NCBI GenBank assembly: GCA_021816625.1
Contig: JAKAXM010000004.1
Span: 62,001-126,000 of the forward strand
Direction: 5' to 3'
DNA length: 64,000 nt
Source of the DNA: Pseudomonadota bacterium
GTDB taxonomy: Bacteria > Pseudomonadota > Gammaproteobacteria > Acidiferrobacterales > Acidiferrobacteraceae
In this document: piece by piece, positions 1-64,000 of the stretch
How positions within the stretch are numbered: position 1 is the first letter of the stretch
Layout of the letters: each line of letters begins with the position of its first letter
Made by a program: the position numbers and the translations under genes
The notes under the pieces: model-generated
What the model was told of the DNA's origin: nothing
Seen by the model: only the letters and a program-made list of their open reading frames with translations
The model's database searches: none

Positions 1-960
1 GGTCACGGCATTGGTGCCCGCGCGCTTGGCAATGGCTATCGTGACCTCGGGAACCTCGATATTGCGGGGCCGCCGATGGGCGTAGGCCGGGCCAAAGCCG
101 ATGCTATGAACTGCTTTTATGCGTCCGGCGCCATCGGTCACCGTCGCCACGTCGCTCAAGTAGACCGGTCGGTGATCATAAAGACTCACCACGACGCGAC
201 CCACGTCGCGCGCCGAGCGCAGCATGGTGCCGGCATGGATAGTGGCGCGGCGATTGTGATTGGTGAAGTGTCCAGATGGTATCTCTACGTTGGTGGCCTT
301 CACGATCCTACGGATATCGTTGATCGTGACGTCATAGCGGCGCATGAGGCGAGGGTGCAGTACCACATTGATCTGGCGGCGTTGGCCGCCGATAAGGTAG
401 GCGAGCGAGGTGCCGGGCGTGCGGCGGAGATGGTGCAGTACCGCCACGGCGATCGCGCGTAACTGTACGGCGCTCATGCGGGTGCTCGCGAGCGAAATGG
501 TGACGATCGGCACCTCGTTGACATCAAGCGGCTGGATGATGGGCTGCTCGGTCCCAGGCGGCATGCGGTCCATATTGCTCATGATCTTGTTGTATAAGCG
601 GACCAGCGAGGCGACGCGGTTTTCGCCGACCTGAAATTTGACCGTGACGACCCCCATGGAGTCCAAGGCCAATCCATAGGTGTGGTGAATCCCGCGCATG
701 CCCCGCAATATGGCCTGCAGGGGATCGACGACGAGGTTTTTGACCTCGCGGGGATTAGCGCCGGGTTTCATGACGATGATGTTGGCGGCCGGCACGACGA
801 TCTGCGGGTTTTCCGTGCGCGGGGTGAGTTTCAAGGCCAAGAGGCCCGCAAGTATGGCCACCACGATAATGAGTACCGTGATCTTGCTTTCGACGAAATA
901 GCGCGTGAGTCGGCCCGATATGTTCAAGGGCTCTGCGGGGCGCGGATCAGGGGCTGCCAT
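1..960 (-). CDS. RND efflux transporter permease, N-terminal part (runs off window start)
   Basis: Reverse-strand frame from ATG at 960 reads MAAPDPRPAEPLNISGRLTRYFVESKITVLIIVVAILAGLLALKLTPRTENPQIVVPAANIIVMKPGANPREVKNLVVDPL..., typical of RND permeases (TM1 then porter domain). No stop before position 1. Confidence 0.85.
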   Translation of the reverse strand, partial: MAAPDPRPAEPLNISGRLTRYFVESKITVLIIVVAILAGLLALKLTPRTENPQIVVPAANIIVMKPGANPREVKNLVVDPLQAILRGMRGIHHTYGLALDSMGVVTVKFQVGENRVASLVRLYNKIMSNMDRMPPGTEQPIIQPLDVNEVPIVTISLASTRMSAVQLRAIAVAVLHHLRRTPGTSLAYLIGGQRRQINVVLHPRLMRRYDVTINDIRRIVKATNVEIPSGHFTNHNRRATIHAGTMLRSARDVGRVVVSLYDHRPVYLSDVATVTDGAGRIKAVHSIGFGPAYAHRRPRNIEVPEVTIAIAKRAGTNAVT

Positions 961-977
961 GATGTCCTCTCGTACGC

Positions 978-1349
978 TTAGCGGCCGGCGTGAATGGGGG
1001 TGCCGTCATAGATGCCGTTAAATGGCCCTAAGACCAAGGTCTCGTCGCCGGACAGTCCGCTCAGGATCTGCGCGCGCGCCGGGCTTAAGGCACCGAGCTT
1101 GATGAGCCGGAAGCGGGCACGACCATGGCGGCTCAGCACAAAGACGCCCGGTAGACCGGCCCGGATGACCACGGCATCGCGCGGGATGACGACGTCGCCC
1201 TCCCGGTCCCGGTCGAAGCGACGGTTAAGGGTGAGCGTCGGGCGGCTCACCACGGGCCGAACGGCCTTGGGTGCCGGTGCCGGGGGTTGGGCGTGGCAGC
1301 CGGTCACGATCAGCAAGGCCGCCGCGGGCCAGTAATGCGTGAGTCTCAT
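978..1349 (-). CDS. Very short lipoprotein matching only the C-terminal domain of an RND periplasmic adaptor (MFP)
   Basis: Lipobox-like LLIVTGC; then VVIPRDAVVIRAGLPGVFVLSRHGRARFRLIKLGALSPARAQILSGLSGDETLVLGPFNGIYDGTPI, like the membrane-proximal domain of MFPs. Lies between a TolC gene and an RND permease gene. Confidence 0.7.
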   Translation of the reverse strand: MRLTHYWPAAALLIVTGCHAQPPAPAPKAVRPVVSRPTLTLNRRFDRDREGDVVIPRDAVVIRAGLPGVFVLSRHGRARFRLIKLGALSPARAQILSGLSGDETLVLGPFNGIYDGTPIHAGR

Positions 1350-2836
1350 GAGGCGGGCCTGAGGGCGGGAAGCCTCGTGAGGGACAACTGTCCGCAGGCC
1401 GCTGCCAGGGCGGCGCGGTTGGCGGCGAGCGCGTAGAGGGCGGCCAGCCGGGCTTCACGGGCCTGTACGAGCCCCTGTTCCGAATTCAGCAAGTCGAGCA
1501 GGATGGTCCGGCCTTCCCCGTAGCGCACGCGCGTGAGCGCGACGGCGCGCCGGGCACGGCCAACAGTGGCGCGCGCAATGTCATAGCGGGTCAAGGCGTT
1601 CTGCATGTCTTCGTAGGCCTGTGTCACTTGGTAGCGGATGTGGGCGCGCAGGCCCGCGAGCCGGCCCGCGAGCGTTGCGGCTTGGGCGAGGAGCACCGCG
1701 GCGTGGTCCCGGTTGCGGCCCCCGTCGTAGAGGGACTTGCTGATGACGGCACCTACCGTCCAGGCGTTATGCCGGATCCCGGGAGTTTCACTAAACCATT
1801 GGGTCTGGGCCATCAGCCGGACCTGGACCGAGGAGCGATCACGCGCGGCCCGCGCGCGGGCATAGGCAGCCTTGATCTCGCCCTGCAAGGCCTTCACGTC
1901 GGGACGGTGGTCCAAGGCTTGCTGTACGTAATAGGAAAGGGGTCGGCGGGGAAGGGTACCCCGCGTAAACGCCAGGTGTGGTATGACGACCGTGACACCC
2001 GGCCCTGCACCCATGGCCAGCACGAGATTATCGGTCGCGATGCGCACGTCGCCACGGGCTTGGGCCAGCAGGCCCTGGTCGGCTCCCAGATTCACGTCGG
2101 CGGTCAAGGCGTCGGAATGGACGATACGGCCCTGGGCATAAAGGCTCGCGGCCGTGCGGGCATGACCGGCTGCGGCAGCGACGGCGCGCCGTGCCACGGC
2201 CACCGCCTCCCGGGCCATGATGACACCCTCGTAGGCCTGGATCACGCCGGCCATCACCGTCTGCCGGTTGCGGGCCGCGGCCGCTTGCGCCGCTTGGCGC
2301 CCGTAACGGCCGGCCCTGGTCGCATCATGGCGGGCCCCGCCCATGTAGATCGGCCAGGCGAGCGACAGGGTCGTCGTGCCCAGGCGGGTCACGCCGGGAT
2401 AATTCAAGGCGCTGGGGGCGAAGGCCGTAGCCGTAACTTGGCGGCGTTCCAGCTCCGCCGACAACGCCTCCAGGGGATTGTTACTAAAGAGATAGCCGTA
2501 ACTTACGCCGATCGCCGGCTGCCAGGCGCTGTTGGTGAGCTTAAGCTGCGCGCGCGCCCGCGCTTCCTGTGCCCGGGCTATGGCGGTCTGGCTGCTGTGT
2601 TTCAAGGCAAAGGCCACGGCCTCACGCAAGGTAAAGGTCCGGCCCTGCGCGGCCCCCAGGCACAATATGAAACCCAGTGCGCAGGCCGCCGCCCGCGCCG
2701 GCGTTAATGGGTACGCCTCATGCGAGCCACCCGCTGCCCGGCTCGGGCCGGCGTGGCGCCTAACGGTAGCCCCGTGTCCCCGACTGGGGCGGAGATCGAA
2801 GCCGGCGGCCGTGGTCAACGTTCCATATTGTCGCAT
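1346..2836 (-). CDS. TolC-family outer membrane efflux protein (start codon uncertain, probably internal to this ORF)
   Basis: Long helical, Ala-rich protein after a signal-like segment (ARAAACALGFILCLGAAQGRTFTLREAVAFALKHS); TolC-like repeats; overlaps the downstream adaptor gene by 4 nt. Confidence 0.85.
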   Translation of the reverse strand: MRQYGTLTTAAGFDLRPSRGHGATVRRHAGPSRAAGGSHEAYPLTPARAAACALGFILCLGAAQGRTFTLREAVAFALKHSSQTAIARAQEARARAQLKLTNSAWQPAIGVSYGYLFSNNPLEALSAELERRQVTATAFAPSALNYPGVTRLGTTTLSLAWPIYMGGARHDATRAGRYGRQAAQAAAARNRQTVMAGVIQAYEGVIMAREAVAVARRAVAAAAGHARTAASLYAQGRIVHSDALTADVNLGADQGLLAQARGDVRIATDNLVLAMGAGPGVTVVIPHLAFTRGTLPRRPLSYYVQQALDHRPDVKALQGEIKAAYARARAARDRSSVQVRLMAQTQWFSETPGIRHNAWTVGAVISKSLYDGGRNRDHAAVLLAQAATLAGRLAGLRAHIRYQVTQAYEDMQNALTRYDIARATVGRARRAVALTRVRYGEGRTILLDLLNSEQGLVQAREARLAALYALAANRAALAAACGQLSLTRLPALRPAS

Positions 2837-3132
2837 GCGCCCTCCCTGTGCCGTAACGTCGCGCGCCGTGATATATTAGCAAATAATGTTTTACTTAATA
2901 AAGCATGGGGACGTGCGGCGCCCCTGCCTTACGGCCGCAGTGTAACGATTCGCGCGGCGCTTTGCCTCGTCCGGGCCTAGCCTGCGGGCCGCTTGCTAGG
3001 GGGCGTGTCCGGAGGTCGGGCAGGGCCCTGCCGAAAAGTTGGGGGCAGCAGGCCCTGTGGGGTACCCTTGTGGTTTCGGGGAGCGTTACGGCCAGGGACC
3101 AGGGTGCCATTGATTAGGGGTGACGAGGACCC

Positions 3133-4455
3133 ATGGCAAAGCCGGTGCGAGTCCAGGACATCGAAAAGGGGATGTATGTGGTCGACCTGGATCGGCCATG
3201 GACCGAGACACCCTTTCTGTTCCAAGGATTTGAGGTACGCACGGATGAGCAGATCCGGGAATTGCAGCGCTTGTGCCGCTATGTCTACGTCAGTGAGACG
3301 GCCGATCCGGGCCTGGCGCCCCGGCCGGTCGGCCAGCGCCTCCGGAGCGGCGAACGCGCCGGGGCGACCCAGACCGGCCGCCGGACTCGCGAGCCGCGCG
3401 TTTCGGTAGACGGCGACACCCACGATGCCGGGATCCTGGCGGCCTCGCGGACCGTCCGGCGCACATCCCCCCGCTATGAGAATGCAGCCCCCCTCGCCGA
3501 AGAGATCGCGGTCGCCCGCGTCCTCGAAACCCAGGCCCGCGAGTTCGTCTATACCCTGCACGACGATGTCCGTTTGGGTCGCCCGATCGACGTGGAACGC
3601 CTTCAGGCCTTGGTTGCGGACATGGTGGCAAGCGTCATTCGCAATCCCGACGCGCTGATCTGGTTTACGCAACTCCGTGAGCAGCACGTCTATACGGCCC
3701 TGCATAGCATCCGTGTGGCGATTCTGGCCCTGGTCCTCGGCCGCCATTTGGACCTCGCGGTGTCGGAGCTCCATGTCCTGGGTGTCGGGGCGCTGCTTCA
3801 TGATATTGGCAAGCTCAAGGTCCCCGGCGAATTGCTGGACAAACCCGAGCCCCTGACCGACCCTGAATTCGAACTCATAAAGACCCACGTGCCGGCGGGC
3901 GTCAAGATCTTGGAGGCGGCATCGCGTATCCCGGTCGCTGCTATAGAGGTCGCCGCCTGTCATCACGAACGCTACACGGGGGGTGGTTACGCCCGCGGCC
4001 TGGCCGGTGACCGCATTGGACTTTTTGGGCTCATCGGCGCCATTGTGGATAGCTATGACGCGATGACGAGTGATCGGGCCTACCGCCAAGGCAGGTCCCC
4101 GTACGAAGCCTTGGGGACGCTGTACGCCATGCGCGACAAGGGCTATCACGCAGGCTTGGTCGATCAGTTCATACAGTGTCTGGGCACCTACCCCATAGGC
4201 AGCGTGGTGGAGTTGACGAACGGCGCTATCGGTGTGGTCATCGCCGTGAACCCGCGCCGCTATCTGCGCCCGACCGTGGCTCTTGCCTTGAACGCTGACA
4301 ACACCCCCTGCCCTGAGCGCACCATCCTGGATTTGGGCGCCACGCCCCGGAGCGGCCCGGGGGCCGTGGACGTGCGCCGCGTCTTGGCGCCTGGCGCCCA
4401 TGGGGTCCAGGGCGCCGACTATATGCCAGGCCGGATCGTGAGGGCCCTGCCCTAG
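3133..4455 (+). CDS. HD-GYP domain cyclic-di-GMP phosphodiesterase with N-terminal DUF3391
   Basis: N-term MAKPVRVQDIEKGMYVVDLDRPW; HD motif LLHDIGKLKVP; HHERYTGGGYARGLAGDRIGLFGLIGAIVDSYDAMTSDRAYR. Confidence 0.9.
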   Translation: MAKPVRVQDIEKGMYVVDLDRPWTETPFLFQGFEVRTDEQIRELQRLCRYVYVSETADPGLAPRPVGQRLRSGERAGATQTGRRTREPRVSVDGDTHDAGILAASRTVRRTSPRYENAAPLAEEIAVARVLETQAREFVYTLHDDVRLGRPIDVERLQALVADMVASVIRNPDALIWFTQLREQHVYTALHSIRVAILALVLGRHLDLAVSELHVLGVGALLHDIGKLKVPGELLDKPEPLTDPEFELIKTHVPAGVKILEAASRIPVAAIEVAACHHERYTGGGYARGLAGDRIGLFGLIGAIVDSYDAMTSDRAYRQGRSPYEALGTLYAMRDKGYHAGLVDQFIQCLGTYPIGSVVELTNGAIGVVIAVNPRRYLRPTVALALNADNTPCPERTILDLGATPRSGPGAVDVRRVLAPGAHGVQGADYMPGRIVRALP

Positions 4456-4859
4456 AACGGTTTAACGACCACCAGAATGACGATCGCGATCAAAATCAGG
4501 ACGGGGATCTCGTTTATGACACGGTAGAAGGTGGCGCTGCGTTTTTGTCCGCGCGCCAGTTCCCGGCACAGGTATCCGAGATAGATGTGGTAGGCGATCA
4601 GCAGCGCTACTAAGCCCGCTTTGATATCAATCCAGAGCCCCCGGAAGCCAAAACCCCACCATAACCACAGCCCCAGGCTCACGGCGAGGATGGCGCTCGG
4701 TGTCGTGAACCGGTAGAGCCGCCGTTCCATGACCACGAAACGAGCGAGCCCGGCCGGATCCTCGGTCGTGCTGTGGTAGACAAATAGTCGCGGCAGATAA
4801 AAAAGACCCGCAAACCAGGTGATCACGAAGACGATGTGGAAGGCTTTGATCCAGAGCAT
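4452..4859 (-). CDS. hemJ: HemJ/CopD-family membrane protein (protoporphyrinogen oxidase-like)
   Basis: MLWIKAFHIVFVITWFAGLFYLPRLFVYH..., typical HemJ N-terminus. Start taken as ATG at 4859, not the longer ORF. Confidence 0.8.
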   Translation of the reverse strand: MLWIKAFHIVFVITWFAGLFYLPRLFVYHSTTEDPAGLARFVVMERRLYRFTTPSAILAVSLGLWLWWGFGFRGLWIDIKAGLVALLIAYHIYLGYLCRELARGQKRSATFYRVINEIPVLILIAIVILVVVKPF

Positions 4860-6040
4860 CAGCGGGCCCGCGCGGGCCGGTCTTTGCGGCCCTCTAGGTT
4901 GTCTAGGATATCGGCTAGTAGCGAGTCGAGGAAACGCCGCCCGAGGGCGGTGGCGCGCACCCCGTCTGCGTCCCAGGCGAGCAGGCCGCGCCGCACCGGC
5001 TCGCGCCACAAGGCCTGCAGATCCGTTAGGCCCTGGCCGGTACGCGCGCGCAGGAGTCCTTCGTCAAAACCCCGCGTCAAGCGCAGGTTATTGAGAAGAA
5101 ACTCAAAGATCAGGTCGGTCCGCGCGAGCACACGCCGTGTGGCGACCCTATCGGTGGCCGTGAGGTAGCGCTGCGGATCTTGCATGCGGACCTCTCGTAC
5201 CACGGTGCCGGCGGCATCTGTAAGCTTGCTGTGGGCGCCTGCGCCGAGCCCTAGGTAATCGCCGAAGCGCCAATAGTTGAGATTATGGCGGGCCTGCTGT
5301 CCGGGGCGCGCGTAGGCCGAGACCTCGTAGCGCTCGTAACCGGCGCCGGCCGCGATCTGCGTTACCTGTTCCTCGATGGCAAGGCGCATATCTTCTTCCG
5401 GTAGGGCCGGGGGATTATGGGCAAAAGCGGTGTGGGCTTCGATCGTGAGCTCATATAAGGATAGGTGGGGCGGGTGCACGGCGAGCACTCCTTCCATATC
5501 GGTCCGCGCCGCGTCAGGGGTCTGGCCGGGCAGACCGTACATGATATCGACATTGAAGGAGGCAAAGCCCGCCGCGGCCGCGGCCTCCATGGCCGCCCAT
5601 CCCGCGCGTGCATCATGGATGCGCCCCAACGCCTTCAAGGCGGCATCGTGCAGGCTCTGTACCCCCAGCGAGAGCCGGTTGACCCCCGCCTCGCGAAAGG
5701 CCTGGAAGCGCGCCGCCTCGACCGTGCCCGGGTTGGCCTCAAGGGTGATCTCCGCGTCGGCGGCGAGCCGCACGCGGCCGGCTACCCCGGCGAGCAAGGA
5801 GGCGACGGCGGCCCCGGAAAAGAGACTGGGCGTACCACCGCCAAAAAATACGCTGCCGATTGTGCGGTCTTGTATGGTGGCCTGGGCGGCGTCGAGGTCT
5901 GCGAGCACCGCCGCCACATAGGCGGCCTCCGGCAGGGGCCCGCGCTGAGGCAGCGAGTGAAAGTCACAGTAAGGGCATTTCACCACGCACCACGGGATGT
6001 GGATATAGAGACTCAGCGGGGGTAATGGGGCCGGCTGCAT
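4859..6040 (-). CDS. hemW: HemW-like radical SAM protein (oxygen-independent coproporphyrinogen III oxidase-like)
   Basis: LSLYIHIPWCVVKCPYCDFHS radical SAM CxxxCxxC; FFGGGTPS; SLGVQSLHDAALKALGRIH. Confidence 0.93.
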   Translation of the reverse strand: MQPAPLPPLSLYIHIPWCVVKCPYCDFHSLPQRGPLPEAAYVAAVLADLDAAQATIQDRTIGSVFFGGGTPSLFSGAAVASLLAGVAGRVRLAADAEITLEANPGTVEAARFQAFREAGVNRLSLGVQSLHDAALKALGRIHDARAGWAAMEAAAAAGFASFNVDIMYGLPGQTPDAARTDMEGVLAVHPPHLSLYELTIEAHTAFAHNPPALPEEDMRLAIEEQVTQIAAGAGYERYEVSAYARPGQQARHNLNYWRFGDYLGLGAGAHSKLTDAAGTVVREVRMQDPQRYLTATDRVATRRVLARTDLIFEFLLNNLRLTRGFDEGLLRARTGQGLTDLQALWREPVRRGLLAWDADGVRATALGRRFLDSLLADILDNLEGRKDRPARAR

Positions 6041-6041
6041 G

Positions 6042-6635
6042 TCAGACGTGCCGTTCGAAGGCCCGAGTCAGGGCGCGCAGGGCCTGGCCGCGGTGACTGA
6101 TCCGGCGCTTTTCCTCGGGATCGAGGACTGCCGCCGAGCAGCGGTGGGTCGGGACGTAAAAGAGGGGATCGTACCCAAAGCCTCCGTCGCCTTGAGCGCT
6201 CATGAGGATGCGGCCCTCCCAGATCCCTTCGGCGATGAGCGGGCGGGGATCATGCGCATGGCGCAGGAACACGAGCACGCAGTAAAATCGCGCCTGGCGG
6301 CGGTCTTCCGGGGTGTCGGCGAGCGCGGCCAGCAAGGCCTCACGATTGCGGCTATCGTCGGCCCCGTCGCCAGCAAACCGTGCCGAATGGATACCGGGAC
6401 GGCCGCCGAGGGCATCGACCTCGAGCCCCGAGTCGTCGGCGAGCGCGGGCAGCCCGCTTATAGCCGCCGCGTGGCGGGCCTTTAGGAGGGCGTTTTCGAC
6501 GAACGTCAGGCCATCCTCGCAAGCCGGCCCGATCCCGAGACTATCTTGGGCCACCAGGGTTACGCCCTGCTCGCCGAGCGCCCCTGCAAACTCGCGGAGC
6601 TTCCCGCTGTTATGGGTGGCGCATACGACCCTCAT
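6042..6635 (-). CDS. rdgB: XTP/dITP diphosphatase RdgB
   Basis: [70 protein letters not shown]. Confidence 0.95.
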
Positions 6636-7354
6636 AGGTCTTGCGCCAGGGCCTGGCGTTGCGCTTCCAATAGCTGCTGGATGCCGGCACGGGCGAGCTC
6701 GGTCATGGCCAGCATGGCCTCGAAGGGAAAGCTGCCGCGCTCGGCCGTGCCTTGGAGTTCCACGAAGCCGCCGTTGCTGTCCATGACGACATTCATGTCG
6801 GTTTCGGCATTCGAGTCTTCGCTGTAGTCAAGGTCCAGCACCGGGGTCCCGTTATAAATGCCGACCGAGACCGAGGCGATCTGCCGACGCAGAGGGTCTT
6901 CCTTCACGAGTTTGCGCGAACGCAGCAGGCCCACCGCATCGGCCAGTGCCACATAGCCGCCTGTGATCGCGGCCGTTCGCGTCCCGCCGTCGGCCTGTAG
7001 GACGTCGCAGTCTATGGTTATGGTGCGTTCGCCGAGCGCCTTCAGGTCCACGGCCGCCCGCAGCGACCGGCCGATCAAGCGTTGGATCTCGACGGTGCGC
7101 CCATCCTGCTTGCCGCGCGCCGCCTCCCGTTGCGTGCGTTGGCCGGTCGCGCGTGGCAACATACCGTACTCGGCGGTGACCCACCCTTGGCCCCGGCCTT
7201 TGAGGAAAGGGGGCACCCGCTCCTCTATGCTGGCCGTGCACAATACCCGGGTGGCCCCGAATTCGATCAATACCGAGCCCTCCGCATAGCGCGTGAACTT
7301 ACGGGTTATCGTGATGGCGCGCAGGCTGTCGGCGCTCCGTCCGCTTGGTCTCAT
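6632..7354 (-). CDS. rph: Ribonuclease PH
   Basis: [70 protein letters not shown]. Confidence 0.96.
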
Positions 7355-7441
7355 GAGGGCGTCCTTTGCAATCCTAAAGTAGGGGGGAGGGGCCGTAGTC
7401 TAGCAGAGAAGCGCGCGCCGCTCACGGCAAGCCCCGGCTTC

Positions 7442-8320
7442 TTAGATGTCCTGCGGATCCTTTTTGGAGGCGGCGGTAAGCGCCCTGACCTTGCGTTCGA
7501 CTATGAGCTTGCGCCCGTCCTCCCAAAACCCCTTGGCGTCGAGGCGGCGGGGTCCTGGGGCTAGTCCGAGGGCCACCCCCGCCCGGTCTTCCCAGCGCAG
7601 GGCGGCCCCGCTGATGTTGTCGGCGGCCTGTGCGCGCCGGGTCTCGGCGGCGAGCAATAGGTCGGCGACCCCGTTTTCCAAGACGGGATCGGCGAGCAGG
7701 GATGCGATGCGGGCCGGCGGCAAGGCCTCCCAAACCCCATCGCTGCAGAGCAGCAGGGTATCCCCGGTCTTAAGGGGGGTTTCGGCACTTAGGCTCACGG
7801 TCGGATCAGAGCGGCCGCCGAGACAGGCCAGCAGCCGGCTCTTGTCGGGGTGGGCGAGCGATTCTGCCTCGCTTAGGATGCCGCGCGTGCGGAATACGTC
7901 GATCGTCGTATCATCCTGGGTGCGCGTAAGCAGTTTCCGGTCGCGGAAATGGTAGAGGCGGCTATCGCCGATATGACCCCAGTAGGCGCAGCCGTCCTGC
8001 ACGAGGCATAAGACACCCGTGGTCCGCGGCTCGACCGACGGGCCCAGACGTTTGCCGAGTTCCCGCAATGCGTGGTGGGCCTGAAACATGATGAGCGCCA
8101 CGAAATTGGACGGATCCAGGATGCGGGTCGTGCGCACGGCTCGGAAGGCCTGGGTGGCCACCCGGCAAAAGGTCGCCGATGCGACCTCGCCGCCCTTGTG
8201 CCCTCCGAGTCCATCGCCCAGCGCCATCAGGACCGCGCCGTCGCGTTCGGCGACTGCGACCCGGTCTTCGTTATGGGCCCGACCTCCTTGGCGCGAGCCC
8301 TGTGCGCATGTGTATTTCAT
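7442..8320 (-). CDS. PP2C-family serine/threonine protein phosphatase
   Basis: HNEDRVAVAERDGAVLMALGDGLGGHKGGEVAS; WGHIGDSRLYHFRDRKLLTRTQDDT; LLLCSDGVWEAL. Confidence 0.9.
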   Translation of the reverse strand: MKYTCAQGSRQGGRAHNEDRVAVAERDGAVLMALGDGLGGHKGGEVASATFCRVATQAFRAVRTTRILDPSNFVALIMFQAHHALRELGKRLGPSVEPRTTGVLCLVQDGCAYWGHIGDSRLYHFRDRKLLTRTQDDTTIDVFRTRGILSEAESLAHPDKSRLLACLGGRSDPTVSLSAETPLKTGDTLLLCSDGVWEALPPARIASLLADPVLENGVADLLLAAETRRAQAADNISGAALRWEDRAGVALGLAPGPRRLDAKGFWEDGRKLIVERKVRALTAASKKDPQDI

Positions 8321-8356
8321 GTGTGTCCCCCCACCCCAAGCCCGGGTCGCCGATTT

Positions 8357-9298
8357 TTAAAGGCGCTTCAACCGGAGCCAGGGCCATTTTTCGAACCAGC
8401 GCGGCACCGCGCCGCGGCCCTCGCCCACGTCCCGCGGCTTCTCGCTCAGGAAGGCGAGCAGCTGCCCCACGTTTTGGGGCCTTTCGAGCTGGTCCATCTC
8501 CATGCACCAGTCTATCGCGTCCAGAAGTTGGGCCGAGTACTGGCGGCCGTAGCGCCGCCGTGCCCCCTTGAAATGGTCTTTGACGGCGCGCGCCGTGGCC
8601 GGCGGAGGGGCCCGGCCGCTCAGGCAGGCCCACATAGAGGCCCCTATGGCGTACAGGTCGGTCCAGGGGCCGATATGGCCTTTGACGTGTTGCTCGAGCG
8701 GCGCGAAACCGGCCGTGAGTGTACGCATGCCCGCCGGGCGCTCCTGGGTCCTTTGCGCGGCCCCAAAATCGAGCAGGAGCGGATTACCCCCGGGGCGCAG
8801 GAGGATGTTGGCGGGCTTGATGTCGAGGTGCAGCAGCCCGTGGCGATGGAGCTCGTCCAGACCGACCAGTAGGGGTGGGAAGACGGTCCGTAGGAATTTT
8901 TCGCTAAGCCCCCCCGGGTGACGCTTTATATACCACCGCAGGTCCCGGCCCACCTCGTAGTGCATGACCATATACGCGGTGTTGTGGGCGCGGAAGAAGT
9001 TCGTGACTTGGACGATGTTGGGGTGGTGGAGCTTGGCGAGCGCCGCGGCCTCGTCGAAGAAGCGCTTGATGCCCGAGGCAAAGAGCGGCGCCGTCTCCTC
9101 CGAGAGGGGTTCGACCCGGCCCTCGGGGGTGCGGTAGGCCTGTGTTACGGGCAGGAATTCCTTGATGACCACCGGCGTCTCGCTTGCGAGTTCGGTCGCG
9201 AGATAGACGGAACTGAATCCGCCGCCCCCCAGGGTCTTCTCGATCCGGTAGCCCTTCAGGACGAATCCCGGGGCTAGATGTGTCGGCTTCTTGCGCAT
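8357..9298 (-). CDS. Serine/threonine protein kinase (Hanks-type)
   Basis: Gly-rich loop LGGGGFSSVYLA; VVIKEF; HLDIKPANILL; LLDFGAA; APLEQ region. Confidence 0.92.
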   Translation of the reverse strand: MRKKPTHLAPGFVLKGYRIEKTLGGGGFSSVYLATELASETPVVIKEFLPVTQAYRTPEGRVEPLSEETAPLFASGIKRFFDEAAALAKLHHPNIVQVTNFFRAHNTAYMVMHYEVGRDLRWYIKRHPGGLSEKFLRTVFPPLLVGLDELHRHGLLHLDIKPANILLRPGGNPLLLDFGAAQRTQERPAGMRTLTAGFAPLEQHVKGHIGPWTDLYAIGASMWACLSGRAPPPATARAVKDHFKGARRRYGRQYSAQLLDAIDWCMEMDQLERPQNVGQLLAFLSEKPRDVGEGRGAVPRWFEKWPWLRLKRL

Positions 9299-9420
9299 GT
9301 GCCCTCAACAATAGCTGAAAACCTCCCGAAAACCAGACACACGGCGGGGTATGGCGCGATAGTCCGTCGCTCGGTGGCGGCCTGTTCCCCTATATCGACT
9401 GGCGAAGTATTTCGGTTAGT

Positions 9421-10308
9421 ATGGCCGCCATGACCGACCCTGTTAAGAGCATGACAGGTTTTGCCCGGGCGCAGCTGCCTGTGGCCGGCGGCGAACTCGT
9501 GTGCGAGCTGCGGTCCGTAAATCACCGTTATCTGGAAATGGCCGTTCGCTTGCCCGCGGGCCTCGGCGCGCTCGAGTCCGTGGTCCGTGCCCGCCTTGCG
9601 GCCGGGCTTGCGCGCGGCAAGATCGATTGCCATGTCAGCTGGAACGCGGCGCCGGTCGGGATGGGGCTTACATGGGATCGGGGGCTTGTAGCCGAGCTCG
9701 TGCGTATCGACGCCGAGATCCGCGCCACCCATGCCCGGCACGAACCTCCGCTTGGCCCCGTGCGGGTCGCCGACATCTTGGCCTGGCCGGGCGCCGTCGT
9801 GGCCGCCGGCCCCCCGGATCTCGAGGACGCCGTGTTGGCGGTATGCGTGCAGGCCTTGACCGCGCTACTCGCACACCGGGGGCGCGAGGGCGCGCGGCTT
9901 GCGGAGGTCCTGCGCGAGAAGCTCGACTGCATGGCCGCGGTCCTGCCTACGTTGCGGGCGGCCGCCGGGACGGCTGCGACCACCGCCGTCGAGCGGTTGC
10001 GTGCCCGCATCGCCGCCTCCGGGGTGGAGGCTGATCCGGCGCGCCTCACACAAGAACTGGTCTCGTGGGCGCAGCGCGGCGATATCGAAGAGGAGATCGA
10101 CCGCTTGGGGGTGCATATCGCCGAGGCCCGTGCGGTCTTGGCCGGCAAAGGCCCGGTTGGTCGGCGCCTCGATTTTTTGCTCCAGGAGCTCAATCGGGAG
10201 GCCAATACGGCCGGCGCGAAGGTCATTACGGCGGCGCAGGCGAGCATGGCCGTGGATCTCAAGGTGCTGATCGAACACATGCGCGAGCAGGTGCAAAATG
10301 TCGAATAA
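9421..10308 (+). CDS. yicC: YicC-family protein
   Basis: VKSMTGFARAQLPVAGGELVCELRSVNHRYLEMAVRLP; C-term DFLLQELNREANTAGAKVITAAQASMAVDLKVLIEHMREQVQNVE. Confidence 0.95.
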   Translation: MAAMTDPVKSMTGFARAQLPVAGGELVCELRSVNHRYLEMAVRLPAGLGALESVVRARLAAGLARGKIDCHVSWNAAPVGMGLTWDRGLVAELVRIDAEIRATHARHEPPLGPVRVADILAWPGAVVAAGPPDLEDAVLAVCVQALTALLAHRGREGARLAEVLREKLDCMAAVLPTLRAAAGTAATTAVERLRARIAASGVEADPARLTQELVSWAQRGDIEEEIDRLGVHIAEARAVLAGKGPVGRRLDFLLQELNREANTAGAKVITAAQASMAVDLKVLIEHMREQVQNVE

Positions 10309-10909
10309 CGAGTCGCGTTTGGTCATTCTCTCCGCCCCGAGCGGTGCCGGGAAAAGCAGCCTTGCCAAGGCCCTGGCCGCCGATCCGCGTTTCGGGATCT
10401 CGGTGTCGCATACCACGCGGCCGCCGCGCCCTGGGGAGCAGGACGGTGTCCATTATCACTTCGTCGATCAGGCGGCCTTCGACCGGCTGGTCGCTGAACA
10501 GGCCTTTCTCGAGCATGCCTGCGTGTTCGGTAACCGCTACGGTACCACGCGGCTGGCCGTCGAGACGCTCATGGCCCAAGGCCGTCACGTCCTCCTCGAT
10601 ATCGACTGGCAGGGGGCGCGCCGCATCAAGGCCTTGTGGCCGCAGGCCCTGTCCATCTTTATTCTGCCCCCGTCGCTCGCGGCCCTGGAGCAGCGGCTAC
10701 GCGATCGCGGTCAGGATGACGAGTCGGTCATCGCCGCGCGCATGGGTAAGGCCCGCGCCGAGATCGCGCATGCCGGGGAATTCGATCACGTGGTGGTGAA
10801 CGATGAATTTGCCGAGGCGCTGGCCGATTTAAAGACCTTGATTGCCGAAGGGCGGGTGCGCCGGCCGGTGCGCTGCGATCCCGCGATCTTCACGCCTACC
10901 GGCGCTTGA
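10298..10909 (+). CDS. gmk: Guanylate kinase
   Basis: LVILSAPSGAGKSSLAKAL; SVSHTTRPPRPGEQDGVHYHF; LLDIDWQGARRIK. Confidence 0.96.
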   Translation: MSNNESRLVILSAPSGAGKSSLAKALAADPRFGISVSHTTRPPRPGEQDGVHYHFVDQAAFDRLVAEQAFLEHACVFGNRYGTTRLAVETLMAQGRHVLLDIDWQGARRIKALWPQALSIFILPPSLAALEQRLRDRGQDDESVIAARMGKARAEIAHAGEFDHVVVNDEFAEALADLKTLIAEGRVRRPVRCDPAIFTPTGA

Positions 10910-10952
10910 GCGGATTTGCTAGACTTCCTATCTTGACCCAGAGGAACAGTGT

Positions 10953-11234
10953 ATGGCTCGTATCACCGTTGAGGATTGTCTTGCGCATGTCGAGAACCGG
11001 TTTCAGCTGGTTCTGGTGGCGGCCCGCCGCGCTCGGCAGCTCGCCTCGGGAGCCGAACCGTGCGTGCCTCGTGAGAACGATAAGCCGACGGTCTTGGCGC
11101 TCCGCGAAATCGCCGAAGGTTATGTGACGAACGCCATCTTAGACGACAATCCAGAGACGGGACTGGAGGCCGACGATGACGCCGTTCTCTCCATCGGAGC
11201 AGGTGGCGACACAAGCCCAGCTCCCAGCCCCTGA
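10953..11234 (+). CDS. rpoZ: DNA-directed RNA polymerase omega subunit
   Basis: [36 protein letters not shown]...[16 protein letters not shown]. Confidence 0.95.
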
Positions 11235-13359
11235 AGGGGCAGGCCAGGCGGCCGTTTCGTTTCATGTAAGCGATCTCCTTGCCGTGCTCGAGACCTATCT
11301 CGGGCGCGAGGAGATCGCGATGATTTATCGCGCCTACCTGTTCGGCGCCGAGGCGCATGAAGGCCAGTGCCGGCGCAGCGGCGAGCCCTACATCTATCAC
11401 CCCCTCGAAGTCGCCCGGCTGCTGGCCAGTCTGCGCCTCGATGCGACCTGTCTCAGCGCGGCCATCCTCCATGACGTCATCGAGGATACGGGGCGGCGCA
11501 AGGATGAGATCATCGCCCAGTTCGGCCCGGAGGCGGCCGAGCTCGTCGATGGTGTGAGCAAGATCGGCCAGATCGAGTTCGAGAACAAGGAAGAAGAGCA
11601 GGCCGAAAACTTCCGCAAGATGTTGCTTGCCATGGCGCGCGACATCCGCGTCGTGCTCATAAAGCTCGCCGACCGCCTCCACAACATGCGCACCATCCGC
11701 GTCCTGTCGCCGGTCCGGCAGCGGGCCATTGCCCGCGAGACGCTCGATATCTATGCCCCGATCGCCAATCGCCTGGGTCTCCACAACTGGTCTGTTGAAC
11801 TCGAGGACCTGTCCTTTGCGATCCTCTACCCGCTGCGTTACCGTATCCTGCAGGAGGCCGTGCGCAAACGGCATGGCAACCGCAAGGCCTTGGTCGACAA
11901 GGTCTGCGCGGCCATCGTCGAGCAACTGCAGCGCGAAGGTCTTGCGGGCGATGTGTCTGGACGCGAGAAGAACCTCTATGGCATCTATAGCAAGATGCGG
12001 CAAAAGGGCCTGTCGTTCGAACAGGTCTACGACCTGCTTGCGTTTCGCATCGTGGTGGATAAGGTCGACACCTGTTACCGGGCCCTGGGCGTCATCCACA
12101 ATCTCTATAAGCCCATACCGGGACGCTTCAAAGATTACATCGCGATACCGAAGACCAATGGTTATCAATCGTTGCACACCGTCGTGTTCGGACCGTTTGG
12201 AGTATTGATCGAGATCCAGATCCGCACCGAGGACATGCATCGCGTCGCGGAAAATGGGGTCGCCGCCCACTGGCTGTACAAGACCGGTGATGTGGGTATG
12301 CAAAAGCGCGCCCTGCAATGGCTGCAGGGTCTGATGGAGACCCAGCAGCAGGCCGGTAACCCGCAAGAGTTTCTCGAACATCTAAAGATCGACCTCTTCC
12401 CCGACGAGGTCTATGTGTTTACCCCCAACGGGGACATCAAGAAGTTGCCGCGCGGCGCGACCGTGATCGATTTTGCCTACGAGGTCCACACCGATATCGG
12501 TAAACGCTGCGCCGGGGCGCGGATCAATCATCAGCTAGTCCCGATGCGCACGGTCTTGCGTAACGGGGATCATGTCGAGGTCATTACCTCGGCCTATAGC
12601 GCGCCGCACCCCTCCTGGCTAAACTCGGTCGTGACCGGCAAGGCCCGCGCCCATATCCGCAATTATCTGAAAAACCTGCGCCGCGACGAGGCTATAAGCC
12701 TAGGCGACCGTTTTTTGGCCAAGGCCTTGCAATCACTGGGTCACAGCGGCCCGGTGTCCGAGGAGGCCCGTGCCGCCCTGCTCGCCACCCTCAAGATGAA
12801 ATCCTGGGATGACGTGCTCGCCGATATCGGGCTCGGCACGCGGATCGCCGCGGTGGTTGCCCGGCAGTTGCTTCCGGATGTCCCGGCCCCGTCGCTCGTC
12901 CCCTCCCGGGCCCCCGGTACGATCGCCATTCGGGGCACTGAGGGCGCGGTGGTCAATTACGCCCGCTGTTGCCGGCCGATACCAGGGGACCCTGTGTTGG
13001 GTTTCCTGACGGCGGGGCGGGGGATCACGGTCCACACCGAGGACTGCCCCAACGTGGCGGAGTACCGCAAACACCCCGAGAAATGGATAGATATCCAGTG
13101 GGAGAGCGGCATCGAGGGCGCATGGCCGGTCGCCATTCGCGTCGAGGTGAAGAATCGCCGCGGCGTATTGGCCACGGTCGCGGCGGCTATGTCGGAGATG
13201 GACGCCAACATCGATACGGTATCTATCGATGAACGCGACGGTCAGGACACCGCCATGGATTTTGTGATCGAGGTCCACAATCGCGCCCATCTCGCGCGCA
13301 TCATGCGCCGCATCCGCTCCCAGGAGGCGGTGGTCCGTATCAACCGTAAACGAGGGTAA
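11176..13359 (+). CDS. spoT: Bifunctional (p)ppGpp synthetase/hydrolase (SpoT/RelA family)
   Basis: HD region [15 protein letters not shown]...ILHDVIEDT; synthetase [44 protein letters not shown]-term ACT. Confidence 0.95.
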
Positions 13360-13361
13360 CC

Positions 13362-13745
13362 ATGTCTTTCCGCGTCATCGAGACCGACCGCGCGCCGCGC
13401 GCCATCGGCACCTACTCGCAGGCCGTGCAGTCCGGCTCGCTCGTGTTCGTGTCGGGCCAGATCCCGCTTGACCCGCGCACCATGACGCTCGTGTCGGAAG
13501 ACCCGCGCGCGCAGATCGTGCAGGTCTTCGCCAACCTCGAGGCCGTGATCGCCGCAGCCGGCGGGGACTTCCGGCGGATCGTTAAGCTATCGGTCTTTCT
13601 GACCGATCTCGCCCACTTCCCTTTGGTAAATGAGGTGATGGCCGAACGATTTGAGCCACCTTTCCCAGCGCGCTCGGCCATCGGGGTCGCGGCGCTCCCC
13701 CGCGGCGCGAAAGTCGAAATGGATGTCATCCTCGACCTCGCCTGA
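13362..13745 (+). CDS. ridA: RidA-family reactive intermediate/imine deaminase
   Basis: [31 protein letters not shown]...[24 protein letters not shown]. Confidence 0.95.
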
Positions 13746-13782
13746 TTCTGTTGCGCTCCCCGTCTGGGAGCAGCCGGTAACC

Positions 13783-15783
13783 ATGCTCCCGGGCGTCGGG
13801 CCTGCCTTTGCGAAGAAGCTCGCGCGCCTGGGGCTTTATACCCTGGGCGATCTCGTTTTTCATCTGCCCGCGCGCTATGAGGACCGCACGCGCGTGCGGC
13901 TGGTACGAGAGGCGGGTGTGGGTCAGCCGGTCGTGGTGCAGGGCGAGGTCTTGGCGGTCGCCGTTACCCGCCGCGGCCGGCCCTCCCTGTTCGTGGAGAT
14001 GACCGATTCAGGCAGGCGTTTCGGACTACGGTTCTTCCATTTCAGTGAGATCCAGCGGCGTCATTTTGTCCCCGGCGATCAGATTATGGCCTTTGGCGAG
14101 TTGCGCGCGGGCGCTGCGGGTCTCGAGATGGTGCACCCCGAGTATCGCCGTGCTGCCGAAGGGTCTTTGTGCGAGGCGACATTGACGCCGGTCTATCCGG
14201 CCACCGCAGGGCTCAATCCGCGAGCGCTGCGGCGTGTCATCCGCGCAGCGCTTGCCGGGGTCATGCCTGCGCTCATCGATTATCTGCCGGCAGGATCTGC
14301 GCCACCCGGTCCGCCACTCGCTGACGCCTTGCAGCTCTTGCACGGCCCACCGCCCGGCTCTGATCTGGCTGGTGCCCGCGCACGGCTGGCCTTCGAAGAG
14401 CTTGCAACCCATCACGCCCATCTCCTGACCTTGCGCCGCGGCCTGGGACGCGCCGGGGCGGCACCCTGCCGGGGATCGGGACAACTGCTCGCGGCCTTCC
14501 TGCAGGGATTGCCGTTTGCCCCCACGGCCGCGCAACAGAAGGTCATAGCGGAGATCCGCGCCGATCTCGCGCGCGGACGGCCGATGCGCCGCCTGTTGCA
14601 GGGTGACGTGGGTTCGGGCAAGACCCTGGTCGCCGCGGCCGCCGCTTTGATTGTCATCGAGGCGGGCTACCAGGCCGCGGTGATGGCACCGACCGAGCTC
14701 CTGGCCCGCCAGCACCTGGAGACCTTCAGCGCTTGGTTTATGCCCCTCGGTATCGAGCCCGTCGGCCTCATGCGCTCCACGGCCCGGGCGCAGGCGCGCG
14801 CCCAGATCGCCGATGGGCGCGGCGCGCTCGTGGTCGGGACCCAGGCCTTGTTTCAGGACAGCGTGCGTTTTGCGCGGCTAGGACTCGTTGTCATCGATGA
14901 GCAGCACCGCTTTGGCGTGCAGGAGCGCCAGGCCTTGAGTGCCAAGGGACAGACGGGGCGCCGCCAGGCCCACCTGCTCGCGATGAGCGCCACTCCGATC
15001 CCGCGCACCCTGGCGCAGAGCGTGTACGCCGACCTCGATGTCTCGATCCTCGCGGAACGGCCCCCCGGGCGGGCCCCCGTTACGACGACGGCGCTCGCCG
15101 AGGGTCGTCGCGCCGAGGTGGTGGCGCGGGTGTACGAGGCCTGCCGGGCTGGCGCCAAGGCCTACTGGGTGTGTCCGCTGATCGCGGAGGGCGAGTCGGA
15201 CCTGAAGGCCGCTTTGGCCCTCCATGCGGAGCTCGCGCAGGCGCTACGCGGGGTGACCGTCGGCCTCATTCATGGTCGTCTGAAGGCGTCGGACAAGGAG
15301 CGCGTCATGGAAGACTTTGCGCGGGGAGCGACGCAGGTCCTGGTAGCCACGACCGTGATCGAGGTGGGGGTCGACGTTCCGGACGCCCGCCTGCTCGTGA
15401 TCGAGAATGCCGAGCGCCTGGGTCTTGCGCAACTGCACCAGCTGCGCGGACGCATCGGCCGGGGCGGTCTGCCTGGGCATTGCGTCCTGCTCTACAAGCC
15501 GCCGCTTGGTGATCTCGCGCGCGAGCGCATCGCCTGTCTGCGTGCCACAGACGATGGTTTCCTGATTGCGCGTCGTGACCTGGAACTGCGGGGCACGGGC
15601 GAGATCTTCGGGGCCCGCCAGACGGGGCTACCGGGATTCCGGGTAGCGGATTTGCTCCGCGACGAGGCCTTGCTGCCCCAGGTCGCGCAGAGCGCGGCGC
15701 AGCTTGCCCAAGGGGATGGGGCCTGTCTTGCCGGCCTCCGGCGTCGCTGGCTACGCGAGCGCCATGCCTTGGCGCAGGCGTGA
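13783..15783 (+). CDS. recG: ATP-dependent DNA helicase RecG (first in-frame ATG after ridA taken as start; ORF track extends upstream)
   Basis: MLPGVGPAFAKKLARLGLYTLGDLVFHLPARYEDRT; LLQGDVGSGKT; DEQHRFGVQERQAL; ATTVIEVGVDVPDA; LHQLRGRIGRG. Confidence 0.94.
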   Translation: MLPGVGPAFAKKLARLGLYTLGDLVFHLPARYEDRTRVRLVREAGVGQPVVVQGEVLAVAVTRRGRPSLFVEMTDSGRRFGLRFFHFSEIQRRHFVPGDQIMAFGELRAGAAGLEMVHPEYRRAAEGSLCEATLTPVYPATAGLNPRALRRVIRAALAGVMPALIDYLPAGSAPPGPPLADALQLLHGPPPGSDLAGARARLAFEELATHHAHLLTLRRGLGRAGAAPCRGSGQLLAAFLQGLPFAPTAAQQKVIAEIRADLARGRPMRRLLQGDVGSGKTLVAAAAALIVIEAGYQAAVMAPTELLARQHLETFSAWFMPLGIEPVGLMRSTARAQARAQIADGRGALVVGTQALFQDSVRFARLGLVVIDEQHRFGVQERQALSAKGQTGRRQAHLLAMSATPIPRTLAQSVYADLDVSILAERPPGRAPVTTTALAEGRRAEVVARVYEACRAGAKAYWVCPLIAEGESDLKAALALHAELAQALRGVTVGLIHGRLKASDKERVMEDFARGATQVLVATTVIEVGVDVPDARLLVIENAERLGLAQLHQLRGRIGRGGLPGHCVLLYKPPLGDLARERIACLRATDDGFLIARRDLELRGTGEIFGARQTGLPGFRVADLLRDEALLPQVAQSAAQLAQGDGACLAGLRRRWLRERHALAQA

Positions 15784-15936
15784 CCCAAGTCCGGTGACGC
15801 TGCTACCCTGGGACCTGGGGGCGGATGCGGGGAGGGCGGCCCCCGACCCCATGCGCTACAATGCCGCAACGTTCGCGGGCCGGTGAGTATCTCGGATGGC
15901 GCCGCATTGTCCACTATGACAGGAGGTGCACGGGAC

Positions 15937-16821
15937 ATGGAGACGCTCTCCGTCCTACGGTTTGACCGATTTTCTGCCTACCTGCGGCTCATGCGCCTGC
16001 ATCGCCCGATCGGCAGCCTACTGCTATTGTGGCCGACGCTATGGGCCCTTTGGATCGCAAGTGCCGGGCATCCGCGGCCGGTGCTGGTCGCAGTGTTCGT
16101 GGCCGGCGTTTTGCTCATGCGCTCGGCGGGCTGCGTCATCAATGATTACGCCGATCGCGAGGTGGATCCCCATGTATGGCGCACCAAGACGCGTCCGCTC
16201 GCGGTAGGTGAGGTCACGGCGCGCGAGGCCTTGGGGCTTTTTGTGGTGCTGTGTCTGCTCGCGGCCGGACTCGCTTTCTGGCTCAATGCTTTCACTATCG
16301 AACTCGCGGTCGTCGCCGTGGTCCTCGCGGCCTCCTATCCGTTTTTCAAGCGCTTCACCCATTTACCGCAGGTCTATTTGGGTCTCGCCTTCGGATGGGG
16401 TATCCCCATGGCCTTTGCCGCCGAGACCGATCACGTCCCGGCTACGGCCTGGGTGCTGCTCGCGGCCAATATCTTCTGGACGATTGCCTATGACACCGCT
16501 TATGCCATGGCCGATCGTGACGATGATCTAAAGATCGGCGTGAAATCCACCGCCATCCTGTTTGGTGACTGGGACCGGGTCATGGTCGCCGGCAGCCATA
16601 TCGTGGCGCTGGGGCTTTTGTATGGGGTCGGTGTCATGGCCGGCCTCGGCCGTCTCTACGACGCGGGCTTGGGGCTCGCCGCGGGTTTCGCCCTCTATGA
16701 GCAGCGCCTGCTATATGCACGCCGGCCGCTGGACTGTTTTCATGCCTTTCTCAACAATAACTGGTTTGGCGGCAGCGTCTTTGCGGGCCTTGTCGCCGCT
16801 TATCTCGGGAGGTCATTGTGA
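15937..16821 (+). CDS. ubiA: 4-hydroxybenzoate octaprenyltransferase (start uncertain, 15883 or 15937)
   Basis: LRLMRLHRPIGSLLLLWPTLWALWIA; NDYADREVDPHVWRTKTRPLA; YDTAYAMADRDDDLKIGVKSTAILFG. Confidence 0.93.
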   Translation: METLSVLRFDRFSAYLRLMRLHRPIGSLLLLWPTLWALWIASAGHPRPVLVAVFVAGVLLMRSAGCVINDYADREVDPHVWRTKTRPLAVGEVTAREALGLFVVLCLLAAGLAFWLNAFTIELAVVAVVLAASYPFFKRFTHLPQVYLGLAFGWGIPMAFAAETDHVPATAWVLLAANIFWTIAYDTAYAMADRDDDLKIGVKSTAILFGDWDRVMVAGSHIVALGLLYGVGVMAGLGRLYDAGLGLAAGFALYEQRLLYARRPLDCFHAFLNNNWFGGSVFAGLVAAYLGRSL

Positions 16822-17450
16822 AACTCTACGGTCACGCGACATCGCCTTATGTGCGCAAGGTGCGCATTGCCCTGCGGGAAAAGAATCTCCGCTTCGAGTG
16901 GGTACAGGAGGCGCCGGCCGATCCCGGTAACCATATTGCCGATCTGAATCCTTTGGGGAAGGTGCCGGTGCTGGAGACCGACGAGGGTCGCGTATTCTTC
17001 GATTCGGCCTTGATCCTCGAGTACATCGATGGCCTGACCCCCGAGCGCCTCATCCCGGCTACGGGGCAGCCCGAACGGCTGCCTGTGCTACTCTGGAATA
17101 CCTTGGGGTCGGGGATCGTCGACGCGACCGTCGCCCGTCTCCTCGAGGACCGGCGCCCCGCCGAACAGAAGTCGCAGGCCCTGATCGCGCGTCAGGAGGA
17201 AAAGATCGCGCGCTCACTTGCGTGGGCCGATAAGGCAGACAAGGGCCGCGCCTACCTCGTCGCCGACCGCTTCAGTTTGGCGGATCTAGGGCTCGCTCTG
17301 GCGCTCGAATATATAGATTTTCGCTATCCGCATCCCTGGCGAGAACGGCATCCGCGACTCGCGCGCTGGCTGGCCGGGATTAGTACGCGCGGTTCCTTCG
17401 CGGAGACCATGCCGCCGGGGATGGAGAAGGTGTTGGACGGCCCGCACTGA
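16818..17450 (+). CDS. Glutathione S-transferase family protein
   Basis: MKLYGHATSPYVRKVRIALREKNLRFEWVQ...LNPLGKVPVLETDEGRVFFDSALILEYID. Confidence 0.9.
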   Translation: MKLYGHATSPYVRKVRIALREKNLRFEWVQEAPADPGNHIADLNPLGKVPVLETDEGRVFFDSALILEYIDGLTPERLIPATGQPERLPVLLWNTLGSGIVDATVARLLEDRRPAEQKSQALIARQEEKIARSLAWADKADKGRAYLVADRFSLADLGLALALEYIDFRYPHPWRERHPRLARWLAGISTRGSFAETMPPGMEKVLDGPH

Positions 17451-17462
17451 GGGCCGCTCGGG

Positions 17463-18455
17463 ATGATTGCAGTCGTCATCCTTGCGGTGGCCTTGCCCGT
17501 GATCCTAGCCGGCGCTGAGCTCTTTACCAACGCCATCGAGCACGTCGGCGCGGCGTTTGGGGTATCGGAGGGCGTAACCGGCTCATTGCTCGCCGCGGTG
17601 GGCACGGCGCTGCCCGAGACGGCCGTCCCCGTCCTTGCGTCCTGGCACCAGGGGCCGGGCGCGCGCGTGGCGGTCGGCGCGGTCCTGGGCGCCCCCCTCA
17701 TGCTGTCGACCCTGACGCTTGGCGTCATGGGGCTTGCTGCGGCCCGCAGCCGCGGGTTCTCGGCGGCCCTGCGCCCGGAGCGCAGCGGCCTACGCCGCGA
17801 TCTGAACTGGTTTCTCGGACTGTTCGCGTTCTCGCTCGCGGGCCTTTTTTTCCCGCGCGGGCTCCCGCGTCAGCTGCTCGCTGCAGGTCTCGTGGCGGGC
17901 TATTTCGGCTATGTGCTGGTCACCGTACGGGCCTCCGCGGGGCTCGTGGCGGCGGGCCACGAGACCCTGGCCAAGGGTCCGCTGCATCTGGCGCGTATGG
18001 TCTTGGCCCGTCTGCCGGGCCTGCGCTACTGGCAGCTCCTCCTGGGTTTGATCGCCATACTCGCGGGCGCGCAAGGCTTCGTGGTGGGGGTGGAGCGGCT
18101 CGGTCAACAGCTGGCCATCCCTTTGCTTGCGCTGTCGCTTGTCATAGTTCCGATCGCGACCGAGCTACCCGAAAAGATCAATAGCGTGCTCTGGATCACG
18201 CGCCGCCAGGATACGCTGGCGTTTGGCAATATCACGGGTGCGCTCGTCTTTCAGGGGAGCCTCTTGCCGGCGCTTGGACTGACACTGACGCCGTGGCGTC
18301 CGACGGCCTTGCTGCTAGCCACCATGACCATCACGCTCGCGGGGGCGGGCTTGTTGCGGAGCCGTGTCGCCTGCCATCGCGAGATCCACCCCGTACACAT
18401 GCTCGCCGGCGGTCTGCTCTACACGGTATTTCTGAGTTATCTACTCGCGTCATGA
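17463..18455 (+). CDS. Sodium/calcium exchanger-family (CaCA) membrane protein
   Basis: Two internal repeats with alpha-repeat-like motifs GVTGSLLAAVGTALPETAVPVLA and LSLVIVPIATELPEKINSVLW; polytopic. Confidence 0.75.
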   Translation: MIAVVILAVALPVILAGAELFTNAIEHVGAAFGVSEGVTGSLLAAVGTALPETAVPVLASWHQGPGARVAVGAVLGAPLMLSTLTLGVMGLAAARSRGFSAALRPERSGLRRDLNWFLGLFAFSLAGLFFPRGLPRQLLAAGLVAGYFGYVLVTVRASAGLVAAGHETLAKGPLHLARMVLARLPGLRYWQLLLGLIAILAGAQGFVVGVERLGQQLAIPLLALSLVIVPIATELPEKINSVLWITRRQDTLAFGNITGALVFQGSLLPALGLTLTPWRPTALLLATMTITLAGAGLLRSRVACHREIHPVHMLAGGLLYTVFLSYLLAS

Positions 18456-19258
18456 ATCGATTCGCCGTCATGGGTTACCCCGTCAGCCATAGCCTCTCGC
18501 CGCGCATCCATTGCGCCTTTGGGGATCTCGTAGGGCGCCCGGTTTCTTACGAGCGGCGCGAGGTGCGCCCGCTTGGGCTCGCCACGGCCTTTGCCGCTTT
18601 CGTAAGGGACGGGGGGCGCGGGGCCAATGTGACGGTTCCCTTGAAGGGCGAGGCCTTTTCGTTGGCCCAACGCGTAACGGACCGCGCCCGCCGGGCGCAG
18701 GCCGTGAACACCTTGTACTATGAGGGCGACACCCTGGCAGGCGACAACACCGATGGCGTGGGTCTCATACGCGACCTCACGGTCAATCAGGGCCTCGTTC
18801 TCGCCGGCGCCCGAGTGCTGCTGCTCGGCGCCGGCGGGGCCGCCTGGGGTATCGCCGGCCCCTTGCTAGACGAGGGCCTGGCCGTGCTGGCCGTCGTCAA
18901 CCGTACGCCGGCGCGCGCGAAGCGTCTGGTCGCAGTCCTAGACGACGAACGGGTCTATCTGGGCGCGGAAGGGGCCGCTGCTGGTCCCTATGACCTCGTC
19001 ATCAACGCCACCGCCGCCGGTCTCGCCGGGGATCTGCCGGCGTTGCCGGCCGAGGCCTTCGCGGGGGCTGTCGTCTACGATCTGGTCTATGGGCCGGCGG
19101 CGCAGGCCTTTCTCGCGCACGCGCGCGCCCAGGGGGCCCGGCAAACGGTCGACGGCCTGGGCATGTTGGTCGAACAGGCGGCCGAATCCTTTTTTATTTG
19201 GCAGGGGGTGCGGCCGCCCACGGCCCCTGTGCTCGCCCAGTTGCGGTCCACGGCCTAG
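18452..19258 (+). CDS. aroE: Shikimate dehydrogenase
   Basis: MNRFAVMGYPVSHSLSPRIHCAFG; GANVTVPLKGEAF; AVNTLYYEGDTLAGDNTDGVGLIRDL; VLLLGAGGAAWGIAGPLL. Confidence 0.95.
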   Translation: MNRFAVMGYPVSHSLSPRIHCAFGDLVGRPVSYERREVRPLGLATAFAAFVRDGGRGANVTVPLKGEAFSLAQRVTDRARRAQAVNTLYYEGDTLAGDNTDGVGLIRDLTVNQGLVLAGARVLLLGAGGAAWGIAGPLLDEGLAVLAVVNRTPARAKRLVAVLDDERVYLGAEGAAAGPYDLVINATAAGLAGDLPALPAEAFAGAVVYDLVYGPAAQAFLAHARAQGARQTVDGLGMLVEQAAESFFIWQGVRPPTAPVLAQLRSTA

Positions 19259-19351
19259 CTAGTCGGGGCACTCCTGCCCGGGTCCGCGGTCCAGGATTTG
19301 GGGGCCGCGCCAGTCATGCTAGAGTAGGGTCCCGATACCAAAGGAGCGGCG

Positions 19352-21394
19352 ATGGCGCACGATAACCCCTTGTTGGCCTTGGATGGCCTGCCCCGTTTTG
19401 CGCATATCGAGCCGGACGCCATCCGCCCGGCGCTCGATACCATGCTCGCGCGCAGCAAGGCGATCGTGGAGGCGCATCTTGCGCAGCCGCCCGGGAGTGA
19501 CTGGGACGATGTCGTGGGGCCGCTCGAGCAGGCCGAGGTCGAGCTGCGCCGTTTCTGGTCCCCGATCGCGCATCTCAACGCCGTTGCCGACAGCGCCCCC
19601 CTGCGCGAGGCCTATAACGCAGGGCTTGCGCGGCTTACGGATTACCATACGAGCTACGCCCAGGACGAACGTATCTATCGCGCCTATAGCGCGGTGGCCG
19701 AGGGTCCCGCGTTCCCGCGCCTGAGCCGCGCCCGGCAGAAGGTGGTCACCAATGCCCTGCGCGACATGCGTCTGGCCGGCGTCGCGCTTCCCGCCGGACC
19801 CAAGGCGCGGTTCAAAGCGATTCAGGAGAAGCTCTCGGAGCTCACGAGCCGGTTCGAGCAGAATGTGTTGGATGCCACGGATGCCTATAGCCTCGTCATC
19901 ACCGATGAGACGCGGCTTGAGGGCATACCGCCCTCGGTGTTGGCTGCGGCCCGCAGCCACGCCCAAAAGCAGGGTCGCGACGGCTACCTCTTCACTCTCC
20001 AGGCGCCCAGCTATATCCCGGTCATGACCTATGCCCGTGACCGCGCCCTGCGGCGCACCCTGTACGAGGCCTATGTCACGCGCGCCGCACAGTCCGATCC
20101 GCACCACGACAACACGGCCCTGACCCAGGAGATCCTCGCCCTGCGCCAGGAGTCGGCGCACTTGCTCGGCTTCCCTCATTACGCGGATTATTCGCTTGCA
20201 ACCAAGATGGCGCGGGACGGAGCCGAGGTTCAGGCCTTTCTGCAAGACCTCGCGCGACGTAGCCGGCCCGCGGCCTTGCGCGAGTTGGCCGACCTGCGCA
20301 TCGAAGCCGACCGCGACGGAGTAAGTCTCGAGGCCTGGGATACCGCCTACTATAGTGAGCGGCTCAAAGAGCGACGTTTTCAGTTTTCCGAAGAGGATCT
20401 GCGACCCTATTTCCCGGTCCCGCGCGTCCTGCATGGCCTTTTCAAGCTGACCGAGCGGCTCTATGACGTGCGTATCGCGGCCCGCACGGATGTGGAGACA
20501 TGGCATCCCGACGTGCTGTTTTATGAAATTGCCGATACGGACGGTCGTGTCCGTGCCCAGTTTTACCTCGACTTATATGCGCGTGAGCGCAAGCGGGGCG
20601 GGGCCTGGATGGATGAGTGTTGCGTGCGCGCGGTGACGGCTGCCGGTGTGCGTTTGCCGGTCGCTTATCTCACATGCAATTTCTCGTCCCCGGGGCCCGA
20701 CCATCCCGCTTTATTGCGGCATGACGAGGTCGAGACCCTGTTCCATGAGTTCGGTCATGGGCTCCATCACATGCTGACGCGGGTCGACGAGCCGGCAGTC
20801 GCCGGGATCAACGGCGTCCCCTGGGATGCAGTGGAACTGCCGAGCCAGTTCATGGAAAACTTCTGCTGGGAACGCGAGGTGATCGACCTGATCGGTGCCC
20901 ACTACGAGACCGGCGCGCCCGTTCCGGATGAGCTTTTTGGGCGGCTGCGTTCGGCGCGCACCTTTCAGGCGGCCCTGCAGATGCTAAGACAGGTGGAGTT
21001 CGCGCTGTTTGATATTCGTCTGCACAGCGACTTTGATCCGGCCCAGGGGTCTGTGCACGCGCTCCTCGAGTCGGTGCGCGATGAGGTGGCGGTCATGAAG
21101 CCGCCGGCCTTCAATCGGTTCGAGAATAGTTTTACGCATATATTCGCTGGCGGCTATGCCGCGGGTTACTACAGTTATAAGTGGGCCGAGGTGCTATCGG
21201 CCGACGCCTTCGGCCCGTTTGCGGAACATGGTGTCTTTGACCGCACCACGGGACTGTCCTTTCTGCACAATATTCTCGAGCGGGGCGGCGAAGCCGATCC
21301 CCGCGAGCTGTTCGAGAAGTTCCGCGGCCGCGCGCCGTCCATAGACGCGCTGCTCAAACAAAGTGGACTCTACGAGACGGAGGGGACAGTATGA
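19352..21394 (+). CDS. prlC: Oligopeptidase A, M3 family metallopeptidase
   Basis: Zinc motif ETLFHEFGHGLHHML; PNLP-like N-term; FTHIFAGGYAAGYYSYKWAEVLSADAF. Confidence 0.95.
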   Translation: MAHDNPLLALDGLPRFAHIEPDAIRPALDTMLARSKAIVEAHLAQPPGSDWDDVVGPLEQAEVELRRFWSPIAHLNAVADSAPLREAYNAGLARLTDYHTSYAQDERIYRAYSAVAEGPAFPRLSRARQKVVTNALRDMRLAGVALPAGPKARFKAIQEKLSELTSRFEQNVLDATDAYSLVITDETRLEGIPPSVLAAARSHAQKQGRDGYLFTLQAPSYIPVMTYARDRALRRTLYEAYVTRAAQSDPHHDNTALTQEILALRQESAHLLGFPHYADYSLATKMARDGAEVQAFLQDLARRSRPAALRELADLRIEADRDGVSLEAWDTAYYSERLKERRFQFSEEDLRPYFPVPRVLHGLFKLTERLYDVRIAARTDVETWHPDVLFYEIADTDGRVRAQFYLDLYARERKRGGAWMDECCVRAVTAAGVRLPVAYLTCNFSSPGPDHPALLRHDEVETLFHEFGHGLHHMLTRVDEPAVAGINGVPWDAVELPSQFMENFCWEREVIDLIGAHYETGAPVPDELFGRLRSARTFQAALQMLRQVEFALFDIRLHSDFDPAQGSVHALLESVRDEVAVMKPPAFNRFENSFTHIFAGGYAAGYYSYKWAEVLSADAFGPFAEHGVFDRTTGLSFLHNILERGGEADPRELFEKFRGRAPSIDALLKQSGLYETEGTV

Positions 21395-21849
21395 ATCGAT
21401 GGCTGGTTTTCATGGGGGCGCTCCTCGTGGCGGCGGGCGTGCAGGCGGCGACTCTCTACCGTTGGGTGGCCCCCAACGGCTCGGTCACCTACCAAAATAC
21501 CCCGCCGCCGGCCTCGGCCGGCCATGTGCAGGTGATGCACCTGGGCGGTCATCCGCATCCCGGCGCACTGCGGGCGGCCTTGAGCGCCCTGCACCCGGTC
21601 GTGCTCTACAAGGCACCGCACTGCCAGCCGTGCCGGCAGGCCAGCGCTTATCTACGCGGGCGCAAGGTACCGTTTCACGCCATCGACGTAAGTCGCAATC
21701 AATCGGCATTGCGGGCGATGAAGGAGAAAACAGGTAGTACCACCGTTCCCACGATCATGGTCGGACACCATGCCCTTGTGGGTTTCGTCCCCTCGGTCTT
21801 GCGCGAGGAGTTGACGGCCGCAGGTTATCTATCTAGCCCCTCGCACTAG
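21391..21849 (+). CDS. Secreted DUF4124/glutaredoxin-domain protein
   Basis: Signal peptide; TLYRWVAPNGSVTYQNTPPP (DUF4124); VVLYKAPHCQPCRQASAYLRGRKVPFHAIDVSRN...TVPTIMVGHHALVGF. Confidence 0.8.
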   Translation: MNRWLVFMGALLVAAGVQAATLYRWVAPNGSVTYQNTPPPASAGHVQVMHLGGHPHPGALRAALSALHPVVLYKAPHCQPCRQASAYLRGRKVPFHAIDVSRNQSALRAMKEKTGSTTVPTIMVGHHALVGFVPSVLREELTAAGYLSSPSH

Positions 21850-21898
21850 ACGTGCCGATCGAGGCTCCGGGGCCGGTCCTGCGGGACACGAGGCCGTC

Positions 21899-22675
21899 TT
21901 GAAGGTCGCCACCTGGAACGTGAATTCGCTGCGGGTGCGTCTACCGCAGGTCGAGGAATGGCTGCGGCGGGTTGCGCCGGATGTCTTGTGCCTGCAGGAG
22001 ACCAAGGTGCAAGACCGCGACTTTCCGCAGGAGGCCTTTGCGGCGCTCGGCTATCAGGTCGTTTTTCATGGCCAGCGCAGCTATAACGGCGTGGCCATCG
22101 CCGCGCGCGGCCCCCTATCGGATGTCAGCTGCGGGCTCCAGGGCTTTGCCGATGAGCAGTGTCGGGCCCTGTCGGCGCGCTACCGGGGCGTGAGGATAGC
22201 CAGTCTCTATGTCCCCAACGGCACGGCCCTCGATTCCCCCCGGTACCCTTACAAACTCGACTGGCTGCGGGCCTTGAAGGCCCAGGCCGCCCTATGGCTT
22301 GCCGAGGGCCCCGAGCTCGTCCTCGCCGGGGACTTCAATATCGCGCCCGCCGATCGTGACGTCTATGATCCGGTGGCCTGGGTTGGTTCGGTATTGGTGA
22401 GCGAGCCGGAGCGCGAGGCGTTTCGTGCGCTGCTCACCGAGGGGTTTGCCGACGCCCTAGGCGAACTGCCGGGTGCCGAACACGGCTATACCTGGTGGGA
22501 TTATCGGGCCGCGGCCTTCCGCCGCGACCAGGGCCTACGGATCGATCACATCCTCTTGAGTCGCGTGCTCGCCCCGCGTCTGATCCGCGCGGGCGTCGAT
22601 CGCACACCCCGCGCGGCGTCCCGCCCCTCGGATCACGCGCCGGTCCTAGCCGAGGTGGGAGAGGGCACCGTTTAA
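21899..22675 (+). CDS. xthA: Exodeoxyribonuclease III (TTG start)
   Basis: MKVATWNVNSLRVRLPQVEEWLRRVAPDVLCLQETKVQD; LVLAGDFNIAP; C-term RIDHILLS and SDHAPV. Confidence 0.94.
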   Translation: MKVATWNVNSLRVRLPQVEEWLRRVAPDVLCLQETKVQDRDFPQEAFAALGYQVVFHGQRSYNGVAIAARGPLSDVSCGLQGFADEQCRALSARYRGVRIASLYVPNGTALDSPRYPYKLDWLRALKAQAALWLAEGPELVLAGDFNIAPADRDVYDPVAWVGSVLVSEPEREAFRALLTEGFADALGELPGAEHGYTWWDYRAAAFRRDQGLRIDHILLSRVLAPRLIRAGVDRTPRAASRPSDHAPVLAEVGEGTV

Positions 22676-22689
22676 AACGCCGCCATCTT

Positions 22690-22719
22690 GCGTCCTGTAA
22701 CTATAACGATACAGGACGC
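22690..22719. repeat. 10-bp perfect inverted repeat with 10-nt spacer (GCGTCCTGTA-actataacga-TACAGGACGC)
   Basis: Direct reading; TACAGGACGC is the exact reverse complement of GCGTCCTGTA. Confidence 0.9.
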
Positions 22720-22941
22720 GCTCACTCTAAACACCTTACGAAAAATAGAAACCCCTTCTAAGCGCCGGCAGTGCCGGCGCCCCCCTGTCACGGATATGAG
22801 ACGGTCGAACCCCGGCCGTCGGCCACCCCGGGATTTTCCTGGGTGCGGCCTTACAGTCGCGGCCGTTTGGGGCCTTCCGCGTGATGTGCCGATACCGAGC
22901 GAACCCATCCCTTTCAAGGGCTTAACGAGTCACGAGCCCTA

Positions 22942-22958
22942 TTGGCATGGTTTTTGTT
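22942..22958 (+). promoter_or_regulatory. Predicted sigma-54 (-24/-12) promoter upstream of the amyloid operon
   Basis: TTGGCATGGTTTTTGTT versus consensus YTGGCACGRNNNTTGCW: GG (22944-22945) and the -12 dinucleotide (22956-22957) are 12 nt apart, with one mismatch in each element. Confidence 0.7.
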
Positions 22959-23012
22959 AATGGGCATGCCCGAGGCGCACGAAGGGCAGTATGCCCGGGA
23001 CGCCACATCACG

Positions 23013-23630
23013 ATGGACCTGATTATGAAAACGGCCCTGCTCTTTGTGATCGGACTTACGGTCCCCGTACTCGCGGGTGCCAAGGGGCTTGCACGCCCCC
23101 CCGCCGTCGCGCACAACGCCGCGATCCTTGCGGGCGCCACTTTGAGCGGAGGTCGGGGCTTGGCCACGATCAACGAGGCATCCGGCCATGGCAACGTGCA
23201 GGCCAACGCCGACGCCATCGCCCAGGGAGGCGCGGCGGTCGCATCGGTCCACCAGCACCTCACCGGCACGGTCGCGGGACTCGCCGCTGACAGCGCCGTG
23301 ATCGGCGGTCAGGCCTTCGCCCGTTTTGCCGGCATCCTGGATATCAATCAGGCGGCTGGGAGTAACAACGCCGAGGCCAATAGCATGACGCTCGCCCGCT
23401 CCCTGCGTCCTTTGAGTCTTAGTGCGCTGACCAGGATCGCGCCGCCCATCCGGGCGGTAAATCACACCCAGGTAAGGTCGGGATCGGCGGGTGCTTCACG
23501 TAGCGTGACGGTATCCCAGGAGGCGCTCAAGGGCGTCACGGGGATCGCCCAAGTGACGCAGGCGGCCGGTTCCGGAAATACCTTGAGCAATAGCGTCACC
23601 GTAAACATATCTGCGGGCATACGTCCGTAG
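23013..23630 (+). CDS. Secreted Fap-like small repeat protein (candidate minor or nucleator subunit)
   Basis: Signal peptide MKTALLFVIGLTVPVLAGAKG; three imperfect repeats GLATINEASGHGNVQANADAIA / GILDINQAAGSNNAEANSMTLA / GIAQVTQAAGSGNTLSNSVTVN. Start taken at 23013 (or 23025) because the ORF-track ATG at 22947 lies inside the predicted promoter. Confidence 0.65.
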   Translation: MDLIMKTALLFVIGLTVPVLAGAKGLARPPAVAHNAAILAGATLSGGRGLATINEASGHGNVQANADAIAQGGAAVASVHQHLTGTVAGLAADSAVIGGQAFARFAGILDINQAAGSNNAEANSMTLARSLRPLSLSALTRIAPPIRAVNHTQVRSGSAGASRSVTVSQEALKGVTGIAQVTQAAGSGNTLSNSVTVNISAGIRP

Positions 23631-23641
23631 GGGTGCAAGAA

Positions 23642-23665
23642 GGCTGGCTTTAGCAGCCGTTTTTT
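23642..23665 (+). terminator. Weak hairpin plus T-tract (candidate attenuator)
   Basis: GGCTG-gctttag-CAGCC-g-TTTTTT between the small repeat gene and the FapC-like gene. Confidence 0.45.
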
Positions 23666-23685
23666 AACTTGAAAAGGAGAGGTGT

Positions 23686-25923
23686 ATGGCAATTCAACGG
23701 AAACTCCGCACCATCGTGGTAGCCGTCGGCATGGCGCTCGCGGCCCCCGTGGTCGTGGCCAAGACGACCGGTGTTGCAACCGCGAATGCAAACAGCAGTC
23801 AAATGGCCGGCGGGTCCATTGACTTTGCTCAGGGCACGGTCAATAGCGCTACCGTCAGCAATAACGTCCTGCAAAACGCTAAGGGCAACATAGGCGTGAA
23901 CATCGGTGCCGGTAGCGGCAACATGCAGGGCAACAACACCGATATCGCCTACACCAACGGCTCCCTGACCCGTCATACGAGCGACGTCGCAAGCGTCGCG
24001 AGCATGCAGTGGGGCAATGCCTTCGCCCTGAGCCTCTCCGAAGGCGTCACCAACACCGCAAGCGCCGCCGACAACGTCCTGCAGAACGCCTCCGGCAACA
24101 TCGGCGTAAACGTGGCCTCCGGCAGCGCCAACATGCAGGTGAACAGCACCGCCCTGACCCATAGCAATGGGGTGCTGCCAGGCGGCGTGGCCGATGCCAC
24201 CGCGACGAGCCTCCAGGGGATGGGCCCCTTGGGCCTCGCGGGCACCGAAGGCGATAACGACAGCGCCTCGCTTTCAAACCACGTCCTACAGGATGCCTCC
24301 GGCAATATCGGCGTAAACGTCGCCGCGGGCGATCAGAACATGCAGGGTAACGCGCTTGCGGTCGCCTACAACAATGGCGGCGTGACCGCCTACGCCGGCG
24401 CGGCCAGCATGCAGATGGCCGGATTGATCGGTGCCTTGACAATCGCGGCCGACAACGACGCGACCTTGTCAAACCACGTCCTGCAGAACGCCTCCGGCAA
24501 TATCGGGGTCAACGTCGCAGCCGGTGTGCAGAACATGCAGCACAACGGCCTCTCGGTCGCCACCGCTAATGCCGTGTATCCCTTCTCGCCCACCGTCACG
24601 AGCGGCGCAAGCGTGGCTGCGGTGAACAACGCCCAGTCGGCAGGCGCCCTAGCCGGTAGTCTCAACATGGGTTCCGACAACGACGCGAGCCTCGCAAACC
24701 ACGTCCTGCAGAACGCCTCCGGCAACATCGGCGTAAACGCCGCTGCCGGCACGCAGAACATGCAGTCCAACGGGGTTGCGATGGCGACCGGTCTTACGAC
24801 CGAATCGGCGGGCGCAGCCACGACCACGGTGGGCAACGCCCAGGCCGTCGGACCCTTGGGCGGTTCTTTGAGCCTCGGGGGCGACGATGACGCCTTTCTC
24901 ACCAATGGCGTCCTGCAGAACGCCTCCGGCAATATCGCGGCCAACGTCGCAGCCGGCGCCGACAATATGCAGGCCAATAACGTGGGCTATGCGTTTAACC
25001 ACGCAGGCCAGAGCGCCACGTCTGTGATCGACAACGATCAGGGGACCGAGGGTTTCGATGGGGATGCCGCGCTTTTGTCGCTTACCGCCTACGGCAACGA
25101 CCACGCCTACCTGAACGACCATGTCCTGCAGAACGCCTCCGGCAATATCGGGGTCAACGCCGCCGCCGGTCAATGGAACGGGCAGGCCAATAATCTGGCC
25201 ATAGCCACGGCCGCTGGCGCTGTAAACAGCACCACGACCGCGACGGCCGGCATCGCCGACAACCAGGCGAGCAATATGAGCCTCGAGTGGCTGCCGTCGG
25301 TCGCGTTTAGTGTGAGCGGTGTTATGCGGGCCTCGCTGTCCGACAAGGTCCTGCAGAATGCCTCCGGCAACATCGGCGTAAACGTGGCCTCCGGCGTGCA
25401 GAACGTACAGGCCAACAATACGGCGCTTGCCTTTGGTGATGGTACCGGTACCGGCGACATGGACGGTGACAACACCGGTGGGCCGGCGGTGGCCAGCATT
25501 ACCGGGCGTCAGCTATCGGGACCCTACTCCATGGCCGCGAACATCGGTTCCACGAACAGCGCGAGCGTTGCCAATGACGTGCTGCAAAACGCCGCCGGCA
25601 AGATCGGGGCGAACGTGGCGGCCGGCGTCCAGAACATGCAGAGCAATGATCTGGCCTACGCCTTCAACCAAGCGGGCAGCAATGCCAGCGCGTCGACCGA
25701 GGTCTCGCAGGTATCGTTGGGCGCCATCGCCACGGATCAGCCAGTCAGCTTCTATACGGGCGGCGACATGGACTCCGACAACTCGGTCACCGTGCCTGTG
25801 ACCAACACGGCGGAGGTCTCCAACAACGTCCTGCAGAACGCTTCGGGCGACATCGGGCTAAACGTCGCGGCGGGGGCTGCCAATATGCAGCGCAACACCC
25901 TGACGATCGCGGACGCCGACTAG
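23686..25923 (+). CDS. FapC-like functional amyloid protein with 10 imperfect repeats
   Basis: Signal peptide; motif (N/D)xVLQNASGNIGVNVAAGxxNMQxNx occurs 10 times (starting near 23863, 24075, 24279, 24474, 24700, 24907, 25119, 25345, 25576, 25821). No cysteine found on reading the translation. Confidence 0.85.
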   Translation: MAIQRKLRTIVVAVGMALAAPVVVAKTTGVATANANSSQMAGGSIDFAQGTVNSATVSNNVLQNAKGNIGVNIGAGSGNMQGNNTDIAYTNGSLTRHTSDVASVASMQWGNAFALSLSEGVTNTASAADNVLQNASGNIGVNVASGSANMQVNSTALTHSNGVLPGGVADATATSLQGMGPLGLAGTEGDNDSASLSNHVLQDASGNIGVNVAAGDQNMQGNALAVAYNNGGVTAYAGAASMQMAGLIGALTIAADNDATLSNHVLQNASGNIGVNVAAGVQNMQHNGLSVATANAVYPFSPTVTSGASVAAVNNAQSAGALAGSLNMGSDNDASLANHVLQNASGNIGVNAAAGTQNMQSNGVAMATGLTTESAGAATTTVGNAQAVGPLGGSLSLGGDDDAFLTNGVLQNASGNIAANVAAGADNMQANNVGYAFNHAGQSATSVIDNDQGTEGFDGDAALLSLTAYGNDHAYLNDHVLQNASGNIGVNAAAGQWNGQANNLAIATAAGAVNSTTTATAGIADNQASNMSLEWLPSVAFSVSGVMRASLSDKVLQNASGNIGVNVASGVQNVQANNTALAFGDGTGTGDMDGDNTGGPAVASITGRQLSGPYSMAANIGSTNSASVANDVLQNAAGKIGANVAAGVQNMQSNDLAYAFNQAGSNASASTEVSQVSLGAIATDQPVSFYTGGDMDSDNSVTVPVTNTAEVSNNVLQNASGDIGLNVAAGAANMQRNTLTIADAD

Positions 25924-25934
25924 GCGTTATGGTG

Positions 25935-25967
25935 GCGGGCGGGGGTTCGCCCCCGCCCGCTTTTCTT
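25935..25967 (+). terminator. Strong rho-independent-type terminator hairpin within the amyloid operon
   Basis: GCGGGCGGGGG-TTCG-CCCCCGCCCGC followed by TTTTCTT: 11-bp stem, TTCG loop, T-rich tail. Confidence 0.85.
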
Positions 25968-25986
25968 AACCAAAGAGGAAGACGAC

Positions 25987-26673
25987 ATGCCGTACCGCCT
26001 GGGGTTATCGCTGCTGGCCCTCGTGCTTATGCCGGGTTTGGCGCGCGCGGGAACGGTCGTGTTCAACGGTTTCGGCGGCGTGCCCATCATGCGGCATGTC
26101 ACCAGTATTCGCGGACTTGAGTTCCGCGGCGTAGTGCGCCAGCGCACCGATTACAGCTGCGGGGCGGCGGCCATCGCGACCATCCTTGATTTCGCCTACG
26201 GACGCCGTCTGTCCGAAGATCAGGTGATCGTGGGGATGCTGAAGGTCAGTAATCGCAAAGTCGTAAAGCAGAAGGGGTTCTCGATGCTGGACATGGCGCG
26301 CTATCTCGCGCGCCTGGGTCTGCACGGGGCTGGCTACAAGATATCGCCGACGCTCTTGCCGAGCCTACGCGTGCCTGTGGTCGTGCTCCTGAACATCAAG
26401 GGTTACGAACACTTCGTCGTGTTAAAGGGCGTGGTCGCGGGCCGCGCCTTTCTCGCGGATCCCGAGTTTGGGAACCGCAGCATGGCCGTGGGGACATTCA
26501 TAAAGGATTGGGACGATGTCGTGTTCATCGTCATGGGTCCGCATTATGACAAGGCCACGCCTTTGCGGGCCCACCTAAAGGCCGTGCGCGTCCATGGTCT
26601 GTTGGCGGCCATGGAACGCAGCGAGACGCGGAATTTGCGGGAATTCGGTTTTATTCCCGCTACCGATTTCTAA
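25987..26673 (+). CDS. Periplasmic C39-family cysteine peptidase (FapD-like)
   Basis: Signal peptide; QRTDYSCGAAAIATILDFAYGRRLSEDQV; KGYEHFVVLKGVVAGRAFLADPEFG. No ABC transporter domain. Confidence 0.85.
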   Translation: MPYRLGLSLLALVLMPGLARAGTVVFNGFGGVPIMRHVTSIRGLEFRGVVRQRTDYSCGAAAIATILDFAYGRRLSEDQVIVGMLKVSNRKVVKQKGFSMLDMARYLARLGLHGAGYKISPTLLPSLRVPVVVLLNIKGYEHFVVLKGVVAGRAFLADPEFGNRSMAVGTFIKDWDDVVFIVMGPHYDKATPLRAHLKAVRVHGLLAAMERSETRNLREFGFIPATDF

Positions 26674-26676
26674 CGA

Positions 26677-27468
26677 TTGTCGAATAGAGGTATGGTCATG
26701 GGTGTAAGGACGGCGAGCGGGAGCAGGTATCTGACCGTGATCACGGTTCTCGGGGTGGCGTGCGCGGTCGCGGTGGCGCAGGCGGGGACCTTGACGAGCC
26801 GCGATGTAGGGGCGGTGATGGGCGCAACGCCCCTGTCGGCCCGCACGCTCGCTACCTTGCGCGGCCGCTACGTGGCGACCGACGGTGTCGTCTACTTCGG
26901 TCTCGAACTCGTAAGCCGCTGGACGCAGGCCAATGGCTCGGGGCTTACCGTTGGTACCAATGTCAATCTCGGTATCCAGGGCGACGGCCGTCCCGCGCTT
27001 ACGGTTGGCAGCTTTGCCCATGAAACCGGCGGCCGCGGCAGCCCGCAAGGTCCTTCCGCTGGCACTATTACGGGTAACCCCATTGCCGGGGTCGATGGCA
27101 TAGGCCAAGGTATACAGACCACTGGCAACGACAATGTCATCAAAAATACCGCCGTGATTAACCTCGGCGCCGGAGCGACCGGGACCTCGGGTCACACCAA
27201 CGGTCCGCGCGACATCTCGGTTGCCACCGCAGGCGGCGAGGGCCAAGTCGCCTTCAACCCAAGCGGCGTTACGATCGCCATCGCGGTTCCTGGCCAAGGC
27301 CTGATTCAACAGACACTAGGCACCCAAGGTCTGGGGCAGAGTGCCCAGGTGCTATCGAGCGCCAATACCGTTTTGAATCAGATGAGTCTGAACGTGGGCT
27401 TCGGTAATGCCGGCGGGTTTTCCGCGGCACAGCTGGGCGCCATCCTGGGGACCTTGAAAGGTCTCTAG
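26677..27468 (+). CDS. Secreted FapE-like protein
   Basis: Signal-like N-term; LATLRGRYVATDGVVYFGLELVSRWTQANG; Gly/Asn/Gln-rich body; position after the C39 peptidase matches fapE in Pseudomonas fapABCDEF. Start could be 26698. Confidence 0.55.
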   Translation: MSNRGMVMGVRTASGSRYLTVITVLGVACAVAVAQAGTLTSRDVGAVMGATPLSARTLATLRGRYVATDGVVYFGLELVSRWTQANGSGLTVGTNVNLGIQGDGRPALTVGSFAHETGGRGSPQGPSAGTITGNPIAGVDGIGQGIQTTGNDNVIKNTAVINLGAGATGTSGHTNGPRDISVATAGGEGQVAFNPSGVTIAIAVPGQGLIQQTLGTQGLGQSAQVLSSANTVLNQMSLNVGFGNAGGFSAAQLGAILGTLKGL

Positions 27469-27552
27469 CATCGTCAGGTCATGGGGGAGGGGGCCGATTC
27501 GCCCGGCGAGGCGGACGGCATCGATGGTTAACGAGCGATCCAGGTTTGCGTC

Positions 27553-28767
27553 ATGTCGTATCAAGCGGTGGGGGAAGGGATGGCGCAGGTGCCCCGTAGG
27601 GCCCCTGCAGCGCCCGTGCGGTCGCCGGCTCCGGTAATGCTGATCACCGGGACCCGGCCGGACATCATAAAGACAGCGAGCGTCGTTCATGCCCTGGCCC
27701 AGGCGCGATGCGCGTCGTCGGTCGTACACAGCGGGCAGCATGCCGACGGTATCTCCGAGCTCTATCGCTTTTTCGAGCTCGCGCCTGCCGCGAGCATCGA
27801 TCTCGGCCCACGGGGTCCGCAGCTCGCCGATCTCACGGCGCGCCTGCTCGCCGGCCTCGATCCGATTGTGGCGCAGCTACGGCCCGCGATACTGGTCGTG
27901 CAGGGCGATACCACAACGGCCCTGGCCGGCGCCCTGCTCGGTTTCTACCATCGCATCCCGGTGGCCCACATCGAAGCCGGTCTGCGCTCCGGGGACCCGG
28001 GCGAACCTTTTCCGGAGGAGGTCAATCGCCAACTGATAACGCGGCTGGCCGCCTGGCATTTCGCGCCTACGCCGCTTGCCGTCGCCTGCCTGCGTAAGGA
28101 GGGCGTACCCTTGAAAGCGATCACCATGACTGGCAATACGGTCGTGGATGCGGCCTTGTTCGGTTATCGGCGCCTGGCCGCCGGCACCGCCGCGGCGGCC
28201 CCGGCGGTCCGCCGCATCCTCGTCACGGCCCACCGTCGCGAAAACTGGGGCGCTGGGATCGCGGCGATTGGCGCGGGCCTGTGTCAGGTGATCGAGCGGT
28301 TCCCGGATGTCGAAGTCCTCTGGCTACGACACCCCAATCCCGAGGTGGCCGGCGCGGTTGACGCGATTGCGCGCCAGGCGCCGGCCCATGTGCGCGGCCG
28401 TCTTCATATCGCGGCCCCGCTCAGCTATCCCGACATGCTGCAAGCCTTACGGGACGCCTGGCTGGTCGTGACCGACTCTGGGGGGTTACAGGAAGAGGCC
28501 GTGACGGCGCGGGTCCCGGTCCTCATTGCTCGGCGTCAGACCGAGCGACCCGAGGTCGTGCACTGCGGGGCCGGCCACTTGATTGGGGCAGACGCGCGTC
28601 GCCTCGTGACCGAGATCTCCCGTCTCTACCACGCGCCCGACAAATGGGAGGCCATGCGTCCGGCCCAGTCGCCGTTCGGTGACGGCACAGCCGGCCAGCG
28701 GATCGCGACCGTGCTCGCGAGATTCCTGCAGACACGTCCCGCGCGCGGTCGAAGGGCGGCCTCATGA
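27553..28767 (+). CDS. wecB: UDP-N-acetylglucosamine 2-epimerase (non-hydrolysing, WecB-like)
   Basis: PVMLITGTRPDIIKTASVVHAL; VVQGDTTTALAGALLGFYHRIPVAHIEAGLRSGDPGEPFPEEVNRQLITRLAAWHFAPT; TDSGGLQEEAVTARVPVLIAR...TERPE. Confidence 0.9.
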   Translation: MSYQAVGEGMAQVPRRAPAAPVRSPAPVMLITGTRPDIIKTASVVHALAQARCASSVVHSGQHADGISELYRFFELAPAASIDLGPRGPQLADLTARLLAGLDPIVAQLRPAILVVQGDTTTALAGALLGFYHRIPVAHIEAGLRSGDPGEPFPEEVNRQLITRLAAWHFAPTPLAVACLRKEGVPLKAITMTGNTVVDAALFGYRRLAAGTAAAAPAVRRILVTAHRRENWGAGIAAIGAGLCQVIERFPDVEVLWLRHPNPEVAGAVDAIARQAPAHVRGRLHIAAPLSYPDMLQALRDAWLVVTDSGGLQEEAVTARVPVLIARRQTERPEVVHCGAGHLIGADARRLVTEISRLYHAPDKWEAMRPAQSPFGDGTAGQRIATVLARFLQTRPARGRRAAS

Positions 28768-29537
28768 GGCGGATATGGCATACGGCACTGGCCGCCGCCG
28801 GCCTCATGATTGCGCCCTTGGTCGCGTATGCCCATGGGTGGGTGGGCGCCGGTGGATCCTTTTATGCCCTGACCCAGGGCTATGGCCATTTCGAGGGTAT
28901 CTACGCGCGCGGGGTCTTCGGGGAAGGATCCGACACGATCTGGAACTGGGAGGCCGACCACGGACGGATTTTTGGTTATGAAGAAAACTATGGCGTTTTC
29001 GGGGTCACCCAGACGTTCACATCTCGCTGGTACGGATATGCGAGCCTCGCCGCCAGCACCAACTCCGATGTAGTCCCGAGCCAGCGCATCGACGCGAGCC
29101 TCTCGTATAAGGCTTGGCCCGATAAGCGTCTGGTTGCGACCGCGGGCTATACAGGGATTGCCTTTCGCGATGGCCATCGTGACCACGGTTACTGGTTCAA
29201 TGTTACCGGCTATCTGCCGGATCGTTGGGTCGCCATGGCGGGTCACGGCTGGACCTTCAGTGACCCGGGTGCGGTCCTCGCGCAGCGCAGTTTCGTGGCC
29301 GCAGGCTACCAGCACAGTGGACATATGGAGGCCACGGTGCGTTATGGTTGGGGGGCCGAGGCCTATCTGCCGATCGGTCCGCAGCTCGCCCTCGTGGATT
29401 TCCATAGCCATACCCTGGCCTTCACCTGGCGTCAGTGGCTGGGGCGCCATTTTGGCACGGACGTCTATCTGGAGCGCTTCACGAGTCCCTATTACCAGCA
29501 GACGGGAGGAGCGATCGGTGTCTTCTATCATTTCTGA
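28764..29537 (+). CDS. YaiO-like outer membrane beta-barrel protein
   Basis: Signal peptide; alternating aromatic strands; VGAGGSFYALTQGYGHFEGIYARGVFGEGSDTIWNWEADHGRIFGYEENYGVFGVTQTF...GGAIGVFYHF with C-terminal Phe. Confidence 0.65.
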   Translation: MRRIWHTALAAAGLMIAPLVAYAHGWVGAGGSFYALTQGYGHFEGIYARGVFGEGSDTIWNWEADHGRIFGYEENYGVFGVTQTFTSRWYGYASLAASTNSDVVPSQRIDASLSYKAWPDKRLVATAGYTGIAFRDGHRDHGYWFNVTGYLPDRWVAMAGHGWTFSDPGAVLAQRSFVAAGYQHSGHMEATVRYGWGAEAYLPIGPQLALVDFHSHTLAFTWRQWLGRHFGTDVYLERFTSPYYQQTGGAIGVFYHF

Positions 29538-29619
29538 AAAGACCGGCGACATCCAGGAGGCGGCCCGCCGGGCCGGCTGGCGGGGCGGCACCATTCTGGC
29601 TCATCGTGGCTTGCGGATC

Positions 29620-30327
29620 ATGCCACATGAGCATTGGCAGCTGCGGATCTCCCTCCTTCTTGGGCCGGTAGCGGCGCTCGCCGTGCTCGCCGCGATGCCG
29701 CGCGTCATAGTGCCATTTTGGAACGCCGTCGAGCGTCTTTTGTGCGGCGCGCTTACGCCCGCCGTGGCGGTGGTCACCAAGCCCTATACCCTGCCCTGGC
29801 ACATGGTGCTCGCGATCGCGGTGCCACGTCTGGCGGCGGCAGGCCCGGGGCCTGCCGCCTGGCCTGTGGTTATGATACTCGCGGCCCTGGCGCTTTTGAC
29901 AGGCTATCTCTTGCGCCGCCGTTATCTACCCTTGGCGCTCGCGCTCTTTACGCTCGCCATCGTAGTGCTCATCGGGGCGCTTGCGTTTACACCGGTGCTT
30001 GCTCCCTTTCCTTATGTCTTGACCCGCTATACCCAGTCCATGCTGCTCATGGGGCTTGTGCTCATGTTCGTGACCCCCCTCATGCTCATGGTGATCTATT
30101 ATCCGCTCGATTTCAGTTTCCCAAAGAAGCTCGTCTTGACCGCCCTGTGCGTGGTGTGGCTGGCCGTGGCGCTGCCTTGCCAGTACTGTCTACAGGCCGT
30201 GGTGGTACACGATCTCGGCCTCATGGCCTTGCCCACCCTGTTTCTACTCACCGGTCTTTTGCTGGACATCATGGGGCTCGTCGCCCTCTATTCCTGGGGC
30301 ATGAGCTGGAGGTTGCGCGATGAATGA
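29620..30327 (+). CDS. Polytopic membrane protein of unknown function in an EPS module (possible GTG start at 29518)
   Basis: In-frame MPHEHWQLRISLLLGPVAALAVLAAMPRVIVPFW... with several predicted TM segments; coupled to the next gene (ATGA overlap). Confidence 0.7.
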   Translation: MPHEHWQLRISLLLGPVAALAVLAAMPRVIVPFWNAVERLLCGALTPAVAVVTKPYTLPWHMVLAIAVPRLAAAGPGPAAWPVVMILAALALLTGYLLRRRYLPLALALFTLAIVVLIGALAFTPVLAPFPYVLTRYTQSMLLMGLVLMFVTPLMLMVIYYPLDFSFPKKLVLTALCVVWLAVALPCQYCLQAVVVHDLGLMALPTLFLLTGLLLDIMGLVALYSWGMSWRLRDE

Positions 30328-31657
30328 CCAGGTTCACCATCTGGCGCCGGCGCTCGCGGCCCACGCAAGATTGATCGCAGTTTTGCAGCCGGTGGCCATC
30401 GTCATTATCGTATTTGTATTGATCTATGCCGTGCGCCATCTGTTCTTTACTTTGAATCGGCTGTTCGGTAGGCAGCGGCACCCCTATATCAACATTACCC
30501 AGGCCGATTGGCCTCCCGCCACCATCGTCATCCCCGCCCACAACGAGCAACAGGTCATAGCGCAGATCCTCGAGCGGGTGGTCAACGTTGACTATCCGCG
30601 CGACCGCCTCGCCATCGTCTGTATCGACGACCGGTCCACGGACGCGACACCCACCCTGCTCGATCGGTTCGCCGCCCGTTTTCCTGGCCGCGTAACGGTC
30701 ATACATCGTCCCGCCGACGCCTTGCCCGGCAAAGCAGCGGCCTTGGTCGATGCGACTGATATCATAACGAGCGATATAGCGCTCATATTCGACGCCGACT
30801 ATCTACCCGGGCCCGGTCTTGTGAAGCAACTCGTCGCCCCTTTCTTCGATCCCGAGGTGGGGGGTGTGATGGGGCGCGTCGTTCCGTTCAACAGCGACAG
30901 CAATCTGCTCACCCACCTGCTCGAATTGGAGCGGGCCGGTGGCTATCAGGTCGATCAGCAAGCGCGCTCGAACCTGCGCCTCATCCCGCAGTTCGGCGGC
31001 ACGGTAGGTGGCGTCCGCATGACGGCCTTGCGGCAAGTGGGCGGTTGGAATCCCTATGCGCTCGCCGAAGATACGGACATCACCTATCGTCTGGCGATCG
31101 CCGGCTGGAAGATCGCCTATCAGAATCGTTCCGAATGTTACGAGGAAGTGGTCGAGACCTGGCAAGCCCGTTACCGCCAGCTCCTGCGCTGGTCACGCGG
31201 GCATAATCAGGTATTTTTCCGCCATGGACTTGCCCTGCTGCGCTCTCCTCATATGACGCGCCGCCAGCGCTGGGACGGGGCGATGCTACTTGGCATCTAT
31301 GCTATGGCGCCTGTGTTGCTCACCGGCTGGCTTGTCTTGTACCTCTTGTGGCTCTGTGGGGATAACGGCAGCGGCTTACTGCTCATGCTCGCAGTCGTGA
31401 GTTACGGCACCTTCGGCAACGCCGCGGCCTTCTACGAGATCGCAACGGCTTTGCGTCTCGACGGCGAGCGGCAAAAGGTCAAAGGCGTGCCGCTCATACT
31501 CGTCGGGTTTTTCGTATCGACGTACGCGGCCACAGCTGGCTTTCTTGCGGCCTTGGGGGACGTCCTGCGGCCCGGACGAGTCAACTGGACCAAGACGCCC
31601 CGCTACCGTGCACCCAGCGGCCAATCCGGCGGCGCGACCGCCCCGACACGTCCCTAA
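30320..31657 (+). CDS. Processive family 2 glycosyltransferase (exopolysaccharide synthase-like)
   Basis: TIVIPAHNEQQVIAQILERV; CIDDRSTDATP; LIFDADYLPGPG (DxD); ALAEDTDITYRL (ED); RQLLRWSRGHNQ (QxxRW); N- and C-terminal TM segments. Confidence 0.9.
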   Translation: MNDQVHHLAPALAAHARLIAVLQPVAIVIIVFVLIYAVRHLFFTLNRLFGRQRHPYINITQADWPPATIVIPAHNEQQVIAQILERVVNVDYPRDRLAIVCIDDRSTDATPTLLDRFAARFPGRVTVIHRPADALPGKAAALVDATDIITSDIALIFDADYLPGPGLVKQLVAPFFDPEVGGVMGRVVPFNSDSNLLTHLLELERAGGYQVDQQARSNLRLIPQFGGTVGGVRMTALRQVGGWNPYALAEDTDITYRLAIAGWKIAYQNRSECYEEVVETWQARYRQLLRWSRGHNQVFFRHGLALLRSPHMTRRQRWDGAMLLGIYAMAPVLLTGWLVLYLLWLCGDNGSGLLLMLAVVSYGTFGNAAAFYEIATALRLDGERQKVKGVPLILVGFFVSTYAATAGFLAALGDVLRPGRVNWTKTPRYRAPSGQSGGATAPTRP

Positions 31658-31666
31658 GGAGATCTC

Positions 31667-32629
31667 GTGCTGATCTTGCTCCTTATTACCACCGCGCTCT
31701 TTGCCTTACCCCTGGCCCCAACCGCCGGCCTCTTCCTATGGCGGCGCCATGCCTTGGGCCCGCCGCAACTCTCCGAGGGGGCCTATACCCCCGACCACTT
31801 TGCGCGCACCCTCATAGGCAAGCTGCGCAGTCATTTACCTATTCTTGACGGCGCGCGCCCCCTTATCCAAGAACATCGTCTCGACGGCGAACCTTTGCTC
31901 GTCGTTCCGTCGACTGTGCACCGGATCGGATCAGATTGCATCAAAACGATGACCTACGCGCTTGGCGATATCACGCTCCCGGCGTCGCTGTCGTTCAAAA
32001 AGGAAGTCGCGGCAGAAGGTTCATTGCGATCCGGAGAAAACGGCCGTTATCGCGTGCTTTATTCTGCCGATATCTTGCATCTCGCCAAAAATTCCACGAT
32101 CATTCGCTGGTGCCACGCGGGTCGACAGCTCGTCATAGACGGTGGCGCGCAGATATTGGGGCGAGCCACTGCGAATGTACGGATGATCGTGGCGGCGCCC
32201 TGCATGTTCACATCCCTGACCGCCCCGGAGATCGTTATCGGCGACGGCGGGGAGGCACTGCCCGCGGAGGCCGGGGCCGGCGCGTTGGAGGTTTGGGTGG
32301 AGGAGGAGCGGGTTGTGCAGGGCGACCTCGCCCTGCCGGCCAACAGTCGTCACCGGGGATCCCTCAAGGCGCACGGTCGGCTACTCATCGGGGCCGACAG
32401 CATCGTGACAGGCGGACTTGTCTGTGACGGCGACATCTCGATAGGGCCGCGGTGCCGGATATGGGGTCCAGTGGTCGCCGACGGTGCGATAGAGATAGCC
32501 GGCGGCTGCGTCATCGGACGGCCAGGACGGCCGGCCTCGGTCGCCGGGGCGTCTGTCAGCGTGGTGACGCCGGGGCTTGTGTACGGCGCCGTGCACGCGA
32601 GTCATAGCGGCATAATATCTAATACATAA
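31667..32629 (+). CDS. Membrane-anchored bactofilin-like / polymer-forming beta-repeat protein
   Basis: N-terminal TM LILLLITTALFALPLAPTAGLFLWRR; C-terminal beta-helix pattern GSLKAHGRLLIGADSIVTGGLVCDGDISIGPRCRIWGPVVADGAIEIAGGCVIG. Confidence 0.6.
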   Translation: MLILLLITTALFALPLAPTAGLFLWRRHALGPPQLSEGAYTPDHFARTLIGKLRSHLPILDGARPLIQEHRLDGEPLLVVPSTVHRIGSDCIKTMTYALGDITLPASLSFKKEVAAEGSLRSGENGRYRVLYSADILHLAKNSTIIRWCHAGRQLVIDGGAQILGRATANVRMIVAAPCMFTSLTAPEIVIGDGGEALPAEAGAGALEVWVEEERVVQGDLALPANSRHRGSLKAHGRLLIGADSIVTGGLVCDGDISIGPRCRIWGPVVADGAIEIAGGCVIGRPGRPASVAGASVSVVTPGLVYGAVHASHSGIISNT

Positions 32630-32665
32630 TATTATAATAAACTTCTTAATAAGATAGGCCGCATA
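32623..32665 (+). promoter_or_regulatory. AT-rich island with candidate promoter upstream of the fapF-like gene
   Basis: Run ataatattataataaacttcttaataag containing TATAAT, in otherwise high-GC sequence; no convincing -35. Confidence 0.4.
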
Positions 32666-32707
32666 CCGGCCCGTTCCGATAGTCAACCGATACGAAGGAG
32701 CACGATC

Positions 32708-33772
32708 GTGCGCCCATGGCCTTATCGCACTGCCTCGGTGGCCCTGCTGCTGACGGGCGTCTTCGGGCGACCCGTCGTTGCGCATGCCGCCACGGCCCTC
32801 GGGGTGGAACATAAGCCCGGAACCCAGGAAAGCGTACAGGCGGTGTATCGCCAGCAAAACGCGCTCTTCAAGGCCGGCCAGATCATCCTGCAGCCCGGCG
32901 TGAGCTACGCGTACTCCGATAGCAACGCGCTGACCTTGAATGGTTTTCTCGCCCTGGGGGCGATCTTTCTCGGTCAGATCAATGTGAGTAAGGTGCAGAG
33001 CAATATCGAGACCTTGTCGCTCCAGGCGAGCTACGCGCCGACCAATCGGATGGAGTTGTCGGCGACCGTGCCCTATCTCGCGCGCCAGAGCAGCTACGAG
33101 TCCGTGGGCGTCAATGGGTCCAGCCTGCAGGCGAGCCAACAGGACGTAACCAACAAAGGCCAGATCGGCGACGCGAGCGTCGCCCTCTACTACCAGCTCG
33201 CCGGGGATAGCCGCGGTGGGGCAACGATCTGGAATTTGACCGCCAAAGGCCCAACGGGACGCAGCCCCTATGGCATCCCGGTGGTGACGCAGCCGCAAAA
33301 CAACAACCTAAGTTACCCGACATCGCTGCCGACCGGCAACGGCGTGTGGGCCGTTTCGACGGGCTTGTCGTTCATTCAGTCGCTAAGCCCGGCCATTCTG
33401 TTCGGAAGCCTGAGCTATACCTACAACATACCGCGGAATTTCGGGAATATATCGAGTACGACGACCCCGCAGTCCGGTGCCGTCGCGCCCGGCAACTCGT
33501 TTAGCTTAGGAGGCGGCACGGCCTTCGCCTTGAACCAGCGAATAAGCCTTACGCTGTCCATGGATGAGACCTTTATCGCGGCGACCCAGATCAAACCGCA
33601 GGGTGGAAGCTGGCAGACGGTGGTCGGCAGTAGCGGCAACGCCGCGGTTTTAAATCTCGGACTGTCCTATGCCCGCAGCCGTCATGTGACGATCGTGACG
33701 AATCTTGCGGTCGGCCTTACCAAAGATGCCCCGAACATCGATCTTAGCTTCACTATGCCGACGTCGTTCTAG
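32708..33772 (+). CDS. FapF-like outer membrane beta-barrel (amyloid secretion porin candidate)
   Basis: ILQPGVSYAYSDSNALTLNGFLALGAIFLGQINVSKVQSNIETLSLQASYAPTNRMELSATVPYLARQSSY; LTAKGPTGRSPYGI; LPTGNGVWAVSTGLSFIQSLSPAILFGSLSYTYN; C-terminal Phe. Confidence 0.7.
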   Translation: MRPWPYRTASVALLLTGVFGRPVVAHAATALGVEHKPGTQESVQAVYRQQNALFKAGQIILQPGVSYAYSDSNALTLNGFLALGAIFLGQINVSKVQSNIETLSLQASYAPTNRMELSATVPYLARQSSYESVGVNGSSLQASQQDVTNKGQIGDASVALYYQLAGDSRGGATIWNLTAKGPTGRSPYGIPVVTQPQNNNLSYPTSLPTGNGVWAVSTGLSFIQSLSPAILFGSLSYTYNIPRNFGNISSTTTPQSGAVAPGNSFSLGGGTAFALNQRISLTLSMDETFIAATQIKPQGGSWQTVVGSSGNAAVLNLGLSYARSRHVTIVTNLAVGLTKDAPNIDLSFTMPTSF

Positions 33773-33798
33773 GGCCGCAGTATTCGAGGGAGGATTCG

Positions 33799-35214
33799 GT
33801 GGCGGCAGAAGAGGTTAAGTACAGCACAGAGAACTTCGGTTTTCGCGGGGCCGCCGTTACGGAGCCGCGTTCGCTGCTCGTCTACTGTCCGACTAAGGCC
33901 CTGCCCTTTCAGGAGGGCGATCTCACGAGCCGGGGCTGGAACGTGACGCGCGTCAATACCTGGGCGGCGGCCCGCGCGCAGGTGGATCGCATGGGTGGGG
34001 GGGTGGGTGTCGTCTGCCTAGGGGACCTCAAGGATCGGGAAGTGGCCGATGCCGAGGCCCTGCTCGGCTATGCCGATAGCCGCTTTCGTTGGATCGCGAT
34101 CGCCGATCTCGCCTTCCTAAAGAGCGCGGTTGCCAATCACCTGATCAGCGAGTGTTGCCTGGATTTCCATATGGTGCCGGTCGATGTCCCGCGGCTTTTG
34201 CACAGCCTCGGGCATGCGCTTGGTATGGCCAATCTGAGCCGCCAGCGGGCCCGCGCACCCGCCGAGAACCGGTTCGAGAAGAACATTGTCGGCAATAGCC
34301 AGGCCATGAAGGCCACCTTTCTGCGTATCACCAAGATCAGCCAGTCCGATGCCCCGGTCTTGATCCAAGGTGAGACCGGTACGGGCAAGGAATTGTGCGC
34401 GCTCGCCATCCACGCCCATTCGGTCCGCGCAACGCGGCCCTTTGTCGCGGTCAATTGCGGCGCGCTTCCCGACAAGCTGATACAGTCCGAGCTCTTCGGG
34501 CATGAAAAGGGCGCCTTTACAGGCGCGCACCAGCGCAAGATCGGACGCATCGAGGCCGCCGAAGGCGGAACGCTGTTTTTAGATGAGATCGGGGATTTGT
34601 CCCTGGACCTCCAGGTCAATTTGCTGCGGGTATTGCAGGATGGGACCTACGAGCGCGTGGGGGGCACGGAGACGCAGCGCGCTGACATCCGTGTCATCGC
34701 CGCGACCCATGTCAATATCGAGAGGGCGGTCGAGGAGAAGCGGTTTCGCGAGGACCTTTATTATCGGCTGAACGTCTTGAATCTCGAGGTCCCCCCGCTG
34801 CGCTCCCGCGAGGGTGATGTCACAGTCCTCGCGCGCCACTGGTTCGACGTCTTTGCCGCAGAAAAAAACCCACAGGTGCGCGGCTTTAGCCGCGATGCCT
34901 TCGTGGCGCTCAGCCAACATCAGTGGCCCGGTAATGTGCGCGAACTCATCAATCGTGTGCGGCGCGCGATGGTCATGTGCGAATACCCGTTGATAGGCCC
35001 CGAGGATCTGGGGCTCGCGTACACGGGTTCCTATCGCGACGTCCCGGTCGAGGAGACGCTAATGGAGGCGCGCGAACGGGCCGAGCGGGAGGCGATCACG
35101 GGCGCCGTCGAAAAGAGCGGCGGCAATCTATCGCGCGCGGCGCGGGCCCTTGGCGTATCGCGCGTCACACTCTATCGTCTGCTCGACAAATACCAGATCC
35201 CCCATCGCGTCTGA
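33799..35214 (+). CDS. Sigma-54-dependent Fis-family activator with VpsR-like N-terminal domain
   Basis: AAA+ Walker A GETGTGKE; GAFTGA loop (GHEKGAFTGAHQRKIGRIE); GGTLFLDEIGDLSLDLQ; C-term Fis HTH NLSRAARALGVSRVTLYRLLDKYQI. Confidence 0.9.
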   Translation: MAAEEVKYSTENFGFRGAAVTEPRSLLVYCPTKALPFQEGDLTSRGWNVTRVNTWAAARAQVDRMGGGVGVVCLGDLKDREVADAEALLGYADSRFRWIAIADLAFLKSAVANHLISECCLDFHMVPVDVPRLLHSLGHALGMANLSRQRARAPAENRFEKNIVGNSQAMKATFLRITKISQSDAPVLIQGETGTGKELCALAIHAHSVRATRPFVAVNCGALPDKLIQSELFGHEKGAFTGAHQRKIGRIEAAEGGTLFLDEIGDLSLDLQVNLLRVLQDGTYERVGGTETQRADIRVIAATHVNIERAVEEKRFREDLYYRLNVLNLEVPPLRSREGDVTVLARHWFDVFAAEKNPQVRGFSRDAFVALSQHQWPGNVRELINRVRRAMVMCEYPLIGPEDLGLAYTGSYRDVPVEETLMEARERAEREAITGAVEKSGGNLSRAARALGVSRVTLYRLLDKYQIPHRV

Positions 35215-35236
35215 CGGCGCTACCGCTCCGGCGGAT

Positions 35237-36046
35237 CTAGAAGCCCACCATGACGTGCAATAGCTTCCGGTAGGGAAGGTAGGCCTGGTCTTGGACCGCC
35301 ACCAGGGATTTGTGTCCGAACATGTCACGTAAGGGCTTGGTTGCCGCCAGGCCCGCGGGGCTTAGGAGCGCCTGCACGATCTTTTGGCGCAAGGCCCGGG
35401 GTACGCGTGCATTGATCGAAAATCCTTGATTGGGGATGCCCGGGGCCCGATAGGCGATGGTGAGCGCCCCCGGGGAGCGCGCCGCCTGGCGCTTATAGAC
35501 CGGCAGTGGCTCGAGGGCGCCGACGCAGCCTCCCCCGATGATGTTGTGCGCGGCATCGGCAAAACTGTGGATGATGACATAGTAGGGTTGGCGGGCAGGG
35601 TTCGTAAACCAGCTATCAAGACGCAAGGTAGCGAGATTGGGCGGCGAGAAGGCGCATACGCTATGCCCCACGAGGTCTGTGATCTTGGTGATGGGCGGGC
35701 CGTTCTTTTTGGTGACCAGCACGAAATTGAGATGTCCGGCCAGTGCTACGGCCGCGTGATCATGAAAGTGCGCCACGCGCCAGCCGATGAAGGCGGGGCC
35801 ATCGAAGTAGATGTCGGCCGTATTGGCGCGCACGTCGGCCATATAGCTAAGCCAGTTACTCGTATAGTGAAAGACGATGGATGCGCCCGTCGCTCGCGTC
35901 AGGAAGCGCGCGATCTTCCCATAGACCGCCACCGCCTCGGCTCTATTCGCGCGGGGCGGGCTGATGAAGGTGTAGCTGCCCGTGGCAGCCCAGCTCGGCG
36001 TTGATGCCGACAACCATGCGATCGCAATGATCAGGACCCGTCTCAT
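35237..36046 (-). CDS. PhnD-family phosphate/phosphonate-type periplasmic binding protein
   Basis: Signal peptide; TFISPPRANRAEAVAVYGKIARFLTRATGASIVFHYTSNWLSYMADVRANTADIYFDGPAFIGWR; CAFSPPNLATLRLDSWF. Confidence 0.75.
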   Translation of the reverse strand: MRRVLIIAIAWLSASTPSWAATGSYTFISPPRANRAEAVAVYGKIARFLTRATGASIVFHYTSNWLSYMADVRANTADIYFDGPAFIGWRVAHFHDHAAVALAGHLNFVLVTKKNGPPITKITDLVGHSVCAFSPPNLATLRLDSWFTNPARQPYYVIIHSFADAAHNIIGGGCVGALEPLPVYKRQAARSPGALTIAYRAPGIPNQGFSINARVPRALRQKIVQALLSPAGLAATKPLRDMFGHKSLVAVQDQAYLPYRKLLHVMVGF

Positions 36047-36275
36047 CTCTCCTCCTTATGCCTACGTTCGGGGTCCGCGAGAACCCGCCCCGCTTATTTC
36101 AGGCGTTCTGACGCCGCCTCTAGTCTTTTTTAAGACTAGCCCTTTCGTTTCGGGAAGCAAGTCTCGCGGCGTCACCCGTCTAGGCGTGGCCGCGGACGCA
36201 GGGCTCTTGGCCGAGCGCGGCTAGGCGTGGCGTTTGCGCGGGCCTGCTGTTATAGTTCGCGGGCGACAGCAAGCT

Positions 36276-36436
36276 TGCGGGAGAGGCCCAGCCCGGCACG
36301 GGAGGGGCGCCGACGACGCAACCGCCCGGAAACGTGCCGGCAAAAGGACCGCAAGGCTTATACGTCGACTCTGGAGAGAGACTGCAAAACGGTCCACCGA
36401 AGGGGCTCAAGCTCTCAGGTTAGGGGACAGAGGGGT
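36276..36436 (+). ncRNA. Tandem glycine riboswitch
   Basis: Aptamer 1: gcgggagaggccc...gacgcaaccgcccggaaacgtgccggcaaaaggaccgca. Aptamer 2: ctctggagagagactgc...ccaccgaaggggctcaagctctcaggttaggggacagagggg. Sits immediately upstream of gcvT. Confidence 0.92.
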
Positions 36437-36497
36437 GACTGGAGCGCTCGTGGCGGGTAGACGCACGAGTTCGTGTGTATCAAACGCGAGATCTCTC

Positions 36498-37589
36498 ATG
36501 GGTCACCGAACCCCGCTGTACGAACAACACATCAAGGCCGGCGCCCGCATGGTCGATTTCGGGGGCTGGGACATGCCGCTCCACTACGGGTCGCAGATCG
36601 CCGAACACCATGCGGTACGCACCGCAGCCGGGATCTTCGATGTCTCGCATATGCGCGCCGTCGACATCCGCGGCCCGGACGCTCGCCCGTTTTTGCGCTA
36701 TATGCTGGCCAATGATGTAGCCAAGCTTGCGGTCCCGGGCAAGGCCCTCTATGGCTGCCTGCTCAACGAGCAGGGCGGCATTCTCGATGACCTGCTCACC
36801 TATTTTGTGGCCCCCGATTGGTATCGCCTGGTCGTCAACGCCGGTCCGGCGCAGCAGGATATCGCGTGGTTGCGCCGGCATGTGGCGTCGTGGGCAGTCG
36901 AGATCACCCCGCGCCCCGACCTCGCCATGATCGCTGTGCAGGGGCCGCGCGCCTATACCCTCGCCCACGGCGTGCTGGAACCGGATACGCACGCCGCACT
37001 CTTGCAGCTCAAGCCTTTTTCGGCGGTCCTGAGCGGCGATTTGTTCGTGGCCCGCACCGGCTACACCGGGGAGGAAGGCTTCGAGATATTGCTGGCCGCC
37101 GAGCGCGCACCCGCCTTGTGGGAGGCCTTCGTCCGTCACGGGGTCGTTCCCGCAGGCCTGGGGGCGCGCGATACTTTGCGTCTGGAGGCCGGAATGAACC
37201 TCTATGGTCGCGACATGGATGCGACCGTATCTCCGCTCGAGGCGGGTCTGGCGTGGACCGTGAGCCTTACGCCCGAGCGCGATTTCCTGGGCCGTGAGGC
37301 CCTGTTGGCGCTGCGTGAGCGCGGTGTGGCCCTGCGCCTCACGGGGCTTTTGCTGGCGGGGCCCGGCGTGCTGCGCGCCGGTCAGGAGGTTCGCGGGGCA
37401 TGGGGGGAGGGCGTCGTGACAAGTGGCACGTTTTCCCCATCGCTCGCGCACGGCATCGGTTTCGTGCGTGTCCCGCAGGCCGCCCCCGATGGCGCCCTTT
37501 GCGAGGTGGTCGGGCGATCTGGGCAGGGCAATCCAGCGCGTCTTGTGGCGCCGCCGTTCGTGCGCAACGGGCGCGCGCTCATTGATTGA
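36498..37589 (+). CDS. gcvT: Glycine cleavage system aminomethyltransferase T
   Basis: MGHRTPLYEQHIKAGARMVDFGGWDMPLHYGSQIAEHHAVR; GLGARDTLRLEAGMNLYGRDMD. Longer ORF start at 36234 rejected because it runs through the riboswitch. Confidence 0.95.
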   Translation: MGHRTPLYEQHIKAGARMVDFGGWDMPLHYGSQIAEHHAVRTAAGIFDVSHMRAVDIRGPDARPFLRYMLANDVAKLAVPGKALYGCLLNEQGGILDDLLTYFVAPDWYRLVVNAGPAQQDIAWLRRHVASWAVEITPRPDLAMIAVQGPRAYTLAHGVLEPDTHAALLQLKPFSAVLSGDLFVARTGYTGEEGFEILLAAERAPALWEAFVRHGVVPAGLGARDTLRLEAGMNLYGRDMDATVSPLEAGLAWTVSLTPERDFLGREALLALRERGVALRLTGLLLAGPGVLRAGQEVRGAWGEGVVTSGTFSPSLAHGIGFVRVPQAAPDGALCEVVGRSGQGNPARLVAPPFVRNGRALID

Positions 37590-37602
37590 GAGGAAGCGAT
37601 AG

Positions 37603-37992
37603 ATGAGTAAGGTACCAGCGGAATTGCGTTACACGAAGAGCCACGAATGGGTGCGCGCGGCCGGCGACGGTTTCGTGGTCGGTATCACCGATCACGCTCA
37701 GGATCTCATGGGCGACATGGTGTTCGTGGAACTGCCCAAGACGGGAACGCGGCTGGTCGCGGGCAAGGAATGCGCGGTGGTCGAATCAGTCAAGGCGGCA
37801 TCCGATATCTATGCGCCGTTTTCAGGCGAGGTCACGGAGATCAACGCTGCGCTCGCCCAGGCCCCGGAGACGCTCAACAGCGATCCCTATGGGGCGGGGT
37901 GGCTCTTCAAGATGGGCGGGGTCGAGGGGCAGGCCCTGGAAGGCTTGCTCGATGCCGCGGGCTACGAGGCCTTGCTCGCCCAGGAAACATAA
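37603..37992 (+). CDS. gcvH: Glycine cleavage system H protein
   Basis: [41 protein letters not shown]...[17 protein letters not shown]. Confidence 0.96.
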
Positions 37993-37994
37993 GG

Positions 37995-39395
37995 ATGGCC
38001 TTCATTCCCCATACCGAGGCCGAAACCCAGGCCATGGAGGCGGTTCTTGGCGTGGCGGGCGCCGAGGATCTCTTTGCGGAGATCCCGGCGGCCTTGCGCG
38101 CTGCCCCGCTCGCGCAGATCCCCCCGGCACTCACCGAACAAGAGGTCATGCGGCTCATGCGCGAACGCGCATCGGCCGATGGCGAGTTTCTGACCTTCCT
38201 CGGGGCCGGCGCCTATGAGCACCATATCCCGGCGGCTGTCTGGGAGATCGTCGGGCGCGGCGAGTTTTATACGGCCTACACCCCCTATCAGGCCGAGGCG
38301 AGCCAAGGCACCCTGCAACTGCTCTATGAGTTTCAGAGCATGATCGCAAGTCTCGTGGGTCTCGATGTCGCCAACGCAAGTCTCTATGACGGAGCGTCCG
38401 CCCTGGCCGAGGCCGTACTCATGGCCGTGCGTTTGGGCGGGGGGGCACGGCGGGTACTGATTCCCGAGACCGTGCACCCCCTTTATCGCCGCGTCGTGCA
38501 GACCATCGTTTCCGCGCAGGGCATAGACTTAGACATCGTGCCCATGACGGCAGACGGCACGACGGATAAGGCGATCCTCGCGACCCGTTTAGCCGGGGCG
38601 GTCGCGCTTGTCATCCCGCAACCCAATTTCTTCGGGCGTCTTGAGGATGCCGACGCGCTGGCCACGCTTGCCCAGACGCACGGGCTTATCGTCATAGGGC
38701 TCGTCAATCCGGTGGCCTGCGCATGGCTCAGTCCCCCGGGAGAGTGGGGCCGCGGTTGCGATATCGCTGTAGGCGAGGGTCAGCCACTCGGGGTGCCGCT
38801 TGCGTCGGGCGGCCCCTATTTCGGCTTTATGGCTTGCAAGCGTGAACATGTGCGGCAGATGCCGGGACGTATCGCCGGGCGGACCGTTGATGCCGCCGGT
38901 CATGAGGCCTTCACCCTTACCCTTCAGGCGCGCGAGCAACACATACGCCGCTCGAAGGCGACTTCGAATATTTGTACCAATCAGGGCCTGTTGGTGGCGG
39001 CGGCCACTATCCATATGGCTCTACTGGGGCCGGTCGGCTTGCGGCGGGTCGCGCTGACCGCCCATGCCAACATGGTCGCCTTGAGTCAGCGTCTGACTGC
39101 CACCCCGGGCGTGCGCCTGGCATTTCCCGGCCAGCCGTTTTTCCATGAGGTGGCGCTGCGCATCGATGCCCCGGTCCCCGAGGTGTTGCGGGCCCTGGAA
39201 GCTCAGGGCATCTTGGGCGGCTATCCGCTGGGTGAGGATTATCCAGGGCTTGCCGACGGTCTACTCGTTTGCGCGACCGAGACTAAGACGGCCGCCGATA
39301 TCGAACGTTACGCGGGACACCTGGAACGTATCGTGAGCAAGCGCCGGCTCGACCCGCCGTGCGCTTACAAGGACAACAACCAAAGGAGTTCATGA
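37995..39395 (+). CDS. gcvPA: Glycine dehydrogenase (decarboxylating) subunit 1
   Basis: [102 protein letters not shown]. Confidence 0.95.
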
Positions 39396-39396
39396 C

Positions 39397-39897
39397 ATGG
39401 CGAAGATCACCCTGAAGGGCAGTCCCTACACGACCTCCGGCGAGCTGCCGAAGGTCGGCACCATTGCGCCCGGTTTCCGGCTTGTGAACGGGGCCTTGGC
39501 CGATGTGACCCTGGATGAGTTCAAGGGGCGCAAGAAGATCATCAATATCGTGCCCAGTCTCGACACCCCGGTGTGCGCCATCAGCACCAAGCGTTTCGAC
39601 GAGTATGCCGCCAAGGACCGCAACACCGTGGTCCTGGTCGTATCGGCGGATCTGCCGTTCGCCCAGGGGCGGTTTTGCGCCACCGAGGGCACGACCCATG
39701 TGGTCCCGCTTTCCATGATGCGTGACCGCCATTTCGCCCGCGACTACGGCGTGCTCATTCAGGATGGGCCGCTGGGCGGCATTACCGCGCGCGCTGTCGT
39801 CGTCTTGGCCGCGGACAACAAGGTCCTATACACGGAGTTGGTCCCGGAGATCGGCGACGAACCAAACTATGCCGCGGCGATCGCCGCGGCCGGGTAG
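39397..39897 (+). CDS. tpx: Thiol peroxidase (atypical 2-Cys peroxiredoxin)
   Basis: KITLKGSPYTTSGELPKVGTIAPGFRLV; IVPSLDTPVCAISTKRF; DLPFAQGRFC. Confidence 0.95.
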   Translation: MAKITLKGSPYTTSGELPKVGTIAPGFRLVNGALADVTLDEFKGRKKIINIVPSLDTPVCAISTKRFDEYAAKDRNTVVLVVSADLPFAQGRFCATEGTTHVVPLSMMRDRHFARDYGVLIQDGPLGGITARAVVVLAADNKVLYTELVPEIGDEPNYAAAIAAAG

Positions 39898-39903
39898 CCT
39901 ATC

Positions 39904-41364
39904 GTGCTGATCTTTGAGAAGGGCCAGGGCGGCCGCCTGAATGTCGGGCAGATGCCGCGTCCCGTGGCAGAGCCCGCCGATATACCGGCGGGTTTTCTGC
40001 GGCGCACGCCCCTGTTGTGGCCGGAGGTCTCGGAACTCCAGGTCGTCCGCCACTATACACAACTGAGTCAGCGCAACTTCTCCATCGACACACATTTCTA
40101 TCCGCTCGGCTCCTGCACGATGAAATACAATCCGCGAGCGGCACACGCGGCGGCCCGGCTTCCCGGTTTTGCCAACCGTCATCCGCTTGCCCCGGAATCG
40201 ACGGGCCAGGGTTTTCTTGCCTGTCTTTTTGAACTGCAGGAGATATTGAAGGATGTAACGGGCATGAAGGCGGTCTCCTTGACGCCCATGGCAGGCGCCC
40301 AGGGCGAATTTGCGGGCGTGGCCATGATCCGGGCCTATCATAGGGCCCGCCATGATGAGGCGCGTACCGAGATCCTGATACCGAAGGCCGCGCACGGCAC
40401 CAACCCGGCGACCGCTGCCATGTGCGGTTATCGGGTCCGCGAGATCGAAGTGAATGCGAGCGGGGATATCGATCTGGCCGACCTCAAGGCCGCGCTCGGG
40501 CCCCGTACCGCAGGCCTCATGCTGACCAATCCGTCGACCCTCGGGGTCTTTGATCGTCATATCGGAGAGATCGCGGCCGAGGTTCATGCCGCCGGCGGCC
40601 TCCTTTACTACGACGGCGCGAATCTCAATGCCATTCTCGGGCGCGTCAAGCCTGGTGACATGGGTTTCGACGTCGTACACCTGAATCTGCACAAGACCTT
40701 CTCGACACCTCATGGCGGCGGTGGGCCGGGTGCGGGGCCCGTAGGTGTCGGCGAGCGCCTGCTGCCGTTTCTGCCAGTACCCATCGTCGGTGAAAGTGCC
40801 GGGCGCTATTACTGGATCACCGAAAAGACGCGCCCACAGTCTATCGGTCGCCTGTCGACCTTCATGGGTAACGCCGGTGTTTTGCTGCGCGCCTATGTCT
40901 ATGCCCGGTTGATCGGCCGCGAGGGCATGGTGCCTGTCGCCCGGTACGCGACTCTGAATGCGAATTATTTGTTGAAGCGGCTCATCGATCTGGGTTTCGA
41001 GGCCGCCTATCCCGGCCGCCGGGCCACGCACGAATTTTTGTTGACACTAAAGGGTCTGAAGGACGAGACGGGCGTCACGGCGCTCGACGTCGCCAAGCGT
41101 CTGCTCGACAAGGGGTACCATGCCCCCACGATCTATTTCCCGCTCATGGTGCCCGAGTGTCTCTTGATCGAACCGACCGAGACCGAGACCCGTCAGGAAC
41201 TCGACGGTTTTGTCGCCGCCATGGCCGAGATCTTGACCGAGGCGCGCACTACCCCCGAGATCCTGAAAACGGCGCCTCACACCTTACCGGTCCGCCGTGT
41301 CGACGAGGCGCGCGCAGCGCGTACCCTCGATCTGGCGTGGCGTCCTGAGTCCGTTTCTGCCTGA
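39904..41364 (+). CDS. gcvPB: Glycine dehydrogenase (decarboxylating) subunit 2 (GTG start)
   Basis: FYPLGSCTMKYNPRAAH; LTNPSTLGVFDRHI; HLNLHKTFSTPHGGGGPGAGPVGV (PLP Lys). Confidence 0.95.
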   Translation: MLIFEKGQGGRLNVGQMPRPVAEPADIPAGFLRRTPLLWPEVSELQVVRHYTQLSQRNFSIDTHFYPLGSCTMKYNPRAAHAAARLPGFANRHPLAPESTGQGFLACLFELQEILKDVTGMKAVSLTPMAGAQGEFAGVAMIRAYHRARHDEARTEILIPKAAHGTNPATAAMCGYRVREIEVNASGDIDLADLKAALGPRTAGLMLTNPSTLGVFDRHIGEIAAEVHAAGGLLYYDGANLNAILGRVKPGDMGFDVVHLNLHKTFSTPHGGGGPGAGPVGVGERLLPFLPVPIVGESAGRYYWITEKTRPQSIGRLSTFMGNAGVLLRAYVYARLIGREGMVPVARYATLNANYLLKRLIDLGFEAAYPGRRATHEFLLTLKGLKDETGVTALDVAKRLLDKGYHAPTIYFPLMVPECLLIEPTETETRQELDGFVAAMAEILTEARTTPEILKTAPHTLPVRRVDEARAARTLDLAWRPESVSA

Positions 41365-41487
41365 GGTCGGCGTTCGCCACCCATCGGGCCTTTTCTTCCA
41401 CTGGGGCCCTTTGGCATTTCAGGGGCTGCCGTCGACCGTTATGCTGCGTGGACATCGGGTCGGGCGCACGGCGGGGACGGCCAATTC

Positions 41488-42441
41488 ATGAGGGTTTTAA
41501 GAGACATGACCGCGCTTATCTGTGGCTCTTTTGCGTTCGACACGATCATGGTGTTCCCCGACAAGTTCGGCCGCCACATCCTGCCGGATCAGCTCCATAT
41601 CCTGAACGTATCGTTCATGGTGCCGCGCTTGCGTCGCGAATTCGGCGGCTGCGCGGGCAACATCGCCTATAACCTGAACGCCTTGGGCGGCAAGGCGTTG
41701 CCCATGGGGACGGTCGGCGAAGATTTTGCGCCCTACGCCCAGTGGATGGATGGTCACGGCATCGCGCGTACGCATGTTACGCAGATCCCTGGCGCTTATA
41801 CGGCACAGGCATTCATAACCACGGATATCGATGACAATCAGATAACCGCTTTTCATCCAGGGGCGATGTCCGAGTCCCACCGCAACCGGGTAGGCGACGC
41901 TACCGGCGTCACATTCGGCATTGTTTCGCCCGATGGCCGCGAGGGCATGATAGAGCATGCCGAGCAGTTTGCCGAAGCCGGCGTTCCCTTCATATTCGAC
42001 CCCGGCCAGGGACTACCGATGTTCGGCCAGGCGGATCTACGGCGATTCATTGAACAGGCGGACTACGTCTGCGTAAACGATTATGAAGCAAAACTCCTAG
42101 CCATGCGGGCCGAGCTCGATATGGACGAGATCACGCAGCGCACCCGCGCCTTCATCATTACGAAAGGCGCGGAAGGCTCGGAGATCCGTGTCAAGGGAAA
42201 GATTCACGATATCCCCGCCGTACGCGCGGAACGTGTGGTTGACCCAACGGGCTGTGGAGACGCTTATCGGGCCGGGATTTTATACGGTCTCGAGCGGGGC
42301 TTTGATTGGGAGACCAGCGGGCGAGTTGCATCGCTCCTCAGTTCTTTGAAGATTGAACAGGCCGGAACGCAGAACCACGTGGTGACCCCGGAGGGGTTCC
42401 GCAAGCGCTTTACCGATGTATTTGGATATGATCTGAATTAA
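41488..42441 (+). CDS. PfkB-family carbohydrate/nucleoside kinase (start may be 41506)
   Basis: ALICGSFAFDTIMVFPDKF; FGGCAGNIAYNLNALGGKALPMGTVGEDF; DPTGCGDAYRAGILYGL. Confidence 0.88.
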   Translation: MRVLRDMTALICGSFAFDTIMVFPDKFGRHILPDQLHILNVSFMVPRLRREFGGCAGNIAYNLNALGGKALPMGTVGEDFAPYAQWMDGHGIARTHVTQIPGAYTAQAFITTDIDDNQITAFHPGAMSESHRNRVGDATGVTFGIVSPDGREGMIEHAEQFAEAGVPFIFDPGQGLPMFGQADLRRFIEQADYVCVNDYEAKLLAMRAELDMDEITQRTRAFIITKGAEGSEIRVKGKIHDIPAVRAERVVDPTGCGDAYRAGILYGLERGFDWETSGRVASLLSSLKIEQAGTQNHVVTPEGFRKRFTDVFGYDLN

Positions 42442-42456
42442 AGAGGGCAGCGACGC

Positions 42457-43419
42457 ATGCTATTGGAATCCGTATTTGCCTTATTGAAGTCCGTGCCGGC
42501 CATTTTTTACGCCATAACGACCGGATCGACCATTACCCTAAGCGGCCTCTACATGCAAAACCGCAGCGAATCCGAACGCAATACGGAGCGGCTGCGGCAC
42601 GATGCCATGATGCGCGACCGCGAACGGGACATGGCTTTGCGCCGTGAGGTGTATCTGAAGTCCGCCGAGGCCCTGGCTCATGCCCAGGAATATCTCGCCG
42701 CATTCGCTCGCGAAGAGCTGGCGGCCGATCAGCACGAGGCGCTCATCAAAGGCATCGGCGGCGACCTGAACAAGGTCCATATCGTGGGCTCGCTTGCGAC
42801 CGTTCGCGCCATTGTCGAGGCCAATGAATTTTTTGTGCGCCGGGTCGCAGATCTAAGCGTGCAGCGCCTGCCGGTGCGCCGCCTAAAAGACGAGATCAAG
42901 GCCGAAGAGATGCTGCTGGAGGCGGCCGGCGGGCGCCGTGATGAGGCGCTGGCAAGAATGCGTGAGATGGATCAGGCACAGGCGACCGAGTCGGCATTCT
43001 GGGGCGTACAGAACCAGATATTGGCTGAGGCACAGAGCGCCATCGAGGGCGCCACGGAGCGGCTGCGGGAGTTGCGGGAAGGGCTTTTGACGATCGAGGC
43101 CCAGTTGTTGCGCGAGGCGGCGAACGCGGGTATTGCCTTTGGCGCGCTGGTCGTTCAGGCGAATGTGGCGATCCGTCGCGAGTTGGAGATGCCGCTCGAC
43201 ACCGAGGCCTATCTTGGGCTCATGGAGCGCTCCCAGGAACTTATCGCCCGCAATGTCGACACCTTTCGCGAACAGACGATCGAGGACCGGCGCACGGGTA
43301 GCGAGGCGCAAGCCACGAGCGCGCGGGTGGCCTTTGTGCAGTGGCTGGGCCGCCACAAGGATCCAGCCGGGCGTCCGCAGCCGGCGATCCCCGCGGTCGC
43401 CAATCAGAAGACCGGTTGA
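42457..43419 (+). CDS. Uncharacterised membrane-anchored coiled-coil protein
   Basis: Continuous ORF with ATG 15 nt after the upstream stop; N-terminal hydrophobic segment then heptad-rich, E/R/A-rich sequence. Confidence 0.65.
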   Translation: MLLESVFALLKSVPAIFYAITTGSTITLSGLYMQNRSESERNTERLRHDAMMRDRERDMALRREVYLKSAEALAHAQEYLAAFAREELAADQHEALIKGIGGDLNKVHIVGSLATVRAIVEANEFFVRRVADLSVQRLPVRRLKDEIKAEEMLLEAAGGRRDEALARMREMDQAQATESAFWGVQNQILAEAQSAIEGATERLRELREGLLTIEAQLLREAANAGIAFGALVVQANVAIRRELEMPLDTEAYLGLMERSQELIARNVDTFREQTIEDRRTGSEAQATSARVAFVQWLGRHKDPAGRPQPAIPAVANQKTG

Positions 43420-43720
43420 TCGGCTGGCGATCTGAGCGTTATCCGCGGGCGCGATCACCGCGGCGGTAGTCCCTCGCCCGATCCGGGCATGCCCAGAGAA
43501 ATAGCTGCCCTTCCGGGCGGCCACGGTTTCATTCCATCCCTTTACGTGAGAACCAATAGTACCGCGCCTACAATGGCGGCTTTAAGGAGCAGGGCTTGGT
43601 AGTGTCTCGCGCTTGGCGACCCGCAGTATCTCAACTTGCGCGGCCGCTGTGTCCTCGGGGCCGCATGCGGCAGCAGCTCTCGGGCAAGAGAGCGTCTGGT
43701 CCCGAGGTGCGCGTTCATGA

Positions 43721-44365
43721 TCAGGGGGCGTGGGGCCGCCGCACGGTTACCGCCAGGAAGGCACCCGTTGGCCATGACGCCGGCACTAACGGTTCGATGA
43801 GCCGGGCCATTAAACCTGCGCCCGGCAGGAACACCGCATATCCGGCGCACCATGTGGCGGGCATAATGCGCTGCAGCCAGCCCTTTACTGTCGTCATATC
43901 GTCCCAGCGGGCGCTCGCATAGGCGCCGCGCCCTGCCTTTTTCCGGTACAAGAGGCTGTGACGATGAAGCAAACCCAGAACGATGCCGCAACGCGCTACG
44001 CGCCACATTTCCGTGACGGCAGCCGCGGGATCCGTGACAAAGCACAAACTGGTTATAGCGGTACAGTAGTCGAAGTGTCCATCGACGAAGGGCAGGCGTT
44101 GCGCATCCCCTTGTACGTACGCTATGTTCGCGCCCTTCGTATGGGCGTAGGTAAGCGCTGCCCCGTCTAGATCGATGCCTGTCACCGCAAAACCGCAGGC
44201 GGCAAGGCGGCGGGCAAAATGGCCTGTCCCGGTCCCCACATCCAGGAGGGTGGCCCCCGCCCTCGGTGCCAGCAATCGCATGATCAAAGCAAACTCGCGC
44301 TCCGCAATCCAATGGCCACGTCGCGTGTGATACCACGCATTATACTGTTCCGGCGCCGACGCCAT
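43721..44365 (-). CDS. Class I SAM-dependent methyltransferase
   Basis: LLDVGTGTGHFARRLAACGFAVTGIDLDGAALTYA; YVQGDAQRLPFVDGHFDY. Confidence 0.88.
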   Translation of the reverse strand: MASAPEQYNAWYHTRRGHWIAEREFALIMRLLAPRAGATLLDVGTGTGHFARRLAACGFAVTGIDLDGAALTYAHTKGANIAYVQGDAQRLPFVDGHFDYCTAITSLCFVTDPAAAVTEMWRVARCGIVLGLLHRHSLLYRKKAGRGAYASARWDDMTTVKGWLQRIMPATWCAGYAVFLPGAGLMARLIEPLVPASWPTGAFLAVTVRRPHAP

Positions 44366-44920
44366 GGCAGCCTCCTCTCGCCCATGGGAATGAACAGAGC
44401 GCGCCGGGATGGCGAGCCCGAGCGGCTTATGGAAGCATCCCTTGGATACACGCTACTGTGCGCCTGTGGTTGCCACTGTCAAGTCACACCCCTGGAAGGC
44501 GTGATATTTTTCGGGGCCTGCCCTCCCTGGGAGGCCTTGTGGCCGTCATTGCGGTGCGGCGGGCCGGAAAGTATCCGGCGTGTTATCGGGCGTGGACGTT
44601 AATATTTGTTCGCGCGATCGGAAAAGCGCCCTTCGGGCTGACCGCCCGCTACGGAAGCGGAGATCTGTTGTCGTGGTCGCTGTGGGGCGATGAAGCGCTT
44701 GCAAGGCCGCGGGACAAAGGTTTTGCCGCGCGGCCAAAAACCGTTCTCCTCAAGGGAAGCAGGAGGATTTGGCGCCGGGGGCGCGGTGGCGGTGGTTGGG
44801 TGGCGGAATGTCGCAAGGAAAGGGTCGCGGGCAATGGCATTATGTGTTTTGGGAACATTGCCTTGCCGGCGGATTACGTGGGTAGGGGCGGCACCAGCGG
44901 CGTGCAAGCGAGCGAGATAT

Positions 44921-45013
44921 ATGGATATAGACAGGCGGCGGGCATTATTCGGGGGGGCTGCCGCAGCAGCCCTTGGTAAAGCCCCAAGATGGGCGTTCGG
45001 TTGTTGCGTCTAA
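44921..45013 (+). pseudogene. Remnant of a Tat signal peptide-bearing gene (5' end only)
   Basis: MDIDRRRALFGGAAAAALGKAPRWAFGCCV: RRRALFGG then hydrophobic stretch, frame ends after about 30 aa. Confidence 0.4.
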
Positions 45014-45026
45014 CGAAGGTGAGACC

Positions 45027-45299
45027 TTACATACGCTCTTTAGCGCCTGTGCGCACAAGCTGCCAGTTGACCGGGTAGGTGGTGGCGAAGCCTATGAGCA
45101 TCCCGATCCGCATCATAAACCAAAAGACGGGCGGGTTGGTCTTCAGTCCCCCTGGAAACCAGGGGTATGGCGTCAGCGGCATCGAGAGGAGTAGTCCGAC
45201 TTCAAAGGCCCACGTGGGTAAGGCGTAGGCCTTGATGCCGCCGGGGGCACAGCCCGGCCGCCGTGCGAGGCAGAGACAAAGGCGCTTTGCGAGAGCCAT
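45027..45299 (-). pseudogene. 3' fragment of a DUF4396-like membrane protein gene
   Basis: PPVFWFMMRIGMLIGFATTYPVNWQLVRTGAKERM resembles the DUF4396 C-terminus; no recognisable N-terminal half upstream. Confidence 0.5.
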
Positions 45300-45405
45300 T
45301 TACGGCGTAGTTTCTGACCCTGGCGCGGTGCGCGCCTACACCCGAGATAAAAGATAAGGCCAAGCGCGCCTCGGGCCACTTGCCAGTTTTCGTTTGCGCG
45401 CTCTT

Positions 45406-45838
45406 TTAAGATGAACCCGCCGCCGTTTCGCGCACGAGCGGCAAGCCCTCGGCTTCCCACATGACCGAGCCTCCCGCGAGGCTCTGGACGTCCTTGTAAC
45501 CCATGTCCTTGAGCGTAGCCGCTGCGAGCGCGCTACGGCCCCCCGACTCGCAGTAGAGCACTATGGACTGCTCGCGCGACCCACAGAGCCGCTCCACACG
45601 GTGCGGACTCTGGGCGTCGGCTGCCGCCTCGAGCGTGCCGCGGGGGATGAGCAGGGCCCCTGGGATGTGGCCGAGCGCAAATTCGGCGGGTTCGCGGACG
45701 TCGATCACGAGCACCGACTCGTTGTCTTCGAGTCGGGTGTCTAGGTCCTCAGCGCTGATCTCGCTAATGCGCCGGCGGGCCCGGGCGATGAGATCGCCGA
45801 GGCTCAAGGGCGCGCTGTGATGCTGGTCGTCCCCGCTT

Positions 45839-45855
<17 letters not shown>
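45406..45855 (-). CDS. Rhodanese-domain protein (sulfurtransferase)
   Basis: VLVIDVREPAEFALGHIPGALLIPRGTLE; IVLYCESGGRSALAAATLKDMGYKDVQSLAGG. Start taken as ATG at 45855. Confidence 0.88.
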
Positions 45856-47923
<2,068 letters not shown>

Positions 47924-47995
47924 CGCGGTGGTCCCAAAACGCCCATTGTACCCCCGTTGGCCGGCAACGGCGCCCGTTCCCTGTATAATCCATTC

Positions 47996-49192
47996 ATGTC
48001 CCTTACTCGAATTCGCCTCAAGCCCCGCGAGGAGCGCCGCATCAAGGCGGGCCATCTGTGGATTTTCAGTAATGAAGTCGATTGCGACGCTACCCCTCTG
48101 GTAGCGACCGCCCCCGGCGATCTCGTGCGGGTCGAAACCGCAACGGGGCGGCCCTTGGGCGTAGGCTATGTGAACCCGCAATCCTTGATCAGCGTCCGCT
48201 TGTTGAGTACCGATCCCCATGCCGTGGTCGACCGGGCCTTTCTGGCGGCGCGCCTGCGCCGGGCGCTTGCTTGGCGCACGCGTTGTCATGCCCATCCGTT
48301 TTACCGGCTGGTGTTTGGCGAGGCCGACGGCCTTCCCGGCCTCGTCGTCGATCGTTACGACGATACCCTAGTCGTGCAGATCACGACCGCCGGCATGGAA
48401 CGGCTGCGACCCCTCCTCATCGAGGCGCTAGACGAGGTGGTGCGCCCGGCGCATATCCTTTTGCGCAACGATGGGGCGAGCCGGACCCTCGAGGGTCTGC
48501 CGGCGACGGTCGAGGTGGCGCTGGGCTCGCCCCCCGATGAGGCGACCGTGATCGAGGGGAGTTGCCGCTTCCGCGTCGCGTTGCGCGCGGGCCAGAAGAC
48601 CGGGTGGTTTTATGATCAGCGGCCTAATCGTGCGCGGCTGTTGCCCTATGTCGAGCATGCCCGCGTCCTGGACCTCTTTAGCTATGTGGGCGGCTTTGGG
48701 ATCCAGGCGGCCGCCCACGGCGCCGCGCATGTAACGCTTGTCGATGCCTCGGCGCGGGCCCTCGCCTACGCGCGCGCCAATGCCGCGGACAATGGCGTGG
48801 CCGCTCACGTCACGGCCATCGAAGGCGACGTCTTCGAGGTCTTACGCGGCCTTGCGGCGGAGGGCGCGCGCTTCGATGTCGTGATCGTCGATCCGCCGGC
48901 CCTCATCAAACGGCGCAAGGACTATGCCGCGGGACTCGCCGCCTATCGGCGCTTGAACGAACAGGCCCTTGCGGTCCTCGCCGACGATGGCCTGTTGCTG
49001 GCCGCGTCCTGTTCCCACCATCTCGAACGTGATGCCTTGCCGCGGCTCATTACCCAGGCGGCCACGGCCCGCAGGCGGGGTTTGCAATTCGTCGAGGAAG
49101 GTGGGCAGGGCCCTGATCACCCCGTACATCCCGCGATCCCCGAGACCGCCTATCTCAAGGTTATTCTGGCCCGCGCCCTGCCGGTCTTCTGA
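47996..49192 (+). CDS. rlmI: Class I SAM-dependent rRNA methyltransferase (RlmI-like)
   Basis: LKPREERRIKAGHLWIFSNEVD (PUA); GQKTGWFYDQRPNRARLLPYV; VLDLFSYVGGFGIQAAAHGA; DVVIVDPPALIKRRKD. Confidence 0.92.
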   Translation: MSLTRIRLKPREERRIKAGHLWIFSNEVDCDATPLVATAPGDLVRVETATGRPLGVGYVNPQSLISVRLLSTDPHAVVDRAFLAARLRRALAWRTRCHAHPFYRLVFGEADGLPGLVVDRYDDTLVVQITTAGMERLRPLLIEALDEVVRPAHILLRNDGASRTLEGLPATVEVALGSPPDEATVIEGSCRFRVALRAGQKTGWFYDQRPNRARLLPYVEHARVLDLFSYVGGFGIQAAAHGAAHVTLVDASARALAYARANAADNGVAAHVTAIEGDVFEVLRGLAAEGARFDVVIVDPPALIKRRKDYAAGLAAYRRLNEQALAVLADDGLLLAASCSHHLERDALPRLITQAATARRRGLQFVEEGGQGPDHPVHPAIPETAYLKVILARALPVF

Positions 49193-49564
49193 GATCCGGC
49201 CGCATGTGGCCTTCGGGCCGGTATACGCACCCTCCGACCCGGGTGGCGCGTCGGCTGGCCTATCCCCCGGGGGTACGGCGCAGGGACTCACTAAATGGTG
49301 GACGATGACGCAAACGGTGTCGGTCTCATGCCTAGGCGGGTGGATTCGCCCCTTAAAGTGACCAGGATCCCGATGGCTTCCTTGCCAGCCGCCTTTTCGG
49401 TCCCGTCCTCCGGCATGATGAATAACCGCTCGGCGGCCTAGACGGAACGATAGTCCAGTGGGTCCTATTGGACGGATGTGGGCGGCTGCTGCTTGTCTTT
49501 AGAATGGCTGTCTACTGACGAGGCGGGGCGCTCGCGAACAGGCCCTGTTTAACAAAAAAAGCGC

Positions 49565-50158
49565 ATGGAGACTAAGCTTATGGCCAGGATGACAACGCTT
49601 TTGAAGACGGGCGTCGCGGCGGTTGTGCTGTCGACACCGGCCGCGGCCTTGGCCCACAGATGGGGTTTCCCGACATCGGGCCTCTATGTGGGCGCCGGTG
49701 CGGGGGCGGCCCGTAACCAGGGTTTGAGTTCCAGCCTGCCCGCACCCTTCGTCAACCTGAAACGCTCGCATTTAGCCTGGAAGGCGTTTGCCGGCTTTGC
49801 GTTCAACCGGTTCTTTGCGATCCAGGCCGGTTATCAAAACTTTGGCACCGACAGCATCTCGACGCCCGTGGGGACCGAACAGGTACGTAATCGCGGCTAT
49901 GACGTGAACGGGCTGCTGAGCTTTCCGTTCACGCGCCAGTTCTCGCTATTCGTCGAAGGCGGCGCATCGCGGTTCCAGACCCATACGATCACGCCGGTAT
50001 CGAACACGACAAGCCATGATGGGACCCATCCTGACTATGGCGCCGGGGTGCAGTTTTTTGTAGCGCCCCATGTGGCAGTGCGTGGGCAATGGCAGGAATT
50101 CCGTATACCCAACAACAATACGCAGCTCTATAGCGGCAGTCTCGTGCTGGGCTTCTAG
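49565..50158 (+). CDS. Outer membrane beta-barrel protein (OmpA/OmpX-like porin family)
   Basis: Signal peptide; GLYVGAGAGAARNQG; KAFAGFAFNRFFAIQAGYQNFG; C-terminal LVLGF. Confidence 0.7.
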   Translation: METKLMARMTTLLKTGVAAVVLSTPAAALAHRWGFPTSGLYVGAGAGAARNQGLSSSLPAPFVNLKRSHLAWKAFAGFAFNRFFAIQAGYQNFGTDSISTPVGTEQVRNRGYDVNGLLSFPFTRQFSLFVEGGASRFQTHTITPVSNTTSHDGTHPDYGAGVQFFVAPHVAVRGQWQEFRIPNNNTQLYSGSLVLGF

Positions 50159-50314
50159 AAGGTCTGTCGGGCCGGATGGGATGTTTTGCGGACGTCTTTA
50201 AAAAGGGGCGCATGCGGCCGCGCGGCTACCGTTACCCTCGGTAATGGCGGACGTGCCGGCGCCGGCCCGGGGATCTCCGGAGGATAGTCCCGGCCCCGGG
50301 CATGCGGCGCACGT

Positions 50315-51685
50315 TCACGACTCGGCCCAGACCGTTTTTACGTTCACGAACTCGCGCAGCCCGTAAGCGGCAAGCTCTCGTCCATAGCCCGAGGCCTTGA
50401 TGCCGCCAAAGGGTACGCGCGGGTCGCTTTTCACGATGGCGTTCACGAAACTCGATCCTGATGCGATGCGCCGCGCGAGCGCCATGCCTGCCACCCTATC
50501 GCTTGTCCATACGGCGGCCCCCAATCCATAGCGATTGTCGTTGGCGACGGCCAAGGCCTGTTCGGTATCGGCGACACGGATGAGGGTGGCGACCGGTCCG
50601 AATAACTCCTCGCGGTAGGCCCGCATGGCGGGGGTCACGTCGTCCAAAATGGTCGGGGGGTAGAAGTTACCGGGGCCCGCCGGTATCTCGCCGCCCAGAC
50701 GTACCCGGGCGCCACGGTCTATGGCATCGCCCACCTGTTCATGCAGCGTCTGGCGCAGGTCGCGCCGCGCGAGCGGGCCCATCGTGACCGAGGGGTCGCG
50801 CGGGTCGCCCATGCGGATGAGTGTCGCCACCTTGTGCGTAAAGAGCTCCACAAAACGTTCGGCAATGGATTCCACGAGGATCAGCCGCTTGGCGGCGATG
50901 CAGCTTTGGCCGGCATTCTGAAAGCGCGAGGCGACAGCGGCGGTGGCCGCGCGGTCGAGATCCGCGTCGGCGAGGACGATGAAGGCATCCGAGCCCCCGA
51001 GTTCCAGAACGCTCTTTTTCAATGCCCTCCCGGCGGCGGCGGCAACCGCGCGCCCGGCCCCTTCGCTCCCGGTCAGGGTCACCGCGTGAATGCGGGGGTC
51101 GGCGATCAGGTCGGCGACGGTCCGGGACTCGATCAGCAGGACCTGAAAAAGCCCTTCCGGCGCACCCGCCTGCCGGAAGATATCGGCGATGGCGAGCGCG
51201 CATTGCGGGACGCAGGCCGCGTGTTTCAAAAGCCCCGCGTTGCCCGCCATGAGGGCCGCCGTGGCGAACCGGAAAACCTGCCAAAAAGGGAAGTTCCACG
51301 GCATGATCGCCAGGATGACGCCGAGCGGCTTAAAGATCACGCGGACATCGGGGCTCGCGATTGCGACGGGTTCGTCCTCCATGAGGCGCGGCCCTTGTTC
51401 GGCATAGTACTCGCAGGCCCAGGCGCACTTTTCGATCTCGGCGTGCGCCTCGGCTACCGGTTTGCCGACCTCCATGGTAATGATTCGGGCGCAGTCTGCG
51501 CTGGCCGCACGCAGGCTTTCAGCCAGCCGTCGCAGGAAGGCCGCGCGCGCTGTGGCCGGCTGTTGCGCCCATGCTACCTGGGCTGTCACGGCGCGGTCCA
51601 GGGCCGCTTCCTGGGCCGCGCGCGTCGTTTCCGGCACGGTCTTCATCCTTTCGTCGGTCGCGGGATTGATGCTATCGAATGCCAT
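50315..51685 (-). CDS. NAD(P)-dependent succinate-semialdehyde dehydrogenase-like protein
   Basis: [70 protein letters not shown]. Confidence 0.9.
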
Positions 51686-51753
51686 GCCGGCCTCCTATGC
51701 GCGGCCCTTGCGCTCAAGTATAGTAATTCCAACCAGTCACCGCAGTCAGGTCC

Positions 51754-53700
51754 GTGCGCGTCGCTCAAATCTTCGTTCTCGTCCTGGCGTTTTCTGGCGT
51801 CGTCCACGCCACTGTCCACGCCACCCCTTTGGCCCTCGATCGCGACCTTTACGGCCGCGCGCTCACCGCGTTGCGCGAGGAGCGTTACGATCACTTCCGG
51901 GCGATATATCGACAATTGCGAGGCTATATCGCGCGCCCGTATCTGCGCTACCACTATCTCATGGACCGTATGCGCCATGACCGGCCCGCGGCCGTGGCCG
52001 CCTTCATCAGCCATTACCCGACGCTGCCGGTGACCGCGAAGCTCGAGCGCGCGTGGCTTGAGTTTCTCGCGCGGCGTCATCGTGAGGCGCTTTTCCTTAA
52101 GTTTTACACGCCCGCGTGGGCTGCGGATACGGCCTTGCATTGCGCAGATCTCGCCGCCCGGGCGCATGCCGGACAACCGATCGCGGCCGCCGTCCAGCGC
52201 ATCTGGCTCACCGGCGCGACCTTGCCGCGCAGCTGTCAGACGATCACGGCCGAGTGGCTGCGGGCGGGGGGTGTGACCCCGCAGAACTTGTGGGCGCGCG
52301 CCCAGCTTGCCATGCGGGCCGGGAATCGCGCGCTCGTAAAACGCCTCGCGCCTACCTTGCCGCCGGATCGGGCGCGCTGGGTCCGGCGCTGGCTTGCCTT
52401 GCAGGCGCACCCGGTGCGCATCTTGAGTCATCCACCGTACCCCCTGACGAGCCGCCGCGCGCGCCACATGGTACGGGCCGCCGTCGTGCAACTGGGTTAC
52501 CGAAGCCCCACGCTCGCCATGGCGCTATGGCAACAGCTGTGCAAACAGACGGCGGCGCTCGGCCCCGACGATGATTATGTCATGCGCGGCCTCGGCCTGA
52601 TCGCCGCGCAGGAGCACCTACCCCAAGCCCTGCCATGGCTATCGCAGGCCATGATGGGTACGGGCTATGGGCGGCTTAGGCGCTGGCGCATACGGGCGGC
52701 CTTGCGCGCGCGCGCCTGGCCGGACGTGCTCACGTTCATAGACTCGCTGCCGGCCTCCTGGCGCCGGGCCCATGAGTGGCAATATTGGCGGGCGCGGGCC
52801 CTGGCGAAGACCGGCAAGCCGGCGGCGGCGCGGGCGATCTGGACGCGACTTGCTACGCATTTCGGCTATTACGGATTCCTGGCGGCCGATCAGCTCGGCC
52901 GGCCTTACCGGATCCCGAATGTACCCTTGCGACAGCCTGCCGGCCTCCTGCGTGCCGTTGCCGCGCGTCCCGCGATCCAGATGGCCCACGAGCTTTTTCG
53001 CCTGCATCAGCATCGTGAGGCCCGCGCCCTCTGGTTTCGGGCGCTTAGTGGTATGTCCGGGAATGAGGTCGAAGCGGCCGGTCTGCTGGCCGCGCGCTGG
53101 GGGTGGCGCGACTGCGCGATCCTGACGGTGGCGGGGACCTCCGCCAAACATGCCCTGGCGATCCGTTTCCCGCTCCTGTATCGTCCGCTCATCGAGGCCG
53201 ATGCCATCCAGAACAACATCGACCCGGCCTGGGTCTATGGCATCATCCGCCAGGAAAGCGCCTTTATTTTCGATGCGCGCTCGGATGTAGGGGCCTTGGG
53301 GCTCATGCAGCTCATGCCGCAAACGGGATTCATAACGGCGCGCGAGATCCACCTGCCGATCACCGCCGATCGCGATCTCATCGATGTGGCGAACAACGTC
53401 GATGTCGGCACCCGCTATCTGGCCGACGTTTTGATGCGGGCCCGTGATCAGGAGCCGGTCGCGACCGCGGCCTACAATGCCGGGCCGACCGCCGCGATCT
53501 CGTGGTTGCCGGTGCGCCGCGCCCTGCCCGCCGACATCTGGATCGAGACGATCCCTTACCGTCAGACCCGGGGTTATGTCAAGAATGTGCTGACCTTCAC
53601 GGCAATCTACGACTATCTGCTCACCGGGCGGCGCGATGCCCTGGTGCGGCGCATGGCACCCATTGCGCCGGCCGTCGAGCTCGTAGCCGATGGACGTTAG
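51754..53700 (+). CDS. slt: Soluble lytic murein transglycosylase (Slt70-like)
   Basis: IIRQESAFIFDARSDVGALGLMQLMPQT; VATAAYNAGPTAAISWLP; long N-terminal superhelical region. Confidence 0.93.
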   Translation: MRVAQIFVLVLAFSGVVHATVHATPLALDRDLYGRALTALREERYDHFRAIYRQLRGYIARPYLRYHYLMDRMRHDRPAAVAAFISHYPTLPVTAKLERAWLEFLARRHREALFLKFYTPAWAADTALHCADLAARAHAGQPIAAAVQRIWLTGATLPRSCQTITAEWLRAGGVTPQNLWARAQLAMRAGNRALVKRLAPTLPPDRARWVRRWLALQAHPVRILSHPPYPLTSRRARHMVRAAVVQLGYRSPTLAMALWQQLCKQTAALGPDDDYVMRGLGLIAAQEHLPQALPWLSQAMMGTGYGRLRRWRIRAALRARAWPDVLTFIDSLPASWRRAHEWQYWRARALAKTGKPAAARAIWTRLATHFGYYGFLAADQLGRPYRIPNVPLRQPAGLLRAVAARPAIQMAHELFRLHQHREARALWFRALSGMSGNEVEAAGLLAARWGWRDCAILTVAGTSAKHALAIRFPLLYRPLIEADAIQNNIDPAWVYGIIRQESAFIFDARSDVGALGLMQLMPQTGFITAREIHLPITADRDLIDVANNVDVGTRYLADVLMRARDQEPVATAAYNAGPTAAISWLPVRRALPADIWIETIPYRQTRGYVKNVLTFTAIYDYLLTGRRDALVRRMAPIAPAVELVADGR

Positions 53701-54601
53701 ACCCGGCGCGACCGTCGTTTTATTGGGTGGCTGCGGTTTCCTCGGTCGCGCCCTAGTGCGCGCCCTCGATCATCGCGGCTACCGGATCCGGGTCGCGACG
53801 CGCCGGCCCGATCGCCACCGTGACCTCCTGGTCCTACCCCACCTCGAACTCTGGGAAGGCGACGTGCATAACGACGCCTTTGTGGGTGCCCTCCTGACCG
53901 GCGCCACGGCCATCGTCAACCTCGTGGGGGTACTGGACCCTCGGACGCCCCGGGAGTTCGTGCGCGCCCACGAGGACCTGCCCGCCCGGGTTGCCCGCCT
54001 GGGGGCGGGGTTGCGGCTTGTGCATGTGAGCGTCGCGGGCGCGAGCAGCGCCGCCCCGAGCGCTTATTTGCGCAGCAAGGGGCGCGGCGAGGAGCGGTTG
54101 CGCGCACAGGCCCCCGATGCCGTGATCATCCGTCCGAGTGTGATCTACGGTCCCCACGATCACTTCGTCAACCGTTTCCGGGGGCTTTTGTGCGGATTGC
54201 CGTGGCCCCTGCCGCTTGCCCTGCCTTTGGCCGAGAGCCGCCTCGCCCCGGTGCATGTCGATGACGCCGCGACCGGCTTAGTGAGCGCGCTTGTGCGCCG
54301 GGACGCGCGGGGGCGCACCTTCGGCTTCTGCGGTCCGGAGATCCTCACCCTGGGGGAGGCCGTCGGACTCATAGCCCAGGTGCTCCGCCGTGATCGACGG
54401 ATCTGGCCGCTGTCGTCCCGGCAAAGTCTGCTCCTAGCCCGCATTCTCGGTCATCTGCCCGGGCGGCCCTTTTCGTTGGACCAATGGCGCACCCTGAAGG
54501 CGGGCGCGGTATGCGGGGCGGGCCCTGGCCTTTCTGAGCTCGGCGTGCAGCCGCGGGGCTTTCACCCAGGGCTTGCGGGGCTTGCCGACGCACGGTGCTG
54601 A
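53690..54601 (+). CDS. NAD(P)-binding SDR-like protein (complex I NDUFA9 subunit family)
   Basis: VVLLGGCGFLGRALVRALDHRGYRIRVATRRPDR; NLVGVLDPRTPREF; VIIRPSVIYGPHDHFVNRF. Confidence 0.87.
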   Translation: MDVRPGATVVLLGGCGFLGRALVRALDHRGYRIRVATRRPDRHRDLLVLPHLELWEGDVHNDAFVGALLTGATAIVNLVGVLDPRTPREFVRAHEDLPARVARLGAGLRLVHVSVAGASSAAPSAYLRSKGRGEERLRAQAPDAVIIRPSVIYGPHDHFVNRFRGLLCGLPWPLPLALPLAESRLAPVHVDDAATGLVSALVRRDARGRTFGFCGPEILTLGEAVGLIAQVLRRDRRIWPLSSRQSLLLARILGHLPGRPFSLDQWRTLKAGAVCGAGPGLSELGVQPRGFHPGLAGLADARC

Positions 54602-54713
54602 TGCGCGGTCGCGCCTGGCTGATGGGAGGACGGACGGCCCGTGTCGGAGGTGGCGATCGTCTGCTAGTTTGTAACCATACGGACGCTGTCATGGGAAAAG
54701 GGGCGGGTAGGGC

Positions 54714-55055
54714 ATGAACCTCTATGTCGGGAATTTGTCGCGATCGGTGACCGAGGCCGATCTCGAGTTGATCTTCGAGGGTCTGGGACAGATCGTTTTT
54801 GCGCGGCTCGCCCCGGAGGGTACGGGCAGCGAGGGGCGCGGTTACGCCTTCGTCGCCGTGAGCGATGAGCGTCAGGGCGAATTGGCCGTGGCCGCCATGA
54901 ACGGTAAATACCTAAAAGGGTTGCGTCTCATCGTGCGGCCGGTTTTGGATCGTGCCCGCCAAGCCCGCGCCTTGCGGGCGCACCAAGGCGTGCCGACGCC
55001 GCTCAGTCGGGGCGCGTCGCTGCGTTTCGTAAAGCGCGGGCAGGCGTTCGACTAA
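54714..55055 (+). CDS. RRM-domain RNA-binding protein
   Basis: MNLYVGNLSRSVTEADLELIFEGLGQIVFARL (RNP2); GRGYAFVAVSDE (RNP1). Confidence 0.85.
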   Translation: MNLYVGNLSRSVTEADLELIFEGLGQIVFARLAPEGTGSEGRGYAFVAVSDERQGELAVAAMNGKYLKGLRLIVRPVLDRARQARALRAHQGVPTPLSRGASLRFVKRGQAFD

Positions 55056-56126
55056 GCCGCTGCGGCTGCGCAGTGCCCCATCCCGCAGCGCATCCGGAAG
55101 TCTTCCGTACCAGCGCACCGCCCGAAAGAATGCCGGCAGATTACCATCCTCCAGGCGCAGCAGCCGCTCAAACGCGGGAACCAAACCCTCATAGCTCATA
55201 TAGGCGCCGAGCAGCGCATTATTGAAGTGTTGCCGGAAGAATGCCCGATACCCGTGGCTGCCATGCCAGTGCGCAACGAGGGCCATGAAGCCTTGGTGCA
55301 GTGCGCGATAGGCCTGCCGTTTCTCGACGCCCCGTTGCGCGGCGTCGAGGGTCGGATCGTGATAAATCCGCGCGAGACGCCGCCGACAGGCGGTCATGAG
55401 CGCGATCACCTCCCGATGCCATCTCCGGCGCCTCTGGTAGGCGCGCCATTGCGCCGCGGTCCCATAGCGTTTCAGGAAGCGGGCTACCCCCACGGCCGCC
55501 ACGGTGTCGGCGAAGGATTCGTCGAAGGTGGTGGCGTTGGGGATATAGATGAGGTCGTGGGCGAGTTCATGAAAGATGATGTGCGCAATGGTCGTGTGCG
55601 GATAGTCGAGGAAGGTGCTTAAGACCGGATCGTCGAGGTAGCCAAGCGTAGCAAAGGCCGGTACGCCGCCTACGAAGACCTCGTAGCCTGCGCGTCTGAG
55701 ATGGTCGGCATAACGCACCGCCGCCCGTTTTGCGAAGTAACCGCGATAGGCCACGCAGCCGGCGAACGGAAAACACCAGCGTTTCAGGCGCAGAGTGAAC
55801 GGACGTGCCGCAAACACGTTCCAGACGACATAGGGCCGGTGCAGGTCGGCGTATTCGCGGTAATTTCCACCGACCGGAAGACTGAGGTCACGGCGCGCAA
55901 ACCGCCGCAGGCGCGCCACGTAGCGCAACCGTTCCTTGATGGCCGGCGCGACCCCCGGTTCACGCAGGACGGTCTTTATGGGCCGCTCATGGCGCATGAT
56001 CGCCCATTCGCCGCCCACGGCCTGGGTATAGTAGGGCAGGCCGCAGCCGGTCAGCAGGGCGCAGGCGAGCGCAAGCGCCCAGAAGCCGATAGAATGGCGA
56101 CCTTGGGCGATACGGCGGCTAGGCAT
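54912..56126 (-). CDS. Lipoprotein aminopeptidase-like protein (PF10023-type)
   Basis: ALACALLTGCGLPYYTQAVGGEWAIMRHERPI; HIIFHELAHDLIYIPNATTFDESFADTVAAVG (HExxH). Start taken as ATG at 56126. Confidence 0.88.
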   Translation of the reverse strand: MPSRRIAQGRHSIGFWALALACALLTGCGLPYYTQAVGGEWAIMRHERPIKTVLREPGVAPAIKERLRYVARLRRFARRDLSLPVGGNYREYADLHRPYVVWNVFAARPFTLRLKRWCFPFAGCVAYRGYFAKRAAVRYADHLRRAGYEVFVGGVPAFATLGYLDDPVLSTFLDYPHTTIAHIIFHELAHDLIYIPNATTFDESFADTVAAVGVARFLKRYGTAAQWRAYQRRRRWHREVIALMTACRRRLARIYHDPTLDAAQRGVEKRQAYRALHQGFMALVAHWHGSHGYRAFFRQHFNNALLGAYMSYEGLVPAFERLLRLEDGNLPAFFRAVRWYGRLPDALRDGALRSRSGLVERLPALYETQRRAPTERRRHALVRPQGAGLAGTIQNRPHDETQPF

Positions 56127-57338
56127 ATGGAGACCTATTTGGTGGGCGGCGCGGTGCGCGACGAGTTGCTCGGGCGGCCCGTGACCGATCGGGATTATGT
56201 CGTGGTCGGTAGCACCCCGCAAGAGATGGAGGGGCTCGGATTTCGCCGCGTCGGGGCTGATTTTCCGGTGTTTCTGCATCCCGAGACCCATTGCGAGTAC
56301 GCCCTGGCCCGGACCGAGCGCAAGACGGCGCCCGGCTATCGAGGTTTCGTCGTGCACGCGCATCCGGACGTCACGCTCGCCGATGATCTGCGCCGACGGG
56401 ACCTTACGATCAACGCCATGGCCCGCTCCGAGAGTGGCGCACTGATCGATCCCTACGGAGGACTGGCCGATCTGCGCGCAGGCCTCCTGCGCCACGTGAG
56501 CCCGGCGTTTAGCGAAGACCCGGTGCGCATCCTGCGGGTGGCGCGCTTTGCGGCGCGTTTCGGTTTCGCGGTGGCCCCCGAGACCATGACGCTCATGCGC
56601 TCCATGGTAGCGGCCGGCGAGGTCAGCGCCCTGGTGCCCGAACGCGTGTTCAACGAACTGGACCGGGCACTCGCTGAGCCCTATCCCTGGCTTTTTATCG
56701 AGGTGCTGCGCGCCTGCGGGGCCTTGGAGGCCCAGTTTCCCGAGATCGCGCGGCTCTTTGGTGTACCGCAGCCCGTGTCGCATCACCCCGAAGGCGATAC
56801 CGGCGTCCATGTTCTGCTGGCCCTGCGCCAGGCCGTGGCGCTCGGCCTGTCAGCACGCGGCCGTTTCGCGGTCTTGCTCCACGACCTCGGCAAGGGCACG
56901 ACCCCGCCCCATGAGTGGCCGTCCCACAAGGGCCATGAGGCGCGAGGTGCTGTCTTAGTCGATGCCCTCTGCGCACGGCTGCGCGCGCCTGCCGAGCACC
57001 GGGCCCTGGCGCGCGCCGTCGCCCAATACCATCTCCAGGTACACACCGCCCTGAGCCTAAGGCCGGCTACGGTCCTAAGGCTCCTCGAGGCGGTCGATGC
57101 CTTTCGCAGGCCGGAGCGTTTCGACGAATTTCTCACAGCCTGCGAGGCCGACGCGCGCGGACGCGCGGGCCGTGAGGATCAGGCTTATCCCCAAGCTGCC
57201 TGGCTGCGCCGGGCCCGCGCGGCGGCAGCGCAGGTGTCCGGGCGGGATTGCGCGGGGCCGGGACTCACGGGCGAACAGATTCAGGCGCGCCTACGTGCGG
57301 CGCGGATTCGGGCCATCGCTGCGCAGCCGCGCCCCTAA
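56127..57338 (+). CDS. cca: CCA tRNA nucleotidyltransferase (multifunctional, with HD domain)
   Basis: [73 protein letters not shown]. Confidence 0.94.
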
Positions 57339-57402
57339 AAGCCCTGGCATTCGCCCCCCAGGCAGGTATCATGATCGGCTAATATTTGCGACGAGGGTGG
57401 CC

Positions 57403-58251
57403 ATGCGTGGTTTGATTGATCGCCTGCGGGGTGTGGAACGCGATATCGTACAAGCGCCGGACGCGGGTGACGGACCCTATTACGAGCCTCAAGGGTCTGA
57501 GGTGGCGATCTTCGAGGCCGCGTGGCGGCGCCGTTTGCCGGTGATGCTGAAAGGTCCTACGGGTTGCGGCAAGACGCGATTTTTAGAGTACATGGCCCAT
57601 CGTCTCGGCCGGCCGCTGGTCTCCGTCTCCTGTCACGAGGATCTGACGAGCGCCGATCTGGTCGGGCGTTTTCTGCTCGAGGGAGAATCCACGGTCTGGC
57701 AAGATGGGCCACTGACCCGGGCCGTGAAGGCCGGCGCGATCTGTTATCTCGACGAGATCGTCGAGGCCCGCACCGATTCGACGGTGATCATCCATCCCTT
57801 GACCGATCACAGACGCCGTCTGCCCCTCGAAAAGCGGGGTCTCGAGATCGAGGCCCATGAAGACTTTCTGTTGGTCATCTCCTACAACCCCGGTTACCAG
57901 ACCGTCCTGAAGGACCTGAAGCCGTCGACCAAGCAGCGCTTCGTGGCCATCAGTTTTCACTATCCGAGCGCCGACATCGAGGCCCGTATCATCCAAAACG
58001 AGGTGCCCGGTGTCAGCCCTCAGCTGGCCGGAGACCTCGTCGCCATCGCCCATAAGGCGCGTGCCTTGAAAGATCATGGACTCGACGAGGCGAGCTCCAC
58101 GCGCTCTCTCGTCTACGCCGCGTCCCTGATCGCCGCTGGTCTAGACCCCCTGGCGGCCGGCCTAGCCGCGCTCGTGAGCCCGCTTACCGACGATATCGAG
58201 CTGGAGCGTGCCCTCCGGGAGATCGTCAAGGCCCATCTCGACGCGGCATGA
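57403..58251 (+). CDS. cbbQ: CbbQ/NirQ/NorQ-type MoxR AAA+ ATPase
   Basis: [85 protein letters not shown]. Confidence 0.88.
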
Positions 58252-60749
58252 GCGCCGACGATCCGGCGGTGCGGCTCGCGCTGGTCCGGCGCGAGCTCGA
58301 GCAGTTGAGTTTCGTGGCGCATCGCGATCTGTGCGCGGCGCTCCCGGCAATCGAACCGCACGGGGCCGAGCAGACCGCACGTTGGGCTGAGACCGGCCGC
58401 GACCTCTTTTTGCATGATCGCGAGGCCGGCAAGGCCTTTCTACGTGCAAGTCCCGGCCTCGCGCACGCCGCCGCTTGCATAGATATCTGGACCGAGCAGG
58501 CGCGCAGCTTTCTTGGGATACGCGGTTCCTGGAAGGCTTTGACCGCCTACCTCGCGGCCTGGGCCGAGGTGGTGGCCGTGCTGGGCCCGGACGACGGGCG
58601 CGCCTTTGCGCAGGCGGGTATCGGCTGGATGCGGCAGGGTGTGGAGGCCGGGGAGATCTTTTTTCAGACGCCTGTGGCCGATTGGGCGGATGGCCGCGGT
58701 TACGAGGGGGTGCGCGAGATACTAGACCCGCTTACCGAGCTTGCCGTGACCCGCGCCGTGCCACCTGGGCTCGCCCTGCGGGGTGCCATCACCGTGCGTG
58801 GCCTGCTGGGCCCCGGCGCACTCGTGCCCTGGCTTACGCGCGGGGCCGATATCCTGAAATCGGGGCGGCTGCGCGGCGAGGCCTTTTTCCGGCTCGAGGG
58901 CCCGGAGAGCGAGGAGGCCCTGGCGGCCATCCTGCCGGGCTTTAAGACCAGCGACCATGAGCGCTTCCTCACGCTCTTCGTCCGGGCGGCCTGCGGTTTC
59001 ACGCCTGCCCTGGCACCGCGGGGACTCGCCCTCGGGCGGCCGGCCTTCATAGAAACGGATGGGCGTACGTTGTTTGTGCCACCGGCCTTCCCAAGCTCTG
59101 AGCATGCCCTAGCCGCCTTTTTGCATCACGCCGGACACCTGCGGTTTGGGACCTACGACGGGGCGGCCATCGCGCGTCTCTTTCGTGAGGCCGGCATGGA
59201 GCACCCGCCACTCGACGCGGAGCAGCGCATTACGTGGCGCCCCCTTTTTGCGCTCTTTGGCGACGATCTCCTACGGTTTCAGGCCTTGTTTGATCTGTGC
59301 GAAGACCTGCGCGTGGATGCCCGTGTCCAGGCTCTCGTCCCCAACCACATCCCGCGCCTCTTGCGTTTGGCCCATGAGCGTCCGGCGGGTCCGGCGGCTG
59401 CCTATTTCGATATGGCGCGGACGACGCTCGCCTCGCTCATGGGTGGGCGGGGCGTCCCGCCGCCCTGGACCGAGCTGCTTGCGGCCGATGCCGATCTCGT
59501 TACCTCCTGGCGCCTCGCGCGCGCCCTCTACAAGGATGGCCATCTCCCGGCGCTTGCCATCCCGGATCGCGATCATCTCTATCTCCCGGGTCGATCGCCC
59601 AACCATCAGCGGCCCGTCTACCCTCGATCCGCCGCCCGCCCCGAAGGGCCAGAGACCGATGAGCAAGAGGGCGGGGCCGTGGCCGAGTCGGCGGCCACGC
59701 GCCCGGCGCCGGTGAGCCCCGGCCAGGATCCGGACATGGAGATCCCGCCCGAGGACACGAGCGGATCGGGGGGCCGGGTCGGTGTGGGCCGGCCCCAGCC
59801 GGCGCAGACAGCGAGGCGCCTCCGTCGGCTTGCGCCCGCGGGCGCAGGCATCCCTTATCCGGAGTGGGATTATCGCGACCAGGCCTACCGGCGCGATTGG
59901 ACGCGGGTCATCGAGCGCGATCTGAGTGAGCGCGACGGGGCCTGTGCGGCGGCGCTGCTTGCGCGCCACGGCAACGTCCTCGCCCGTCTCAAACGCGCCA
60001 TTCAGGCCGAGAAGCCCCGGCGGTTGACGCCCGTGCGGCGCCAGCGTGAGGGCGAAGAGCTCGATCTCGACGCGGTCGTCGAATATGTGGCGGACCGGCG
60101 CACGGGCGCGCGGCCCGAACCGGCCATCTACCGGCGCCGCCAGGTGACCCGCCGCGATACCGCTGTCCTGCTGCTCGCCGATCTATCGACCTCGATCATG
60201 CAGCCGCTCGAAGACGGGTCGGGCCGCGTGGTGGACCGCATGAAGGCGGCGCTCCTGCTCTTTGCCAAGGGCCTCGAGTCCCTGGGGGACCCGTATGCGA
60301 TAGCCGGGTTCGCTTCGAAGTATCGGGATGCCGTAAGTTATTATCCGATCAAGGACTTCGGGCAGACCTTGACGGCCGACACGGAGGCGGTCCTGGGCGG
60401 ACTGTCGGGGCGGCTCGCGACCCGCATGGGCGCGGCTATCCGTCATGCCAGCGCGCGCCTGCGCAGCGCTCCCGGCGGGCGCCGGTTGTTGCTCATCCTG
60501 TCCGATGGCCGCCCGGCCGACTATGACGACGGCGGCGACGAGCGCTATCTCCACGAGGATACCCGCATGGCCGTTAAGGAGGCTCAGGACGCCGGCGTCC
60601 ATGCCTTCTGCATCACACTTGACGCCCAGGGCGGCCCCTATCTGGAGCGGATCTTTGGGCGCGGGCATTTTCTGGTGGTCGGTGGCCTAGATGAGTTGCC
60701 CCGGCGGCTGCCGGAGGTCTACCTGCGCCTGCGCAAGGGAGCGGCCTGA
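58248..60749 (+). CDS. cbbO: CbbO/NorD-type VWA-domain protein
   Basis: Overlaps cbbQ stop (ATGA); C-terminal [19 protein letters not shown]...[46 protein letters not shown]. Confidence 0.85.
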
Positions 60750-60763
60750 GGGCGCCTGTTTCC

Positions 60764-61915
60764 TTAGCCCAGCAACCGACGGCGCCTGTCGAGTAGACGA
60801 AAGCCCTGGAGCGGGACCGCCAGGTCCCGGGCGAGGGCGATTACCTTGAACAGTTCGCCCATCTCGTGGGGCAGGGTGAGACGCTTGATGGCCTGGCGCG
60901 CGCGCAGGCCCGGCGCATCATCACCGCCGGCATCTTCACCAATCCCAAGCGACAATAAGAACGCCCCCTGGCTCGTGTAGCCGGCGAGCGTCAGCCCAAG
61001 CCGCATGGCGATCTGCGCGACGCGCGTGAAATCGACATGCGCGGTAATGTCCTGGAGGCCCGGCAGGATCAAGGGATCGGGGTGGGCGTGCTGGCGGAAG
61101 TGGCACATCAAGGTGCCGCCGCTTCGGTCGGGGTGATAGAACTCGGGGCGCGGGAAGCCGTAATCGATCAGTAGTATGACGCCGTGTCCTAGGTGGCGCG
61201 CGGCCTCTTCCAGAAAGCCGAAGGCCCCGGTCAGGGCCTCGGATTCGTAGCCGTCGGGCAAGGCGAGATCGGCGAGCTCGGTGCGCAGTGCCTCGGTTGC
61301 ATCGCCCACGACATACCGAAGGCGCCCCTCCGGTGCCGCGACCAGCAGGGGCTGCGGTTCCTGGTCCTGTATCCGGAATCGTGTGACGGGCAGGGCGTCG
61401 AGCACCTCGTTGCCCACGATGATCGTCGCCTCGTCGTCCGGCCAGTCGGCCACGATGCGCACCCGGTCCGCCCACTGCGGCACGGACGTCGCGATACGCG
61501 CAGCAGCCGCGGCGCGCTGCCGGGCGCTGCGTTCGATCATCCAGTAGCGCGTGGGCGGTTGCCCGAGGCGTCCGAGGGCCTCGAGGGTGTCGGCGGCAAG
61601 CTGACCGTTGCCGCAGCCGACCTCCATGATGGTGCCGCCGTGGCGGTCGAGTATGGGGGCCCATTCGCGTGCGAGACAGCGGGCGAGATGGGAAGATAGG
61701 AGCGGGGCCGTCACGAAGTCGCCGGACTCTCCGAAGGCCTCGTGTTGGGCATAATAGCCATGGTCCTGGTCGTAGAGGGCCCAGTTCATATACTCTGAAA
61801 ACGTAAGCGGCCCGCCGCGCTCGATGAGTTGAAGCACGGCCTGTTCGTTGCGGGCCAGTATCTGAGCTTGCGCGGGCGTGAGCGTAGCCCATGCGGGGCG
61901 CGAAGGATTTGGCAT
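60764..61915 (-). CDS. MidA/NDUFAF7-like SAM-dependent methyltransferase
   Basis: GGPLTFSEYMNWALYDQDHGYYAQHEAFGESGDFVTAPLLSSHLARCLAREW; IMEVGCGNGQLAADTLEAL; LIDYGFPRPEFYHPDRSGGTLMCHFRQHAH. Confidence 0.92.
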   Translation of the reverse strand: MPNPSRPAWATLTPAQAQILARNEQAVLQLIERGGPLTFSEYMNWALYDQDHGYYAQHEAFGESGDFVTAPLLSSHLARCLAREWAPILDRHGGTIMEVGCGNGQLAADTLEALGRLGQPPTRYWMIERSARQRAAAAARIATSVPQWADRVRIVADWPDDEATIIVGNEVLDALPVTRFRIQDQEPQPLLVAAPEGRLRYVVGDATEALRTELADLALPDGYESEALTGAFGFLEEAARHLGHGVILLIDYGFPRPEFYHPDRSGGTLMCHFRQHAHPDPLILPGLQDITAHVDFTRVAQIAMRLGLTLAGYTSQGAFLLSLGIGEDAGGDDAPGLRARQAIKRLTLPHEMGELFKVIALARDLAVPLQGFRLLDRRRRLLG

Positions 61916-61957
61916 GGTCGACCGTTAGCGGCTATTGTCCGTATTTTGGCACACTAG

Positions 61958-62707
61958 GTGGGTTGCATGCAGGGGTCGGAACGCGTAGTGCTCGTTACCG
62001 GTGGGGCCCGGCGGCTCGGCGCCGAGATCGTGCGGCATATGCATGCCCGCGGCCTGTCGGTGGTTTTGCATTACCGGGGCTCGCAGGTACAGGCGCAGGC
62101 GCTGAAGACAGAGCTCGAGACGGCGCGTCCCGGCAGCGTGCTGCTGGTCGCAGCCGACCTTCTCGACCCCGCCGCCCCGGAGCGCCTGGTCCAGGCGGCG
62201 CTCACCCATTACGGACGTCTCGACGTCCTCGTCAACAACGCCTCGAGTTTCTATGGAACTGCCTTGGCTACGGCGAGCCGGGAGGCATGGGATGACCTGC
62301 TCGGGACCAATCTGCGCGCGCCGTTTTTTCTGAGCCAGCAGGCCGCGCCCGCACTGGCGGCCCATGCCGGCGCCATCGTCAATATCGTCGATGTCCATGC
62401 GCAGCGCCCGCTCAAAGGCTATTCGGTCTACAGTATCGCCAAGGCGGGACTCGCCATGCTCACGCAGTCCCTGGCGCGCGAACTGGCGCCTGCGGTGCGG
62501 GTCAACGGTGTCGCCCCCGGTGCCATCTTGTGGCCGGAGGCCGGCGCCGACGAGCGGGAACGTGCCGCGGTTCTAGCCCGTATCCCCCAGGGCCGTATCG
62601 GTACGCCGCCGGACATCGCCCGTGCGGTCGCATTTTTGGCGCTGGATGCCCCTTATGTGACGGGCCAGATCCTGGCCGTCGACGGTGGCCGCTCCACGGT
62701 CTTGTGA
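61958..62707 (+). CDS. SDR-family pteridine reductase-like protein (start may be 61967)
   Basis: VVLVTGGARRLGAEIVRHMHARGLSVVLHYRGS; LVNNASSFYGTALA; YSVYSIAKAGLAMLTQSLARELAPAVRVNGVAPGAILWPE; next to folB. Confidence 0.85.
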   Translation: MGCMQGSERVVLVTGGARRLGAEIVRHMHARGLSVVLHYRGSQVQAQALKTELETARPGSVLLVAADLLDPAAPERLVQAALTHYGRLDVLVNNASSFYGTALATASREAWDDLLGTNLRAPFFLSQQAAPALAAHAGAIVNIVDVHAQRPLKGYSVYSIAKAGLAMLTQSLARELAPAVRVNGVAPGAILWPEAGADERERAAVLARIPQGRIGTPPDIARAVAFLALDAPYVTGQILAVDGGRSTVL

Positions 62708-62753
62708 AGGGCCGCGTGCGGCGCGGACCTTTAAACAAAGAGGCCGTAAAACC

Positions 62754-62774
62754 GCACCGCTTAGGGCGCGGTGC
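62754..62774. terminator. Candidate bidirectional terminator hairpin between convergent genes
   Basis: GCACCGC-ttagggc-GCGGTGC between the convergent pteridine reductase and folB genes. Confidence 0.5.
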
Positions 62775-62780
62775 CTGGGT

Positions 62781-63191
62781 TTAGGCCGGGCGGGCCGGGG
62801 GCGTGGTCGCCCCTTCCGCGGCGCGTTCGATGAGGACCCCGACCTCGCCGGCCCCGCGAATGGCGCCGCGTTTATTGACCTTGAGGCGCAGCCAGGAGAC
62901 GCCGAATTCCGTGAGCACGAGCGCGGCGACCCGTTCGGCGAGGGTCTCGACCAGCTGAAAGTCCGACGCACCCACGAAGCCCACGACGCGCTTGGCGACC
63001 GCTTTGTAGTCGAGGGCGTGACGGATGTCGTCATGGGCCGCCGCGGGCCGGATATCGACGGCCATGTCGAGATCGAATACGAGGGTCTGACGGGTCTGGC
63101 GTTCCCAATCCCAGATCCCGATAATGCAATCCACTCGCAGATCGTGTAAATACAGCACGTCTGTGCCGCTTGGGGGAACGCCGTTACGCAT
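62781..63191 (-). CDS. folB: Dihydroneopterin aldolase (start codon position uncertain)
   Basis: DVLYLHDLRVDCIIGIWDWERQTRQTLVFDLDMAVD; HALDYKAVAKRVVGFV; FQLVETLAERVAALVL. Confidence 0.92.
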   Translation of the reverse strand: MRNGVPPSGTDVLYLHDLRVDCIIGIWDWERQTRQTLVFDLDMAVDIRPAAAHDDIRHALDYKAVAKRVVGFVGASDFQLVETLAERVAALVLTEFGVSWLRLKVNKRGAIRGAGEVGVLIERAAEGATTPPARPA

Positions 63192-63806
63192 ATCTCGACA
63201 TGGGCCTATGTTTTACCGGGGATTGCTTATCTTCTGGGTTCGTTATCGACCGCCATCATTACGAGTCGTATCCTGGGTCTCCCCGACCCGCGCCACGCCG
63301 GGTCGGGGAACCCGGGCGCGACCAATGTGCTGCGTATCGGCGGCAAGAAGGCTGCCATTATCACCCTAACGGGAGATGTGCTCAAAGGGGCGCTACCTGT
63401 GCTGCTGGCCCGCGTCCTAGGCGTCGCGCCCTGGATCGTGGCGCTGGTGGCCTTTTCGGCCCTTCTTGGGCATATCTATCCCGTGTTCTTCCGCTTTCGC
63501 GGCGGCAAAGGGGTGGCCACGGCCTTTGGCGTCTTAGTCGCGATCGATCCCCTGGCGGGTGCTGCGCTACTGGGGATCTGGCTGGTCGTTGCCCTGATCT
63601 TCCGCTATTCGTCGCTTGCGGCGCTCACCGCGGCCGTCGCCGCCCCGTTCCTGATGGGCGCCACCCGGCACTCCCATGTCGGGCTCTTCTTTGCTGCCAC
63701 GGCCGCCATGAGTCTGCTCCTTTTATGGCGCCACCGCAGCAATATCCGCAACCTCCTGTCGGGGCAGGAGACCAAGATCGGGGCTAAGGCGGCGAAAGTT
63801 CGTTGA
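63186..63806 (+). CDS. plsY: Glycerol-3-phosphate acyltransferase PlsY (no canonical start codon visible)
   Basis: In-frame reading [67 protein letters not shown]...[14 protein letters not shown]; upstream in-frame stop (taa) with no ATG/GTG/TTG between it and the conserved core. Confidence 0.88.
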
Positions 63807-64000
63807 GGGGCCAGCGGGGACGTACCCCGAAGGTCCCGGTGTCCTTTTGGCCGGCCGCCAGTCGCAGGCAGCCGGCGTAGGCGATCATGGCGCCGTTATC
63901 CGTGCAGAAGGCAGGTCGCGGGTAATAGAGCCGGATCCCGAGCTCGCGGGCGTCGGCGGTGAGGCGTTCGCGCAGATGCTGGTTGGCGCCGACCCCGCCG
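63784..64000 (-). CDS. tsaD: tRNA N6-adenosine threonylcarbamoyltransferase TsaD, C-terminal end (runs off window end)
   Basis: Reverse-strand reading [71 protein letters not shown]. Confidence 0.92.

Follow-up and report, generated by a model that had tools for sequence, protein, structure and literature searches.

A fap locus encoding a ten-repeat FapC and a FapF that lacks the N-terminal coiled coil

The 64,000-nucleotide stretch analyzed here (the window) carries a fap functional-amyloid locus that very probably operates with a ten-layer FapC, expanded once and then fixed, and with a FapF exporter lacking the coiled coil. The coil-less pore is the most surprising result. Also new is a ten-repeat FapC that is fixed within a single clade, with position-specific repeats and near-constant spacing. 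Both findings merit experiment, whereas the headline features of a first-pass annotation of this DNA are ordinary or already published. We infer that the host is an Acidiferrobacter-type iron- and sulfur-oxidizing acidophile, as the closest relatives of its FapD (73-79% identity) come from an Acidiferrobacter sp. and from bins that carry no label beyond Proteobacteria, and rusticyanin is present in the genome bearing this locus.

FapC and its ten repeats

The major amyloid subunit is encoded by fapC at 23686..25923 (+), a 745-residue product with an ATG start, a signal peptide and, as the first-pass annotation had noted, a cysteine count of zero. Its proposed FapC-like identity is borne out by the HMM alignment suggested there, in which it matches the NCBIfam FapC model with E 1.4e-63 and 215.6 bits, above the cut-off of 195. 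In a phmmer search of PDB sequences it matches the solved FapC fibrils 9u4u (E 1.9e-14) and 9nqd (E 5e-14), and fapB, fapD, fapE and fapF are encoded in the same cluster. Five of the ten scanned proteins gave Fap-family matches (FapB, FapC, FapD, FapE and FapF); only FapC is above its cut-off, the other four falling under the NCBI equivalog cut-offs. No curli family appeared among the Pfam and NCBIfam matches of these ten cluster proteins. Reading the product of 23686-25923 as a genuine FapC of a Fap-type biofilm amyloid gene set is well supported by these comparisons.

FapC contains exactly ten Fap repeats of 39 aa each, 65-83 aa from start to start, with a mean pairwise identity of 58%. A search for the minimal published Fap motif, G-x4-N-x3-G-x6-N, gave ten occurrences, against a mean of 0.17 and a maximum of 4 in 2000 shuffles of the protein's own residues. 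A direct-repeat scan of the DNA returned ten 117-nt copies at intervals of 195-249 nt, with 62-82% identity to the reference copy. Profile and direct-repeat scan place repeats 1 to 5 at 23836..23952, 24046..24162, 24253..24369, 24448..24564 and 24673..24789, and repeats 6 to 10 at 24880..24996, 25093..25209, 25318..25434, 25549..25665 and 25798..25914 (all +). The protein ends two residues after repeat 10, with no cysteine tail. The ten motif copies at roughly 65-82 aa originally described were thus correct in count and spacing. The acidic DND-type stretches said to precede the motif were likewise found, at repeats 3-7 (DND/DDD/NDH), but they belong to the 39-aa repeat and not to the linker, filling its positions 1-4, a site at which canonical repeats show a conserved Asn.

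Two usual FapC features are absent. Ten repeats replace the usual but not obligatory three, and there is no C-terminal CxxC, a motif usual in Pseudomonas and not defining. Three repeats are found in 94% of FapCs (PMC12392863), and the canonical form given in the first-pass annotation, with a C-terminal CxxC and three repeats, holds for Pseudomonas (PMC12392863, PMC6173800). Expanded FapCs were reported in 2013, with 4-8 repeats in Acidithiobacillus and 16 in Vibrio (PMC3792158), and PMC12392863 describes models of FapCs with 4, 6, 8, 10 and 16 repeats in which the core is preserved (the ten-repeat one in its Fig. S8f). Since expanded FapCs are already published, ten repeats are no bar to FapC membership; the number is a known kind of variation, and the "many more amyloid units" of the earlier reading are real (ten) but not new, having been described in other genera (PMC3792158, PMC12392863).

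The linkers are short (26-44 aa), as had been remarked, but not distinctively so, being equal to those of the characterized UK4 FapC, whose cryo-EM layers comprise residues 45-96, 110-161 and 173-234 (PMC12392863). UK4 layer starts lie 63-65 aa apart, and the spacing in the ten-repeat FapC is much alike. Of three-repeat first linkers, 92% carry a Gln 27-28 residues ahead of the next repeat's anchor Gly (0.35 + 0.57 of 40, a set that takes in some FapB linkers), and in the genus alignment every one of the nine linkers of the ten-repeat FapC has an invariant Gln. As this linker Gln is common to three-repeat first linkers and all nine linkers here, the simplest account would be multiplication of a unit of repeat plus first linker, with loss of the long, variable second linker.

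AlphaFold2, run with seven close sequences as input, modeled FapC as one long continuous β stack (pTM 0.81, mean pLDDT 72; the five models spread widely, 52-72). Its best PDB match is FapC UK4 and its other weak matches are β-helices. This prediction of stacked repeats, which had been suggested as a check, therefore returned a stack with UK4 FapC on top, yet the match is weak (E 0.09, TM 0.44 by target), so the model is consistent with UK4-type layers and not proof of them. The different fibril geometry once proposed finds no support in the UK4-like spacing and linker type or in a model stack whose best match, weakly, is FapC UK4; more layers per monomer would be the simpler reading.

Ten repeats occur in every complete Acidiferrobacter homolog found, in locus L105 (another genus of the same family) and in L171 (another family). 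The twelve ten-repeat loci are the one in the window, L096-L105 and L171, and most relatives are metagenome bins; in genome G004 eleven repeat matches were obtained, but they straddle an assembly gap of N, which makes this count unsure. Within the genus, repeat i best matches congener repeat i at 10/10 positions (diagonal 77% vs off-diagonal 58%), a correspondence that is gone towards L171. Recent repeat slippage is ruled out by this orthology of position. The spacing vector 70-69-65-75-69-71-75-77-83 is nearly constant across ten-repeat FapCs, and its middle portion, 65-75-69-71, is common even to L171. In the FapF tree all ten-repeat loci form one clade with 100/100 support. On these sequence comparisons, the ten-repeat FapC is an old, fixed form of a single clade (Acidiferrobacteraceae plus one other family) and not a slipping array. 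Genome G702, from that other family, carries a separate three-repeat FapC (L172) besides its ten-repeat fap locus (L171).

A survey of fap loci covered 35 distinct three-repeat FapCs, near-duplicates having been merged by hand and mature starts assigned by a simple rule. About 24 of the 35 have no mature cysteine, those of Xanthomonas, Lysobacter and some Pseudomonas among them. CxxC directly after the last repeat was seen in seven three-repeat FapCs, from Pseudomonas or its family and from family f242, and most FapCs that are not from Pseudomonas or one other family lack it. Among ten-repeat homologs, five of twelve have at least one cysteine, which in three Acidiferrobacter homologs lies in linker 9. 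The absence of cysteine consequently says nothing about acid; the survey supports neither cysteine loss as an acid adaptation nor the suggested cysteine-free design for an oxidizing, acidic or metal-rich setting. Two easy misreadings are hereby corrected: a FapC that is cysteine-free and one that is short-linked are both ordinary. Charge does differ, ten-repeat FapCs having 5.7% D+E and 1.9% K+R vs 10.7% and 3.7% in three-repeat FapCs.

Gene layout and the embedded polysaccharide genes

Upstream of fapC lies fapB (23025..23630, +), encoding the minor subunit and proposed nucleator (NCBIfam FapB E 1.9e-23, below cut-off). The protein is about 201 aa long when started at the ATG that precedes its signal peptide, and it has three Fap-like repeats by iterated profile and two by strict motif. 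Downstream follow fapD (25987..26673, +), a C39-family cysteine peptidase (Pfam Peptidase_C39 7.7e-17; NCBIfam FapD E 1.2e-59, below cut-off) with a candidate Cys-His-Asp triad read in DYSCG, YEHF and ADPEF, and fapE (26677..27468, +), a minor fiber-associated protein (NCBIfam FapE E 5.7e-26, below cut-off). No fapA was found in the ~350 nt between an xthA-like gene and fapB; fapA loss is the commonest published deviation of fap operons (PMC3792158 lists fapA absence). In several three-repeat loci (L106, L107, L172 and L174) the usual order is inverted, with fapC ahead of fapB, and L111 (genome G145) has two tandem fapB-fapC-fapD sets on one contig, each with a three-repeat FapC.

The hairpin scan revealed a terminator-like G+C hairpin with a T run in the fapC-fapD gap (25934..25961, +), and a comparable one lies between these genes in 10/10 relatives examined. 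It may attenuate the transcript or protect its 3' end, and could plausibly yield more fapC than fapD-F message. A weaker hairpin is found at 23642-23658, between fapB and fapC.

Between fapE and fapF sits an exopolysaccharide set (27553-32629), opened by a wecB-like UDP-GlcNAc 2-epimerase gene (27553..28767, +; TIGR00236 345 bits, above cut-off; synteny). It continues with a YaiO-family outer-membrane β-barrel (28764..29537, +; TIGR04390 119.5 bits, above cut-off) and a multi-spanning membrane protein assigned by synteny (29578..30327, +; 249 codons used, start approximate), which is 61-65% identical within the genus and 41% in L171. A PgaC-like family 2 glycosyltransferase of the polysaccharide synthase type (30320..31657, +; Pfam Glyco_tranf_2_3 3.6e-32; TIGR03937 5.9e-34, below cut-off) and a membrane-anchored protein with a weak bactofilin-like β-helix (31667..32629, +; Pfam Bactofilin E 0.0036, below cut-off) complete it. 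The set occurs in most ten-repeat members, in the genus and in L171. L105 has none of it and L103 the bactofilin-like gene only, which rules out that these genes are obligatory for ten repeats. A literature search on the YaiO/bactofilin polysaccharide set returned nothing useful.

After fapF, a VpsR-domain sigma-54 activator (33799..35214, +; Pfam VpsR 1.2e-21, Sigma54_activat 1.9e-71) is the probable cluster regulator and a fap neighbor in many relatives. In P. fluorescens PF07, fap is under the direct control of BrfA, a c-di-GMP-responsive regulator (PMC13101488). Beyond this gene, reading and synteny place a PhnD-like substrate-binding protein (35240-36046, -) that is kept in several congeners.

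A FapF pore without a coiled coil

The outer-membrane export barrel FapF is encoded at 32708..33772 (+) and has a plug helix but no N-terminal periplasmic coiled coil, as evidenced by NCBIfam, AlphaFold2 and 5o65. It matches the NCBIfam FapF model with E 3.9e-95 over model positions 103-419 only, below cut-off. The AlphaFold2 model has the 12-strand barrel and plug helix of a FapF, with a plug-like helix at residues 39-50 from which the barrel follows directly, and it matches the crystal structure of FapF-β (5o65) with E 3.4e-32 and a TM of 0.92 by target. We class the coil-less protein as a FapF variant on the grounds of barrel, plug, locus and tree.

The trimeric coiled coil is missing from FapF in 12/12 ten-repeat loci, where only 11-28 residues separate signal and plug. 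FapFs of three-repeat loci have 74-144 residues there, with clear heptads, except in L111 and L181, which are likewise without the coil. In this comparison the starts of L085 and L118 were misplaced by the heuristic, the coil being visible in both sequences, and L093-L095, L120-L122 and L127 are more remote relatives that lack a FapC match. Another gene of the cluster might provide a coiled coil in trans, but a simple heptad score over the cluster genes found none.

A coiled coil has been stated for all FapF homologs (PMC6173795), and Pseudomonas FapF-β, truncated to lack this region, did not support secretion (PMC5557850). The latter result sits uneasily with a working coil-less pore: either the plug is gated another way in this lineage or the coil is a requirement of Pseudomonas alone. 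It could also be read as a sign that FapF here is non-functional or partly decayed and the system without export, but barrel and plug share ~78-85% identity within the genus and are intact in the ten-repeat genomes, and the FapC repeats are strongly conserved, so that decay is most improbable. The locus is a natural case against the claim that every FapF has, and needs, a coiled coil. Since this FapF equals the crystal construct and comes with its own FapC, the gating model would become directly testable.

Proposed working, rival readings and known systems

We propose that FapC would be secreted unfolded and that its ten repeats would stack into ten cross-β layers per monomer, giving a fiber with the layer fold of Pseudomonas FapC but roughly three times its number of layers in each subunit. 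FapB would nucleate, FapD process, FapE associate with the fiber and FapF export; naturally reduced to plug helix and barrel, FapF would release its plug without a periplasmic coiled coil. The ten-repeat form probably had a single origin by multiplication of the repeat with its first linker and was then held fixed, and the neighboring polysaccharide may be co-produced with Fap under the VpsR-type regulator. That these features make a distinct Fap subtype, with a ten-layer FapC, a working coil-less FapF and production tied to the embedded polysaccharide synthase, we hold to be as probable as its opposite; if true, plug gating needs a trigger other than the coil. The fixed ten-layer FapC offers a natural comparison for the effect of layer number on nucleation and stability at low pH, with relevance to ore biofilms.

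In the AlphaFold2 model a single chain already forms a long closed β stack, with β-helices among its weak matches, and ten layers might be stable without neighbors, as would suit a surface β-solenoid adhesin built from Fap-like repeats and folding as a monomer without polymerizing. Such an adhesin is very unlikely given that the ORF holds the fapC position beside fapB, fapD, fapE and fapF and scores above the FapC cut-off, that the ten-repeat protein has no anchor domain and that a solenoid-type Greek key is also the fold of the layer in FapC fibrils (PMC12392863). Less readily set aside, though still doubtful, is self-nucleation by the ten repeats with FapB dispensable, an idea raised for expanded FapC (PMC3792158). 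The high repeat number fits it, as expansion has been argued to shorten the lag phase (PMC3792158), but fapB lies beside fapC in every ten-repeat genome examined and encodes three repeats by profile.

Fap proteins have been discussed for acidophile attachment to sulfur ('F. caldus', PMC10853474), and expanded FapCs do occur in acidophiles, namely this genus, Acidithiobacillus (PMC3792158) and G702 with its rusticyanin-like genes. Together with the fewer charged residues of ten-repeat FapCs, this could indicate that FapC lost cysteine and gained repeats in adapting to an oxidizing, acidic, metal-rich niche. We find this hard to credit, because cysteine-free FapCs are the majority of surveyed three-repeat loci, the named neutrophile genera included, three Acidiferrobacter homologs have a cysteine in linker 9, Vibrio, which is not acidophilic, reaches 16 repeats (PMC3792158), and the ten-repeat loci form one clade and hence a single event.

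Among the closest known counterparts of this ten-repeat FapC and coil-less FapF are the proteins of Pseudomonas sp. UK4. The UK4 FapC (9u4u, 9nqd; PMC12392863) shares the motif GN-G-N--AAG--N-Q-N, the ~65 aa layer spacing, the short linkers, the first-linker Gln and the place of the major subunit after fapB, but has three repeats and a C-terminal CxxC where the FapC described here has ten repeats and no CxxC. The UK4 FapF (5o65; PMC5557850, PMC6173795) has in common the 12-strand barrel, the plug helix and PTG motifs, with 35% identity over the barrel; it carries an N-terminal coiled coil and linker, whereas the FapF here has neither and is the natural counterpart of the crystal construct FapF-β. 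Acidithiobacillus and Vibrio also show repeat expansion inside fap loci, with absence of fapA and a fapF set apart among the deviations listed (PMC3792158). Their FapCs have 4-8 and 16 repeats, respectively, in contrast to a number fixed at ten in a single clade, and Acidithiobacillus FapB was reported with two repeats (PMC3792158) against three by profile here. Finally, curli CsgA is likewise a secreted functional amyloid of stacked imperfect repeats in variable number, although its repeats are unrelated in length and sequence to those of FapC.

Follow-up and report, generated by a model that had tools for sequence, protein, structure and literature searches.

A putative hybrid operon of Fap amyloid genes and a predicted synthase-dependent exopolysaccharide cassette

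Biofilm matrices have two main scaffolds, amyloid and polysaccharide, which are usually encoded apart and linked only via shared regulators. The locus described here raises the question of whether both can be encoded in one operon, and of what kind of polymer would then be made. It lies in a 64 kb stretch of DNA (the window) from a genome of 2.19 Mb that is 99 % complete, in which a first-pass annotation had placed an uncharacterised exopolysaccharide (EPS) module at 27553–32629.

Gene content of the locus

All five ORFs of the proposed module were found, and their names (WecB, YaiO-type, polytopic, GT2 and bactofilin-like) were correct. The true unit is larger, as NCBIfam profiles placed the wecB-yaiO-orfX-gt2-bact block between fapE and fapF and thus within a fap amyloid operon, with fapB, fapC, fapD and fapE upstream and fapF, then a VpsR-domain sigma-54 activator, downstream (Table 1). 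The first-pass interpretation is therefore partly supported, being correct yet incomplete. The tight gene coupling that it described was also seen, with junctions of −4 (wecB/yaiO), −20 (yaiO/orfX), −8 (orfX/gt2) and +9 (gt2/bact), and from fapB to the activator the junctions range from −20 to +84 nt, with gaps of 3–84 nt or overlaps throughout. Neither the fapE/wecB nor the bact/fapF junction has a terminator-like site on the plus strand. The plus strand contains just one strong hairpin with a T-tail, at 25934–25961 between fapC and fapD, where it could lower the expression of everything downstream and could set a high ratio of the subunit to the downstream products.

Table 1. Predicted features of the hybrid locus, with positions in the window and the evidence for each
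Feature	Position	Strand	Evidence
Palindrome TGTAACTATAACGATACA, candidate activator-binding site upstream of the promoter	22696..22713	.	TGT-N12-ACA equivalents in relatives
Sigma-54-like −24/−12 element TTGGCATGGTTTTTGTT	22942..22958	+	Conserved in genus
fapB	23026..23630	+	ATG 23026 likely start (ORF listed from 22947); NF058557 82.9 bits, cut-off 190
fapC, major amyloid subunit, ~10 imperfect repeats by reading	23686..25923	+	NF058558 215.6 bits, cut-off 195
fapD, C39-family peptidase	25987..26673	+	PF03412 above cut-off; NF058616 201 bits, cut-off 330
fapE	26677..27468	+	NF058559 91 bits, cut-off 250; position and synteny
wecB, non-hydrolysing UDP-GlcNAc 2-epimerase, predicted UDP-ManNAc supplier	27553..28767	+	TIGR00236 above cut-off
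yaiO-like outer-membrane beta-barrel, candidate exporter	28764..29537	+	TIGR04390, PF19413
orfX, polytopic inner-membrane protein, no known family	29518..30327	+	GTG start, AlphaFold2
GT2 synthase, processive type	30320..31657	+	Motifs, Pfam, NCBIfam, tree
Membrane-anchored beta-solenoid, bactofilin-like	31667..32629	+	AlphaFold2, Pfam in relatives
fapF, amyloid export barrel without N-terminal coiled-coil region	32708..33772	+	NF058560 319 bits, cut-off 700
VpsR-domain sigma-54 enhancer-binding protein, intact GAFTGA	33799..35214	+	PF20161, PF00158 above cut-off

Homologues of FapB, FapC, FapD, FapE and FapF were present in the conserved order; only FapC passed its curated NCBIfam cut-off, the others falling below theirs at E values of 2e-23 to 4e-95. 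The fapB start was chosen on the basis of a signal-peptide-like sequence and an upstream alignment. For orfX, the start is very likely GTG 29518 and not the first ATG (29620), judging from the conservation in distant homologues of the residues before that ATG and the retention of the GGAGG-GTG arrangement in the genus. The GGAGG lies ~9 nt upstream, the genus genomes compared retain the GTG codon, which falls within the 20 nt overlap with yaiO, and in one relative an in-frame TAG directly precedes it.

On this evidence we favour, with somewhat better than even confidence, the reading that 22942–35214 is one hybrid biofilm-matrix operon that would co-express a Fap amyloid and a WecB-fed (ManNAc-type) synthase-dependent EPS system. 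The predicted synthase-dependent polysaccharide cassette embedded in this Fap operon is apparently undescribed. A literature search returned no description of the cassette, and searches combining YaiO with exopolysaccharide, bactofilin with an EPS epimerase, or Acidiferrobacter with amyloid gave nothing relevant.

Distribution of the hybrid operon and of the cassette

Among 96 relatives, the GT2 was present at ~79–80 % identity in nine of the 13 same-genus genomes, and the order fapBCDE-wecB-yaiO-orfX-gt2-bact-fapF-vpsR was the same in all nine; in this comparison, the loci L027 and L028 end at contig borders. Across the 14 genomes of the genus, GT2 and FapF co-occur perfectly, with ten having both and four neither. 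In a sister-genus genome (G014) the locus reads fapBCDE-fapF-vpsR, and none of the module genes separates fapE from fapF. In the class as a whole, FapF was detected at E≤1e-40 in 26 of 369 genomes, and among these 26 the module was seen only in the two sampled genus members and in G317, a genome from a different order.

The hybrid locus of G317 has the identical gene order at 34–59 % amino-acid identity, with open reading frames throughout; G317 also has another fap locus, an ordinary one that lacks the module. The GT2 is missing in all four other genomes of that order, and the GT2s of the genus and of G317 group together with a support of 99. The simplest reading of these sequences would be that the whole hybrid operon moved by horizontal transfer. 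Rusticyanin-family matches, all below the model cut-off, were found in five of five genomes of the order of G317; an order of acidophilic iron oxidisers, such as that of Acidihalobacter (the name being a guess), would be compatible.

The FapF proteins of these loci differ in one region. The NF058560 match in the window FapF covers only model positions 103–419 of 420, and a comparison of N-termini located SVQAVYRQQNALF only ~15–20 residues after the signal peptide. The N-terminal periplasmic coiled coil has been reported in all FapF homologues and as essential for secretion (Rouse et al., PMC6173795), so the coil-less window FapF indicates a variant Fap locus. The coiled coil is also missing from the EPS-linked FapF of G317 and from the FapF of G014, and it is present in the second FapF of G317, suggesting that its loss follows the FapF branch and not strictly the polysaccharide genes.

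The GT2 profile recovered at least 495 relatives, and the best 80 of these, which were looked at for taxonomy, came from Beta-, Gamma- and Alphaproteobacteria, Acidobacteriota, Gemmatimonadota, Rhodothermales and Sporomusa. The cassette itself occurs in Burkholderia, Ralstonia, Cupriavidus, Acidobacteriota, Gemmatimonadota and on an Escherichia plasmid. The search for the module in other genomes thus upheld the five-gene cassette as a real recurring unit, and one that is not peculiar to this genome. The block is not a chance arrangement, given that gene order is kept across species and phyla.

Iterated profiles were run on 84 GT2 loci, and counts were taken from the 59 loci longer than 15 kb; the loci had been picked by GT2 closeness, and the counts describe this GT2 clade and not all GT2s. 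All 59 had the bactofilin-like gene and orfX, 57 had yaiO and 54 had wecB, with all four together in 52. Two further genes, F5 and F6, were each found in 37 of the 59 and were neither present in the window locus nor found in the G317 hybrid operon. F6 (~620 aa) is deacetylase-like, with PF01522 at E≤1e-3 in 13 of 22 members, and F5 (~330 aa) has a weak resemblance to alpha/alpha-toroid proteins. In most genomes the cassette stands without fap genes. It seems possible, at something short of an even chance, that wecB-yaiO-orfX-gt2-solenoid represents a distinct synthase-dependent secretion class that crosses phyla, defined by a ManNAc polymer, YaiO as its exporter, a dedicated membrane-anchored beta-solenoid and a new polytopic partner, and that in acidophiles it has been joined to a Fap operon whose FapF is coil-less, with amyloid and polysaccharide forming one composite fibre matrix.

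Predicted polymer, export and regulation

The window WecB scored 345 bits against the TIGR00236 equivalog (cut-off 210), and aligning it to E. coli WecB showed that the positions of D95, E117, E131 and H213, which we take to be the catalytic residues, are kept. A search of the genome showed this to be its only wecB, so that the supply to the module looks dedicated. No member of the WecG family was found in the genome, and its two nucleotide-sugar dehydrogenases are both located away from the block, one being closest to UDP-glucose dehydrogenases. In E. coli, the glycan made by NfrB requires WecB and not WecC, and a ManNAc polymer has been proposed; this gives a precedent for WecB feeding an EPS-making GT2, with UDP-ManNAc as the inferred substrate (PMC8669469, PMC8669472). 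By analogy, a dedicated single wecB together with a processive-type GT2 and no linked dehydrogenase would fit the same chemistry as that of the NfrB glycan.

The motifs and membrane segments that had been claimed for the GT2 were located at 158–160 (DxD), 250–251 (ED), Q287-R290-W291 (QxxRW) and, as hydrophobic segments, at ~18–36 and in the C-terminal third. Its Pfam domains are PF13641/PF13632, the matches consisting of GT-type domains plus sub-threshold matches only. Every NCBIfam equivalog model scored it far under the respective cut-off; the highest-scoring was PgaC/IcaA at 117.7 bits (cut-off 422), and the cellulose synthase models gave 50–54 bits (cut-offs 699 and 992). In the tree, 48 module GT2s fell on one side of a branch (SH-aLRT 99) opposite ten references including PgaC, BcsA, NfrB and YaiP, with NfrB on a separate long branch. 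The references are few, without HAS, Alg8 or verified NodC/PssC, and their branches are long, so the tree shows separateness and not nearest kin. Within this set the module GT2s formed a clade apart from PgaC and BcsA, with no grouping with a characterized synthase that shares the same operon, and the first-pass view that the block is unlike cellulose, PNAG and Wzy systems was borne out by these scores and this placement.

These results also bear on whether a real synthase-dependent system might make a polymer that is not ManNAc-based, with WecB serving a minor decoration or another pathway and the GT2 polymerizing a different sugar such as GlcNAc, in the manner of PgaC. PgaC/IcaA is the highest-ranking equivalog, and wecB was not seen in five of the 59 long loci within the DNA examined; however, the score is far below the cut-off and the module GT2s form a clade of their own, wecB shares its locus with the other genes in 54 of the 59, and none of the core proteins matched PgaB or PgaD. 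We therefore consider a non-ManNAc polymer unlikely.

For export across the outer membrane, the candidate is the YaiO-like protein, which scored 119.5 bits against TIGR04390 (cut-off 32) and 77 bits against PF19413 (cut-off 23.9). Unlike PgaA, BcsC and NfrA, it forms a small barrel of 257 aa, and there is no periplasmic TPR protein in the module; polymer export through YaiO would be the weakest step of the proposed mechanism. The AlphaFold2 model of OrfX (pLDDT 90) is a helical membrane protein with a beta-hairpin, for which no Pfam family was found. That of the bactofilin-like protein (pLDDT 91) has an N-terminal helix at 2–29 followed by a beta-solenoid. Neither model had a Foldseek match to PDB folds at E≤0.001. 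The PF04519 match of the window solenoid protein was sub-threshold (18.0 bits against 27.9, E 0.0036), and the same family was matched at E≤1e-3 in 45 of 58 aligned relatives; the protein is a relative of the bactofilin fold and is not assigned as a bactofilin member.

The poor fit of a small YaiO barrel without a periplasmic TPR partner to a free polymer, and the linkage of the cassette to amyloid genes in genomes of two orders, would suit a glycan carried by the cell surface or by subunits of the Fap fibre, with no free exopolysaccharide. This appears improbable, as the cassette mostly stands without fap genes across genomes, Pfam and NCBIfam recognized no oligosaccharyltransferase, ligase or lipid-carrier enzyme in it, and the QxxRW motif and membrane segments of the GT2 are typical of processive synthases.

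The activator has a VpsR domain (PF20161), an AAA+ domain (PF00158) with GAFTGA and a Fis-type HTH (PF02954), as in VpsR/BrfA-type proteins; a homologue adjoins most fap loci examined, and rpoN is present in the genome. In P. fluorescens, fap is driven by BrfA, a c-di-GMP-sensing enhancer-binding protein (PMC13101488), and by this analogy c-di-GMP/sigma-54 control of the locus is probable. The sigma-54-like element is kept as TTGGCAYRGTTYTTGTT in nine of nine genus sequences, in an upstream region that is otherwise divergent. Its −12 is TTGTT, deviating from TTGC, and the sigma-54 pattern showed no excess in the window (110 found, 128 expected), so that it is cross-species conservation that argues for the element. 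TGT-N12-ACA palindromes are located ~160–260 nt further upstream of it, and recur at comparable positions ahead of fapB in each of the eight same-genus relatives examined; the window copy, TGTAACTATAACGATACA, has a single exact match in the 64 kb, yet at least one match was obtained in 33 of 100 shuffles. Both elements were missing from the G317 hybrid locus with the patterns used. Given the off-consensus −12, the chance-level counts and the lack of the elements in G317, promoter function is put forward as a hypothesis. A scan for sigma-70-type promoters gave no more matches than shuffled sequences did, and none on the plus strand.

Under the hybrid-operon reading, high c-di-GMP would cause the activator to bind the upstream palindromes and drive the sigma-54 promoter before fapB, and a single transcription unit would co-express FapB, FapC, FapD, FapE and FapF together with the five-protein polysaccharide machine. 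WecB would convert UDP-GlcNAc to UDP-ManNAc, which the GT2 would polymerize into a ManNAc homopolymer or a ManNAc-containing chain and extrude through the inner membrane, aided by OrfX and the membrane-anchored beta-solenoid, before YaiO carried the polymer across the outer membrane. Polymer and amyloid fibres made together may then form a mixed matrix, as placing polysaccharide genes inside an amyloid gene set would switch on the two main biofilm glues together. That the cassette merely landed in the fap operon, with independent or no expression and no functional link, is very improbable despite its usual occurrence without fap and the retention of fap without it in G014, since gene order is kept in ten genus genomes and in G317 at the divergence given above with reading frames open, GT2 and FapF co-occur perfectly in the genus, and the gaps and overlaps are operon-type.

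An operon encoding both amyloid and polysaccharide would be a simple system in which to ask about joint assembly, and knowing the polymer would help in the annotation of hundreds of loci. For acidophiles that oxidise iron and sulfur, the hybrid operon bears on mineral attachment and bioleaching.

Comparison with known systems

The window shares with the Pseudomonas fapABCDEF operon the FapB-C-D-E-F order and an adjoining enhancer-binding protein; it lacks fapA, as do several genera (PMC3792158). It differs in having five polysaccharide genes between fapE and fapF, and in its FapC of ~10 repeats and coil-less FapF.

Several polysaccharide systems were rejected. PNAG (PgaABCD/IcaABCD) was excluded by the GT2 score and separate clade, with no PgaA, PgaB or PgaD match in the module profiles, and bacterial cellulose (Bcs) by GT2 scores under both cut-offs and no BcsB match. 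The Rubrivivax EmbRS polysaccharide cluster was rejected as a Wzx/Wzy-type cluster; no flippase, polymerase or OPX protein was found by Pfam and NCBIfam among the proteins scanned from 22947–36046. The module profiles matched none of the Pga, Bcs or Nfr partner proteins, the only match being E. coli YaiO to the YaiO profile (E 4e-7). The E. coli yaiO-yaiX-yaiP-yaiS genes share a YaiO barrel adjoining a GT2, but YaiP is only ~26 % identical to the window GT2 over 219 aa and lies outside the module clade, and the partner genes wecB, orfX and bactofilin are missing there.

The Listeria Pss system (PssC GT2) is likewise a GT2-based EPS operon that fits neither PNAG nor cellulose fully; its EPS is c-di-GMP-dependent and uses the BcsB-like PssD and the GGDEF receptor PssE (PMC4125290), whereas PssD-like and PssE-like genes are not in this cassette. 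The Listeria GT2 match, which may not be PssC, is 28.7 % identical to the window GT2. An uncharacterized cluster on the E. fergusonii plasmid pRHB18-C04_2 combines bactofilin, wecB and YaiO genes with a hypothetical protein and a GT2 (45 % identical) in one run, in the order bactofilin-wecB-YaiO-hypothetical-acyltransferase-F5-GT2. It differs in the extra acyltransferase and F5-type gene and in having no fap genes within the stretch examined.

Like the window locus, the E. coli NfrB-NfrA-YbcH system with WecB (the N4 glycan receptor, a postulated ManNAc polymer) has both an outer-membrane barrel and a GT2 carrying DxD/ED/QxxRW; its WecB supply of UDP-ManNAc and its link to c-di-GMP would also be shared, as both are predicted for the window (PMC8669469, PMC8669472). 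Membership was rejected, as NfrB is on a separate branch and the module YaiO profile does not match NfrA. The window GT2 lacks the MshEN domain and is on a distant branch, and the core proteins include no NfrA or YbcH homologue, the module having YaiO, OrfX and the beta-solenoid instead. The best reading by analogy is that the EPS system of the window would work like E. coli NfrB/NfrA/WecB while not being a member of that system.

FapF and features flanking the fap genes

The coiled-coil region of FapF has been described as universal and essential (PMC6173795). FapF proteins without the periplasmic coiled coil were found in the window, its genus, the sister-genus genome G014 and the hybrid fap-cassette locus of G317, a genome from another order; the observation covers the window gene and loci L160 and L162. 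The second FapF of G317 has the region, unlike that of its hybrid locus. In the same-genus genome G012, two additional FapF matches were observed, both partial and on other contigs (L158 and L159).

The fapC-fapD hairpin may attenuate transcription downstream of the major subunit gene. Adjacency of the phosphonate-binding-type gene to the operon was conserved in most genus genomes.

Coordinates of features in the window
Feature	Position	Strand	Context
fapC	23686-25923		
Strong G+C-rich 12-bp hairpin with T-rich tail	25934-25961		between fapC and fapD
fapF without periplasmic coiled-coil region	32708-33772		
Phosphonate-binding-type periplasmic protein	35237-36046	minus	adjoins operon

Cassette variants in other loci

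Two undescribed families accompany the cassette in L017, L029 and about 40 further loci: F5 (about 330 aa, with conserved DADD and DNVE motifs and weak toroid similarity) and the deacetylase-like F6 (about 620 aa). A version with an acyltransferase lies on a conjugative Escherichia fergusonii plasmid (L018, 2581-9206), with fimbrial-type regulators nearby. Cassettes without fap in L039, L060 and L090 share their fetched stretch with an enhancer-binding protein that carries GAFTGA.

FapC repeat number

FapC in the window contains about 10 repeats of the NVLQNASGNIGVNVAAG type, counted by reading, exceeding the usual three; FapC with more than three repeats has been reported from Acidithiobacillus and Vibrio (PMC3792158).
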